Shown here piece by piece: positions 1-46,515 of a stretch of DNA of 46,515 bases. Within the stretch, counting starts at the first letter, position 1. The number at the start of each line of letters is the position of its first letter. Location: the IMG/VR virus record IMGVR_UViG_3300020190_000101, positions 1 through 46,515 of that record, one strand, 5' to 3'. Source of the stretch: a virus. Under the pieces are notes generated by a model that was not told where the DNA came from, did no database searches, and saw nothing but the letters and a program-made list of their open reading frames with translations. The position numbers were made by a program, and so were the translations under genes.

Positions 1-396
1 GAAGGTATTGATTGGGAAGAAAAGGACGGAGTGATTGAGATTCTTGACCCTGTGGAAGAAGCCGATATTGAAGTGGAAATAGAAGCCGAAGAGGCTGATG
101 AAGTGGAAGAATCGGTTGAAGTAGAAACCGAGATGATTAACGAGGCTTCTGCTAAACGCAAGATTGTGGTTCGTCGCGGCAAAAAGCGAATCATTTTCAA
201 GTGCGGGCCAGGCATGATGAAACGAGGCCCTCGCCTGTGTGTTCGTCGCCCAGGTTCACAACTCCGCAAGATGAAATTACGCTCCAAGCGTTCGGCTCGC
301 AAGGCTCGTTCCAAGCGTGGTGTGGCTAAAAGAAAGCGTAAACTGTCTATGCGTAAGCGGTTGTCGTTCGGCTTGCGTCCCCGCAAGCGAAAGTAA
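1..396 (+). CDS. Acidic/basic prohead-core-like protein, 5' end missing
   Basis: The frame is open from base 1, so the gene starts left of the window; a GTG at 31 has no ribosome site and is probably internal. The N-terminal half is almost all Glu/Asp/Val. The last 80 residues are extremely basic, rich in RSKR, RKRK and KRGVAKRKRK-type runs. The two halves meet at MINEAS (133-150), which fits the T4 gp21 prohead-protease consensus (L/I)xE before A/G/S. I infer an internal head or core protein whose acidic propeptide masks a DNA-binding basic part until capsid maturation. It precedes other proteins carrying such sites. No exact family is recognised; the polarity is clear and the function inferred. 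Confidence 0.6.
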   Translation, partial: EGIDWEEKDGVIEILDPVEEADIEVEIEAEEADEVEESVEVETEMINEASAKRKIVVRRGKKRIIFKCGPGMMKRGPRLCVRRPGSQLRKMKLRSKRSARKARSKRGVAKRKRKLSMRKRLSFGLRPRKRK

Positions 397-411
397 AGTG
401 AGATATACACC

Positions 412-1230
412 ATGATTCAATGTGATAAAAACGGCAACGGCGGAACGATTAGAGCAGTATCTCGTGGGCACGAAAACATTGTGGAGTTTTGGGTGTCTGA
501 TAGTGGTGCAAATCCTCTGACCCTGCGGATACGCGAACAGCACGGCAACGAGCCACGCATCACCAACGCAATAGTTGAAAGCCTGATTGAACGGTACACA
601 CCGCCCGTGATGTGGCTAACCACAGGAAACGCAGAACTGCGGTACACTCCGTTTTTCAACAACTCTCTGTATCGCTACACCACACGGGACGAAACCACTC
701 TGTACACTCGCCCGTTTGACGACGGGAAAGTGTTTTCACGAATATATTCACTTGCAGAAGCCATGAGCAACTACTCGCTTGTGCGTTCGCTGGACGAAGA
801 GTTGCAGATATTTGACAGATATGCAGTGCTATCTAAATTTAGACGGGCACTCAAACCACTAGAGTTTATCAGTATTAAAGAAGAAAGCGACCACAGCATT
901 CAGACAGTTTGTGTACACGCAACACGAACCATTCTTGAACACGGAAAGGAAACCGTAGATGCCACAGGCGAATACGCAAAAGGGTTTAGAGAAGTGTTGG
1001 CAGAATTGGCAGCGAAGCAAGAGGTTGCGGCGTATTCGTTTGATGCGAAAACAGCGTATGTGCGTGAGGTCGTGGCTGGAGTCTGTCTACCAGCAATCGT
1101 CCTTTTTGGCAGCAGGAACAAATTTACACAGGCTGTGACCGAAGCGTTTGCAAACGGAGCAGCACAGTACGCAAAAATATCTCAAGAATTACTAGACACT
1201 TACGAGGAAGCCCTAAAGTATTCAAAGTAA
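412..1230 (+). CDS. Hypothetical protein, 272 aa
   Basis: ATG at 412 lies 15 bases after the previous stop, with only a weak GTGAGA ribosome site. The protein has no signal peptide or clear membrane segment, mixed alpha/beta composition, and a C-terminal Ala-rich helical stretch beginning around VAGVCLPAIVLFG. I recognise no catalytic motif or family. It sits between a head-core-like protein and a small acidic protein in the plus-strand late block, so a virion or assembly role is likely by position only. Confidence 0.6.
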   Translation: MIQCDKNGNGGTIRAVSRGHENIVEFWVSDSGANPLTLRIREQHGNEPRITNAIVESLIERYTPPVMWLTTGNAELRYTPFFNNSLYRYTTRDETTLYTRPFDDGKVFSRIYSLAEAMSNYSLVRSLDEELQIFDRYAVLSKFRRALKPLEFISIKEESDHSIQTVCVHATRTILEHGKETVDATGEYAKGFREVLAELAAKQEVAAYSFDAKTAYVREVVAGVCLPAIVLFGSRNKFTQAVTEAFANGAAQYAKISQELLDTYEEALKYSK

Positions 1231-1237
1231 GCGTAAT

Positions 1238-1245
1238 GTTAAATA
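1238..1245 (+). promoter_or_regulatory. Candidate late promoter box GTTAAATA
   Basis: GTTAAATA matches six of eight bases of the T4 late -10 box TATAAATA and lies in the 55-base gap before the small gene at 1286. The same TAAATA core recurs in front of other genes in this window, which supports a promoter role. It is the weakest member of the set. Confidence 0.35.
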
Positions 1246-1285
1246 TTTTAGTGTAAACCAGTCTACATACTACTAGGAGAATACT

Positions 1286-1453
1286 ATGCCAAACATGAGA
1301 GACATGCTACTGTGGATGCAGCAGCAACAAAGCAAGCCTGAATTTGCCGCTGCCAAACGGTGGATGGAACGAAACCAAACTCCACTTCCTGAAAAGCCCA
1401 AGGCTACACCTGAAGTGGAAGCGGTTGACGAGGCTCCTGCCGACAACGAGTAA
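1286..1453 (+). CDS. Small hypothetical protein, 55 aa
   Basis: ATG at 1286 follows a good ribosome site (AGGAG at 1275-1279). The product starts MPNMRDMLLWMQQQQSKPEF and ends in a Pro/Glu/Ala-rich acidic tail. It is probably a helical N terminus with a disordered C terminus. The gene ends 3 bases before the nuclease at 1457, so the two are likely co-translated. The function is unknown. The ribosome site, position and lack of overlap make it a credible gene. Confidence 0.6.
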   Translation: MPNMRDMLLWMQQQQSKPEFAAAKRWMERNQTPLPEKPKATPEVEAVDEAPADNE

Positions 1454-1456
1454 GCC

Positions 1457-2122
1457 ATGAAAACTTTTCGTCATGCGTTCGTTGATATCAGCGGCGAAAT
1501 AAGTGCAAAGGAAGAAAACGGTAGCCGCCGTTACACCACACCTGATGGTGTGTTTCCGTCTGTCACTACAGTTACAGGATGGGCAAAGCGAGCGTTTTTT
1601 GCCAAGTGGCGGCGTGACAACCCTGAAGAATCACGCCGCATTTTGGCTCGTGGCACACGGGTTCATGCCATCATAGAAGACTACCTGCAAAACCGAGTGG
1701 AGTCCACTCTTACCGAAGCAGCAGGAACCGAAGAGTTGGACATGTTCCACACCATGCAACCGTACTTGGACTGTATTGACAATATTCGTGCCATTGAAGT
1801 GCCCCTGTGGTCAAAGAAAATTGGGCTTGCAGGTCGCACCGACTGTATTGCAGAATACAACGGTAATCTGTCTGTGGTTGACTTCAAGACTTCCAAGAAT
1901 CCCAAGAGCGAAGACGCAATCAGCGATTATTTTACACAGGGTGCTGCATACGCCCTTATGTGGCAAGACCTGACAGGGCAACGAGTAGACAATATTACAA
2001 TTATCATGGGTGTAGCCAGCACAGGCGAGTGCCAAGTGTTTGAAGCCCACACCCGTGATTGGGTGGAACCCCTCGTGGATGCCATAGCCCTGTGGCGGTC
2101 TGAACAGGTTTCTGTCGCCTAA
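1457..2122 (+). CDS. PD-(D/E)XK (RecB-type) exonuclease
   Basis: The 221 aa protein carries the RecB/MGME1-type nuclease signature in order: RGTRVHAIIEDYL (helix with conserved His), AGRTDCIAEY (metal-binding Asp), VVDFKTSK (the D/E-x-K active site) and YFTQGAAYALMW (Gln/Tyr motif). Such phage proteins are single-strand or end-trimming DNA exonucleases acting in recombination, repair or DNA processing. It has no helicase domain, so it acts alone or with a partner. It sits inside the virion block rather than beside the replication genes, which may mean a role in packaging or in processing incoming DNA. Family assignment is strong; exact polarity and role are unknown. Confidence 0.85.
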   Translation: MKTFRHAFVDISGEISAKEENGSRRYTTPDGVFPSVTTVTGWAKRAFFAKWRRDNPEESRRILARGTRVHAIIEDYLQNRVESTLTEAAGTEELDMFHTMQPYLDCIDNIRAIEVPLWSKKIGLAGRTDCIAEYNGNLSVVDFKTSKNPKSEDAISDYFTQGAAYALMWQDLTGQRVDNITIIMGVASTGECQVFEAHTRDWVEPLVDAIALWRSEQVSVA

Positions 2123-2125
2123 ATA
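2118..2125 (+). promoter_or_regulatory. Candidate late promoter box CCTAAATA
   Basis: CCTAAATA spans the stop codon of the nuclease gene and lies 14 bases before ATG 2140. Identical boxes occur at 4697, 13964 (minus strand), 13980 and 20612 (minus strand), each just before a gene. It fits a late -10 element; transcripts would have a very short leader. Confidence 0.45.
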
Positions 2126-2139
2126 ATGGGGTGAACCCC

Positions 2140-3357
2140 ATGAATTCATTTATTCCCTTTCTAGCGGAATCCCTCAAGAGCACAGGGGGCAAGAATGTGC
2201 ACTTGGAACACCTTGAAGACGAAATCTTCAACAGCGGGTTTGCAGGCTTTTCCAAGGCTATGAACTCTCTGCGTGGCGTGGTGCAGTCGCTATACGGCAA
2301 CGACACCGTGCCCTACGATATTTCTGTAAAGTGGGACGGTGCTCCTGCGGTTATTGTGGGCGTGAATCCCGAAAACGGCAAGTTCTTCGTGGGCACAAAG
2401 AGTGTGTTTAACGCTACACCTAAAATAAACTACACACCCGAAGACATTGACCGCAACCATCCCGCTGAAGGGTTGAATGCCAAACTTAAACTAGCACTTA
2501 AGTACTTCAAGACACTCCGCATCAGCACCATTCTGCAAGGCGACCTCCTGTTCGACAGCGAGACTCGCCGTAACGAAACCATTGACGGCAAGCGATACAT
2601 TACATTCCAACCCAACACCATTAAATACGCAGTTGACCCCAAGTCCCATTTGGGTACACGAATCGGTGCGGCTAAAATTGGAATTGTGTTTCATACAGAG
2701 TACGGTGGCAACAGCATGACAGACCTGCGTGTGGTAAAGTTCAATCCATCACTAGACGGATTAGCCAAAAGCCGAGCAGTGTGGTACGACAATGCCACCT
2801 ACCGATTTTCTCGTGGTGATGGTTTGTTTACTGCCAAAGACATTGGACACATCAACACACAAATAGACGATATTATTCGTGAGGGCATTGCACTACGAAG
2901 TGTAATGAACGGGCTAGCCAAAAATACCGCAGTGGTTGCAGAAATTAAAATGTATTTCAATGGCATCATCCGCACAGGGCGTGAGTTGGGAGACGCTAAT
3001 GAACTGCTGTCGTTCCTGTCTGCAAAGATTGATGCCAAGCGAAAAGAACGCAAAAGCAAGATTGCTGCCAAAACACCTACCCCTACATTGGATTATATTC
3101 GTGCCAACCGCAACCAAATCAATCGGTTGTTTGCACTACATAATCGTGTAGCACAGATCAAGAAGTATGTGCTAGGCAAACTAGGAACCTTGAGCACAGA
3201 GTTTGGAACATTTGTGCAAAAGGGTGACAAATATGTTGCAACGGTTCCCGAAGGATTTGTTGCAATAGACAGGTTGAGTAACGATGCGGTAAAATTAGTT
3301 GACCGTATTGAGTTCTCAAAGGCAAACTTCACGATTTCTAAATCGTGGAAACAGTAA
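2140..3357 (+). CDS. Ligase/nucleotidyltransferase-like head protein
   Basis: I choose ATG 2140 over the in-frame GTG at 2131 because it gives the N terminus MNSFIPFLAES. This matches the T4 internal-protein capsid-targeting peptide (MKTYxEFIxE, then cut) and ends in a prohead-protease site, LAE before S. Downstream, SVKWDGAPA (Lys about residue 64) resembles ligase motif I KxDG, ILQGDLLF (around 132) resembles motif III, and IGIVFHTEY (around 180) resembles motif IIIa. Convincing motifs IV and V are not visible. The C-terminal half is helical and basic. Similar proteins in marine T4-like phages are usually annotated hypothetical (DUF6267, from memory). I infer a divergent covalent nucleotidyltransferase carried in the head; function is unproven. 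Confidence 0.6.
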   Translation: MNSFIPFLAESLKSTGGKNVHLEHLEDEIFNSGFAGFSKAMNSLRGVVQSLYGNDTVPYDISVKWDGAPAVIVGVNPENGKFFVGTKSVFNATPKINYTPEDIDRNHPAEGLNAKLKLALKYFKTLRISTILQGDLLFDSETRRNETIDGKRYITFQPNTIKYAVDPKSHLGTRIGAAKIGIVFHTEYGGNSMTDLRVVKFNPSLDGLAKSRAVWYDNATYRFSRGDGLFTAKDIGHINTQIDDIIREGIALRSVMNGLAKNTAVVAEIKMYFNGIIRTGRELGDANELLSFLSAKIDAKRKERKSKIAAKTPTPTLDYIRANRNQINRLFALHNRVAQIKKYVLGKLGTLSTEFGTFVQKGDKYVATVPEGFVAIDRLSNDAVKLVDRIEFSKANFTISKSWKQ

Positions 3358-3399
3358 AGAGTTGGTGTACCGCGAGTGCATTACGGGAGGTGATCCAAA

Positions 3400-4683
3400 G
3401 TGGCTAAATCTGTAAAAGATACACGACGAAGCAAAACCATAGTGGTTGCTTTCGGTCGTTTTCAGCCACCAACTTCGGGACACCAACTCCTTTTCAACAA
3501 GGTGGTAGACACAGCGAAACGAATGGGAGCCGACCACGCGATTGGTTTCAGTCGCAGTCACGACCCCAAGAAGAATCCACTGTCACCATCTCGTAAGTAC
3601 TATTGGTTGAAACGCCTATTTCCAGGAGTACACTTCATAAATTCGGAAGACATAAAGACCCCGTTTGACCTGTTGTATAAACTGGCAGACATGGGGTACG
3701 AGCATGTGGTGTTTGTGGGTGGCGAAGACCGCAGAGAAGACTACGACGATTCCAACATTCGCAAACTCATAAAGCACCCTGACCCCAAGCACCGACTAAA
3801 ACTAAAACGATACGATTTTGTGATGGCAGGAAAGCGTGATGCCAAAGCCACAGGTGTACAAGGCATGAGTGCCAGTAAGATGCGAGCAGCAGTTGCCGAA
3901 GACGATAAAAAGTCTTTTGCTCGTGGAATGCCGTCTGCTGCGGGGCGTGACGATGTGGTGAAACTGTTTGATGAACTCAAGCGTGGTATGCGTGTAAAAC
4001 TCAAAGAAGACTTTGACTTTACAGAACTATACCACACCGCTGCTGCCAACCTGATTGAAAGCGACAAGTACAAGCGTCGTCCACCCACTCCCGGCGAGAC
4101 AGGTGGATTTTCCAAGCATAGTACCAAGTTTCCAACACCCCCGTGCAAGATTGACGAAGACTTGGGTGACTGGTTCAAGCAAAAATGGGTCAATATTGGT
4201 GGCAAGAAAGACCCCAAGACAGGGCAGTATCCACCGTGCGGTCGCAAGAGTGCAGACAGCAAAGGCCCGTATCCCAAATGCCGTCCGCTGCACCGCGTAG
4301 GCAAGACTCCTGAAACTGTGGGCGAGATGTCACCCAAGGAACGCAAAGCCGCAGTGCGTCAAAAGCGACGAGCCGAAGGCAAGACACCCAAGGCAGGCAA
4401 GGGCAACAAGCCCACCATGACTAGCCACAAAAACTTGGGTGAAGCCGCTTGCCCACGAAACCCACGAGGCACAGCCGAAGACACATGGGTAGCCGTAAAG
4501 AACGGACGGGTTAATTTTTATATTGGCTCGTGCACCCAACCGTACCAAACTTTCGGTGACGGCGATGCTGTTCAAGCCATTCGCTACGGTGAAGAGGTGT
4601 ATGTTACCCTTCGCAACGGCAAGATTCAAATATACAAAATTATGAACGGGCGGTCGGTTTATGGCCCTGTCCGCTCCATGTAA
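3400..4683 (+). CDS. NMNAT/cytidylyltransferase-like fusion protein
   Basis: GTG start at 3400 with a strong GGGAGG site at 3385-3390. Residues 12-190 form a nucleotidyltransferase-fold domain: GRFQPPTSGH (19-28) is the HxGH ATP site with Thr replacing the first His, and GMSASKMR (155-162) resembles the ISSTxxR loop. Around 256-325 is a small Cys-containing domain (DWFKQKWVNIGG, CGRKS, YPKCRPLHRV) seen in other phage and giant-virus proteins, possibly DUF5872. A beta-rich tail (about 355-427) follows. Linkers contain prohead-protease-like sites LIE/S (218-221) and LGE/A (346-349), suggesting packaging and cleavage. The likely reaction is nucleotide transfer, perhaps in NAD metabolism; the substrate is unknown. 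Confidence 0.75.
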   Translation: MAKSVKDTRRSKTIVVAFGRFQPPTSGHQLLFNKVVDTAKRMGADHAIGFSRSHDPKKNPLSPSRKYYWLKRLFPGVHFINSEDIKTPFDLLYKLADMGYEHVVFVGGEDRREDYDDSNIRKLIKHPDPKHRLKLKRYDFVMAGKRDAKATGVQGMSASKMRAAVAEDDKKSFARGMPSAAGRDDVVKLFDELKRGMRVKLKEDFDFTELYHTAAANLIESDKYKRRPPTPGETGGFSKHSTKFPTPPCKIDEDLGDWFKQKWVNIGGKKDPKTGQYPPCGRKSADSKGPYPKCRPLHRVGKTPETVGEMSPKERKAAVRQKRRAEGKTPKAGKGNKPTMTSHKNLGEAACPRNPRGTAEDTWVAVKNGRVNFYIGSCTQPYQTFGDGDAVQAIRYGEEVYVTLRNGKIQIYKIMNGRSVYGPVRSM

Positions 4684-4696
4684 GAGGAAAAAATAA

Positions 4697-4704
4697 CCTA
4701 AATA
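4697..4704 (+). promoter_or_regulatory. Candidate late promoter box CCTAAATA
   Basis: CCTAAATA in the 52-base gap before the gene at 4736. A short hairpin and an AAGGAA ribosome site follow it, giving a leader of about 25 bases. The box is identical to those at 2118, 13980 and 20612. Confidence 0.5.
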
Positions 4705-4706
4705 TA

Positions 4707-4721
4707 GAAAACCCAGTTTTC
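4707..4721 (+). other. Small 5' UTR hairpin
   Basis: GAAAAC, a 3-base loop CCA, then GTTTTC form a perfect 6-bp stem. It lies between the candidate late promoter and the ribosome site (AAGGAA) of the gene at 4736, so it would sit at the 5' end of that transcript. It could protect the message, as phage leader hairpins do. The stem is AT-rich and weak. Confidence 0.3.
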
Positions 4722-4735
4722 AAGGAACCCACTGC

Positions 4736-6232
4736 ATGGACACCGCTATCAAATCTAAACTACAAGCCCTGTTGCGTCTTGGTCTGGTTTCACAGAACAA
4801 TGTGCGTCGGGCTATGACTCTGTTCTCTGACCCCGAGCGTTACGCCCGCAGTCCTGCGTACCGCACACTCATGCAGGAAATCCTAGTGGATGTAGTGGAC
4901 ACCATTCTAAAGAATCGTGTACTGTACACCGCACTACGCTCGTCTCTATCCAAAACCAAAGGAGCCACCGATGCTTCAGAAACCGTTGCTGCTACTAGCC
5001 AAAAGTTGGGAGAAGGTATCGAAAGCGACCGCACAACTGCTCTCCTCCGTAGTGGCTTGGTGGACAAAGAGCAAATAACTGCTGCTCGCAAGGCTCTCAA
5101 GTCCAAGAGCAACATGAAGAGCATGAGCATGGGCAAAGTGTACCGTGAAATGATGATTAACATGTTGGACTCAATGGTAAAGAAGATTACAGGTAGCCCG
5201 TCCTTGTTCAACGCTTTCAAGTACACTATGGGCAAGGAAACTGTGGAAGAAGGTTTTGATTGGGGTTGCGAAGAAAGTATTGCACTCTGCGGACTCCACG
5301 AAGACGCACAAGAGATTCTTGAAGCCAACAAGCCCACCAATCCGTCGCTGTGGTCGCAAGCCAAGTCTGCTGCCAAGAGCAAGTTCAAGGTGTATCCGTC
5401 TGCTTACGCAAACGGTTGGGCAGTAAAGTGGTACAACTCCAAGGGCGGTGGATGGAAAAGCGTAAGCGAAGGCAAGAGTTTCTTTGATTTTGTTGGCGAT
5501 ATCCACGAAGCAGCAGCCGCAGGACAGATGACACCTGAAGAGCGTGAGATTTATCTAACCGCTGTGAACACCGAGAGCATCTACCGCTCACGCATTACTC
5601 CCATCATCAAGAACTACCAGCGTAAACTAGGCAAGGGCAAGTACAACCCTGAACTAGCGATTAAGGGATTTGTTTACGCAGTAGAAGACGCAATCAAAGA
5701 ATACGCCAAGACAGGCAGCAAGTTGCGTCTAACCAAGGAACAAAAGCACCGAGTTGCCAAAGAACTGCTAGACCACTACGCAGACGAGATTAACCTAAAA
5801 GAAGCCCATCAGATTGACGAGTTGAGCAAGAAGACACTTGCTTCATATGTTAAGGGTGCACACAGAAGTCAAGGCACTCACGAATGGGAAAGTGGAAACA
5901 AGGCAGCAAAGGGTGAGTACCACCAAAACAAAAAATACATCAAGCGTGAAATTGGAATCGGTCGTGCACTCAACCGTCTCCAAAAAGAAGCCCATCAGAT
6001 TGATGAAGCCGATTGGGGTGGTGGTTTTGAAACCTCCCGCGAGGCACAGGCTGGTGTTCAAGCAGGACTCAAGGCAGACGCTAAAAAGCGTAAGGCTATG
6101 ATTCTGTCGGCTATGCAGAAAGTGATTGACGGTCAAATGTCTAAAATTGCTTTCAAGAAGTTGACTGGTATGTCTTTCTCCGAAATGATGACACTCCCCG
6201 CATACACCAAGAAGTTGAAGACGAAAAAATGA
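4736..6232 (+). CDS. Modular virion-type protein with duplicated N-terminal domain
   Basis: This 498 aa Lys-rich protein is built of small modules. Two related helical segments (about 10-73 and 101-167) share ALLRxGLV, YRxxM and LFxAxK positions, so they look like a tandem duplication. Next comes a short domain with LWSQAKSAAKSKF and PSAYANGWAVKWY (about 202-240), a motif I associate with many phage proteins. A helical region and two KEAHQIDE linkers follow. Prohead-protease-like sites occur at LGE/G 91-94, ILE/A 194-197, IHE/A 256-259 and IDE/A 422-425. It overlaps the next gene by ATGA. I infer a structural or ejected head protein processed into pieces; no enzymatic motif is seen. Confidence 0.6.
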   Translation: MDTAIKSKLQALLRLGLVSQNNVRRAMTLFSDPERYARSPAYRTLMQEILVDVVDTILKNRVLYTALRSSLSKTKGATDASETVAATSQKLGEGIESDRTTALLRSGLVDKEQITAARKALKSKSNMKSMSMGKVYREMMINMLDSMVKKITGSPSLFNAFKYTMGKETVEEGFDWGCEESIALCGLHEDAQEILEANKPTNPSLWSQAKSAAKSKFKVYPSAYANGWAVKWYNSKGGGWKSVSEGKSFFDFVGDIHEAAAAGQMTPEEREIYLTAVNTESIYRSRITPIIKNYQRKLGKGKYNPELAIKGFVYAVEDAIKEYAKTGSKLRLTKEQKHRVAKELLDHYADEINLKEAHQIDELSKKTLASYVKGAHRSQGTHEWESGNKAAKGEYHQNKKYIKREIGIGRALNRLQKEAHQIDEADWGGGFETSREAQAGVQAGLKADAKKRKAMILSAMQKVIDGQMSKIAFKKLTGMSFSEMMTLPAYTKKLKTKK

Positions 6233-8757
6233 TTAAGAAGCAAGGCAACAAGTTTGTAGTAACCAACAAGGCAGGCACTAAAGTATTGGGAACACACGGC
6301 AGCAAGCAAAAGGCACAAAAGCAACTAGCAGCAATTGAAATTTCAAAGGCAAAACATATGCACGAAAACAAATCATTCAAGGCGTTCCGTTCGGCTCTAA
6401 ACGAGAGCGAGTACTCGGAAGTTCTCACAGGTTACGGCAACCGCTCTGCACACAAGGACGGTGCGGGTCTGCATCACCTACAGTCTGCGGGTGCTCTTGC
6501 AGGCATCAATGCCATGCTTGCCACCATCGGCAAGGGCACATACCTTGACCCTAACGAAGCGTTCCTCAAGATGAAGGTGCGTCTAAATGTGGTGCAACTA
6601 GACTTCCCGTGGACTCCCCGTTCGTGGGACGGTGGCGTTGGTTCCTACGATATTCCTGTGGTGCAGTTTGGTCGCGTTGACGGCTACGACGCAAAAACAG
6701 GCGAGATTCGTTTTGACGGCAAGGCTAACCCCACAGGCGGATACACCGAACTGAATCTCCATGTGGATGTGGAACTCACCCCTGAATCGCTGTATGTGGT
6801 GACTGCTAAACTCACCCCATCAGTAGCCGTTGCAGAAAGCGTAGAGTCGGTGAAGGAAGAAACCGAAATTGATGAAGACTACCAAACTCCTGCTCGTGAA
6901 CGCGAACTTGCCAGAAAAATAGAGAAGCACGAAGACATTGCACAGCGTGGATACTCCGCTAGAATGACGAAGACAGGCAAGGCGGCAAAGCGTGGTGAAA
7001 AACTAGAAACCAAGCACGACGCTGCTTCACTCCGTCTACTCAAGCGTTCACGAAAAGAAGAAGAGTCACCCCGCACCTACGGTCGCGGTGGCAAACTTGT
7101 AAAGCGTGGTAGCCGTCACGAGGTCAAGGAAGAGATTGAGCAGATTGACGAGTTGAGCAAGGGCACAAAGGACGCATATGTTGCCAAGCGTGGCTCGCAA
7201 CTGTCGTCCATGCTGAGTGGACACAAGCATAGCAAGCAACTAACTGGCCCACAGCAAGCCAATGCCGTGAAGGGCATCAAGCGGGCTACTGGTGTCAAGG
7301 AAGAGGTTGAGATTGAGGAAGGTATAATTCGTGATACTGTTCAACGAGTCAAGAACAAACTGCATGGAGCAGGTGGATACACAGACAAAGAACTGGCAGC
7401 AATGCCAAAGCGTGTGTTTTATCCTGCAAGCCCTGCTGGTGAGCGGAAGAACAAGTTGATAGACTCCAAAAAGCCAGGAGACATATGGAAAACCAAAACG
7501 GACAGTTTTGGTCAACACAGGATAGGTGCAAAGAACAAATATGGTGAGGTTCGCTACTTTAGAAGTGGAAACAAAAAAATGGCAAAGAAGTGGAGTACTG
7601 GTGTCAAGGAAGAGGTTGAGGTTTCAGAAGAGTGGAAGTCTCTCAAAAAGACTAAAGCCGACCTGAATGCCATTCGTGCAAGTGGCAAGAAGGTAAGCGT
7701 TCAGCACGGTGAAGGCGATACCTTGTACCGCGTTTCCAAAGCCAAGAAGTCTGTCAAGGAAGATGTACAGACTGCTGAACGCAAGACAGAGATGAAGGCA
7801 AAGATAGCCGCTGCTTCAAAGAAGGAAAACAGAGCGAGTGAGGACTGGTGGAATGCGGCAGACGGCAGTAAGAAATACAAAAAAGCAGAAGCAAGTCATA
7901 AAGCGGCACAAGATGCACGGGCAAAGTTGATTGCTCAATACGCTAAAGAAAAGAAAGATGAAACCAAACTCTACGGCAAGGGTGGCAAGGTCGTAGCAAA
8001 GCGTAAGTGGAGTCCCGTGAAGGAAGAGATTGAGCAGATTGACGAGTTGAGCAAGAAGATTCTTGGCTCATATGTCAAGAAGGCTGCAAAGGATATTGAA
8101 GACCTCAGTTCTGATGCTGAATTTTATGGAAGAAATTCACAGTACCAAGAATTTGATAAAACTAGGGCTAAAATAAGACAACGCCACGCTGGTGTTGGTA
8201 AAGCCGTGAGGCGTATGACGAAGGAAGAGATTGAGCAGATTGACGAAGCAGGGCAAGCCAAACTAGAGCGTCTTGGCAAAGCCTACGACAAGGCACGAAT
8301 CGGCTCTCGCGGTGTTCTGAACCCTGAAAACAAGAAGCGTCTTGGTGATGCGTACTTCAAGATGCGTGACAAGGTTCTAGACAAGCGAAAGAAGCGTATT
8401 GAAAGCGGCACTTTCGACAAGGAAGCCGAAGTAAAGGCTGTGGTTGCAAAGAACAGAGGCACATTCGGCAAGGTGTTTGGCAAGAAGACCGTAAAGGAAG
8501 AACTGGTTGGCGGTCAGAAGAAACTTGACCTAAACAAGAACAAGCGTCTTGACTCACAGGATTTTGCTCTGCTTCGTGCCAAGAAGAAAAAGCCTATGGC
8601 TGAAGCCAAGACTAAGCAGTGGACTCCTCGCTTGGACAAACTAGTAGACAACCGTGATGCTGTTCGCAGCAAGCCCAAGAAAACCATCCTGACTCAAAAG
8701 GTGCAGGACGGCAAAAAGGTTGGTTCGGCTCGCCCCATCCGCAAGTACGAAGGATGA
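6229..8757 (+). CDS. Repeat-rich modular protein with KEE-IDE linkers
   Basis: The 842 aa product is highly charged and modular. It opens with a short basic module (about 1-42, KVLGTHGSKQKAQKQLAAIE). Then KSFKAFRSALNES (LNE/S at 57-60) resembles a capsid-targeting/cleavage peptide. A beta-rich domain with PWTPRSWDGG follows to about residue 200. The rest is at least eight segments separated by (V/T)KEE linkers, several reading EIEQIDELSK; IEE/G (362-365) and IDE/A (671-674) fit the prohead-protease consensus. Near the C terminus DLNKNKRLDSQD (767-778) matches a single EF-hand or dockerin calcium loop. It overlaps both neighbours by ATGA. It is probably a processed, DNA-associated or ejected head protein; function is inferred. 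Confidence 0.6.
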   Translation: MIKKQGNKFVVTNKAGTKVLGTHGSKQKAQKQLAAIEISKAKHMHENKSFKAFRSALNESEYSEVLTGYGNRSAHKDGAGLHHLQSAGALAGINAMLATIGKGTYLDPNEAFLKMKVRLNVVQLDFPWTPRSWDGGVGSYDIPVVQFGRVDGYDAKTGEIRFDGKANPTGGYTELNLHVDVELTPESLYVVTAKLTPSVAVAESVESVKEETEIDEDYQTPARERELARKIEKHEDIAQRGYSARMTKTGKAAKRGEKLETKHDAASLRLLKRSRKEEESPRTYGRGGKLVKRGSRHEVKEEIEQIDELSKGTKDAYVAKRGSQLSSMLSGHKHSKQLTGPQQANAVKGIKRATGVKEEVEIEEGIIRDTVQRVKNKLHGAGGYTDKELAAMPKRVFYPASPAGERKNKLIDSKKPGDIWKTKTDSFGQHRIGAKNKYGEVRYFRSGNKKMAKKWSTGVKEEVEVSEEWKSLKKTKADLNAIRASGKKVSVQHGEGDTLYRVSKAKKSVKEDVQTAERKTEMKAKIAAASKKENRASEDWWNAADGSKKYKKAEASHKAAQDARAKLIAQYAKEKKDETKLYGKGGKVVAKRKWSPVKEEIEQIDELSKKILGSYVKKAAKDIEDLSSDAEFYGRNSQYQEFDKTRAKIRQRHAGVGKAVRRMTKEEIEQIDEAGQAKLERLGKAYDKARIGSRGVLNPENKKRLGDAYFKMRDKVLDKRKKRIESGTFDKEAEVKAVVAKNRGTFGKVFGKKTVKEELVGGQKKLDLNKNKRLDSQDFALLRAKKKKPMAEAKTKQWTPRLDKLVDNRDAVRSKPKKTILTQKVQDGKKVGSARPIRKYEG

Positions 8758-8936
8758 AAGGCTTTTGGGAGTACATCCGTCTTCGCCCAAACAAGCCGTT
8801 AGTGTTTGAGGACATCTTTATTGGGCAGAGTCTTGAACTGCAACAGCCTGGTCCAGGAGACAATGTGGCTGACACCGACCTATCACCCAAAGAAAAGCAG
8901 AACAAGTTCAAGAAAAAGCAAGCCCTGAAAAAGTAA
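8754..8936 (+). CDS. Small hypothetical protein, 60 aa
   Basis: The ATG overlaps the stop of the repeat-rich protein (ATGA), so translation is probably coupled. The N terminus MKGFWEYIRLRPNKPLVFED is followed by a Pro/Gly/Asp stretch and a Lys-rich tail ending KKKQALKK. It has no membrane segment and no recognised family. Position suggests an accessory to the neighbouring virion proteins. Confidence 0.5.
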   Translation: MKGFWEYIRLRPNKPLVFEDIFIGQSLELQQPGPGDNVADTDLSPKEKQNKFKKKQALKK

Positions 8937-8951
8937 CAACCCGTTTTCGTC

Positions 8952-9335
8952 ATGGATTTCAAGACACTCAACCGCGATAACTTTCTTCTGTATGCAATGG
9001 GACGGTACACCAACCCCCAATGTGAGGGCATGGGTGAGTTCAACGAAGACCTGAATCGTATCAAATATGTGAAACGGTTACTTAAAAAATACAAGCGTAG
9101 TGGTCGGCTTCGTCCCATCCTGCTGCTGAACCACCTGACTGTATTAGGAAATGTGTTTACCCCACTGGGTGCGGCTCGTATGCTATTTTTCAAATTAGAA
9201 CCTGACTTGCACCCGTCCCTGAAAACCGCTCTTCTGTATCTGAACTACATAGGAGAAGGGATGGTATTGGACGATACCCCCGTAGACACCGTTTCGATGG
9301 ACGGACGGCTTGGAGAGGTTTTAAGGAGGCTATAA
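8952..9335 (+). CDS. Conserved hypothetical phage protein, 127 aa
   Basis: A mostly helical protein with a basic patch (IKYVKRLLKKYKRSGRLRP), then LLLNHLTVLGNVF and LKTALLYLNYIGEGM. I recall proteins of this general pattern in T4-like cyanophages annotated as hypothetical, so it is probably a conserved core-genome gene. There is no clear ribosome site before ATG 8952, but the stop overlaps the next start (TAATG at 9333). The function is unknown. Confidence 0.6.
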   Translation: MDFKTLNRDNFLLYAMGRYTNPQCEGMGEFNEDLNRIKYVKRLLKKYKRSGRLRPILLLNHLTVLGNVFTPLGAARMLFFKLEPDLHPSLKTALLYLNYIGEGMVLDDTPVDTVSMDGRLGEVLRRL

Positions 9336-9829
9336 TGCCCAATAGTGCGGTCACAGCATTCTTCGCTGGTGGTCAGTCCATCAAGGCGTGGTGTCTGATT
9401 GGATTTAATGGAACTCTTGCAGGTCCATCGGTTTCAAATTTTATAAACGGATATAACCTGACTTTTGATGACGCTGCTTATAGTGCACAGGTAGCAGCAA
9501 CAACCTCAAGTCAACAGGGAATAAGCACAGGAGCCATTCCGTTTAAATTTGTTACTCCCATGCCCACCAAAAACTATAAAATATTTGTGCAACCACGAAC
9601 CGTGAGCAACAATACTCTGTACTCTGAAAGCGGTAGAGCATTTTTTGCCCACGCCTTAAATACAAGCCAATACCCTAAAACAGTGAACGGTTTTTGGGTT
9701 AGATTTGGAATGCAGTTAAGAGCAACCGATACTTTTTTGACAAATATACTAAACAGACCAGATTACGGTGAAATACTAAATCGCACCGTTGCAAGTGCAA
9801 CATATCAACTACAGGTGGTGGTGCTATGA
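9335..9829 (+). CDS. Small tail/fibre-type structural protein
   Basis: ATG 9335 follows a strong AAGGAGG site and overlaps the previous stop. The 164 aa protein is rich in Thr, Ser, Asn and aromatic residues, predicted mostly beta, with no catalytic motif or signal peptide. It overlaps the start of the large fibre-like protein by four bases, and both contain an early A(W)C(L/V) stretch (IKAWCLIGF here, DAWCVFEI there). That suggests related attachment modules. Likely a tail or baseplate component. Confidence 0.55.
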   Translation: MPNSAVTAFFAGGQSIKAWCLIGFNGTLAGPSVSNFINGYNLTFDDAAYSAQVAATTSSQQGISTGAIPFKFVTPMPTKNYKIFVQPRTVSNNTLYSESGRAFFAHALNTSQYPKTVNGFWVRFGMQLRATDTFLTNILNRPDYGEILNRTVASATYQLQVVVL

Positions 9830-12417
9830 CAAGTGTTCGTGGAACTTTTGGAAACGCTGCTCTGTCTAGACCCGCTGCTGATGCGTGGTGTGTGTTTGAG
9901 ATTGATGGCGGAAACCCACCAATTCTTTTAGACTCTCATGGCGTTGGTTCTGTTTCCCGAGTTCAGACAGGTGTGTATCGCGTGTCATTCACAAACCCTG
10001 AAAGATTTGCTAGTGGTGCGTATGTTGGATTGGTGCAGAATGAACTAGGAAACGCATCATCAGGTTACGGTGTAGCAATGGTTCACGGCACGACTGGAAA
10101 CTCGGGTGTAACTGCTAGTGGTGCTAGTGCGTCTTGTGATATTGTTAGTATTGGTTTTACCCCTCAAGATATAAGTATTCCTACTTCTGCTGTGGATTTA
10201 AGCAATACAGTCAAGGCAAAAATCAACGCTGCGTTTTTCTGTCTGCGTAGTGATAGTGATACAAACAAAACATCGGTTGCGAATCTGCTGAAGTGGAGTG
10301 AAGATTTTAATCTATGGGCTAATAATGGGGCTTCTGTGGCTGGCAGTATCAGCAAGTCTTCAACCGTATTGGCTCCTTTTAGCGGTGCAAGTGCAACCAA
10401 CTACAACAGCAACGCATCAAATCCAAGCGGAAACTATGTTGCACAGATAGCAACCAAAGACGGAATACACAGAAAAACATACACATTCTCTGTGTACGCC
10501 CGAGCAGGAAGTGGACTAACAGCAACCGTAATGTGTGGTGGGGTAGGTAATAATTTTGGTTTTAACTACAACTTGTCTACATCAGCGGTTACGCTGTATC
10601 CTAACAGTACACCGTTTAGCAACGGAGCAACCTGTAGTGGACGAATGGTTGATGTTGGAGACGGATGGAAGCGTTGCATTTTGACATACATCCCAACAAC
10701 AACGGGTCAATCTGTTCCACTCATTACCAATATAGAAGGGACAGCGAATAAAAACTTTTACATATGGGGTTCTCAACTAGAAGAAGGAACAGTAGTCACT
10801 CCGTATATTAAAACCACAGCCACGGCTCCTGTTTACGGCAACCAAGACCTGCTTATAGACACCCATCCAGGAACCAACGGATTCGGTGTTGGTAGCCGCC
10901 AAAATCTTTTCAAACACAGTGAAACATTCACCAATGCGTATTGGACAAAATCAAGAATAGGCATATCGGCTGGTGGTTACACTGCACCAAACGGCACAAC
11001 CACGGCTATGAAACTCCACGAACTTGACCCATCAGACCCGTCGTCCACACCAAGCAGCGGATTTTATTACAAATCCATACGAACCATTGCTACTCCAATA
11101 GGTTCAACTTGTGGAAACGGTAATTACACCGTTAGTATTTTTGCAAAAGCAGCAGAAAGGCAGTATCTTACTGTTACTGATTTTAAATACGGCTCATTTG
11201 GTCAGTTCGTTGTTGATTTGACCAATGGCAATATTACACAGAATGCCTCAAATCTGTCTGCAAAAACTATTCCGTATGGAAACGGATGGTGGAGAGTGGT
11301 GGTTAGTTACAGAACGCCAACCACATTAACCACTGGAACCCATTCTTTTGGTTTTGCACCAAATCCAGGTTCAACAGTCAATTCGCAATACGGCCCATCC
11401 AGTGCAGGAGTATCAGGCAGCGGCATACTCATATGGGGAGCACAACTAGAACAGGGAACAGTGTTTGGTGAGTACACACCAACAGGTGCAGCCGTGGCAG
11501 GAACCACCTACGCTCGCTTGGCAGGCAACACCTACCCGTCTGCGGTGACAGGCATCGGAAACAGAGGCGAAGCCACAGCATGGGGAACCATTGTGATTCC
11601 TTCAAACTCAGGTGGGTCTACCCCTGTGTCTGCTTATTTGGAAAATTCTTACGGGGTTGCCAGTGTGGGAGCACGAAGCAATTCTGTATTTGATGTGCTT
11701 TTCACCGAAAGGTTGTCAAGCAATGCGTACTGTGTGATTACAGGCACAGAACAGGAAAGTGTACATCTTCCAGAAAGTGGTGTTGGGCTTGACGGCTCCA
11801 TTCCACCAACAGACGAATACACTATGAATATTTTGAGAAACGAAAGCACCGCTGAATCACAAAAAACAAGAGACGGGTTCACAATTACTTGTTTGCGTCA
11901 AGTACCCCCATCAAACTACATCTCTGTGGACACTACTGTTGGTACTACATTTGCAGGTGATGCCACTTACAAAATTTTGAAGGAGCACACCACAACCAGT
12001 ACATCAAGCAGCATCTACCTGAAGTGGGACTCCTTGATTACTAATGGTTCGTATTGGTACAGACTTAAAGTGCAAAGAAACCGTGCAGGAGTAACCACCG
12101 ACCTACAAGACGCATATTACACCAGTTTCTACGACTACCGAGTTGGTCACACGCAAAATGTTCACTCGTATCACACAATGAAATATGATGTTTCAGGAAA
12201 CCAAAACGGTGACAAATACATTATTAGCGGAGTTGCGTCCACAACTGACGGAACAGCAGTCGCGGGTGGTTCATCGCAAACACTACAACTAACAAATTTT
12301 GTGGCATTCAATAGAAACTGCAATTTTACTCCACAGGCTGTTCACTACCAGCGAGGCAGAACTCAACGAATACACTTTATAGTGTTTGGAGGACAGCAGA
12401 CAAATGGCACACCGTAA
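9826..12417 (+). CDS. Large tail fibre/adhesin with two carbohydrate-binding-like modules
   Basis: 863 aa, Ser/Thr/Asn/Gly-rich and beta-structured. Two copies of one module are visible: residues 153-330 (NLLKWSEDFNLW to FYIWGSQLEEGTVVTPYI) and 360-552 (NLFKHSETFTNAYW to ILIWGAQLEQGTVFGEYTPT). This type of module occurs in phage receptor-binding proteins and is thought to bind sugars. An N-terminal repeat of about 150 residues comes before, and a beta-rich C-terminal part (about 570-863) ends in FIVFGGQQTNG. It overlaps the preceding gene by ATGA and lies upstream of the lysis-like genes. It is probably a host-recognition fibre; the receptor is unknown. Confidence 0.7.
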   Translation: MTSVRGTFGNAALSRPAADAWCVFEIDGGNPPILLDSHGVGSVSRVQTGVYRVSFTNPERFASGAYVGLVQNELGNASSGYGVAMVHGTTGNSGVTASGASASCDIVSIGFTPQDISIPTSAVDLSNTVKAKINAAFFCLRSDSDTNKTSVANLLKWSEDFNLWANNGASVAGSISKSSTVLAPFSGASATNYNSNASNPSGNYVAQIATKDGIHRKTYTFSVYARAGSGLTATVMCGGVGNNFGFNYNLSTSAVTLYPNSTPFSNGATCSGRMVDVGDGWKRCILTYIPTTTGQSVPLITNIEGTANKNFYIWGSQLEEGTVVTPYIKTTATAPVYGNQDLLIDTHPGTNGFGVGSRQNLFKHSETFTNAYWTKSRIGISAGGYTAPNGTTTAMKLHELDPSDPSSTPSSGFYYKSIRTIATPIGSTCGNGNYTVSIFAKAAERQYLTVTDFKYGSFGQFVVDLTNGNITQNASNLSAKTIPYGNGWWRVVVSYRTPTTLTTGTHSFGFAPNPGSTVNSQYGPSSAGVSGSGILIWGAQLEQGTVFGEYTPTGAAVAGTTYARLAGNTYPSAVTGIGNRGEATAWGTIVIPSNSGGSTPVSAYLENSYGVASVGARSNSVFDVLFTERLSSNAYCVITGTEQESVHLPESGVGLDGSIPPTDEYTMNILRNESTAESQKTRDGFTITCLRQVPPSNYISVDTTVGTTFAGDATYKILKEHTTTSTSSSIYLKWDSLITNGSYWYRLKVQRNRAGVTTDLQDAYYTSFYDYRVGHTQNVHSYHTMKYDVSGNQNGDKYIISGVASTTDGTAVAGGSSQTLQLTNFVAFNRNCNFTPQAVHYQRGRTQRIHFIVFGGQQTNGTP

Positions 12418-12634
12418 ACTGAAACGATTCGCGGCATTCACAGAGCAAGAAGGCGGCGGCACAGGCTTGCCCACATCAGCCCCTACCAACACTGTTGGCG
12501 GTGGAAAAATTGCAGGTTTAGGCAGCGATATCCCCCCTGTTCCTGCTAAAAAGCGGTTTAATATTTTAAAGAGGAAGACTGCTAAACTACTAAATAATAG
12601 AGTGATTGAACACAACACTTTAGACAAGGAGTGA
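12404..12634 (+). CDS. Small hypothetical protein, 76 aa
   Basis: I choose ATG 12404, ten bases after GGAGGA (12388-12393), rather than the earlier in-frame TTG at 12386. The gene begins inside the last codons of the fibre gene in another frame. The product MAHRKLKRFAAFTEQEGGG has a central Gly/Pro-rich linker and a basic C terminus (KKRFNILKRKTAKLLNNR). It has no membrane segment and is not recognised. Position just before the holin candidate suggests late expression. Confidence 0.55.
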   Translation: MAHRKLKRFAAFTEQEGGGTGLPTSAPTNTVGGGKIAGLGSDIPPVPAKKRFNILKRKTAKLLNNRVIEHNTLDKE

Positions 12635-12636
12635 GT

Positions 12637-13077
12637 ATGCCATTTACACCTGAACTACTATCATTGGTTGGCGGTGGAGCCGCAGGCTTTCTGTTCCGCT
12701 ACATGGCGCAAAAGTCGCAAGACCAAAAAGAACTGTTTGAGCGTCTGCTGACTGCCAACAAGCAAACCACAGAAAACCAAGACAAAGCAGCACAACGAGT
12801 TCCTATTGATATTGGCAAGAGTGTGCGTCAGATTATAGTGCTGGCTATTCTGTTTGCTACCTTGTTGGCTCCGTTTATTCTGCCGTTTTTTGGGCTTCCC
12901 ACTTTTGTGGAAGTGGACTCCACAACTCCTGAAGGGTTGTTTGGGCTGATTCCACAAAGCACCAAAAAGTTCTTTGTGGAAATTAACGGCTACCTATTCA
13001 CATCAGAAAATCGTCAAATTCTTTTGAGCATCATAGGTTTCTATTTTGGCTCCGCTACTGCGTCCAACAAATCATAA
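12637..13077 (+). CDS. Holin-like membrane protein
   Basis: ATG 12637 has AAGGAG at ideal spacing; GTG 12631 in frame is less likely. The 146 aa protein has a short hydrophobic N-terminal segment (LLSLVGGGAAGFLF), a charged linker (QKSQDQKELFERLLTANK), a long membrane segment (QIIVLAILFATLLAPFILPF) and a C-terminal one (ILLSIIGFYFGSATASNKS). That ending resembles three-TM holins of alphaproteobacterial phages and GTAs. A holin forms inner-membrane holes that release or activate the endolysin. The spanin-like gene follows directly. No cell-wall enzyme is adjacent; a lysozyme-like gene lies at 36515. Confidence 0.6.
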   Translation: MPFTPELLSLVGGGAAGFLFRYMAQKSQDQKELFERLLTANKQTTENQDKAAQRVPIDIGKSVRQIIVLAILFATLLAPFILPFFGLPTFVEVDSTTPEGLFGLIPQSTKKFFVEINGYLFTSENRQILLSIIGFYFGSATASNKS

Positions 13078-13086
13078 GGAGCACCC

Positions 13087-13386
13087 ATGAAAAAGTTTTA
13101 TCTGATTGCTTTGGGTCTATTGGCTGCGTGTGACACCGCTCCAAAAATTGTGCCTGACACATCGGGCGACAGTATAATAATGAAACGGTTGGATTGGGAC
13201 ATTGCTCACGGAGGCAGCGGTGCGTCGTGGGGATGGGTGCTGTGGTATCTTCCTATTGTTGCCCTGCTGTTTGCGTGGGCATGGAAAGAATGGGTTCGCC
13301 CGTCCATCAATGCTCTTGAAAATGAAGACATTGACAAGCAGCGGGAAGTCCACTCCAAGCCTAAAGACAACAAGCCTGACGCTTAA
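13087..13386 (+). CDS. Lipoprotein with internal TM segment, unimolecular spanin candidate
   Basis: 99 aa. The N terminus MKKFYLIALGLLAAC is a lipoprotein signal with lipobox LAAC (Cys 15). A single membrane helix (about 48-64, WGWVLWYLPIVALLFAWAW) is followed by a charged tail. A lipid anchor plus a C-terminal TM is the layout of T1 gp11-type u-spanins, which link and fuse inner and outer membranes. The roughly 33-residue periplasmic stretch is short for that task, so this is a candidate only. Its stop and that of the convergent RuvC-like gene share one TTAA palindrome. Confidence 0.5.
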   Translation: MKKFYLIALGLLAACDTAPKIVPDTSGDSIIMKRLDWDIAHGGSGASWGWVLWYLPIVALLFAWAWKEWVRPSINALENEDIDKQREVHSKPKDNKPDA

Positions 13387-13958
13387 TCTTCGGTTCCGCC
13401 TGCACGAAGTGTTTCCCACATCTTCTTGCAGATATAGTACGAGTCCACAATATCTGAAACAGGGCTAGCCACTTCCTTACGGTTGGGGGCTAGTACTGCT
13501 TTCAGGTGCATTCCTGTTTCCCACACAAACGCATCGTACATTTGGGTTTTGTCTGCGTTGCCCTTGCCTGCCGCAAATTTCTTGACTTCGGTGGGTGGAA
13601 TAATTGTGAGTGGAACACCCAAGTGGTATATTTTATATTTCAGAATTCCTGTGTTCTCTGCAATGTGGAACACCCGACCACTTGCAGAGTAAGCGTAGCC
13701 CTCAAGTGCAATGTGTGAACAGCCCATGACTATATCAATTGCCCAGTCTGCAATGGTTTCGTATCGCTGTTGGTCAGAGTTCCAATCGGACAGCCGCTCC
13801 CCGTAAATATTCATGGTGCGAATTTCTGATTGCTTCTTGTTCTCGGTCAGGAAATAGAACGAGCAGTACTCGTGGCTCCACGGCAGCGTGTTGTCTGGAT
13901 TGTTGTACAGACACACGGCTGGGCCACAAAGCGAATAATCAATTCCTGCTATCACCAT
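13383..13958 (-). CDS. RuvC-like Holliday junction resolvase
   Basis: 191 aa with the RuvC/RNase H fold signatures: IAGIDYS (catalytic Asp 7), HIALEGYAY (Glu), IIPPTEVKKFAAGKGNADK (the Lys/Gly-rich substrate loop) and DIVDSYYIC (C-terminal Asp). It would cut branched recombination intermediates before packaging, in the place of T4 gp49 (a different fold). It converges with the spanin-like gene and diverges from the coiled-coil gene at 14008. A CCTAAATA box ends only five bases before the ATG and there is no ribosome site, so the message could be leaderless. Confidence 0.8.
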   Translation of the reverse strand: MVIAGIDYSLCGPAVCLYNNPDNTLPWSHEYCSFYFLTENKKQSEIRTMNIYGERLSDWNSDQQRYETIADWAIDIVMGCSHIALEGYAYSASGRVFHIAENTGILKYKIYHLGVPLTIIPPTEVKKFAAGKGNADKTQMYDAFVWETGMHLKAVLAPNRKEVASPVSDIVDSYYICKKMWETLRAGGTED

Positions 13959-13963
13959 ACAGG

Positions 13964-13971
13964 TATTTAGG
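13964..13971 (-). promoter_or_regulatory. Candidate late promoter box CCTAAATA (leftward)
   Basis: CCTAAATA on the minus strand, mirrored by the same box on the plus strand at 13980. The two form an 8-bp inverted repeat with an 8-base spacer. This copy would drive the RuvC-like gene, whose ATG follows after only five bases. Confidence 0.45.
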
Positions 13972-13979
13972 GAACCCAG

Positions 13980-13987
13980 CCTAAATA
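13980..13987 (+). promoter_or_regulatory. Candidate late promoter box CCTAAATA (rightward)
   Basis: This is the rightward half of the divergent pair. It precedes the AAAGGAGG ribosome site and ATG 14008, leaving room for a leader of about a dozen bases. Confidence 0.5.
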
Positions 13988-14007
13988 CAGGAAAGGAGGA
14001 TTCAATA

Positions 14008-14232
14008 ATGTTTCCAATGACACCATCACAGCCACAAGAAAATTACAATGAAACCGTGCTTATCCCTCTGCTAGAGAAGCGGGTTCACGCCCTGACTAGC
14101 AATGTAATTCTAGCCGAAGCCAAACTAGAGATTGCTCTCAAGGAAAAGGCAGAACTACAGAAGCGTTTGGATGAGGCACTTGCAGCAGCAAAGCCTGTAG
14201 AGACTCCTGCTGTTGTTGAAGACGGGGCTTAA
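14008..14232 (+). CDS. Small coiled-coil protein, 74 aa
   Basis: Strong ribosome site (AAAGGAGGA, 13992-14000). The protein has a helical core with heptad pattern (LLEKRVHALTSNVILAEAKL, then KEKAELQKRLDEALAAAK) and a disordered acidic tail. No signal or TM. It is the only plus-strand gene after 13386 and has its own promoter box. A chaperone or scaffold-like role is possible; the family is not recognised. Confidence 0.6.
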   Translation: MFPMTPSQPQENYNETVLIPLLEKRVHALTSNVILAEAKLEIALKEKAELQKRLDEALAAAKPVETPAVVEDGA

Positions 14233-14309
14233 AACCCCATTGCTCGGGCAAGCAGTACACCCACGCAAAAACTAATACCACACACTAGGGCTTTCTGTAG
14301 TCTACTCAT
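14229..14309 (-). CDS. Possible 26-aa membrane peptide
   Basis: The ATG overlaps the stop of the protease gene (ATGA), suggesting coupled translation. The product starts MSRLQKALVCGISFCVGVLL and ends RAMGF: a short basic head and one hydrophobic segment long enough to enter a membrane. It converges with, and overlaps the stop of, the coiled-coil gene. The short length makes chance likely; the coupling and hydrophobicity argue for it. Confidence 0.3.
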   Translation of the reverse strand: MSRLQKALVCGISFCVGVLLARAMGF

Positions 14310-15082
14310 GGGGCTATCCTTATGGGCACACCAGAAAGGTCTAGTGCTGTGGCTTGTATCCAGTCTGCAACCAAATCTAAACGGGTGGCAGAGTTCTCAA
14401 ACACTCGGCTGTCGCAAATGGCTAGAGAAGACACCACTCCAACCAGAATGCCGTTTGCGTCAATCACCGCACCACCAGAGTCTCCAAAGAAAACAGTGGT
14501 TTCGTGCCTGTACATTTTAAAGCATGTGGGGTCTTCAATCAGGGTTCCGTAATACGCAAATTCACCCCATTTGCTGCGGCGTTTGTAGTCACCACCAAAT
14601 CCAATCACGGTTAGTGGTTCGCCTCGTGTGTACCGATTGGTGTCAGGATTCAACAGGGGAATGGGTGTGGCAGGGCACGGCTTTTCCAGTACTGCAACAG
14701 CCACATCCATGAAAATAGTGTCGCCAACCTTGAACTTGGGGTGCAACTTGTAGTCTGCTATTTTATACAACTCACACCCTGCTTTGAAGTGGGTCACATC
14801 ACCGTTTTCTAGGCAATGCCCTGCGGTAAGAACTACTCGCGGTGCAATCAGGACAGCACTGCCTATTTCGCAGCCGTCCCGTGTAACTAATTCACCCACC
14901 GCAAGTTCTTCTGTTTGCTCGTCCAGTAGGGAAAATCCGTCCATGAACCACGGGAGGGTTGTGAGGGATTTCCCTACTGGAGATTCCTGTGGTGTGTCGT
15001 ATACCGACACCGATGCCTCGTCACATGCCCCGAAGAGTAGTGAGAGGGCTAGCAGAAGAGATGTAACTCCTGCTCTCTGCAT
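14306..15082 (-). CDS. Secreted trypsin-like (S1) serine protease, lipoprotein
   Basis: 258 aa. The N terminus (MQRAGVTSLLLALSLLFGAC) is a lipoprotein signal with Cys 20 at the lipobox. The S1 triad is intact: VVLTAGHC (His 89), DVAVAVLE (Asp 126) and GDSGGA (Ser 202). Several Cys residues (71, 90, 103, 136, 187, about 223) could form disulfides, consistent with export. It would act at the periplasm or cell surface, perhaps shaving outer-membrane proteins, blocking superinfection, or aiding lysis. S1 proteases are unusual in phages. It has no close tail partner; a methyltransferase lies upstream beyond a terminator. Enzyme class is confident, role is not. Confidence 0.85.
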   Translation of the reverse strand: MQRAGVTSLLLALSLLFGACDEASVSVYDTPQESPVGKSLTTLPWFMDGFSLLDEQTEELAVGELVTRDGCEIGSAVLIAPRVVLTAGHCLENGDVTHFKAGCELYKIADYKLHPKFKVGDTIFMDVAVAVLEKPCPATPIPLLNPDTNRYTRGEPLTVIGFGGDYKRRSKWGEFAYYGTLIEDPTCFKMYRHETTVFFGDSGGAVIDANGILVGVVSSLAICDSRVFENSATRLDLVADWIQATALDLSGVPIRIAP

Positions 15083-15134
15083 GCAAATATCTAGCCCGTT
15101 TACATAAATAAAAATGTATGGATTTCTAAAAGAA

Positions 15135-15158
15135 ACAACCCCCTGTTACGGGGGTTGT
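15135..15158 (-). terminator. Rho-independent terminator (leftward)
   Basis: A perfect 9-bp stem (ACAACCCCC with GGGGGTTGT) and 6-base loop. Read on the minus strand it is followed by TTTCTTTTAG. It lies in the 106-base gap between the methyltransferase stop (15189) and the protease start (15082), so it would end transcripts from the nrdJ-methyltransferase side. The protease would then need its own promoter. Confidence 0.75.
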
Positions 15159-15188
15159 CGGGCGGGGGATGCTATCTCCTGCGGGGTA

Positions 15189-15764
15189 TCAGTCTTCTAG
15201 TATATTTATATTTTTTAGGTCGTGTTTCTTGGAGAAAATATAAGTGGGTGGACCAAAGCGGAGATGACCATCTGGTGCTGGTAGAAACTTTGGAAAGAAC
15301 ACAAACGAATTGTATTTGTCGCTTATCATTTCAGGAAAAATGTCAGCGTCGTGAGCAACCACAAAGTCACAAACATCTACTAGTTTTTGTACAGAATAGT
15401 TTCTGGATGGTCGGAATATGTCTTCGGTTTCGCCTTGATCTACGAAAACAACACCCCAATTAGTGTTTGAAAATTCATCAATCTTTTCTTTCCAATGATG
15501 AACAGTTTTCGGTATCAAATGAAATTGGTGTTCTTCATTTTTAAGATGTGTGTACTTTTTCATGTACTCAAGGTTGTCATCAACAGATACCAGTTTTTTT
15601 CCACTACCTTGTAGTATATTGTGGAGAACAACTGTGCTGCATTCTCCTGTTCCCAGTTCCAAAACATTTCCATTACTATTTTCAATTGCCCATATCAACG
15701 CAGGTTGATGTGTTGCATAAACGCTTGTTTCGTGAGAAAGGGTGATTCCTTTGTATTGTTTCAT
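15189..15764 (-). CDS. Class I SAM-dependent methyltransferase-like protein
   Basis: 191 aa with a Rossmann methyltransferase core: NVLELGTGECSTVVL (motif I, glycine loop), KLVSVDDNLEYMKKY (acidic end of strand 2) and WGVVFVDQGE (strand 4). The C terminus has FVVAHDAD and FPKFLPAPDGH. This pattern is common among sugar or small-molecule methyltransferases in glycan clusters rather than DNA methyltransferases; no DPPY or PC motif is present. It is more AT-rich than nrdJ, suggesting separate acquisition. The ribosome site AGGAAAT precedes ATG 15764. The substrate is unknown. Confidence 0.65.
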   Translation of the reverse strand: MKQYKGITLSHETSVYATHQPALIWAIENSNGNVLELGTGECSTVVLHNILQGSGKKLVSVDDNLEYMKKYTHLKNEEHQFHLIPKTVHHWKEKIDEFSNTNWGVVFVDQGETEDIFRPSRNYSVQKLVDVCDFVVAHDADIFPEMISDKYNSFVFFPKFLPAPDGHLRFGPPTYIFSKKHDLKNINILED

Positions 15765-15785
15765 TTTATTTCCTATAGTTAGAGT

Positions 15786-17708
15786 TTAAGTAGTCAAGTC
15801 AACAATCTCGCACTTGTCGCCTGTGCATGAGAATGTTTGACTTCCAACGGTCTTGTCTTCCTTTTCGTAGTTCACCATCTCGCTCCAATCCACGCCCTTA
15901 GGCATAGCCGCAAGTGCTGCTTCGTACTGCTCCGCAGTGCAGTCTTGGTAAGGAGCCTGCTTGTACGAGTGGTCAGAATGGGGCAGGAACGAAATACCGC
16001 TAATCTCGTCAAAGTGCTTGTACACCCACGCACCCACTTCCATCCACTCGTGCTCACGCACAGTCACGGTGATGCTAGGCTTGTGTTCACACCAGTGACG
16101 CTGATACGCAAGCCACAACTCAAGGTGCTCAATAGCAGTCATGTCGTTGCGGGTAACAGAACCCACAGCCTTCATGGGAAACGAGAACACCATTGTGTGG
16201 TCAGGACGCATATTGCACGGCTCGTGTGGGAACCCCTTGTCAATCATAAACTGACACAGGGGGTCTTTACGGTCAGCACGAACGGTGCGAATGTAGTACT
16301 CGTTGTGTCGTGCGTGAATACCGCTTGCAGAATCAGTCAACTGCGATACCGTTCCGCTTGGCTTTACACAAGTAATAGCAGCCGCAGGATTGATGCCAAT
16401 CTTCTTTGCCCACTCCTTGTTGGTAGCCACTGCTTCCCCCTTCAGGGTTTCAAGCAAACGGTTCAGGGTTTCTCCCTGCTTACGCATAAGTGGATTGTCA
16501 AGAATACCTGTAAGCGAAACACCAAGCAGGGCTTCCTCTTCACAGTTCTTCTTCCACTCACTAGACAGGTACGGGAAGTGGGTAAGTGACGCTTGCCATG
16601 TGCCAAGAATAGCAGCAAGACGAACCTTACGCTTCAGGGATTCAGGAGTGTCGTCCTTGCGAACAATTACTTCGCTCAGATTGCAGAACTCCTTGTCGCG
16701 TAGAATAATTTCTGAACACGGATTGGTTCCAAACTCGTAAGACGAATCACGGCGGTCGCCTAGTTTAGACACAGTCTTTTCACACGCTTCACGATTAAAA
16801 ATACCACGCTCGCCACTCTTGGAGTTGTACAGAGACAGCCACTCCTCCATGAATGTACCAATCTCGGGCTTCTCCTTGTACGCAACACTGTTGTTGGCTA
16901 GTGCCCGCTGTGGGTTCTCGTTCCACCACGCACCACTCTTGGCATTACGCATACGCTCGTCTGTGAGATTGGACAAGGAGATAAGAGCAGACCGACGCAC
17001 ACCACCCACAACCACCACCTCTGCAACCTTGCAAATAATATCGTGGCACTCCATAGAGGTGAGTTTGCGTCCTACTGCTCGCTTGAATGTGTCTACGGTG
17101 AAAGTGAACAGTTCCTCTAGCGGACGAGGCCCACTTGCACGACCACCAAAAGTCTTGAGACGAGCACCCGCAGGGCGAATCTTGCTCAAATCCCACGACG
17201 GAATCTGCCCACCAATCAGCAGCGACACTAGTTCACGATACGCCTTTGCCCAGCCCTCTTTGGAGTCCTTGACCACAATTACAGTATCGCTGCTGCTGAA
17301 CTGCTCTGAAATGGTGGGGAGTTTCTCCACATACTGACGCTCCACGGAGAAGCCAACACCTGTACCGCACATCAGCACATACAGGATTTCATCAAACGCA
17401 CGAACCTTGTTGACTGCCACATACGAGCAGTTGTAGCCTGCGGTGTTGTCACGACGGAGTGCTTCGCCTGCGGTCATCAGAGAACGCATGGACGGCATGA
17501 TTTCAAGATTCAGAACCGCTTCACGAAGTTCTTCACGAGTGGTCTTGGGAATCTTGACACCCTTCTCGTTCCAGTGCTCGTCAAAGAACGCGAAATAACG
17601 GTCAACCGTTTCTTCCCATGTTTCGCGTCTGCCTTCGCTTTCAAGCCAGCGAGAATATCTTGAAAGATGAATAAAAGACTGGTACTGAGTGGGAAGACTC
17701 TTGCTCAT
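15786..17708 (-). CDS. nrdJ: Adenosylcobalamin-dependent (class II) ribonucleotide reductase
   Basis: Converts ribonucleotides to deoxyribonucleotides for phage DNA synthesis. The sequence shows IMPSMRSLMTAGEALRR, VLMCGTGVGFSVER, the active-site motif NPCSEIIL (N-x-C-x-E, about residue 330), KPSGTVSQLTDSASG and a C-terminal redox pair (SCTGDKCEIVDL). At 640 aa it is like the monomeric Lactobacillus-type triphosphate reductase, somewhat short. I choose the second ATG (17708) because GGAGG lies five bases before it; the upstream ATG at 17720 would put that site inside the gene. It needs host or environmental B12. A GCTAAATA box lies 30 bases upstream. Confidence 0.92.
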   Translation of the reverse strand: MSKSLPTQYQSFIHLSRYSRWLESEGRRETWEETVDRYFAFFDEHWNEKGVKIPKTTREELREAVLNLEIMPSMRSLMTAGEALRRDNTAGYNCSYVAVNKVRAFDEILYVLMCGTGVGFSVERQYVEKLPTISEQFSSSDTVIVVKDSKEGWAKAYRELVSLLIGGQIPSWDLSKIRPAGARLKTFGGRASGPRPLEELFTFTVDTFKRAVGRKLTSMECHDIICKVAEVVVVGGVRRSALISLSNLTDERMRNAKSGAWWNENPQRALANNSVAYKEKPEIGTFMEEWLSLYNSKSGERGIFNREACEKTVSKLGDRRDSSYEFGTNPCSEIILRDKEFCNLSEVIVRKDDTPESLKRKVRLAAILGTWQASLTHFPYLSSEWKKNCEEEALLGVSLTGILDNPLMRKQGETLNRLLETLKGEAVATNKEWAKKIGINPAAAITCVKPSGTVSQLTDSASGIHARHNEYYIRTVRADRKDPLCQFMIDKGFPHEPCNMRPDHTMVFSFPMKAVGSVTRNDMTAIEHLELWLAYQRHWCEHKPSITVTVREHEWMEVGAWVYKHFDEISGISFLPHSDHSYKQAPYQDCTAEQYEAALAAMPKGVDWSEMVNYEKEDKTVGSQTFSCTGDKCEIVDLTT

Positions 17709-17737
17709 TCGTGCCTCCATTGTTAGGGTTGGTAGAG

Positions 17738-17745
17738 TATTTAGC
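17738..17745 (-). promoter_or_regulatory. Candidate promoter box GCTAAATA
   Basis: GCTAAATA on the minus strand, about 30 bases before the preferred nrdJ start (17708), in the 81-base gap after the gene at 17802. Same TAAATA core as the other boxes. Confidence 0.4.
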
Positions 17746-17801
17746 CCCTACCGAGTGCGTCACAGGCAATCAAATATGAATTTGAATTTTTAGTTTAAGT
17801 T

Positions 17802-18023
17802 TTAAAAATCCGTTGGGTCTACTTCTTCAAACATGTCCACAAAAAGATACGGAACTCGCTTTCCACAGTAGATTCCTTCAACAATACACCTAGTGGGGTC
17901 TTGTGCAATTTCTCCGTAATACACAAAACGGTCATCAGGACGCAATCCGAACGACTCCACTCTGAAATCATTCAGCATATCTGATTTTATTTTAACAATA
18001 GAAAGTGGTCGTGGGTTTGCCAT
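17802..18023 (-). CDS. Small hypothetical protein, 73 aa
   Basis: MANPRPLSIVKIKSDMLNDF, then DRFVYYGEIAQ and GKRVPYLFVDMFEEVDPTDF. Beta-rich, no membrane segment or known motif. It follows the fibre gene at 18035 by 11 bases with an AAGGAA ribosome site, so it is probably in the same leftward transcript. It may be a fibre-associated or housekeeping protein; unknown. Confidence 0.5.
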   Translation of the reverse strand: MANPRPLSIVKIKSDMLNDFRVESFGLRPDDRFVYYGEIAQDPTRCIVEGIYCGKRVPYLFVDMFEEVDPTDF

Positions 18024-18034
18024 AGATTATTTCC

Positions 18035-19129
18035 TTATGCAAACAGTTTCATGTCTCTGTTTAGTGGTCTTCGTATTCTTGCCCCAATATAATCCACACG
18101 AATCAGTCTGCTAGTTGCGGTTGCAACCGAACCAGTTTTTCCTATCAAGCAACCTGGATTGAGGTAGTCTGTAGTGGCTGTGGGATACCTAGCAGAATTT
18201 GATGGTGCTGCTGTTCCGCCAGAAACACCAGCGGTGGTGTCATTAAGAATTTCCCAAGTAGTGGTAATGGTTCCGCTAGTATCTCTTTCCACACACATAT
18301 AAGTTCTGTATATGGTGCTTGTGGAAAAAGCAACACCTGTATTAATTCTTTCTTCTGCTCCATCGTTTCTAAACACTACTTGAAATGTGGTTTCGTTGAG
18401 TGTTCCATTGTAAACTCTGTTGAAATAGATTCCATCATTTGGGATAACATTTGTCCAAGTGTCTGCAAAACCTATTCGGGTGTCTGTTGTTTGGGATGTT
18501 ACATCAGTGTCAGTCATAAACCGACACTCCAATTCGTACTTGGTGATATAGCCAGCGCTTGGGGTTGGTATTCCAGGTAAAAGGCTTGCGTGCAACAAAC
18601 CTCCTGCGTATCCTGTGGTGTTTGAAGTTGTTCCTGTGATAAAGTTTATTACTCCATTACACTTATCAAATCCGTAACTGGTAGTGCTGGTTGTGCTTAT
18701 TGTGAAAGCACCACCGTTCGCGTTTGCACCCAACCATTCGCCTTGTGCTATGGACGAGGAAAAGTTGTTGCTTGTAAAATCCGTGAACGCAACAAAGTCG
18801 CTTTGTGCTGTGGAGCCTGAGCGGGACTCGTGCCTTTGCAGGAATACACTTTGGTTTTTTATTGTGCCTGTTGCACCATTAAAGGAACCAACTCCAATAA
18901 CTGCACCTGTTGAGCCGTTAAAACTGTTTACTAGATTTGGTGCAAAAATATTTGAAGAAAATGTTGCACCGCTAGCACTAACTCCTCCACTCATGGTGAC
19001 AAGACCAGTGAATGTAGCACCTTCGGTGGTTTTTACTCGTATACCACCCTCTTCTTCAATAATCAATTCCGCAGTAAGACCCGTGGAGTAGCCACCTACA
19101 GATACGAATGGAACAATTGTGTCAGCCAT
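18035..19129 (-). CDS. Tail fibre/virion structural protein with FNG-TGA repeats
   Basis: 364 aa, Ser/Thr/Gly-rich. The N-terminal third has SGGVSASGATFSSN and two repeats of the SFNGxTGAxxGV type (NSFNGSTGAVIGV, GSFNGATGTI). The same motif fills the next upstream protein, so the two are relatives or parts of one fibre. The C-terminal two thirds are beta-rich (YELECRFMTDTD, FQVVFRND, TTTWEILNDTT), like a lectin-type or knob domain, ending IGARIRRPLNRDMKLFA. It is 12 bases from its upstream neighbour. A distal fibre or decoration role is likely. Confidence 0.65.
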   Translation of the reverse strand: MADTIVPFVSVGGYSTGLTAELIIEEEGGIRVKTTEGATFTGLVTMSGGVSASGATFSSNIFAPNLVNSFNGSTGAVIGVGSFNGATGTIKNQSVFLQRHESRSGSTAQSDFVAFTDFTSNNFSSSIAQGEWLGANANGGAFTISTTSTTSYGFDKCNGVINFITGTTSNTTGYAGGLLHASLLPGIPTPSAGYITKYELECRFMTDTDVTSQTTDTRIGFADTWTNVIPNDGIYFNRVYNGTLNETTFQVVFRNDGAEERINTGVAFSTSTIYRTYMCVERDTSGTITTTWEILNDTTAGVSGGTAAPSNSARYPTATTDYLNPGCLIGKTGSVATATSRLIRVDYIGARIRRPLNRDMKLFA

Positions 19130-19141
19130 TGGATTCCCCTA

Positions 19142-20596
19142 TTACACAGGTATTACAGTTTCCACAACTTTGAATGTGGTGTTGGTGTTGATTGGTGTTG
19201 CTCGCAAACGCAGAACTTTACTCCCACCTGCAACAGTTGCTATGGTTGTGGTGTACGAAGAACACAGACTTGACCCCGAGCGAATCAAGCCGTATTGGGT
19301 GTTGTAGGTGTTGGTTCCGTCGTGAATAGCAATTATTTTGAGTGCTTCGTATCCGCTAGAGTGTGAAGCCTGCACAAAAAACTCAACGCTTCTGTTGATG
19401 TCTGCTAAACCGCCACCATCATACACCTCTACGCTTGCAATAATTTGATTGGCGGCTGTGGTTACCAAAGCGGTGCTTGTTGTGTCAATAAGTGCAGCAG
19501 CAGCACCAATTACCACGCTACCAGTCGCTACGACGGTTCCTGTTGCAATATTTGTTGTTGAAATGGATGGGTTAAGTGTAATCAATCCACTCTGGTCATC
19601 AACAGTAATGGCTGTTCCGTTGCCTGCACCGCCCCAATCACCAATATAGGTGATACTGTATGCGCCGTCACCGTTTGCACTGGAGTTTAGATACAGAGTT
19701 CCACCCACTCCTCCTGTAGTGGATAAAACAGAATCAGTCTGTAATCCTGATGAGAATACTGTGTTAGCAGAGAATGTGCCGCCTGCGGATGAAATTCCTG
19801 CTGTGAATATGGTAAGACTACTGAATGTTCCGCCTGCTGAAGATATTCCTGAATTGAATGAGTTCAGTGCGGTGAAGGTGTTGGTTCCACCCACCGTGAC
19901 ACCTGTGACTGCACCTGTTAATCCGTTGAATGACTGCACACCAATATTGGTAATAGTAACCGCACCAGTAGCCGCACTAATACTGATACCTGTTCCTGCC
20001 GCTGCGGAAGACACACCTTGAACCGCACCTGTGAGTCCGTTGAATGATGTAATATAATTTACAAATGATATTGCACCAGTTTGTCCGTTCCAAGACGAGA
20101 CACCCTGAATCGCACCAGTCAGTCCATTAAAAGAATGCACACCAGTATTTGAAACAACAACTGCACCTGTGGTGGGAGAGACTAGTATTCCATTACCAGA
20201 CCCCGATACAGATGATACATCACCACCCGATGAAGCAATAGTAAATGTGTTTCCGCTCTGTGTAATGGTGATATTTGTTCCTGCTGTTATGCCTATCGCA
20301 CCCGTCAACCCATTAAAGGTGCTGACATAAGACGCAGTGGTTCCCAAGAAACCCGAAGACACCGCAGAGAAATAATCTTTTACCGCACCAAGTGTGGGAA
20401 TCTGATAGGTCAGTCCTGCGTTAATCCCCGCAGAAGCACCACAAACACCCGCACCCACCCAAACAGGAGTGTTTCCGCTGCCCTTGCCCATCCAAAAAGT
20501 ATTATTAGAGTGGTTGAAAACTGGCTCACCAAGAGTGAGTCCTGACCCCGATGTTGGATTTACTGTGCTTTTCTTTAGTGAAATTTCAATAGCCAT
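19142..20596 (-). CDS. Tail fibre protein with FNGLTGA repeats
   Basis: 484 aa. The N terminus (MAIEISLKKSTVNPTSGSGL... GEPVFNHSNNTFWMGKG) resembles phage fibre attachment domains. Five repeats of the type SFNGLTGA(I/V)xGV follow between about residues 110 and 245, then three SAGGTFS repeats and a beta-rich C-terminal domain (VEVYDGGGLADINRSVEFFV). Such repeats form trimeric beta shafts in marine T4-like phages. GAGGAAA precedes the ATG and a CCTAAATA box lies just upstream, so it likely has its own late promoter. Confidence 0.7.
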   Translation of the reverse strand: MAIEISLKKSTVNPTSGSGLTLGEPVFNHSNNTFWMGKGSGNTPVWVGAGVCGASAGINAGLTYQIPTLGAVKDYFSAVSSGFLGTTASYVSTFNGLTGAIGITAGTNITITQSGNTFTIASSGGDVSSVSGSGNGILVSPTTGAVVVSNTGVHSFNGLTGAIQGVSSWNGQTGAISFVNYITSFNGLTGAVQGVSSAAAGTGISISAATGAVTITNIGVQSFNGLTGAVTGVTVGGTNTFTALNSFNSGISSAGGTFSSLTIFTAGISSAGGTFSANTVFSSGLQTDSVLSTTGGVGGTLYLNSSANGDGAYSITYIGDWGGAGNGTAITVDDQSGLITLNPSISTTNIATGTVVATGSVVIGAAAALIDTTSTALVTTAANQIIASVEVYDGGGLADINRSVEFFVQASHSSGYEALKIIAIHDGTNTYNTQYGLIRSGSSLCSSYTTTIATVAGGSKVLRLRATPINTNTTFKVVETVIPV

Positions 20597-20611
20597 AGGT
20601 TTCCTCTACGG

Positions 20612-20619
20612 TATTTAGG
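20612..20619 (-). promoter_or_regulatory. Candidate late promoter box CCTAAATA
   Basis: CCTAAATA directly after the stop of the collagen-like gene and 15 bases before the ribosome-site/ATG region of the fibre gene at 20596. It matches the boxes at 2118, 4697 and 13980 in all eight bases. Confidence 0.5.
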
Positions 20620-22392
20620 TCATTCCGCAACAGTCAAAAGCCCACCATCCACACTAGAAACCGCGTCGCCTTTTGCCCCCTGTGCACCCGCAGGCACATA
20701 CAACACAGAAAACCGTTCGCCTTCGTTGGGTACACCACCAGTAGCAGAGCCGTCAGTTCCCGACGACCATGTTAACGAATAGCAAGTTGTTGCACCGCTG
20801 TACGCACCTATTCTGCCTATGCTTCCAGTACGATACACGGATATGAGATTTCTGTCCATGCTTTGCAGATACAGAACACCTCGGAAAGCCGCAACTCCAG
20901 AACCTGGAATACTTATAAAGAGTTCAAAAATATTTGAACGGTCTATTCCGTGGTAGTCTGTTCCAGAGAAGAACAGGGTATTTGAACCACCGTGTGGTGT
21001 AGATATTGAGTGATTTCCTGACACATATCCAGAACCAAAACTAATGCCGCTGTTGGCTGATGGGCCTGTTCCAATAGCGGTGTACAGGTATTGGAATCCG
21101 TATGCTCCTGTTACCCCTTGTGGACCTTGTGAGCCAGTTGCACCCGCAGGACCAGTTGGGCCAGTTGCTCCTGTGGAGCCGCCACCGCCAGATATGTTTA
21201 TTGTGACTTTGCCGCCAACTTTGGTAACAGTTGCGACTCCACTTCCTGTGAAATTGATGCCACGGACATCGGGTGTGATTTTCACCCCATCGTGGTACAC
21301 AGCCACCTTGCCACCACCACCAGTGGACGCAAGCCAGCCCATGTCTTGTGGAGATACCTTGCCACCACCCAAAATCTTTTTCAGAATACGGTCAAGGCGA
21401 GCCTCGTCAATGGCTACAGATTTTTCACTTGGGTCGTAGACTAGTGGGAACTTGGCAGTTAGTAAACCGCTATCGCCTTGTTCACCCTTTTCGCCCCGTT
21501 CGCCTTGTTCACCACGGTCGCCCTTGTCGCCCTTTAGTCCCCTCTCCCCCACTCGTCCCGCTTTACCGTCCGCACCCGCCTTGCCGTCTTTTCCGTCTTT
21601 GCCGTCTTTTCCTGCAAGCCCTGGAATTCCATGTTCGCCCTTATCGCCTTTAGCACCCTTTTCGCCCCGTTCACCGCGAGCACCGTTTTCGCCACGGTCG
21701 CCCTTGTCGCCTTTCTCACCCGTTTCACCACGCTCGCCCTTGTCGCCTGTATCGCCCTTTGGGCCCTGCTCGCCGCGTTCGCCTTGTTCACCGCGTTCTC
21801 CTTTCTCGCCACGCTCACCGTCTTTGCCGTCTTTTCCAGGTTCGCCCTTGTCGCCTGGCCACCCGTTCCATCCTGTTTCACCACGGTCGCCCTTTTCACC
21901 CCGTTCGCCCCGTTCACCACGGTCGCCTCTGTCTCCCTTTTGTGGAACAAGCCCTGCAATTTCTGAAAGCACAGTAGCCAAGCCCTTGCGGAACTCGCTG
22001 AACTGTGCCTCTGTAATGTACACATGCGGTGGCGGTGGAGGGATAAACTCTTCGCCCTCACTCAACACCACGGTTTGTGGTGTGGGCTGCACATACTCAA
22101 ACAGGGTGTCTACTACACCTGTGTCCGCAGACAGCACCACCGCACGACCGCGTGGGTCAAGAAAGCAATGCTCGCCAAGCCCGTCACCAATTTTCAAAAT
22201 ATACGGATTACTTGCGGCTGCTTGGGTTTGGGAAATGTAAGTAAAGGTGTCACCAATAGAGTAACTAGTGCCCTTGACGCGATGAGTCAGGGTAAACTGC
22301 GACCCAAAGCCGTAACGCCCCTCCGAAAACGGCAGGGGCTTTTGTGGCTCTTGCGAGTCTTTAGACTGTGAGAATCGCTTGAACTGTTCCAT
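20620..22392 (-). CDS. Collagen-like fibre protein
   Basis: 590 aa. The N-terminal domain (1-115; YSIGDTFTYISQTQAAASNP) ends in a PPPPP hinge and a helix (TEAQFSEFRKGLATVLSEIA) that could nucleate a trimer. Residues 153-309 are about 50 continuous Gly-X-Y triplets, mostly GERGEKGDRG-type with charged X and Y. A second short run (about 405-431, GATGPTGPAGATG) is Thr/Pro-rich. The C terminus is a beta knob. Bacterial and phage collagens of this kind form thermally stable triple helices without hydroxyproline, using charge pairs. It is probably a long tail or capsid fibre. Confidence 0.85.
   Translation of the reverse strand: MEQFKRFSQSKDSQEPQKPLPFSEGRYGFGSQFTLTHRVKGTSYSIGDTFTYISQTQAAASNPYILKIGDGLGEHCFLDPRGRAVVLSADTGVVDTLFEYVQPTPQTVVLSEGEEFIPPPPPHVYITEAQFSEFRKGLATVLSEIAGLVPQKGDRGDRGERGERGEKGDRGETGWNGWPGDKGEPGKDGKDGERGEKGERGEQGERGEQGPKGDTGDKGERGETGEKGDKGDRGENGARGERGEKGAKGDKGEHGIPGLAGKDGKDGKDGKAGADGKAGRVGERGLKGDKGDRGEQGERGEKGEQGDSGLLTAKFPLVYDPSEKSVAIDEARLDRILKKILGGGKVSPQDMGWLASTGGGGKVAVYHDGVKITPDVRGINFTGSGVATVTKVGGKVTINISGGGGSTGATGPTGPAGATGSQGPQGVTGAYGFQYLYTAIGTGPSANSGISFGSGYVSGNHSISTPHGGSNTLFFSGTDYHGIDRSNIFELFISIPGSGVAAFRGVLYLQSMDRNLISVYRTGSIGRIGAYSGATTCYSLTWSSGTDGSATGGVPNEGERFSVLYVPAGAQGAKGDAVSSVDGGLLTVAE
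21466..21936 (-). repeat. Gly-X-Y (collagen) coding repeat
   Basis: About 157 codons in which every third residue is glycine, dominated by GER, GEK, GDK, GDR and GKD triplets. The first part is nearly uninterrupted; one GWNGWPG stretch adds two Trp in X/Y positions. The low-complexity DNA is a likely site of length change by recombination. Confidence 0.9.
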
Positions 22393-22396
22393 CCTA

Positions 22397-23080
22397 TTAT
22401 GTAGGGCGTACTGTTAGTGCCTTCCACGAGTGGGGATACAGGGGTGCAATGATTTCAGAAATTGCTTTGGCGTACTGTTGCACTTCCCACTGTGCGTGTG
22501 CGTCAATCCGCTGTGCGTAGATACGGGCAAACGCAGACAGCGAACCTGTCCACCACCATTCCGTATAGGTTCCCTGTGGCAGTACTGCACGAGCCTGTTC
22601 AGGAGCAACCCCACGAGCCAACAGGCGGTTGTATGTGTCAAGGGCTTCCAACACCACACGGTTGTAAATCTCGTCCATCTCTGCAACCAGTGGCACATCG
22701 TCCACAAAATTGCTGCTGCCTTGTTTGGCTCCATCGGTGGGTGCTGCTCGCCATTCAGGAGTGTAGAACTGCGGCTCGTCTGTGACATAGCGACGAGACA
22801 CTTCGTTCATAACAAGACCAACTTGATGTTTTCCGAGTTGTGCTCTGATAAAAATTGGAGCCTTGATGCGTAGTGTGATTTGCGGATGGGCAAACGGTGT
22901 CCAGTGGTTGTGTTTAGCCAGATACCCAATAAGTTTTTCGTCCTTGCCGCTGAACTCTTCGCTCTCCTTGTTAAAGGACACGCGAGCAGCGTTCACCACA
23001 GTCAGGTCGTCTCCCATGTGTGACACATATTCCACATGACCACAGTTCAGTACAGAAATAAAGGTTTCACGAGTTTGCAT
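22397..23080 (-). CDS. thyX: Flavin-dependent thymidylate synthase
   Basis: 227 aa. Makes dTMP from dUMP using FAD, NADPH and methylene-tetrahydrofolate. The ThyX motif region reads KHQVGLVMNEVSRRY, a variant of RHRxxSxNExSxRY in which the first Arg is Lys and the third residue is Gln, as I recall from other phage ThyX. Other family blocks: HNHWTPFAHPQITLRI (N-terminal His/flavin region), EQARAVLPQGTYTEWWWTGSL and DAHAQWEVQQYA. It lies between the fibre genes and the primase block, five bases after the collagen-like gene's start, with a weak ribosome site. With nrdJ and dut it supplies dNTPs. Confidence 0.92.
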   Translation of the reverse strand: MQTRETFISVLNCGHVEYVSHMGDDLTVVNAARVSFNKESEEFSGKDEKLIGYLAKHNHWTPFAHPQITLRIKAPIFIRAQLGKHQVGLVMNEVSRRYVTDEPQFYTPEWRAAPTDGAKQGSSNFVDDVPLVAEMDEIYNRVVLEALDTYNRLLARGVAPEQARAVLPQGTYTEWWWTGSLSAFARIYAQRIDAHAQWEVQQYAKAISEIIAPLYPHSWKALTVRPT

Positions 23081-23086
23081 GGTGGG

Positions 23087-23332
23087 CTATCCGTAGAATT
23101 CGTCGTCTTCGTTTTGCTCGGGGTTCTCGTCGTCGGTTTGGTCTTCAGAGTCAATCTCTTCCAGTTCAAATCCTTCAAGTTCAACTCCTGTCAAGTCTTC
23201 AGCGTATTCCACCGCCCGCTTGTACAGTTCAGGGTTGGTGTTCTTTACATACTCTAGAATTGCAAAAGCGTATGCAATAACAGGATGCTTGAAACTGTGT
23301 GCGTCTTTGTCGTTGTATTCGTCTTCGCTCAT
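23087..23332 (-). CDS. Small acidic protein, 81 aa
   Basis: I choose ATG 23332 (MSEDEYNDKDAHSF), one base after the primase stop and preceded by AAAAGGGTG; a longer frame upstream would overlap the primase. A helical core (HPVIAYAFAILEYVKNTNPE) is followed by a strongly acidic tail (ELEEIDSEDQTDDENPEQNE). It lies between primase and ThyX. Acidic tails of this kind occur in DNA-mimic and SSB-interacting proteins, but no specific family is recognised. Confidence 0.5.
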   Translation of the reverse strand: MSEDEYNDKDAHSFKHPVIAYAFAILEYVKNTNPELYKRAVEYAEDLTGVELEGFELEEIDSEDQTDDENPEQNEDDEFYG

Positions 23333-23333
23333 A

Positions 23334-24326
23334 TTACACCCTTTTCCATTGACTCCATTTGAGACGAGCCTCCATACCGCTGCACGAGTATCTATCAATC
23401 TCGTCCTGTACTTGTTGTGCGGACTTGCCTGAAAGCACCATATCGTTAATATCTTTTTCTAGAACTCCAGAACCCCACACGCAGACCGTATAGCCGTTTT
23501 CAATGGCTTCTCGCGTGGCTTCAACAATTTCTCGGTTACGCGGCTCGTTGTCCAAAACAACAACCACATCCCTGAAACGAGACACCACATCTCCCAACTC
23601 GCTGCCTGCAAAAGCAATACCATTATCCAAAAATACAGAATCAATCGGGCCTTCTGTTGCGTAAACTCGCCGTGAGTAATCAACTGTGTCGCCTCCAAAA
23701 AACATTCTGCCGTCCTTGGCGAACTTCACGGTAATGTATCGTATAGCACTCTTGGAGCCTCCAACGGCTCGTCCTTGCACTCCAAGCAGTTCTCCGCTCT
23801 TGTTCAGGAACGGAATGACGATACGCTCGTCATTAGGAACGGTTGTATATGTAGGGTCAATGCCACGAACCCAATCACCAAACGATTCGCAAAAATAGAA
23901 TCGGTCTAGGCGGGGAATGGCTCGCCCTGTGCAGTACCGATGGGCAGCATGGGCAGCATCCAATTCTGAAATACGCGGAAGGGTTATCCGTATTGCCTTT
24001 TGTGCAATAACTGTTTCGTCAGGCTTGGTGTAGTTGGAGTGCCCGTTCTCGCCGTTACGCCACCGCTCTAGTGCGTACTCACGACACAGCACAGGAGCCA
24101 CAATCTCCAAGAACTTGTACATGGTGTGCCCAATACCGCAGTTGTGGCACTTGTAGTAGTAGTCGTTCTTCTTGGGAAAGAAAAACCCACGAGCCTTGTT
24201 CTTGTTCTTTTGTGAATCACCACACAGAGGGCATCGTGCGTTTGCCAAATTGGCACTCTTCCACTTGAACTTTTGTAGTTGTGGCGACACCAAGTTAATG
24301 TATTTTTTGTCAATCAGGATAGACAT
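23334..24326 (-). CDS. DNA primase (T4 gp61-like)
   Basis: 330 aa. Makes RNA primers for lagging-strand synthesis. The N-terminal zinc-binding pair is CPLC (Cys 32, 35) and CHNC (Cys 60, 63). The TOPRIM catalytic core shows YATEGPIDSVFLDNG (Glu 225), VVVVLDNEP (Asp 259) and EKDINDMV. The ATG directly follows the helicase stop (TAAATG), so helicase and primase are probably made together, as their T4 counterparts gp41/gp61 form the primosome. Confidence 0.88.
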   Translation of the reverse strand: MSILIDKKYINLVSPQLQKFKWKSANLANARCPLCGDSQKNKNKARGFFFPKKNDYYYKCHNCGIGHTMYKFLEIVAPVLCREYALERWRNGENGHSNYTKPDETVIAQKAIRITLPRISELDAAHAAHRYCTGRAIPRLDRFYFCESFGDWVRGIDPTYTTVPNDERIVIPFLNKSGELLGVQGRAVGGSKSAIRYITVKFAKDGRMFFGGDTVDYSRRVYATEGPIDSVFLDNGIAFAGSELGDVVSRFRDVVVVLDNEPRNREIVEATREAIENGYTVCVWGSGVLEKDINDMVLSGKSAQQVQDEIDRYSCSGMEARLKWSQWKRV

Positions 24327-25736
24327 TTAGAAATTCCAATCGTCTGTGCCACCGCCACCAAACTTTTTGGCAAAGTCACGCTTGCCGTAGCCGCTGCCGA
24401 AACCTTCTTCCTTGGTGGTAGCCGCTTGGGACAACTCCTCAAACTCTTCCTTCTTTACATCGTAGAACTTCATCTTGGCGTAGTTTAGCCCCACAATAAA
24501 CTTTTTGTTTGCAGCCTTGGTGTTGTAGCGATTCTTTAACTGCTTCACCATAATCTGCCCTGCCTTTTCCAATTCTTCAGTTGTAATGAGTGCTGCCATG
24601 AAGTCTGCGGTATGGGGCAGACCAAACGACTCTGAAGTATCGGTGAGTTCCACATCGGTGGACGAGTATCCTGAACGGTTCACCTGTGTGGCTGTGAACA
24701 GGGGCACATTCCGTTCCATTGCAAGCCCACGCAACTCTTCTGCAATAGCCTTGATGTAACTGTACGAGTTTACATTGCTGCCACCGCTCTTGAGACGAGA
24801 CGACGAGCAGATGTTGATGTAATCAATAAACACAATGTCAGGCACGAAGCCCTTCTTTAGTTTAAGTTCGTCCAGTAGAACCCTGAAGTGGTTAGCATTT
24901 GCCACCGAAGTGGGGTACTCCTTGATAATGAGTTTGCCGCTCACCCCACGAGTTGCTGCCTGCAACCGCTTCTCGTACATCTCCAACGGCAGGTCATGGA
25001 GTTCATCCATCGTGATGTCCATGATGTTTGCGTCGATGCGTTCCGCAATACGCTCTTCTGCCATTTCCAGTGTCACATACAGCACATTCTTGTTCTGCAT
25101 GAGACAACACGCAGCGTGGTGACACATGAACAGGCTCTTGCCTACACCTGTGCCTGCCATGATGACATTAAAAGTCTTGGGAGCCACGCCGCCCTTGGTG
25201 ATAAGATTAAACATCTCCAAGTCAAACGGAATCTTGTCTTCTTCACGGTGGAGCACATCGTATCGCTCCTCGTAGTTTTCAAGGTAGTCGTGACCAATAT
25301 TTGTATCAAACGAAACCGCTAGGGCTTTGCTCAAGATGTCAGGCAGGGCATTGGGTGTACGCACCTTGTCCTTGCCGTCAATAATATGAATAGATTCAAG
25401 AATGGCATTGTAGATGGCTTTGTCCTTGCAGAACTTCTCTGTGGTGTCTAGCAGCCATTGGGTGTCCTGCTTGTCACTCCTGCACACCGTGTCCACAAGT
25501 TCTCTGCACCGCTTGATTTCGTCTTCGGTAAGAGCCTTGTCGCCTTCCAAAGAGATAAGGAGGGCTTCCTTGGAGGGAACCCCCTTATACTTCTCAATGA
25601 ATCCCTTGATTTCACGGAACACCGCACGATCAGGGCGATTGGCAAAGTACTCTTCCTGAAGGAATGGCACAGTCTTCTTGCAGAACTCTTCGTTGTTGAT
25701 TAGCCCTGCAATAACTGTTTGTTCAATCGTACTCAT
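24327..25736 (-). CDS. Replicative DNA helicase (DnaB/T4 gp41-like)
   Basis: 469 aa. The N-terminal helical domain (1-150) is followed by a RecA-type ATPase: GTGVGKS (Walker A, 195-201), VLYVTLEMAEERIAERIDAN, DIVFIDYINICSSS (Walker B, about 300) and FTATQVNRSG (sensor/DNA-binding loop). It unwinds the fork ahead of the polymerase and recruits primase. GGAGGAA precedes ATG 25736, immediately after the UvsX stop. The C-terminal Gly-rich tail (GYGKRDFAKKFGGGG) may bind partners. Confidence 0.9.
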   Translation of the reverse strand: MSTIEQTVIAGLINNEEFCKKTVPFLQEEYFANRPDRAVFREIKGFIEKYKGVPSKEALLISLEGDKALTEDEIKRCRELVDTVCRSDKQDTQWLLDTTEKFCKDKAIYNAILESIHIIDGKDKVRTPNALPDILSKALAVSFDTNIGHDYLENYEERYDVLHREEDKIPFDLEMFNLITKGGVAPKTFNVIMAGTGVGKSLFMCHHAACCLMQNKNVLYVTLEMAEERIAERIDANIMDITMDELHDLPLEMYEKRLQAATRGVSGKLIIKEYPTSVANANHFRVLLDELKLKKGFVPDIVFIDYINICSSSRLKSGGSNVNSYSYIKAIAEELRGLAMERNVPLFTATQVNRSGYSSTDVELTDTSESFGLPHTADFMAALITTEELEKAGQIMVKQLKNRYNTKAANKKFIVGLNYAKMKFYDVKKEEFEELSQAATTKEEGFGSGYGKRDFAKKFGGGGTDDWNF

Positions 25737-26786
25737 TTATTCCTCCGTATCGGTTTCACTCACACTCTGCGGCTCGTCCTTGCCGTAACAGAACTCCTTC
25801 TGCACAGCAACCTCTAGACGCTCCATGACTTCCTTGGTAAAATACTTTTCAGGGTTCTTAATGATTTGGGACTCAAACGCAGTCTTGCCGCCACCCACAT
25901 CAATCTTGGTAGACACCTTGTTGAAGATGCCGTACTTGATGGCAATGTCTAGCAGCCCGTAATACGGATTTAGCCCTGTTTCAAAGTTCAACTGCACATC
26001 CACCATCTTGTTTTCCTTGGTCTTGCGACTCTTGTAGGTCTTGCAGTGGATGATATTGCCTACCACCTCGTTGTCCACCTTGTCCTTCTTCTTGGACAGG
26101 TAGATAATGGTGGACGCAGCGTACTTGAGTCCTGCACCGCCACCCATCTCCTTGGTTGGCACATACGCACCCACCACATCGTAGGTGTGATTAGTCATAA
26201 TCATGGGAATGCGAGCGTGTCCCAACTTGATGGTAAGCACGCGAAACGCAGCCTTTACAACCTGTGCACGAGTCATGTCACGGGTGTTCTTGCCTTCTGC
26301 GGTGTCGTTCATTTCCTTTTCGGTGCTCAACATGCCTAGCGAATCCAACACAATCATCATGCGTGGACGCTTGGCTTCATCGGTTTCCAAGTACTTGTCA
26401 ATGGCTGAAATGCACTGATGACGGAACTCCTCCACCGTTGCAACAGGTAGAACCGCAACACGCTGACGGTCAATACCACGAGAGTCCAACATCTCACTGG
26501 TAATGGCTTGCTCTGAATCAAAATACAGCACCATGCTGTTGTCGCCTGCGTTCAGGAACTCACGCACCACATTCAGGGCAAAGTAGGTCTTGCCTGTGGC
26601 TTGCTCGCCTGCTAGTGCCACAATCTTGTTGTCAGGCAATCCGCCGTACAGCGAACCACTCACAAGTGCATTAAACGAGTACGAACCTGTTGAAATGTAC
26701 GATTGGGTATCGCTGCCGTCTAGTCCTTCAATCGCAATCTTGCCGTACTTGTTTCCCGATGCCTTTAGAATGTCCTTCAGATTCAT
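25737..26786 (-). CDS. uvsX: RecA-family recombinase (UvsX-like)
   Basis: 349 aa. Walker A is GEQATGKT (60-67), Walker B MMIVLDSLGML, and the DNA-binding region contains EMGGGAGLKYAASTIIYLSKK. It drives strand invasion for recombination-dependent replication and repair. The order UvsX, helicase, primase along the minus strand fits a T4-like replication module. Its ATG overlaps the stop of the 59-aa gene upstream (ATGA), with no strong site of its own, so expression may depend on that small gene and the hairpin inside it. Confidence 0.9.
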   Translation of the reverse strand: MNLKDILKASGNKYGKIAIEGLDGSDTQSYISTGSYSFNALVSGSLYGGLPDNKIVALAGEQATGKTYFALNVVREFLNAGDNSMVLYFDSEQAITSEMLDSRGIDRQRVAVLPVATVEEFRHQCISAIDKYLETDEAKRPRMMIVLDSLGMLSTEKEMNDTAEGKNTRDMTRAQVVKAAFRVLTIKLGHARIPMIMTNHTYDVVGAYVPTKEMGGGAGLKYAASTIIYLSKKKDKVDNEVVGNIIHCKTYKSRKTKENKMVDVQLNFETGLNPYYGLLDIAIKYGIFNKVSTKIDVGGGKTAFESQIIKNPEKYFTKEVMERLEVAVQKEFCYGKDEPQSVSETDTEE

Positions 26787-26962
26787 TTGCCTAATGCCTT
26801 TCGTTGTGTGTCAATAGTTTCCATCTCACGGATGTGGTCTTGTAGTATAACCGAAGACGAGCCTTTGTCAAGCATCAATCTCTTTACTTCAGTTTGCAAC
26901 CACTCCTTCCTCTCACGAAGGAGGTTGCAAATGTACTGTTTATTTAATTCAGTAATTGCCAT
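26783..26962 (-). CDS. Small protein translated ahead of uvsX, 59 aa
   Basis: The frame starts at ATG 26962 (MAITELNKQYICNLLRERKE), is helical and charged throughout, and ends ...ETIDTQRKALGK with its stop overlapping the uvsX ATG. It fills an otherwise empty 178-base gap. The coding sequence contains a 15-bp hairpin at 26893-26931. The gene could be a real helical cofactor or a leader whose translation controls uvsX. No family is recognised. Confidence 0.55.
   Translation of the reverse strand: MAITELNKQYICNLLRERKEWLQTEVKRLMLDKGSSSVILQDHIREMETIDTQRKALGK
26893..26931 (-). promoter_or_regulatory. Long RNA hairpin inside the uvsX leader gene
   Basis: Minus-strand RNA pairs TTTGCAACC with GGTTGCAAA (9 bp) and TCCTTC with GAAGGA (6 bp), with a 2-base bulge (GT) on one side and a 7-base loop GTGAGAG. 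The stem holds a GGAAGGAG Shine-Dalgarno-like string. It lies about 110 bases before the uvsX ATG. There is no T-run, so it is not a terminator; regulation or RNA processing is more likely. Confidence 0.55.
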
Positions 26963-26963
26963 C

Positions 26964-27299
26964 TCAAGTAGTCAACTTGAGCGACGGAACCGCCATCTCC
27001 TTGGTAGGCACGACGAGTCCTGAACCAAAAGCACTGCTGTACTCGTTGGCTAGGTCGTCCATTGGTTCTGCGGTAAACAGCACGGCATCCTTGGGAATCT
27101 CAAATCCCTGATCCTGCTTGACTGAAGCCATCCACGGCACAATGGCAAGGCTTGCGCCCTGACCGTTGCGACCGGACACAGGAATAAGCATGCACGGATT
27201 CTTTAGATGATATCCCGTGATGTTCTCACCTGTAAACTTTTCGCTCACCTTTGCAATAATCTCTTCACCGCTACGCATCTTCAAAATTAGTGTTGACAT
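26964..27299 (-). CDS. LSm-like hypothetical protein, 111 aa
   Basis: The N terminus MSTLILKMRSGEEIIAKVSE, then GYHLKNPCMLIP and ASLAIVPWM, follow the order of an Sm-type beta barrel (bent strands with a Gly-Glu turn). Proteins of this pattern are common in marine T4-like phages next to replication genes. GGAGAT precedes the ATG. The remainder (KEMAVPSLKLTT tail) is flexible. RNA binding is possible but unproven; the fold call rests on pattern only. Confidence 0.45.
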   Translation of the reverse strand: MSTLILKMRSGEEIIAKVSEKFTGENITGYHLKNPCMLIPVSGRNGQGASLAIVPWMASVKQDQGFEIPKDAVLFTAEPMDDLANEYSSAFGSGLVVPTKEMAVPSLKLTT

Positions 27300-27333
27300 T
27301 TCAAATCTCCATTGTAAGGGGTTACTGTATCTA

Positions 27334-28149
27334 TCAAGACTCCGAAACGAAATCCAAAACTGACTTATTATTTTGTCTATGTGAGTTCACATTTTTAGAA
27401 TTTATGTTTACCACATCCAATTTAAAGTCAGGTATGCTGTTGAGCAAATAATATTTGCCGTCTTTACCTTGTTGTTTCCACACCAAATCAGCGTGTTTTG
27501 GGTATCCTGTATTCCATTCAACTGTAGAATTTTTTAGTTCACGCTTGGCTGTTTTGTTCAGGGGCATGATGTATCGAAACTGCTTACCTTTGACTCTGCG
27601 TATACCTTTTATGTGCATGAAATCAGGAGTCAGCCAAAACACTTTAGATTTGCCTAATAGTTTTGCATTCTCTGCACACAAAGACTTTGATGTTCGTGGG
27701 TGAATTTTCTCTCCGTCTGCTCCGATATACACATCAGTCCAAATGAAACCTCCGTACAGAAAGTTTGCAGACTGATACACATATCCAGGTTTCCCAACAA
27801 TTCCGTCAGCCCATGTGTACAAAAACTTTTTGTTGGGTGTGTGTATTTTCATCCATCGAATCACGCCTGAAAGCATTTGTGACTCTGAATTTCTTGGCAT
27901 ATCAGGAGCCATACACATCTTGCCAATTTCGTAGTAGTCCGCAGAAGTACAAGACGGAAACAGTTTTTTGATTGTGTGTAGTGGTTGTGTTCCCCACCCA
28001 AGAGTCAGAACGCCAACAAGAGTTTCCCCGTTATACACACCAAGGTAGTGTTTGGTGAGGCGAGGCATAACCTTGGAGTAGTGGTGTTGTTGTACAAAGT
28101 CCACCGCTATCGCTTTGGGTATCTCTGTTATTTGAAACGAATACTTCAT
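27334..28149 (-). CDS. Mom-like GNAT-fold DNA modification protein
   Basis: 271 aa. FVQQHHYSKVMPRLTKHYLG, LVGVLTLGWG, DYYEIGKMCM and TWADGIVGKPGYVYQSANFL match the phage Mu Mom pattern (HHY near the N terminus, then a D...GxxYQxxNF block). Mu Mom adds a carbamoylmethyl group to adenine N6, shielding DNA from restriction. The gene sits between the polymerase C-terminal piece and the LSm-like gene, is AT-richer than both, and has a GATAAATA box 14 bases before its ATG, so it looks like an inserted late gene. No good ribosome site is visible. A second Mom-like gene is at 34984. Confidence 0.7.
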   Translation of the reverse strand: MKYSFQITEIPKAIAVDFVQQHHYSKVMPRLTKHYLGVYNGETLVGVLTLGWGTQPLHTIKKLFPSCTSADYYEIGKMCMAPDMPRNSESQMLSGVIRWMKIHTPNKKFLYTWADGIVGKPGYVYQSANFLYGGFIWTDVYIGADGEKIHPRTSKSLCAENAKLLGKSKVFWLTPDFMHIKGIRRVKGKQFRYIMPLNKTAKRELKNSTVEWNTGYPKHADLVWKQQGKDGKYYLLNSIPDFKLDVVNINSKNVNSHRQNNKSVLDFVSES

Positions 28150-28162
28150 GCGTTCGCCGTTG

Positions 28163-28170
28163 TATTTATC
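28163..28170 (-). promoter_or_regulatory. Candidate late promoter box GATAAATA
   Basis: GATAAATA differs from the T4 late consensus TATAAATA at one base and lies 14 bases before ATG 28149 of the Mom-like gene, in the short gap after the polymerase stop. It would allow late, separate expression of the modification gene. Confidence 0.5.
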
Positions 28171-28176
28171 CCGTAC

Positions 28177-29148
28177 TCACACGAAAAGTGATTCTAAAGT
28201 ACTCTCTTGTTCAGTTTTCCATCCAATCGCATTTGTAATACTGCGGAGTGGTTCAAGAAATGCTTTATCAAATTGCATTTCCCAATTCACATATTTTGTT
28301 AGACCGAATTCAGGAGGCAGGGTAGTCGTAAAACCAACCACATGCTCGTGAATAGGATTAGGAGTCTTCAAATAGATAAACTTAATCTTTTCGCCTTCGC
28401 CAATAATCCTGTACTTCTTGCCCAACTTTTGCTTACGCACCAAGTGGTTGTGGAGCAGGGCGGCTTTCACCGCAATAGGTGTGGATTTACGATATACGCA
28501 TTGTGAGTCTTTATACCCGTCCAATCCGTTTGCAGAACGGGGAAACGCCATTGATTCAGGAGGCAGGGCTTTGAATTCTTCACGAGTGCTTTTCACAAAT
28601 GCCTGTAGTGTAGTCTCGTCTTGCAGCAGCACCATCTCAACGGCTTTCTTTAGAACTTTACGAACCCACGCAGGAGTACTGGAACGGGTGGTTTCAATAC
28701 CCATGATTTTGAACTTGGGGGTCTTGTACTGCACACCCTCGCTGTTCCACACCGAAAGCATGTACCGCTTCTTGGCAGTCCACACACCCTTCTGTGCAAT
28801 CACTTCCCGCCCCATTACCATCTTGTTGCTGTACGCATTCATTACATCCGCAAGACTGGCAAACTCTTTGTCAATAAACGGCTGCAAGATGCGGTCGCAG
28901 AAACGATTCAAAAAGTCCACAACCTTTTCAGGTTCGTGCTCGCCCTTGAACGACTGCTTGACTGCTTCACCCAATCGCAAGTACACAGAGTCGGTGTCGC
29001 TTGCAATCACATAGTCTTGCCCATCCGTCTTGAATATCTTGTTTAGATACCTGTTGAGTGCTTCGCCAATCCATTGAATGCTTAACTGCCCCGACAGGGT
29101 AATAGCCTCTGCAAGTGCCACATCAAAGAAACGGAAGTACTCGTTACC
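28177..29148 (-). CDS. Family B DNA polymerase, C-terminal segment
   Basis: Reading from the GGT at 29148, the frame gives GNEYFRFFDVALAEAITLSG, then the palm motif VIASDTDSVYL (motif C, DTDS), thumb signatures KIMGIETTRSSTPAWVRKVL and a C-terminal TLESLFV tail like T4 gp43. There is no ATG near the start; GTG 29121 would omit FRFFD. The preceding 39 codons of the same conserved region lie in another frame (29148-29267), separated by five extra bases that include TAG. With a hop it adds 322 residues to the 39-residue part. Without one, it would need internal initiation and would lack part of the fingers. Homology is certain, expression is not. Confidence 0.85.
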   Translation of the reverse strand, partial: GNEYFRFFDVALAEAITLSGQLSIQWIGEALNRYLNKIFKTDGQDYVIASDTDSVYLRLGEAVKQSFKGEHEPEKVVDFLNRFCDRILQPFIDKEFASLADVMNAYSNKMVMGREVIAQKGVWTAKKRYMLSVWNSEGVQYKTPKFKIMGIETTRSSTPAWVRKVLKKAVEMVLLQDETTLQAFVKSTREEFKALPPESMAFPRSANGLDGYKDSQCVYRKSTPIAVKAALLHNHLVRKQKLGKKYRIIGEGEKIKFIYLKTPNPIHEHVVGFTTTLPPEFGLTKYVNWEMQFDKAFLEPLRSITNAIGWKTEQESTLESLFV

Positions 29149-29267
29149 TAACCAATCGCACCGTAGGCAGAGTTCAGTTGGATTTTTCTAACCAACTGAA
29201 AATTACGATATTTTGAGATATCGTATTCTGTCTGCCTACGAAGCGATTGCAATTCCTCCGTAGTCAT
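29148..29267 (-). CDS. Family B DNA polymerase, fingers segment ending in motif B
   Basis: A 39-codon frame. ATG 29267 overlaps the homing endonuclease stop (ATGA). It starts MTTEELQSLRRQTEYDISKY and ends RKIQLNSAYGAIG before TAG at 29150-29148. This is the KxxxNSxYGxxG fingers helix of T4-type polymerases; the expected next residues, NEYFRFFD, are encoded five bases on. The stop interrupts one of the most conserved motifs of the enzyme. The sequence from 29249 to 29153 is also a perfectly paired RNA structure. It is probably joined to the C-terminal frame by ribosomal bypassing; alternatives are a third polypeptide or an inactivating mutation. Confidence 0.8.
   Translation of the reverse strand: MTTEELQSLRRQTEYDISKYRNFQLVRKIQLNSAYGAIG
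29153..29249 (-). other. Three-way-junction RNA structure in polymerase coding sequence
   Basis: Helices on the minus-strand RNA: P1a 29249-29243 with 29159-29153 (7 bp); a 2x2 internal loop; P1b 29240-29231 with 29171-29162 (10 bp, CGTAGGCAGA with TCTGCCTACG); P2 29225-29218 with 29211-29204 (8 bp, 6-base loop); P3 29200-29192 with 29181-29173 (9 bp, 10-base loop). All pairs are Watson-Crick. P1a ends on the first base of the GGT codon that precedes the TAG stop. Chance pairing of this extent within a conserved coding region is very unlikely. Confidence 0.75.
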
Positions 29268-29980
29268 TTTTGAGTAATTTGTTGACATAACCATCCTTTT
29301 GAACGACCTCTGTTTGGTGTAATACCATTCTTACTGGTTTTCCACAATGTAGTATACGCTAAATTTCTACTGATGCAAAATTCTTCCAATCTATTTGTTT
29401 GGTGTTCTTTTCCACTTGGGTCTATAATTTTAAACCAAGAAGATAGAGCATCTCTCATTTTTGATTTGTTTTTTCTCCAATGGTTTTTTGATTTTTTACT
29501 GATGATTTTCTTAAACGATGATGGTCTTGTAGAACCATTATTTTTTTCTGTTGCTTTTTTTAGATTTGTAATTGCTATTTGCTTGTATTTGTATGGATTC
29601 ATGCTTTTTGTTTTTTTAACAGCAGATACACATTTCCTGACAGTTTTTGGGTTTTTCATGGCATTGTTTTTGCCAAGATTTATTCCCATTTTGTTCACAT
29701 AGTCCCATCCACCAATTCCTCCTGTTTTTATGTTGTAACAGGAAGGATTGTTTATATGTTCTGCTATTATCTTTTGTTCTTGTTCATACATTTCTTCTCT
29801 TGATGAACACATAGATAGTATTTCTTTTTTGAATGCTTCTTTTCCATATTTTTCTATGGCTTTGTTTAATACTGTCCCACTGCCAAGATAAGAGTCGTTT
29901 TCGTTGTCTGTTTCATGTGCACCGATGTAAAACTTTTTGTTTATCTTGTTGGTTGTCTTGTAAATTAAATACTTTCTCAT
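29264..29980 (-). CDS. GIY-YIG homing endonuclease
   Basis: 238 aa. The N-terminal catalytic domain has YLIYKTTNKINKKFYIG (GIY-YIG variant, Y...YIG), the following YLGSGTVLNKAIEKYG with EKYG motif, and EMYEQEQKIIAEH (metal-binding Glu). A basic linker (KKTKSMNPYKYKQIAITNLK) and a C-terminal helix-turn-helix-like region (WFKIIDPSGKEHQTNRLEEF, ISRNLAYTTLWK) bind DNA. The gene is strongly AT-rich, has its own TATAAATA box and GGAGG site, and splits the polymerase gene. It is a free-standing mobile endonuclease; there is no room for a group I intron around it. Confidence 0.9.
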   Translation of the reverse strand: MRKYLIYKTTNKINKKFYIGAHETDNENDSYLGSGTVLNKAIEKYGKEAFKKEILSMCSSREEMYEQEQKIIAEHINNPSCYNIKTGGIGGWDYVNKMGINLGKNNAMKNPKTVRKCVSAVKKTKSMNPYKYKQIAITNLKKATEKNNGSTRPSSFKKIISKKSKNHWRKNKSKMRDALSSWFKIIDPSGKEHQTNRLEEFCISRNLAYTTLWKTSKNGITPNRGRSKGWLCQQITQK

Positions 29981-29995
29981 AATTTCCTCCGAAAG

Positions 29996-30003
29996 TATTT
30001 ATA
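29996..30003 (-). promoter_or_regulatory. T4-consensus late promoter TATAAATA
   Basis: An exact TATAAATA on the minus strand, in the 41-base gap between the polymerase N-terminal stop and the endonuclease ATG at 29980, followed by CGGAGGAAATT. Known phage homing endonuclease genes often carry their own late promoter, so this fits an imported control region. Confidence 0.75.
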
Positions 30004-30021
30004 ACCAATGGCACTTACAAA

Positions 30022-31518
30022 CTAAAGTATCCCTCTCTTTTTTAGTTCCTCTTCTATTTCCACTAATTTCTTCTCTGATTGAAGCATCAATTGCTTGAAC
30101 CGCTTGCGTTCCTCGTACATGATTTCCATGAGTTCAGGCAGGAACCCGTGACGGTCTTTGCGGAACGCCACACCGTTGGCAGCAATAGACAGTTTGCTCT
30201 GTTTGGCGTGGTTCAAGTATTCCGCAGGGTCAAGAAACGCGGTGACAGGCTCGCCACGATTCCTGCTCAAGATGGAGTCGGGTGTAATATTGTTCCGCTT
30301 CCACAGGGGGCTAGCGTCTTTGGTTTCAGGTGAAATATTGTACTGCATGATAAGATGTGGGTACAGTGAGTTCAAGTCAAAACTCACCACCCAATCGTGC
30401 ATTCCCACAAGGGGGTCTTTCACATACGCACCCGCGTACTGTTCCTTCTTTTCCGCTTCACGCTTCTGTGGAACCACCATGCCCTTGCTCATCAGGTGGT
30501 GATGAATAATGGCATCCCATGTGCGAACCTGTGAGAACACATCCTCAAAGTTTACTCGGGCAGAATACGCAAGAGCAACCGCAAGGTCAAGCAGTTTTAG
30601 TTTCTCTTCCAGTTTGGCAACCAGTTCCACATCCTTGTAGTTGTACTCCATGAACTTTTGGAAGTTCTGTGTGTAGAACTCTTGCAGGGTTTCGTACTCG
30701 CTATACGACAACTTTTCCTCGCCCAACTCCACCGAACACACATGGTTGAGTGAGTACGACTCTTGCTTCACATAGGTAAACTTTAGGTACAACTCCAAGT
30801 AGTCAAGGGTGGACACGCCACCAATAGTAAACACCCGTTGGTCGCGTCCCATTCGGTTCACGGTGGTTTCACGCAGCCGCCCCCACGGTGAAAGGGCGTT
30901 TGCCCACTCGTCCGCAATCCAATTCATGCGAGCCACCATGTACGGAATATCAAAGAATCGGATGTTCCATCCTGTCACAATGTCAGGGTCTTCGTGCTTC
31001 CAAATCTCCACGAATCGTCGGAGCAGCGACTCCTCATCGGCAAAGCACTCTGCTTCCACACCTTCCAGTGTGAAATCACCAAGCCCAAGCACATAGGTCT
31101 TGCTGCCCACCGTGAGGGTAATAGCAATGATGCGTTCGGTTGGGGAATCAGGCGACGGGAAGCCGCCGTCGCACGAAGTCTCAATATCCAAGTACGCCAC
31201 ACGCAGACGGGAGAAGTCGTACTCTACTTCGTGCGGAAACTCTTTATACAAGTACTGATATACGAAACTTGTGTTGCCGTACACTTCAAAGTTGCTGACA
31301 TCCTTGTACTGGTCAATAAACTGCCGTGCTTCGTGAACCCCTTCAAAAGTAATGGGTTCCACGGGATTGCCGTAGATGGTGGTGAGTCCTGTGTGTTCTT
31401 TAGATTTGATATACAGCGTTGGGCAGAACGGCACGGCTTCGTGTACACGACACCCGTTTCGCCATCCGCGATACAGCACATTCTTGCCACGAAGGTCAAC
31501 GCTTGTATAGAAGTCCAT
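30022..31518 (-). CDS. Family B DNA polymerase, N-terminal segment (exonuclease and palm motif A)
   Basis: 498 aa. The 3'-5' exonuclease motifs are RVAYLDIETS (ExoI), DIVTGWNIRFFDIPY (ExoII) and EYNYKDVELV (ExoIII). Polymerase motif A is VSFDLNSLYPHLIMQYNISP. The protein stops after ERKRFKQLMLQSEKKLVEIE...KKRGIL, in the helical fingers region, where T4-like polymerases continue without a break. The missing part resumes at 29267 after the homing endonuclease. N and C parts together would be about 859 aa, close to T4 gp43 (898). ATG 31518 overlaps the methyltransferase stop (TAATG). Confidence 0.92.
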   Translation of the reverse strand: MDFYTSVDLRGKNVLYRGWRNGCRVHEAVPFCPTLYIKSKEHTGLTTIYGNPVEPITFEGVHEARQFIDQYKDVSNFEVYGNTSFVYQYLYKEFPHEVEYDFSRLRVAYLDIETSCDGGFPSPDSPTERIIAITLTVGSKTYVLGLGDFTLEGVEAECFADEESLLRRFVEIWKHEDPDIVTGWNIRFFDIPYMVARMNWIADEWANALSPWGRLRETTVNRMGRDQRVFTIGGVSTLDYLELYLKFTYVKQESYSLNHVCSVELGEEKLSYSEYETLQEFYTQNFQKFMEYNYKDVELVAKLEEKLKLLDLAVALAYSARVNFEDVFSQVRTWDAIIHHHLMSKGMVVPQKREAEKKEQYAGAYVKDPLVGMHDWVVSFDLNSLYPHLIMQYNISPETKDASPLWKRNNITPDSILSRNRGEPVTAFLDPAEYLNHAKQSKLSIAANGVAFRKDRHGFLPELMEIMYEERKRFKQLMLQSEKKLVEIEEELKKRGIL

Positions 31519-32264
31519 TATGTTCCTGTTAGTTCTTTGATTCGTATTAGTGACTTGTCAAAATAGTCTTTATTCAATTCGCAACCAACGAAGTTTCTGT
31601 TGGTGTTGTGTGCGGCTATGGCAGTTGAACCACTTCCGCTGAAACAGTCTACCACAGTTTCTCCAGTTTTGGTATAGGCACTTATGAGTCTTTCCAATAA
31701 AAATATCGGCTTCTGTGTTGGATGCCAATTAACATATTCTTTGCTCATTGTGTGATTATTTTTTTCCCAAACATCTGTCGGTATCTTTCCAAGTGGATTA
31801 TTAGCGGCAGTCTTACGAACATTTGTTTTTACTTTATAGGGTATACGAACAGCATCAGCATCAAACAAAAAATCTTCACCTTTACTATACACCAACAAAT
31901 CTTCGTGTTTTCTCGCAAATGATTTCTTGCTTCTCCCACCCCAATCGTAGTGCCAAATAATCCAATTCTGATATGTTAGTTGGAGTTTATTGAGAACTTC
32001 AAGTTTGTACTTCAAGAATGTATCTGTCTTGGTTGTTCCCCAAACACAAAAACACCGATTTGGTTTTAGGACACGAAAACATTCTCTACTCCATTCGTGA
32101 CACCAATCAAGATATTCTAATTCACTACCCCACTGGTTGTCCCAATCATTCTTAACAATTTCAAAGTAAGGGGGGTCAACAAGAATCATATCCACAGAAT
32201 TGTCCTGTAGAGACGATAAAAACTGTAGGCAATCCTCGTTTTTTATCTTGTTGTTTGTTTCCAT
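31518..32264 (-). CDS. DNA methyltransferase, DPPY type
   Basis: ATG 32264 is chosen because it overlaps the upstream stop as TAATG with GGTGGA before it; a longer frame from 32288 would run into that gene. Motif IV DPPY (MILVDPPYFEIVK) comes first and motif I (DCFSGSGSTAIAA) near the C terminus, the beta-class order. DPPY suggests N6-adenine methylation. WHPTQKPIFLLERLI is the typical block before motif I. It lies directly upstream of the polymerase and near a nuclease-like gene. AT-rich. It probably protects phage DNA from host restriction. Confidence 0.88.
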   Translation of the reverse strand: METNNKIKNEDCLQFLSSLQDNSVDMILVDPPYFEIVKNDWDNQWGSELEYLDWCHEWSRECFRVLKPNRCFCVWGTTKTDTFLKYKLEVLNKLQLTYQNWIIWHYDWGGRSKKSFARKHEDLLVYSKGEDFLFDADAVRIPYKVKTNVRKTAANNPLGKIPTDVWEKNNHTMSKEYVNWHPTQKPIFLLERLISAYTKTGETVVDCFSGSGSTAIAAHNTNRNFVGCELNKDYFDKSLIRIKELTGT

Positions 32265-32530
32265 TATCGTTCCACCATTGCAATCCAATCCTGATGAACC
32301 AAGTCCTTGCCATCATACCCGCGACCAAGATTCTTTGTCAAGTCCCATATCACCTTGTCGCCTATTTTAATGTCTTCGGTCAGGTCGGGGCCAATATCCA
32401 CAACTTCACCCCATACCATTTTGCAAGTCACCTTTTCGGTGTAAATAATTCCTGCTTCGGTGGTTTTCTGCCCACCTAGTTTGGTTGCGACTAGTGCCCA
32501 TTTTCCGATTGGCTTGAGTTTCTTTTTCAT
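32264..32530 (-). CDS. GroES-like co-chaperonin
   Basis: 88 aa: KLKPIGKWALVATK, KTTEAGIIYTE, GEVVDIGPDL, IKIGDKVIWD and DWIAMVER follow the GroES order (N-terminal strand, mobile loop, GEVxxxG, KxGDxV, C-terminal strand). Phage co-chaperonins such as T4 gp31 replace GroES on host GroEL for capsid folding. The mobile loop here (GGQKTTEAGI) is compact. It overlaps the nuclease-like gene (ATG 32530 vs stop 32527) and the methyltransferase. A related shorter protein is at 33070. Confidence 0.75.
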   Translation of the reverse strand: MKKKLKPIGKWALVATKLGGQKTTEAGIIYTEKVTCKMVWGEVVDIGPDLTEDIKIGDKVIWDLTKNLGRGYDGKDLVHQDWIAMVER

Positions 32531-33024
32531 TTACTGTTTCCTTGTGCGTCCAACAACCACTCGTCTAACCCTTGGAGAGAAACACTCTCGCCGCATTTTG
32601 TATTCAAATATGTACTTTCAAATTCTTGGTGAGAAATAATAGAGACATTAGGATAGATACGCTTCATGTGCTGTCTGAATTCTTCACTTAAATAGTAGTC
32701 TTTCCAATACCATGCCGCATCCAATCCTGCTAACACAATTGTAGCACATCTGTAGCCGCCGTCCACTACCATCTGCTGCAATTTCATAATTTCAAAAGGA
32801 ATCTTTTCTTCAGCCGTGCCTTGAACTTCTTGATACTTTAAACTAAGCAGTTCATCGCCGTTCAGAAGAATGTCAACATAATGCTTTCCACCATTACGCT
32901 TCTTGCCAACATATACGCCCCGTTTATTTGTATTTTTTGCTACTGTGTGGGTGCTATAGTTTTCGAGAAGTCTTCGTACTTCTTCTTCGTAGTTGGTTCC
33001 TGTTTTGGTGTTTCGTTTACTCAT
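32527..33024 (-). CDS. Putative PD-(D/E)XK-type endonuclease
   Basis: 165 aa. An N-terminal helix with NYEEEVRRLLE (Glu 14), HYVDILLNGDEL (Asp 51) and SLKYQEVQGTAEEKIPFEIM (Lys 63, Gln 65) follow the order of restriction-type nucleases, although the usual acidic residue two before Lys 63 is Ser and Glu 58 may substitute. RCATIVLAGLDAAWYWKDYY follows. It lies between two GroES-like genes and close to two DNA methyltransferases, so it could be a phage restriction-like nuclease or act on host DNA. Assignment is tentative. Confidence 0.5.
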   Translation of the reverse strand: MSKRNTKTGTNYEEEVRRLLENYSTHTVAKNTNKRGVYVGKKRNGGKHYVDILLNGDELLSLKYQEVQGTAEEKIPFEIMKLQQMVVDGGYRCATIVLAGLDAAWYWKDYYLSEEFRQHMKRIYPNVSIISHQEFESTYLNTKCGESVSLQGLDEWLLDAQGNSK

Positions 33025-33069
33025 TCCGTAAACAAATTTTCAAGAGTGTTAGGCAGATATCCTTGTCTA

Positions 33070-33288
33070 TTATTTGTTGTTGGGCAAAGATACAACAGCA
33101 GTTATACTGCCATCGTCCTCCTGTTCAAGTCGCACTACGGGAAGGTACACCACGCCACCCATCAATGGGTCGGTGTACGCTTTAACATTGATTTTAACAT
33201 CAATGCCTGCTTCGGTGGTTTTCTTCTTGCCACCACCAACATTTTGCATTTCAATCCATTCTCCGATAGGTCTTAAATTTTCGCTCAC
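33070..33288 (-). CDS. Short GroES-like paralogue, 72 aa
   Basis: The N-terminal part LRPIGEWIEMQNVGGGKKKTTEAGIDVK aligns with the start of the co-chaperonin at 32264 (LKPIGKWALVATKLGGQKTTEAGI), but the rest (PLMGGVVYLPVVRLEQEDDG) lacks the GEVxxxG and KxGDxV blocks. It is either a shortened, diverged duplicate or a different small beta protein with a shared N terminus. It overlaps the methyltransferase stop by four bases. Function is uncertain. Confidence 0.5.
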   Translation of the reverse strand: MSENLRPIGEWIEMQNVGGGKKKTTEAGIDVKINVKAYTDPLMGGVVYLPVVRLEQEDDGSITAVVSLPNNK

Positions 33289-34595
33289 CTTAACATCCTT
33301 TCTAAAGTATTAGGTACTTCTTCAGTAATTCGTGCTTCTGCAATCCGCACATATTCAGGATTTAGTTCGGTTCCAATGTACTTGCGTCCGTTGTTGAGTG
33401 CCACTACAGCAGTTGTGCCGCTGCCTGTAAACGGGTCAAACACCGTGCATGGAACAACCTCTGCATCTGAACAGTTACAAGTCTTTTCCCAACCATTCTC
33501 TACGGCTCCTTCCCCCCAAGTAAGAAGAGTGTATCCCTTCTTCTTAAACTGTGTTCTTCTTCCGTTACTGATGGGGATATCGTTCCATTGCTCGGTGTGC
33601 TTGTCTCCTTCAACAGAGATGCGATAGTCACCACCGTTAGCCTCAAGCCAAAGAACCGTCGCACTATCTTCGGGAGTTAGTGTAACACCTTTACGCTCAA
33701 TAGGCTCAACAGGCTCCAAGTTCTTTGTTGGTTTGGAAGTTTGCCTTTTCCAAGGAGTTCCACATTTTGAACAACATCCGTGTTCGCTGCTTCCTGCCAA
33801 GATGCAAGGCAGAATCAAGTCCTTGGGATAGGTAGCAAAGTGAGCACCCTTGTATGCCTTGGTAGTCACAGTCCATACCGAACGCTTGTTACGCTTGCCG
33901 TCAGAAGCCCACACACGGTCAGGTTCCAGTGCAGGGTCACGAGCACCCTTGTCCTCGGGCTGTGTGCGGTTTTTATTTCCAGGAGCATGAGGCTTGCCTA
34001 CTGCTGCTTCTTTTATTGCTTGGTGGTCGTAATAATACTTTGGTTGTTTGGTCAACATGAAAATGTACTCGTGAGACTTGGTGCAACGGTCAGTCACACT
34101 TTCAGGCATGGGGTTGGGCTTGTTCCAAATGATGTCTTGTCGTAGATACCACCCATCGGCTTGCAGAGCAAGTGCCACACGCCACGGAATACCAATCAGG
34201 TCTTTGTGCTTGAGTCCGCTCTTCTTGGCTCCTGCCTTGCCCTTTTGTGACACGCCCTTGTAGCCGTCTGCGTACTTAATCTTGCCGTATGCGGGAGTAG
34301 CACCGCCCATCTTACGCAACTGCTCCATGCCGCCGCTTGTGGTGGCATACGAATCGCCAAGGTTCAACCACAGGGTTCCGTCGTCACGCAGGATGCGACG
34401 AGCCTCACGAAATACCTCCACCATTTTCTGCACATACTGCTCGGGAGTTTCTTCACACCCAATCTCTTCGCTGCCGCCGTCGTAGTCCCTAAGCCCGTAA
34501 TACGGAGGAGATGTAATAATAGTGTGGACGCACCCATCAGGCAGCGTCTTCATGCCGGTGATGCAGTCGCCTAGTATAATTTGGTGAGTACTCAT
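33285..34595 (-). CDS. DNA methyltransferase, SPPY type (N4-cytosine-like)
   Basis: 436 aa from ATG 34595, which overlaps the SpeD stop (TGATG). TSPPYYGLRDYDG (motif IV) precedes DPFTGSGTTAVVAL (motif I), the beta-class order; SPPY is typical of N4-cytosine enzymes, though some modify adenine. GIPWRVALALQADGWYLRQD is the conserved post-motif IV block. A central insert carries Cys pairs (CCSKCG, then CNC) that may bind zinc, plus target-recognition sequence. This is the second DNA methyltransferase in 3 kb, suggesting layered DNA protection. Confidence 0.88.
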   Translation of the reverse strand: MSTHQIILGDCITGMKTLPDGCVHTIITSPPYYGLRDYDGGSEEIGCEETPEQYVQKMVEVFREARRILRDDGTLWLNLGDSYATTSGGMEQLRKMGGATPAYGKIKYADGYKGVSQKGKAGAKKSGLKHKDLIGIPWRVALALQADGWYLRQDIIWNKPNPMPESVTDRCTKSHEYIFMLTKQPKYYYDHQAIKEAAVGKPHAPGNKNRTQPEDKGARDPALEPDRVWASDGKRNKRSVWTVTTKAYKGAHFATYPKDLILPCILAGSSEHGCCSKCGTPWKRQTSKPTKNLEPVEPIERKGVTLTPEDSATVLWLEANGGDYRISVEGDKHTEQWNDIPISNGRRTQFKKKGYTLLTWGEGAVENGWEKTCNCSDAEVVPCTVFDPFTGSGTTAVVALNNGRKYIGTELNPEYVRIAEARITEEVPNTLERMLR

Positions 34596-34981
34596 CAATA
34601 TTTTGTTCCACGCACAAAGAACTGCTCTTCGTATTCTTCAAACCCAAAGCACTCCCTAGCATACTGTAGAATGATGTCTTTGTCAAACTTGTTGCACGAG
34701 TACACATCAAGTGTAATAAATCGTTTGGGTTCCATTGAGTGAATCTGAATTCCACTTTCAATCAGCGGAACCCAACCACTAACGCCTGCCTTGTCGGGAT
34801 ACAGTTCCCTTCCGTTCTGTGTTGGCCCGTGCATCACCACAGGTTGGCTCATTCGGGTCATGCCAATCTTGTCTACAACCCGTTCAAGAAAACGGTAGTG
34901 TAGTTCCAAGTCATCGGCTGCTCCAACGCGACAACTGTACATGTCCAAGTAATACGAATATCCAAACGGTTTACTTTCCAT
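34595..34981 (-). CDS. speD: S-adenosylmethionine decarboxylase-like protein
   Basis: 128 aa. GVSGWVPLIESGIQIHSMEP contains the family's pyruvoyl site: the ES pair in (E)S-x-I-x-(I/V)H is where the proenzyme self-cleaves to make the pyruvoyl cofactor. ITLDVYSCNKFD is the conserved DxFSC block. The reaction makes decarboxylated SAM for spermidine synthesis. His after ES, present in bacterial SpeD (ESH), is Gly here. Cyanophages carry related genes, so this is an auxiliary metabolic gene that could supply polyamines for DNA packaging. It is next to two SAM-using methyltransferases. Confidence 0.75.
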   Translation of the reverse strand: MESKPFGYSYYLDMYSCRVGAADDLELHYRFLERVVDKIGMTRMSQPVVMHGPTQNGRELYPDKAGVSGWVPLIESGIQIHSMEPKRFITLDVYSCNKFDKDIILQYARECFGFEEYEEQFFVRGTKY

Positions 34982-34983
34982 AA

Positions 34984-35898
34984 TTATTTTCCTCGTTCTT
35001 TAGGATACTGCTTGGGTGGATTACGCCCCTCAAACTCCCGCCGCAACTTCTTGGTTTCGGCTTTGGTAGCACCCAACACAAAAGCGTACTTGTGCTTGCT
35101 GGGCATCTGAATCTTTTGGGATTGGCTCTGCTTGGTCTTGCTGTGGGCACGAAGTTGTGCTTCCACCCCCGCAGGCACATTCTCCCACAACATGCGTTGG
35201 TCGTTGTTCCAATCCCGTTCCCACTTGATGCCCAACTCTTTGGCGTATTTCTTGTACGCACTACGCACACGGAAAAAGCGGTCGCTTACAACCTTGCCTG
35301 TGTACGGATTGATGTACCGTGTGGTGGTTCCTGACTCCTGCCCCAAGTAGTACCAGTTACACGCTTGGTAAATGGTTCCCAACTCTTTGGCAGTAGGGTC
35401 AGAGTACGCGGTGAACAGGCGATATGGTGTATTCTTCACCATCCACCCACAGCACCACATAAGGAATGAACTTGCAAGATTCTTGGGACTCCACGACACA
35501 CACGCACCACGGCTAACCAACCGCTCTAGTGTTTTGGTGTCTTCACCCAACAGTTTGGAAAATGCGTTGGGCATGTTCATCAGGATGACTCCTGCCATGA
35601 TGTCTTTGCCAATCAGCCCTTGATTGGGGTCGTGGTAGTACGCACCAAACCAGTGTGTGGTGTACTGTGACAGGTTGCCCAACCACTCGTGTCGCTTAAT
35701 GAACGCTACGGCTTGGGCACGGTCTTGGGGAGTTGTTAGCGGTCGGAATACAAAATCAGAAACCCGAAGGGCTTGTGCAGCGGCTTCGGTTAGTCCTGCG
35801 GCTTTCAGGTCGTCTTCGCGGTTGCGTAGACGAATATCGTATTGCCAGCAGTGGTCTTTGTTGTATTCCCGCAGACACGGGTTTTCGGTTTCACTCAC
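34984..35898 (-). CDS. Second Mom-like GNAT-fold protein
   Basis: 304 aa from GTG 35898 (GTGA overlap with the previous stop, GGAG five bases upstream). IKRHEWLGNL, LVSRGACVSWSPKNLASSFL and FTAYSDPTAKELGTIYQACN carry the Mom-type AYSD...GxxYQAxN block, as in the gene at 27334 (ADG...GYVYQSANF). The C-terminal third (KHKYAFVLGATKAETKKLRR) is basic and may bind DNA. It lies beside SpeD and the methyltransferases. I infer a role in adenine hypermodification or a related acyl transfer; the substrate is unknown. Confidence 0.6.
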   Translation of the reverse strand: MSETENPCLREYNKDHCWQYDIRLRNREDDLKAAGLTEAAAQALRVSDFVFRPLTTPQDRAQAVAFIKRHEWLGNLSQYTTHWFGAYYHDPNQGLIGKDIMAGVILMNMPNAFSKLLGEDTKTLERLVSRGACVSWSPKNLASSFLMWCCGWMVKNTPYRLFTAYSDPTAKELGTIYQACNWYYLGQESGTTTRYINPYTGKVVSDRFFRVRSAYKKYAKELGIKWERDWNNDQRMLWENVPAGVEAQLRAHSKTKQSQSQKIQMPSKHKYAFVLGATKAETKKLRREFEGRNPPKQYPKERGK

Positions 35899-36515
35899 AC
35901 TAACTCCATTACTTTTGTTTTGAACCCCTCCAAGCGGTTCAAGAAAGCAGTCTTTACCCTTTGGTCTGTAAGACCACTAGCAATACTGTTTCCCTTGTTA
36001 GTTTTCTCTTGTAGATAGGTAGTCTGTGCTTCCTTTTTGGTTGCAAAATAACCAATCCACTTATCATTTTTCTTTCCGCAACCACACTTTGCTCGCCAAG
36101 GCTTCTTTCTATTGGGAAAATATTTGACTCCAATATCTTCTGTAATTTTTTGAGGAAAGAAGTTGTTCACTACTTTAGGAACAATCAAGCAAGTTTCGGG
36201 GCTGTATACCCGATTTCCTTCCACTAGCAAATCCTTGTCTAATTCAACACCGTCTTCGTTCCAATACAGTTGAACAGTAGCCCAAGCAGAAAATTTTGTG
36301 AAAGAAAACCACTCCTCTGTAACTGAACAATCCACATAAGCCTGATTCCGTCCATCGTTCTTTGGGCCATAACACCGGTCAAGCATGGCTTTCCAAGTGC
36401 TGTAGACAGGACACAGAACTTGTTTTCCGTTATTTCTGCCTGTTACAACATAGTTGGCATCGTTGACACCAACCCCGTAAACAAGTTTGGGAGACTTGAG
36501 TTTGTTGAATGCCAT
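35895..36515 (-). CDS. HNH-type homing-endonuclease-like protein
   Basis: 206 aa. YSTWKAMLDRCYGPKNDGRN, VTEEWFSFTKFSAWA, LDKDLLVEGNRVYSPETCLI and PKVVNNFF follow the order of phage HNH/AP2-like selfish endonucleases, where the KD...GN...Y...C...N block forms the metal finger. A C-terminal AP2-like part (GVKYFPNRKKPWRAKC, YFATKKEAQTTY) would bind DNA. It could be an active mobile element or a domesticated protein. It overlaps both neighbours by a few bases, which is unusual for a recent insertion. Confidence 0.65.
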   Translation of the reverse strand: MAFNKLKSPKLVYGVGVNDANYVVTGRNNGKQVLCPVYSTWKAMLDRCYGPKNDGRNQAYVDCSVTEEWFSFTKFSAWATVQLYWNEDGVELDKDLLVEGNRVYSPETCLIVPKVVNNFFPQKITEDIGVKYFPNRKKPWRAKCGCGKKNDKWIGYFATKKEAQTTYLQEKTNKGNSIASGLTDQRVKTAFLNRLEGFKTKVMELV

Positions 36516-36898
36516 TACTTGAGTGCCTTCACAATCTTGTTCCAGTACTTGGCAGTCTTGGGGTTGGTGTTTCCCCGCGGTCCGCCGTTATGAATACGAG
36601 CCAACTGCTCCACACTTGCACCTTTGGGAGCGTACCGACACCAATACGCCCACACAATCCGCTCCGAGTACGCCTTGTCCATACAGTCGCGGTACGAGCC
36701 ACCAATAGACGGGTCGTACTCCACAGCGTCACGCCAATACGAGTACCAAATCTGATACGGGCCAATCGCCTTGCCACCGTCACCAATCAGGTTCTTGCCA
36801 CGCCCCGATTCCACGGTGTACATGGCATCCAGTAGACGGGCAGTAGGCACAGAGGGCGGAACCGCAAGAGCAGCAGTCGCAATCAAAGTAGAAATCAC
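36515..36898 (-). CDS. Lysozyme-like cell wall hydrolase with signal sequence
   Basis: 127 aa. The N terminus (MISTLIATAALAVPPSVP) is a short hydrophobic export or signal-anchor segment. Then AMYTVESGRGKNLIGDGGKA, GPYQIWYSYWRDAV and LARIHNGGP match the lysozyme/transglycosylase fold of the destabilase-like type, with Glu in VESG as the probable acid. It would cleave peptidoglycan during lysis or entry. The holin candidate is 23 kb away on the other strand, so lysis genes would be dispersed. It overlaps UvdE by four bases. Confidence 0.7.
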   Translation of the reverse strand: MISTLIATAALAVPPSVPTARLLDAMYTVESGRGKNLIGDGGKAIGPYQIWYSYWRDAVEYDPSIGGSYRDCMDKAYSERIVWAYWCRYAPKGASVEQLARIHNGGPRGNTNPKTAKYWNKIVKALK

Positions 36899-37818
36899 AG
36901 GAGAATCCTTTCACGGCATTCAAGTAGTGCCAAGTCTTTGGCTTTGGCTTCCAGCATGACATCGTATTCACGCACGGTGTCCAACACAGGTATTTCTCCC
37001 TTTATGTAGTCCGAGTGGGCTTGAGGACGAGCACCATCACGAGATTCCGAGTAGTGTACTTTAGGAATTTCACAGAAGCCGTCCCAAGTGCTGAATGCCA
37101 TCTTGGCAGCGTCTTCAAGGGTTTCACGCTGACAGAAGCGGTGGTGGTGCACATCCAACACCAACTTCAAGCGGTCACAACGCGACCACAGGATTTCGTA
37201 CAGGTCGCTCATGCTCCACATGGACGGCTTGTCGTCGTTCTCCACCGTGAGGCGAGCCTGTACACGGGGCGAACACTCGCGGAACCTGTCCACGAATCGT
37301 TTGGCAGCGTCAGTCTTGTCGCCGTAAGTGCCGCCCACATGAATATTGATGGCAAACTCGTCACCGTAACCCAACAGGTCTGCAAGCAGCGAGTGCATCT
37401 CCAAACACAGAATACTTTTATCTGCAATGTCGTGGTCAGGCGATGCCAAACAGGTGTACGGGCCAGGATGACACGATAGCCGCATCCCCTCGCTCTTGGC
37501 GTACTGCCCTGCGGCAGCAAGGTTGGCTGTGACTGCTTCGTGGTGGTGCAGAGACAAATCGTGCAGACCGTACTTCAGGGTGGGATGATCCATGAACGGA
37601 AACACGCCGCTCCCAATACGGAAGAACCGAATTCCATTTGCGGCATTCCATTGCAGAATAGGCAAAAGGTCTTCGGTATTGCGAACAGCAAGTTCTCCCA
37701 CCCGCTCCATAGTAAACCTGTCCATACGCAGAGTACGGTCGGTGAAAACCCTGTCCTTTGGCTTGCGTCCGTGTGCAAGCGACAAGTTTTGGCAGGCGTA
37801 GCCAAGGTGGCGAATCAT
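36895..37818 (-). CDS. uvdE: UV damage endonuclease (UvdE/UvsE)
   Basis: 307 aa from ATG 37818 (MIRHLGYACQNLSL), the family's typical N terminus; a GTG at 37836 lies inside the promoter. IRFFRIGSGVFPF, MRLSCHPGPYTCL, INIHVGGTYGDK, ARLTVENDD and LVLDVHHHRFC supply the His/Glu/Asp metal ligands of the TIM-barrel nuclease, and KVHYSESRDG closes the set. It nicks DNA 5' of UV photoproducts, so the phage probably lives in sunlit water. The promoter TTGACA-16-TATAGT ends six bases before the ATG. Confidence 0.9.
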   Translation of the reverse strand: MIRHLGYACQNLSLAHGRKPKDRVFTDRTLRMDRFTMERVGELAVRNTEDLLPILQWNAANGIRFFRIGSGVFPFMDHPTLKYGLHDLSLHHHEAVTANLAAAGQYAKSEGMRLSCHPGPYTCLASPDHDIADKSILCLEMHSLLADLLGYGDEFAINIHVGGTYGDKTDAAKRFVDRFRECSPRVQARLTVENDDKPSMWSMSDLYEILWSRCDRLKLVLDVHHHRFCQRETLEDAAKMAFSTWDGFCEIPKVHYSESRDGARPQAHSDYIKGEIPVLDTVREYDVMLEAKAKDLALLECRERILL

Positions 37819-37824
37819 GCCTCT

Positions 37825-37852
37825 ACTATACCACAACCTGTGCGGATGTCAA
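37825..37852 (-). promoter_or_regulatory. Sigma-70 promoter for uvdE, probably leaderless
   Basis: Minus-strand TTGACA (37852-37847), a 16-base spacer, then TATAGT (37830-37825). The ATG at 37818 starts seven bases after the -10 box, about where transcription would begin, and there is no room for a ribosome site. It would be read by the host polymerase, so uvdE is probably early and translated from a leaderless message. Confidence 0.7.
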
Positions 37853-37856
37853 CCAG

Positions 37857-38516
37857 TTATTGGGACTGTTGAATATTATAATTGGTGTTTTGATTTTTTA
37901 AATCGTAATAATACGAATCGTCGTCTCCGTTAATCACCCAACGGTCACTGGCGGCTTCGCATCGGAACACTTTATCGTCAACCTTAAAATCTGGATTCTC
38001 GGGGAAAGGTTTAGTGACAAAGGACATATGTTTCCAAAATATTCTATTATTTGGTTGTAGCGTGTAGCAGCCGTTATCCAACTGTATCATGTGTAGGCAC
38101 TTGTATTGTGTTGGTTCGTCACTGTACGGATTGTCGTACCAATCAAAAGTCATCATGTAATTGCCCCACAGTTCTTGTTTGTCTTTAAAAACTGTTTTTA
38201 CTCTTGATGCTTTCAAATAATCGTAAACAACCGCTGTGCAATTAACAGAAAAGCAGTCCCACAATTGCAGATAATCTAAAGGCATTTGTGGTGCTGTTTC
38301 TTTGTGACACAACATGTGAACAGGAACTCTGCTTCGGACAAGCCCATCATCGGTTAGAACATGAAACAGTAGTGCCCTGTCAGGATTTGATTGAGCAGCA
38401 AACACAGTAACTTTCACAAATTCACCAATGTGAGCCTTGTGTTGGTACATGTGCTCTTTTCTCATGTAGCAATAAAAATGTGGTATATTTTGGTTTAGCA
38501 TAAGAGAATCATTCAA
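37857..38516 (-). CDS. Conserved hypothetical protein, 219 aa
   Basis: NIPHFYCYMRKEHMYQ, GEFVKVTVFAAQSNPDRALL, GLVRSRVPVHMLCHKE and then an aromatic-rich stretch (LWGNYMMTFDWYDNP, YTLQPNNRIFWKHM). Largely beta, no signal peptide. I have the impression of similar proteins in other phages of this type, without a function. It ends just before the uvdE promoter and overlaps the DUF1599 gene by four bases. Function is unknown. Confidence 0.55.
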   Translation of the reverse strand: MNDSLMLNQNIPHFYCYMRKEHMYQHKAHIGEFVKVTVFAAQSNPDRALLFHVLTDDGLVRSRVPVHMLCHKETAPQMPLDYLQLWDCFSVNCTAVVYDYLKASRVKTVFKDKQELWGNYMMTFDWYDNPYSDEPTQYKCLHMIQLDNGCYTLQPNNRIFWKHMSFVTKPFPENPDFKVDDKVFRCEAASDRWVINGDDDSYYYDLKNQNTNYNIQQSQ

Positions 38517-38836
38517 TCACGAGAGTCTTTGTCTTTCAGGTATGCAGCCAGCAGCACCATGTAGTTTATTACATCCACACAGGTGTCCATGAATGACTCG
38601 TCCTGTACATTCATCTTGCCTGCGTGAATAAAAGACGACAGGCGACTCATCTTGTCGGTGAGACGCACCATGAAGCCTTGCTCGGTTTTACAGATGCCCA
38701 TAGACTCCACGCGGGTAAAGTTGGCAAACGGTTCCACGCCGTCCTTGCCTGCGTAGTCGCGGTTCTTCAGGCTCATCAGGTCACGAGCAGCCTTGCACAG
38801 TTCCGCATGAAATGCCAGTAGTTCGTCTCGGGTCAT
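38513..38836 (-). CDS. DUF1599-type MazG-like nucleotide-associated protein
   Basis: 107 aa, all helical. MSLKNRDYAGKDGVEPFANF and the downstream LTDKMSRLSSF, DTCVDVINYMVLLAAYL fit the DUF1599 family, linked by comparative genomics to nucleotide modification and related to MazG NTP pyrophosphatases. The Lys/Asp/Glu helices would bind a dNTP-Mg complex. It overlaps dut by ATGA, so the pair probably cleans or reshapes the dNTP pool, and may tie to the DNA modification genes in this window. Confidence 0.7.
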   Translation of the reverse strand: MTRDELLAFHAELCKAARDLMSLKNRDYAGKDGVEPFANFTRVESMGICKTEQGFMVRLTDKMSRLSSFIHAGKMNVQDESFMDTCVDVINYMVLLAAYLKDKDSRD

Positions 38837-39378
38837 GGGTTTACTCCTGTGCTGCCAAATCCGCCGTTGCGGGTTTCACGATACGGACGGTCTTGCACCC
38901 ACTGGATATCTGTGGGAACGCACCGCACCAGTTCGCCCTGACACAGCCGCATGTTGTCGGTTATGAGAATCTCTCGTGCACCGCTGCCTGCACTAATGTT
39001 GCTTACCATTACAAGCAGTTCGTTGGTGTAATCGTGGTCAATCACACCTTCAGAGTTGGTAAGCACCAGTCCGCTCTTCAAGGCTAGCCCGCTGCGAGCG
39101 TGTAGCCGCACAGAGTACCCTGCGGGAATGTCTAGAATCAGCCCTGTGGGAACCAGTACACGCTGACCTGGAAATATCCACACCTTGCGTTCGCAGTTGG
39201 TGACATCGACCTTCTTGTTTTCAGGTAGCCCTGATGTGCCTTCGTAGTAGTTGATGTGTTCAGGGTGCAGCCGTGCGTGGATATCAAAACACGCAGAGCC
39301 TTCGGTGGCAAACTTGGGCAGCACAGGATTAGTATCGGGTAGGGCGTAAACGCCTAGTCTTTGCACGGTGTCATACAT
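38833..39378 (-). CDS. dut: dUTP pyrophosphatase
   Basis: 181 aa. Hydrolyses dUTP to dUMP, preventing uracil in DNA and feeding ThyX. Motifs: SACFDIHA (1), LHARSGLALKSG (2), NSEGVIDHDYTNEL (3), a motif 4-like GELVRC, and ETRNGGFGSTG (5, the Gly-rich C-terminal lid). Longer than the usual 150 aa because of an insert (HINYYEGTSGLPENKKVDVT). AAAGGAGA precedes ATG 39378 and a TTGACA promoter lies upstream. Confidence 0.92.
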   Translation of the reverse strand: MYDTVQRLGVYALPDTNPVLPKFATEGSACFDIHARLHPEHINYYEGTSGLPENKKVDVTNCERKVWIFPGQRVLVPTGLILDIPAGYSVRLHARSGLALKSGLVLTNSEGVIDHDYTNELLVMVSNISAGSGAREILITDNMRLCQGELVRCVPTDIQWVQDRPYRETRNGGFGSTGVNP

Positions 39379-39398
39379 GATGAATCTCCTTTACAGGG

Positions 39399-39426
39399 AG
39401 TGTACACTACACTAAAAGAATGTCAA
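39399..39426 (-). promoter_or_regulatory. Sigma-70 promoter for dut
   Basis: Minus-strand TTGACA (39426-39421), a 16-base spacer and TACACT (39404-39399), in the gap before dut. Same -35 and spacer as the uvdE promoter, suggesting a shared host-driven early class. The start point would be close to the AAAGGAGA ribosome site. Confidence 0.6.
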
Positions 39427-39665
39427 GCGGACTGTTTGTATATTACTGTTTGGTCTGATTTTTTAATCACTATTCCAAGCCCTTGGTCTTGTTTGTACAC
39501 ATCAGTGTCGGTTGCTTGATTTACGAGTATGCCATTAGGTTTTGGTCGGATAGTAATTTTGTTTGGGCTTTTGATAACCAATTTATTTTTGGTGGTTTTT
39601 ATCCCCTCGTCAATATTGGCGGTGATTTGAAAAGACGGTTCTTTGATTTTTAATTTGTTGGTCAT
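39423..39665 (-). CDS. Small hypothetical protein, 80 aa
   Basis: MTNKLKIKEPSFQITANIDE, then alternating Lys/Ile/Asn/Thr strands such as KNKLVIKSPNKITIRPKP and GLGIVIKKSDQTVIYKQ. Basic, beta-repeat-like, no signal or TM segment. It overlaps the structural gene at 39662 by four bases and its stop reaches the -35 box of the dut promoter. Likely a small virion or baseplate component by neighbourhood; not recognised. Confidence 0.5.
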   Translation of the reverse strand: MTNKLKIKEPSFQITANIDEGIKTTKNKLVIKSPNKITIRPKPNGILVNQATDTDVYKQDQGLGIVIKKSDQTVIYKQSA

Positions 39666-40117
39666 CGCACCACTTTATCACTAACAACAAAGCGACCAGT
39701 AAGCAGTTCGTTCACGGTGGCTCCCTGCATCAAATCAAAACCGTACACCCATGTGCCTACTGGAACTTTACCCATCGTGGTGTAGTCAATGTTTAGGCGA
39801 ATACCACCTGTAAACACCCCACCAGTTTCTCCGCTGTTCAGGTAGATGCCACCTGTACCTGCAACTCCTTGAGACACCCATGTAATGCCGTTTCGTAGCG
39901 TGGCTCCCTCAAGATAGTCTCCAGTAGTTCCACCACCAGTTACGCCACTAACTGTTGCTTCCAAATACTTGTAAATATTTGCCGTGTTAGAACGCACCTG
40001 AAACCGTGCGGTGTATCCGCTCAGATTTATAGCGGTTCCATTGGTGTCGTAATACTCCACATGGAAATTAAGTGTCTCGTCCTGCTTGGCGTAGATGTCG
40101 TAGTTGGCTGATGGCAT
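39662..40117 (-). CDS. Baseplate/BppU-like structural protein
   Basis: 151 aa. YDIYAKQDETLNFHVEYYD and NGTAINLSGYTARFQVRS follow the N-terminal beta domain pattern of BppU-type baseplate and other phage structural proteins (quasi-zero strand, INLSGY turn). The rest is Gly/Thr-rich beta with a C-terminal GRFVVSDKVVR strand. It joins the glycosyltransferase upstream with abutting start and stop (40117). A tail or baseplate location is likely. Confidence 0.55.
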   Translation of the reverse strand: MPSANYDIYAKQDETLNFHVEYYDTNGTAINLSGYTARFQVRSNTANIYKYLEATVSGVTGGGTTGDYLEGATLRNGITWVSQGVAGTGGIYLNSGETGGVFTGGIRLNIDYTTMGKVPVGTWVYGFDLMQGATVNELLTGRFVVSDKVVR

Positions 40118-41337
40118 TACCGTTTTCTCTCCTTGAAGCGAGTCGCTCTAGGAGGTATGTAGGCAGATTTTTGAGTTTGTTGGGCTTGTGCTTGCTGTTG
40201 GGCTTGAGCCTGTGCCTGCATCTGCTGCATTTCAAGCAGTTTTTGCCTGTACGCCTCGTAGTTCTTCTGTACCCGTTCCACTTCTGTGGGTGGCAGGCGA
40301 CCTTCCTTGAGCAATATTTCACAAGCCTTGTAGCCGCTTGCGTAATCGTGAGTGTAGAACGCTGTAGCCCCTAGTTCATCCAAAGCCATCCACTTGTACA
40401 CATTGGTGTCTATGAACAAGATGTCCTGCTGTGGATACGGAATTTGGGCGGCTTCCTTGGCAAACATATACGCCGCACGAGGTCTGCCCATCATTCGTAG
40501 ACTTCGTGCGATGGCATGGAGAGGTTCGGCTCGGCACGGGCGGTAGTCGTATGCGTCCAGCAACTTCTGCTGAATCAGGGGCCACTCTTTCTCCTGTGCC
40601 ATTGTAATCAGGGCTACGCGGAACAGGGAGTAGTAGCACTCCTCTTCCCATCCACCCATCTCTACCCGCTTGTAGTACGCATCAACCGCCTTGTCCCATT
40701 GCTGTGAGTCAAAGTACGACTGTGCAAGGTAGAACTGGTATCGTGAATTGGTTGGCTCGGTTTTGAGTGTTTCAAGGAGCATTTCTGCGTCCCTAGAATA
40801 CTTTTCAACCTGTGTGATATTCACATTTCGTGCACCTAGAGTACGAGCCTCTAGGTGGTAATTGCCGTCAATCTTTTCCTGATGGAGCGGTTGCTTGTCA
40901 CAATGTGCGTACTCGTGAAGAATGCCGATATACTTCCAACCAATACCTGTCTTGAAGATTTGGTTACGCCACCAAATACACTGGTCGCGTCCACACTTCA
41001 GAGCGTATCCGTCTGCGGTCATGTTCTTGCCGTTGGGGAACTTGAAATCGCCAACAACCTTGTCGTCTGCATCAATCATCCAAGCGTAGTCAGCCTTGCC
41101 ATCACAAAGGGCTAGTGCTTCGGTGCGGTTGTGACCGAAACTTACCCACGGCTTTTCAATCAGTTCACCTGGAATTCCCTTTTCGGCAAAGTACTTCTTG
41201 ACGAGTTCCTGTGTGCCGTCTGTAGAACCTGTGTCCACAATCACCCAATAGTCAATGTGCTTGTGAACAGAGTCCAAGCACTCGTGAATGATGTGGGTTT
41301 CGTTTTTGACAATCATAGAGAGACATACTGTAGACAT
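40117..41337 (-). CDS. GT2 glycosyltransferase with TPR-like region
   Basis: 406 aa. The GT-A domain opens with VCLSMIVKNETHIIHECLDS, DTGSTDGTQE (nucleotide binding) and MIDADDK (the DxD-like metal site). GRDQCIWWRNQIFKT and HEYAHCD follow. Residues about 195-350 are TPR-like helical repeats (YQFYLAQSYFDSQQWDKAVD). The C terminus is Gln/Ala-rich (MQAQAQAQQQAQAQQTQ) and basic. This GT2-TPR form often glycosylates proteins or polymers. It sits next to a structural gene, so it may modify virion proteins. AAGGAG precedes the ATG. Confidence 0.75.
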   Translation of the reverse strand: MSTVCLSMIVKNETHIIHECLDSVHKHIDYWVIVDTGSTDGTQELVKKYFAEKGIPGELIEKPWVSFGHNRTEALALCDGKADYAWMIDADDKVVGDFKFPNGKNMTADGYALKCGRDQCIWWRNQIFKTGIGWKYIGILHEYAHCDKQPLHQEKIDGNYHLEARTLGARNVNITQVEKYSRDAEMLLETLKTEPTNSRYQFYLAQSYFDSQQWDKAVDAYYKRVEMGGWEEECYYSLFRVALITMAQEKEWPLIQQKLLDAYDYRPCRAEPLHAIARSLRMMGRPRAAYMFAKEAAQIPYPQQDILFIDTNVYKWMALDELGATAFYTHDYASGYKACEILLKEGRLPPTEVERVQKNYEAYRQKLLEMQQMQAQAQAQQQAQAQQTQKSAYIPPRATRFKERKR

Positions 41338-41357
41338 TCACGATTCTCCTTGTACGG

Positions 41358-42260
41358 TTATTTATGCTGGGCAATCCAGTCTTCAAGCCGAACTTTGGGT
41401 TTCCATCCAAGTTCTTTATTTGCATTATCACAGTTCGATAGAGAGTTTCTAACCTCACCTATTCTGGGAGGCAAATGATATAATTCTCCTCCTATCAGTC
41501 CTGCCACATCGTTTACTGAATAATTTTTACCACAACCAATATTGTACACTTCTCCCCAACCATTACGACCAAATGGCGGAAGAGTAGAGGCTTTGATGTT
41601 TGCATCTACTACATCAGAAACATGAACAAAGTCTCTACGCTGCTCGCCATCACCAACTACTGTAAGAGGACTATTGTGTTTTGCCTGATTCAAAAATATT
41701 CCAATCACAGGAGCGTATTGTCCTTTTGATGGTTGCCCTTCACCGTAAACATTAAAATATCGTAGACAGACCGTTTCCACTCCATACAAAGACCAATACA
41801 GTTTACACAAATCCTCTCCCATACTTTTTGACAGAGCATAACCGTTCAAACAATTTTTTGGATGTGTCTCGTTTGTTGGGATGCTTTCACACAATCCGTA
41901 TACAGAAGCACTTGAAGAAAAAATGAACCGTTTGACTCTGTTTTGTTTACAGCATTGCAAAACAGTATTAGTTCCAACTACATTGTTCGTAATAGTGCTA
42001 ACAGGATTATCAATACACGACTGTATGCTTGATTCTGCTGCCATATGAAAGACAACATCAACCCCATCATATAGATTCACAGTTGATGCAAAATCACAAA
42101 CATCTAGTTTGAAATTTTCTGCTCCCGTGTTCCATCGTGGAGCAGACCCATTCGTTGATGTTTCATTATCTAAAACCACAACGCGGTTTTCTTCTGAAAC
42201 TAAACGGTCAACCAAATGGGAACCTATGAATCCTGCTCCACCCGTCACCAGTGCTTTCAT
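41358..42260 (-). CDS. NAD-dependent sugar-nucleotide epimerase/dehydratase
   Basis: 300 aa, extended SDR family. GGAGFIGSHL (7-16) binds NAD. VVFHMAAESSIQ, FIFSSSASVYG (catalytic Ser/Thr), NGYALSKSMGE (YxxxK) and LRYFNVYGEGQ are GalE/RmlB-type landmarks, with GEQRRDFVHVSDVV following. It would epimerise or dehydrate a UDP- or dTDP-sugar for surface glycan synthesis. It is one of the AT-richer sugar genes. The ATG overlaps the 43-aa frame upstream. Confidence 0.85.
   Translation of the reverse strand: MKALVTGGAGFIGSHLVDRLVSEENRVVVLDNETSTNGSAPRWNTGAENFKLDVCDFASTVNLYDGVDVVFHMAAESSIQSCIDNPVSTITNNVVGTNTVLQCCKQNRVKRFIFSSSASVYGLCESIPTNETHPKNCLNGYALSKSMGEDLCKLYWSLYGVETVCLRYFNVYGEGQPSKGQYAPVIGIFLNQAKHNSPLTVVGDGEQRRDFVHVSDVVDANIKASTLPPFGRNGWGEVYNIGCGKNYSVNDVAGLIGGELYHLPPRIGEVRNSLSNCDNANKELGWKPKVRLEDWIAQHK
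41359..41366 (-). promoter_or_regulatory. Candidate late promoter box CATAAATA
   Basis: CATAAATA overlaps the last codons of the epimerase (His-Lys-stop) and lies 21 bases before ATG 41337 of the glycosyltransferase. It differs from TATAAATA at one base. The overlap with coding sequence weakens the case. Confidence 0.4.
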
Positions 42261-42388
42261 GTATATCCTTTAATCTTGTTTGGAAAGAATAAAAATACCA
42301 CAGCCATTCCACCAACATACTGTCCATCTGCAAAAGAACCAGCGTTCGAACCAATATCAAATATCAAAAAAGAGGTTTCAGTCTCCAT
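42257..42388 (-). CDS. Possible small protein or methyltransferase remnant, 43 aa
   Basis: Starts inside the last codons of the GDPD-like gene at ATG 42388 (GGAGAGAG site) and ends with ATGA at the epimerase start. It reads METETSFLIFDIGSNAGSFA, resembling the DIGxNxGxFA SAM-binding loop of FkbM-type methyltransferases, then a hydrophobic stretch (GGMAVVFLFFP). It fills the only gap in the sugar cluster. Could be a real peptide or a leftover of a larger gene. Confidence 0.35.
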   Translation of the reverse strand: METETSFLIFDIGSNAGSFADGQYVGGMAVVFLFFPNKIKGYT

Positions 42389-42822
42389 GACTCTCTCCAT
42401 TTAAACGGGATATCCGTGCATATTGCCCATGCTGTTGGGAACGGGGAAGGAACAGTTTCCGATAGGTCTACAGTCACTCCGTAATTGCTGTAAATTCCAG
42501 GATAGCACCACAGTATATTTTTGCTAGTAAGCGTACACTTGTCACCATCGTGCCAAAAACAATGGATTCTTTCTTTCAACATCTCTTCAAGTGCGTCCAT
42601 GTTTTTGGCATGACACCACATGGCAGGATGCTTAAGAAACGAGGGAGCAATTTCGTATTGTGGAACATCGTGTCCCAAACACCACTTGCAAGTTCTAGAG
42701 TCGTACCATACATCAATCTCTACATCAAACCCTTCAGAGATTGCTGCGTTGATGTAGTCGGGGTGATTTTCCTTTTCAGGAATCTTTCCGTTCAGATTTC
42801 CTCTGTGTGCTATAAGTCTCAT
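42364..42822 (-). CDS. Short GDPD-like phosphodiesterase
   Basis: 152 aa. RLIAHRGNLNG (catalytic HR), NHPDYINAAISEGFDVEIDV (metal Glu/Asp, ExD) and CLGHDVPQYE (third His) are the glycerophosphodiester phosphodiesterase landmarks. The family is normally around 230-300 aa; this one lacks much of the second half of the barrel. Its substrate in a sugar cluster could be a glycerol- or sugar-phosphodiester. It is an unusual phage gene; activity is uncertain. Confidence 0.6.
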   Translation of the reverse strand: MRLIAHRGNLNGKIPEKENHPDYINAAISEGFDVEIDVWYDSRTCKWCLGHDVPQYEIAPSFLKHPAMWCHAKNMDALEEMLKERIHCFWHDGDKCTLTSKNILWCYPGIYSNYGVTVDLSETVPSPFPTAWAICTDIPFKWRESWRLKPLF

Positions 42823-42825
42823 GGT

Positions 42826-43830
42826 TTACTTCCACACCAAACCAAACCGATTGGGAACATACTGTTGGCAGTACTCGTATCTTGGAGATATTGAAGACCC
42901 CTTGGATTTCAAGAATTTTAGTACTGTATCGTGGTAATATTCAAAACACTTTTCGGGATAGTGCTTGCTTTCGTATGCCTGTTGTGCCCGCTGACCCACC
43001 TCTTTGTATCTCTCGTTTTCAAGCAGATACAGTATCTTTTCCTCTAAATCCGAGAAATCGTCCTTCATAATCTCGTATTCGGTAAACGGCATCGCTCCGT
43101 CCTGAACAGACAGCGACTTCATTTTTGGCATAAGAATAGCAGTTCCAACGCTGGCAAGTTCCCATATTCTGTGAGAGTCGTATGAATTTCCAAAGTAGTG
43201 CAATCCCACTTTGCTCATGTTGACTATTTCTTTGAAATTCTTTGTTTTCTCACCAAACAGGTTTTTGTCGTACCACGGCAGAGGGGTGTTTGGATGTGGC
43301 TCAACATTAACATACCAATTCAGATGTTTCAGATTTCCTGTCATAAGTTCTTTCAACTTGTGAACAAACGGAATCCTACGAGAGTTAGTCATGTTGGCTA
43401 TAAATGAAACATCATACGGACGCTCGTTGATGCCTTCCATTTTTGCACTGGGCCAAGGAAAGTGAAACGGGGCTACAGCACACGGTCTAGGATTTTTTGT
43501 ATCAACGGTATACTCTCTCTGCATCACCAAATCTGGTGGTCTGTTGCTCCACACTTGGACATCTTCAAAGTCTGTATCGTCGTGCTGAATAAGCACAGAG
43601 TCTCTACAGAAGTTACTGATGATATAATCCGTGACTGGAATTGTTTGAGGGTAGTGGAGATACAGAACAACAGCACGATACTTGCAATCAATTCCACGAT
43701 TGATAAACTCTATGATGTTTGTTTCGTCCACCATATCACAATCGTAACCACGCTTTGAAAAGCAATCAAAAATATAAGTGGAATTTGGAATTCCGTGATG
43801 GTTCAAAAATAAGAAGTCTTTTGTTTTCAT
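42826..43830 (-). CDS. GT-B-like glycosyltransferase
   Basis: I choose ATG 43830 (MKTKDFLFLNHHG), one base after the previous stop; an in-frame ATG at 43854 overlaps that gene. PYDVSFIANMTNSRRIPFVH, NLFGEKTKNFKEIVNMSKVG and SYDSHRIWELASVGTAILMP have the layout of spore-coat/CgeB-type or GT1-like transferases, where the last block binds the sugar nucleotide. The N-terminal half carries the acceptor domain. It lies in the sugar cluster beside WavE. Confidence 0.65.
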   Translation of the reverse strand: MKTKDFLFLNHHGIPNSTYIFDCFSKRGYDCDMVDETNIIEFINRGIDCKYRAVVLYLHYPQTIPVTDYIISNFCRDSVLIQHDDTDFEDVQVWSNRPPDLVMQREYTVDTKNPRPCAVAPFHFPWPSAKMEGINERPYDVSFIANMTNSRRIPFVHKLKELMTGNLKHLNWYVNVEPHPNTPLPWYDKNLFGEKTKNFKEIVNMSKVGLHYFGNSYDSHRIWELASVGTAILMPKMKSLSVQDGAMPFTEYEIMKDDFSDLEEKILYLLENERYKEVGQRAQQAYESKHYPEKCFEYYHDTVLKFLKSKGSSISPRYEYCQQYVPNRFGLVWK

Positions 43831-43831
43831 T

Positions 43832-44671
43832 TTATTGGTTTCCGTAGAATGCACTAAACACAGTTTTGTATTCCTGTTCGGTCATATACCACGGATGAAA
43901 CTCTGGTTGGAAATCCCAATTTAAGTTGTGTGCGTGTAGAGTTGACCGAGTATTCATAATGTAAAAATTGTTCACGATAGCAGCCCACACAAGTTCTATA
44001 GGAAAAGTGGTGTAGTTTTGTAGTGTTATCTCTTTTGCGAGATACTGATGAATCAAACTAATCATCCACACTTGTTCACTACCATAACTTTCCGTCTTGT
44101 ACTCATGTGTATCTATGCTGTCCATTCCTGTTGCTTGCTTATAAAGAGATTTTGCTGTATTTAAAATTCCTGCCCATTTTTGGAGGTCTGTTTTCTTTCC
44201 AATTTGCAACCAATCAGATACTCTAAAAAATGATGTTTGTGAATCTGTTTTTTGAGGATGGATGGTCATCATGTTTCCAGCAATCACCCTGTTTTCAAAC
44301 ACTCTCATAAGACTATTATTCTGTTGTGGAATGGTGTCCCACAAACCAAATGGATTTTGCAAAACATCAAAGTCTGCTCGGCATACCATTACCAAATCAC
44401 CGCTACAATGCTTCAGTCCCTCTTTGTAGGACACCAGTTGTCTGTTGAATGATTGTATGAATCCTAACCCAGGGTCGTCCACGAAAACAACCTTGTCTAT
44501 TAACTTTTCCAATCCCTGTATGTGTTGCTCCTGACCTTTCCATGTGCAAACCACAAGTTCTCCATCAAACCACTTTCTCATGTTTGGTATGGTTTGTGTT
44601 ATGAATGGAGTAGGACGCTTATCAAACGCAATACCACCGCGAATTAGAACTGTATTTCCTGATGTGTTCAT
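43832..44671 (-). CDS. WavE-like lipopolysaccharide synthesis protein
   Basis: The start is set at ATG 44671 (MNTSGNTVLIRGG), overlapping the previous stop as ATGA; a longer frame reaches into that gene. TVLIRGGIAF, TQTIPNMRKWFDGELVVCTW and MVCRADFDVLQNP (DxD-like) follow the WavE family, named for Vibrio cholerae LPS core synthesis. A phage copy suggests remodelling of host surface sugars or virion decoration. Confidence 0.65.
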   Translation of the reverse strand: MNTSGNTVLIRGGIAFDKRPTPFITQTIPNMRKWFDGELVVCTWKGQEQHIQGLEKLIDKVVFVDDPGLGFIQSFNRQLVSYKEGLKHCSGDLVMVCRADFDVLQNPFGLWDTIPQQNNSLMRVFENRVIAGNMMTIHPQKTDSQTSFFRVSDWLQIGKKTDLQKWAGILNTAKSLYKQATGMDSIDTHEYKTESYGSEQVWMISLIHQYLAKEITLQNYTTFPIELVWAAIVNNFYIMNTRSTLHAHNLNWDFQPEFHPWYMTEQEYKTVFSAFYGNQ

Positions 44672-44943
44672 TTTTCGGTCTGCTGTAGAAATAACATATT
44701 CAAACATACTTTTTGCCTGCACATATGAGCAGATTGTGGATTGGGTTCAAACGCATGAACCCGTGCTGTTGGAAAAATGTGCATGAACTCCAAACTCTGA
44801 TTTAAATGCCACGAACCAATATCCAAAATGGTATTGATTTTTGAAAAATCAACCAAATCCAAAATATGTAACAGTCTTTGTGCCACAAGACCATTGTAAC
44901 TCATGGCTTCTGCGAACTTGGAATTTATTTCTTTATAGCCCAT
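44668..44943 (-). pseudogene. Truncated FkbM-like methyltransferase
   Basis: 91 aa. LVDFSKINTILDIGSWHLNQ and PTARVHAFEPNPQSAHMCRQ are the SAM-binding and strand-2 motifs of FkbM-type methyltransferases, which normally run to 200 aa or more. Here the frame stops soon after (LFLQQTEK), so catalytic and C-terminal parts are missing. It is wedged between two intact sugar genes with short overlaps. It is either a decayed gene or a short SAM-binding protein; I favour decay. Confidence 0.5.
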
Positions 44944-46036
44944 ACTTGCTCCATTCTATACTTCCAAACCCTGCATCGGTTATCACATTAACTGACTTGG
45001 CTCGGTCTTCGTCTTGCTGATTCAGTTTATCGTTTATAAGCACCCTACAACCACTAGTCATTCCCATGAGCAAAACATCCCAACACAGTCCAAGACTGTT
45101 TAGATGCTCTTCCGTCATCTTTCTGGCAGACTCTTTACGAGCAGTACACAAAACAATCCTATGACCCTGTGAGTCCCACTCATTGATTTTCTTGATTACA
45201 TCAGGAAGTGCTATTGGCTCGTTGTTAATCAAGTCACTAAATCTATGGATGTGTTTCAAAATAGTTCCGTCAATGTCGCAGAAGATGGTCTTTGGCTTTT
45301 CTGTGTAGAATTCTTTTAGTTTTCCAAGATACAGAGACAGGTCTTTTGGTGTTCCCAACGCAATGAACTGATTACTTGGAATTCTAATGCCAGCAATCTT
45401 CATTCCGTCTTGTATCATGTAGTTGTAGGTTTCCGAGATGTAGCACTCCTTTTTTCCCTCTGCCTCAAAGGTTTCCATCAGCCTGTCAGCAGAACGAACA
45501 AAATCTGAACCTCTTCTCCAATAGTGAAGTCCAACAAGTCCGTCTGTGCTTATCACTTTCTTTTCCACAACATCCGTGACTATACCATTATCATCAACCT
45601 TTGCAAAACTGTTCTTTGGGTCTGTAGAGAAAAACAAAAGAATAGACCCATCAAGACCCGTTTTTCGGGTGGACTCCAAGAAAGCATCAGAGTTCCACTT
45701 TAGAATTTGGTCACAATTAGTGATGATGAGTTCGTCATCGTTGTTGATAAGTGTACGAGCAAACATGGCAGTTTCGGCTGCTCCTCGTGTTGGCTTGTCT
45801 ATTCTGATTTCCACAGAATTAGGCTTCAACTTCTTTAGTAGCCTGCTCAACTCTTCGTTGTGCTTTTCATCATCAAACTTTCTAGTGATGAAAATGTAGT
45901 CTCCATCAATGTTCAAGGAGGTGACAGAGTGCTCAACCAAAGTCATGTCATTAACCTTGATTAGTGGTTTAGGAATATCATAACCATCAACCTTGAAACG
46001 AGAACCCATACCAGCCATAGGCATGACTATTTTCAT
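44933..46036 (-). CDS. Sugar nucleotidylyltransferase fused to HAD phosphatase
   Basis: 367 aa. The N-terminal domain (1-235) starts MKIVMPMAGMGSRFKVDGYD with the nucleotide-binding GxGxR loop, then IPKPLIKV and ITNCDQILKW (metal Asp), as in RfbA/GlmU-type NTP transferases. The C-terminal domain (about 250-367) begins TIFCDIDGTILKH, the HAD DxDGT motif, with LCTARKES and a Lys/Asp block (VLINDKLNQQDED). The fusion could remove a phosphate and activate the sugar in one polypeptide. It lies in the surface-sugar cluster. Confidence 0.8.
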   Translation of the reverse strand: MKIVMPMAGMGSRFKVDGYDIPKPLIKVNDMTLVEHSVTSLNIDGDYIFITRKFDDEKHNEELSRLLKKLKPNSVEIRIDKPTRGAAETAMFARTLINNDDELIITNCDQILKWNSDAFLESTRKTGLDGSILLFFSTDPKNSFAKVDDNGIVTDVVEKKVISTDGLVGLHYWRRGSDFVRSADRLMETFEAEGKKECYISETYNYMIQDGMKIAGIRIPSNQFIALGTPKDLSLYLGKLKEFYTEKPKTIFCDIDGTILKHIHRFSDLINNEPIALPDVIKKINEWDSQGHRIVLCTARKESARKMTEEHLNSLGLCWDVLLMGMTSGCRVLINDKLNQQDEDRAKSVNVITDAGFGSIEWSKYGL

Positions 46037-46037
46037 A

Positions 46038-46373
46038 TCACTCTCCTTGTCTTGCTACTGAATACTTATCACCTATCACGGACGGAACCTTGACACAAAG
46101 AACTGTGCAGTCTTCCAAGAACTCTGGAAGAGCAGGCTCATTTGGTTCTATTATGAATATGTCTCCTTCAACTATCGTAGTGTGGTTCAGGGCCATCTTG
46201 CCCTTCAGAAGAACATTGTATTCGGTTGCTATCTTGTGATAGTGTTCTGCCCACACCTCTCCCTTTTTATGGGTAAGAACACCAATCTCAAACCCCTTTG
46301 TTCGAAGAATGGACGGTTCAAAATCTCCAATCAACCAACCACGAGTCATGTCTTGTAGTTTTAGGAGTTTCAT
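46038..46373 (-). CDS. Cupin-domain protein
   Basis: 111 aa. GEVWAEHYHKIATEYNVLLK is the first cupin motif (H-x-H...E) and TTIVEGDIFIIEPNEPALPE the second, with its His replaced. Cupins in such clusters are sugar-nucleotide isomerases/epimerases or metal-binding accessory proteins. The ATG overlaps the stop of the truncated gene to the right (ATGA). Fold is confident; activity is not, because of the lost metal ligand. Confidence 0.65.
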   Translation of the reverse strand: MKLLKLQDMTRGWLIGDFEPSILRTKGFEIGVLTHKKGEVWAEHYHKIATEYNVLLKGKMALNHTTIVEGDIFIIEPNEPALPEFLEDCTVLCVKVPSVIGDKYSVARQGE

Positions 46374-46515
46374 TTTGCAGCCTCTCTGAAACGAGATATG
46401 AGATTGGTGGTAGAAAAATCTTCTACCTTTGGGAAGAATACCACATCAGAGCAGTGTTGTCTACCCACAACTGTCTTGTTTTTATATTCTTCTCCAATCA
46501 CCATGACTTTGGGCG
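46370..46515 (-). CDS. Cytidylyltransferase-like protein, 5' part outside window
   Basis: Only the last 48 codons are present. PKVMVIGEEYKNKTVVGR, then VVFFPKVEDFSTTNLISRFR match the end of RfaE/TagD-type cytidylyl- or adenylyltransferases: the strand carrying the nucleotide loop and the (I/F)STTxxIxRxR motif. In LPS pathways these activate heptose-phosphate or glycerol-phosphate. The cluster continues off the window. Confidence 0.7.
   Translation of the reverse strand, partial: PKVMVIGEEYKNKTVVGRQHCSDVVFFPKVEDFSTTNLISRFREAAK

What the first reader, a model, noticed from the sequence alone, without database searches (positions are those of the whole stretch)
1..8757. A series of virion-block proteins with prohead-protease-like sites
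The sites INE/A, LAE/S, IRE/G, LIE/S, LGE/A, LGE/G, ILE/A, IHE/A, IDE/A (twice), LNE/S and IEE/G fit the T4 gp21 rule (L/I)xE before A/G/S. They often lie at module borders, and MNSFIPFLAES at 2140 mimics the T4 capsid-targeting peptide. Chance would give roughly half as many, so number alone is not proof. If real, a ligase-like protein, an NMNAT-like enzyme and several DNA-binding pieces would be packed, cut and ejected with the genome.
Basis: partly seen in the sequence, partly recalled or inferred. Interest (0 to 1): 0.75.

Follow-up and report, generated by a model that had tools for sequence, protein, structure and literature searches.

The report
Phage proteins tagged for head packaging
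A stretch of a T4-like aquatic phage encodes an enzyme-like protein and strings of basic proteins that carry the short tag and cut sites T4 uses to load proteins into its head; tagged relatives have been found in particles of related phages, so the puzzle of metabolic enzymes in phage particles becomes directly testable.

Summary
All the listed sites exist. The rule [LI]xE|[AGS] is met 16 times in the block's seven proteins against 5.6 expected by shuffling; the window's other genes give 18 against 16.4.

The strongest case is the DUF6267 protein starting at ATG 2140, MNSFIPFLAE|S. It matches T4's capsid-targeting sequence at the four positions shown by experiment to matter (4, 7, 8, 10). In 47 homologues these positions are conserved and those between them vary. 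Cyanophage NMNAT homologues carry the same tag, and tagged NMNATs were detected in three published virion proteomes.

Several internal sites also hold up: LIE|S in the NMNAT protein (8 of 8 relatives), INE|A in ORF1, LNE|S in the 842-aa protein, and ILE|A before a DUF5872-type module. That module has [LIVM]xE directly in front in 27 of 36 embedded copies and 0 of 51 stand-alone copies. Other listed sites are lineage-specific or not conserved.

Cleavage, presence in this phage's particles, and ejection are untested, and the window's own NMNAT has no tag.

The parts
1..396 (+). ORF1 (5' end outside the window): acidic N-terminal half, very basic C-terminal half
   Evidence: phrog_33445; net charge -22 for residues 1-48 and +38 for 49-131
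136..147 (+). INE|A, predicted prohead-protease site at the acidic/basic border of ORF1
   Evidence: INE|A or LNE|A in all four relatives with the gene
2140..3357 (+). DUF6267 protein with an N-terminal tag; possible nucleotidyltransferase/ligase-like enzyme
   Evidence: PF19782 E=4e-97; KWDG at 64-67 invariant in 47 sequences; no significant fold match, capping enzymes and ligases recur among sub-threshold hits
2140..2169 (+). Capsid-targeting propeptide MNSFIPFLAE, predicted cut after E10
   Evidence: Positions 4, 7, 8, 10 conserved in 47 homologues; T4 determinants; residues 1-23 disordered in the model
3400..4683 (+). NMNAT/cytidyltransferase domain followed by a basic tail with the C-terminal half of DUF5872; no N-terminal tag
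   Evidence: phrog_3041 and PF19197; N-terminus
4051..4062 (+). LIE|S, predicted cut between the NMNAT domain and the basic tail
   Evidence: LIE/IIE/LLE/ILE/LAE followed by S in 8 of 8 relatives
4736..6232 (+). 498-aa modular basic protein
   Evidence: Net charge +25; five rule matches against 1.3 by shuffling; contains phrog_27331 module
5006..5017 (+). LGE|G site
   Evidence: LGE or IGE followed by G, A or S in close relatives
5315..5326 (+). ILE|A site directly before the module
   Evidence: ILE, LLE or LME at the same point in relatives; [LIVM]xE directly before 27 of 36 embedded copies of the module and 0 of 51 stand-alone copies
5324..5470 (+). ANKPTNP...YPSAYANG basic module (N-terminal half of DUF5872)
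   Evidence: PF19197, below cut-off here, above it in a stand-alone relative
6229..8757 (+). 842-aa modular basic protein with acidic separators
   Evidence: Net charge +69; modules +8 to +18 between separators of -3 to -4; phrog_3684 N-terminus
6397..6408 (+). LNE|S site in KAFRSALNE|SEYSEVL
   Evidence: LNE|S or LTE|S in the six relatives aligned there
6853..6876 (+). Separator KEETEIDE
7126..7152 (+). Separator KEEIEQIDE
7297..7320 (+).
   Evidence: lineage-specific
7606..7629 (+). Separator KEEVEVSE
8020..8046 (+). Separator KEEIEQIDE
8221..8247 (+).
   Evidence: IDE|A or VDE|A in two relatives

Best explanation
The block is a cargo module of a T4-like phage. DUF6267 carries a capsid-targeting propeptide that binds the prohead core and is then removed by the phage's gp21-type protease. 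The neighbouring NMNAT-basic-tail protein, ORF1 and two strings of basic modules carry protease sites at domain or charge borders and would be cut in the same prohead, leaving enzymes and small DNA-binding pieces packed with the genome and probably delivered with it. Shown here: the tag and its conservation, site enrichment, conservation of several sites, charge and module layout, a gp21 homologue in a close relative, and virion detection of tagged relatives in other phages. Inferred: the cleavage, presence in this phage's own particles, ejection, and the enzyme roles (ligase-like DUF6267, NAD synthesis by NMNAT).
For: Tag positions 4, 7, 8, 10 conserved in 47 homologues while neighbours vary, matching the T4 determinants; T4 IPII and IPIII fit the same expression. 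NMNAT tag M-x-F-x-[QE]-F-[IL]-x-E|A across cyanophage NMNATs. Virion detection of tagged NMNAT in S-CREM2, S-SZBM1 and S-SCSM1, and of tagged SAM hydrolase, kinase and a 78-aa protein in S-CREM2. 6 of 10 tagged genes detected, stratified P=0.004. Untagged DUF6267 of S-SZBM1 not detected while the adjacent tagged NMNAT was. Conserved LIE|S, INE|A and LNE|S; module border statistic; gp21 homologue in G001.
Against: No cleavage was observed anywhere. No virion proteome is known for this phage or for any phage with a tagged DUF6267. The window's NMNAT has no tag. Site retention in G001 does not differ clearly from controls. An LxEA-like stretch also persists in the exonuclease, probably for structural reasons. 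Four of ten tagged genes in the three proteomes were not detected.
Confidence: 0.7

Rival explanations
1. Only the N-terminal tags are real. The internal LxE matches arise from E-rich, helical or linker sequence between modules and are not cut; the polyproteins are full-length basic virion proteins.
For: Several listed sites are not conserved; retention in G001 is similar in control genes; residues after separators are often L, D or E.
Against: Conserved LIE|S with changing P3 and P2 in 8 relatives; LxE exactly at the module border in 27 of 36 embedded and 0 of 51 stand-alone copies; 16 matches against 5.6.
Confidence: 0.3
2. The enzymes seen in relatives' virions are abundant contaminants of CsCl preparations and the N-terminal motif serves some other purpose.
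For: The authors of the S-CREM2 and S-SCSM1 papers raise contamination themselves.
Against: Detection goes with the tag across three phages (P=0.004), and the conserved positions are those that target proteins in T4.
Confidence: 0.1
3. The proteins enter the prohead as core or scaffold parts and are degraded or expelled at maturation, so nothing is delivered to the next host.
For: T4 scaffold and core proteins are mostly degraded by gp21 (PMC9026906); the G001 scaffold has many LxE sites.
Against: Relatives of NMNAT and of the modular proteins are detected in mature virions.
Confidence: 0.15

Closest known systems
T4 internal proteins IPII/IPIII with capsid-targeting sequence and gp21 processing
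   Same: N-terminal M-x-x-[FY]-x-x-F-[LI]-x-E tag followed by a predicted cut; gp21-type protease in a close relative
   Different: The cargo is a DUF6267 enzyme-like protein and modular basic proteins instead of T4's small internal proteins
Virion-associated NMNAT/cytidylyltransferase of cyanophages S-SZBM1, S-SCSM1 and S-CREM2
   Same: Same NMNAT domain family; in S-SZBM1 the same gene order DUF6267, NMNAT, basic protein
   Different: In those phages the tag is on NMNAT; in the window it is on DUF6267 and NMNAT has none
Multiply cut head proteins of giant phages (phiKZ, SPN3US, 201phi2-1)
   Same: Many head proteins cut after a short motif ending in E by the phage protease (PMC9026906)
   Different: Not compared by sequence here; the repeated KEExEQIDE separators between shuffled basic modules were not found described

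Membership tests
T4-type capsid-targeted internal protein (DUF6267) | N-terminal tag with the determinants at residues 4, 7, 8, 10 | tested here: met
T4-type capsid-targeted internal protein (DUF6267) | gp21-type prohead protease in the same phage | tested here: inconclusive
   Absent from this fragment; present in the close relative G001
T4-type capsid-targeted internal protein (DUF6267) | Propeptide removed by gp21 | not testable with these tools
   Needs protein N-terminus data
T4-type capsid-targeted internal protein (DUF6267) | Present in mature virions | tested here: inconclusive
   Tagged relatives of other families detected; the only DUF6267 checked against a proteome (S-SZBM1) is untagged and undetected
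T4-type capsid-targeted internal protein (window NMNAT) | N-terminal tag | tested here: not met
   Starts MAKSVKDTRRSKTIVVAFGRF
Polynucleotide ligase / nucleotidyltransferase (DUF6267) | KxDG nucleotidyl-lysine motif | tested here: met
   KWDG invariant in 47 sequences
Polynucleotide ligase / nucleotidyltransferase (DUF6267) | Fold or profile match to ligases or capping enzymes | tested here: inconclusive
   No PDB hit at E<=0.001; ligases and capping enzymes recur below significance

The most novel reading that the evidence does not exclude
T4-like aquatic phages build strings of small basic virion proteins as polyproteins with repeated acidic KEExEQIDE or other LxE separators cut by the prohead protease, so that modules can be shuffled and several DNA-binding or delivered proteins are loaded from one gene, alongside enzymes that carry capsid tags.
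Probability: 0.45. Interest if true: 0.75.

Novelty: new variant of a known kind. Interest (0 to 1): 0.6.

Why it matters
NMNAT-like and other enzymes keep turning up in cyanophage virions, and the authors could not say whether they are cargo or contamination. A T4-type targeting tag on those same proteins gives a mechanism and predicts exact mature N-termini that can be looked for in data that already exist. It also gives a sequence rule for finding delivered proteins in T4-like phages, and a first role for DUF6267 and DUF5872-type modules, for which the library held almost no literature.

Tried and rejected
A profile trained on DUF6267 tags and scored on S-CREM2 was too narrow (P=0.05); an expression based on T4's four determinants was used instead, chosen after seeing S-CREM2, so the pooled P value is somewhat optimistic. 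Site retention in G001 did not separate block from control genes. A first, too strict pattern for the YPSAYAN module missed embedded copies and was replaced. The PDB sequence search with the DUF6267 profile gave only ferritins at E=0.05, taken as chance. Pfam and PHROGs gave no function for the tagged neighbours in G001. Nucleotide search of the phage collection found nothing. IRE|G, IEE|G and the matches in the exonuclease and the 272-aa gene were rejected as likely processing sites.

Full report
What the window is. The window is a whole IMG/VR record of 46,515 bases, a fragment of a T4-like phage genome, with no tRNA genes and no prohead protease match. Annotated homologues of the block lie mainly in Kyanoviridae-type phages. 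A 147-kb relative, G001, matches the DUF6267 gene at 83% identity and holds a Peptidase_S77 (gp21) gene, followed by a scaffold gene dense in LxE sites and a gp23-like gene.

Observation. In the seven block proteins the rule [LI]xE[AGS] occurs 16 times against 5.6 +/- 2.3 after shuffling; none of 3000 shuffles reached 16. The 32 minus-strand genes give 18 against 16.4. The last four proteins alone give 12 against 4.0.

The tag. T4 work established that gp21 cuts after [LI]xE and that IPIII residues 4 and 7 direct targeting while 8 and 10 direct processing (PMC9026906). The window protein begins M-N-S-F4-I-P-F7-L8-A-E10|S. Nearly all complete N-termini among 80 IMG/VR homologues show this pattern. 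In an alignment of 47, position 4 is F in 43 (L or Y in the rest), position 7 is F or Y in 46, position 8 is L or I in 47 and position 10 is E in 47, while 5, 6 and 9 vary. The extension is disordered in the model and is missing from S-SZBM1 and S-PM2 homologues that keep the domain. T4 IPII and IPIII fit the same expression; T4 IPI keeps F4 and F7.

Virion mass spectrometry in relatives. The S-CREM2 virion table (PMC10665884) includes a SAM hydrolase, a kinase, a 78-aa protein and an NMNAT, all four starting with the tag; a Cas9-annotated protein has a similar stretch further in. S-SZBM1 (PMC9146016) and S-SCSM1 ('virion protein' labels in the record; PMC9602691) add two tagged NMNATs. Over the three genomes 6 of 10 tagged annotated genes were detected, against overall rates of 14-23%, stratified exact P=0.004. 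The undetected four encode 55 to 165 aa. The expression was settled after S-CREM2 had been seen, so P is somewhat optimistic. In S-SZBM1 the untagged DUF6267 was not detected while the adjacent tagged NMNAT was. Among 45 distinct NMNAT N-termini from IMG/VR, 40 match strictly; of the other five, one is a near match, two match when read one residue upstream, and two were retrieved without their N-terminus. The authors of two of these papers left open whether the enzymes were contaminants.

Internal sites. Conservation was read in up to eight loci. NMNAT residue 220 is LIE, IIE, LLE, ILE or LAE followed by S in all, between the enzyme domain and the basic tail. ORF1 keeps INE|A or LNE|A where charge flips from -22 to +38. 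The 842-aa protein keeps LNE|S or LTE|S at residue 59 in the six relatives aligned there. The 498-aa protein keeps LGE or IGE at 93 in close relatives, and ILE or LME at 196 with a variable next residue. IRE|G in DUF6267, IEE|G in the 842-aa protein and IVE|S in the 272-aa gene do not persist. As a caution, an LxEA-like stretch also persists in the exonuclease, and retention in G001 was 10/14 for the block and 7/14 for controls.

Modules. The ANKPTNP...YPSAYANG module after site 196 is the N-terminal half of DUF5872. Of 87 distinct copies, 36 have more than 45 residues upstream and 27 of these have [LIVM]xE directly in front; 51 are stand-alone or N-terminal and none has it. In a few stand-alone genes the initiator methionine sits exactly there (for example L138, M|ANKPTNP). 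Copies are related, so the Fisher P of 4e-15 overstates the case, but the sequences upstream differ. The 842-aa protein is a string of basic modules divided by acidic separators such as KEEIEQIDE, and other phages have the same design with other modules. S-CREM2 gp160, detected in virions, has LSE|A, LEE|K and ISE|G before its modules.

The tagged neighbourhood. Beyond the window's left edge G001 has a run of same-strand genes starting MKDIFAFLKE|A, MKRFVSYLSE|A, MKSFRAHLHE|A, MKGFSNYLTE|A, MNTFRSYLTE|L and MIDFRSYLTE|V; none has a known function.

Mechanism and limits. Most likely, tagged proteins enter the prohead core, gp21 removes the tag and cuts the strings, and the products are packed with DNA and delivered. 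This rests on conservation and on proteomes of relatives. How the untagged NMNAT of this lineage would enter is unknown. A role in rebuilding NAD against NAD-depleting defences is a guess prompted by other phages (PMC12774641 abstract). The literature searches found no paper joining capsid-targeting sequences to cyanophage enzymes; the library is incomplete, and PMC9026906 already proposes the tag as a general way for T4-like phages to load diverse proteins.

Noticed in passing
window 28177-31518, minus strand: The DNA polymerase is split into two frames (30022-31518 and 28177-29121) with a homing-endonuclease-like gene (29264-29980) between them: an intron, intein-like insertion or split gene.
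   Followed up: no
window 14306-15082, minus strand: A protease-like protein (phrog_9683); the syntenic G001 protein (L004:18259-19026, minus) looks like a secreted trypsin-like lipoprotein with a GDSGGA motif.
   Followed up: no
window 27334-28149 and 34984-35898, minus strand: Two genes matching Mom-like DNA modification proteins (phrog_1384), near DNA methyltransferase-like genes.
   Followed up: no
G001, L004:46-2559 and L088:10310-12240: A cluster of consecutive genes of unknown function whose products all begin with a capsid-targeting-like tag.
   Followed up: partly
S-CREM2 gp6, gp12, gp13, gp14 (L092): SAM hydrolase, Cas9-annotated protein, 78-aa protein and kinase detected in virions carry the tag or a tag-like stretch.
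   Followed up: partly
L138-L205: Many stand-alone small basic proteins with the PTNP...YPSAYAN module in viral contigs, often with a KKK-rich N-terminus.
   Followed up: partly
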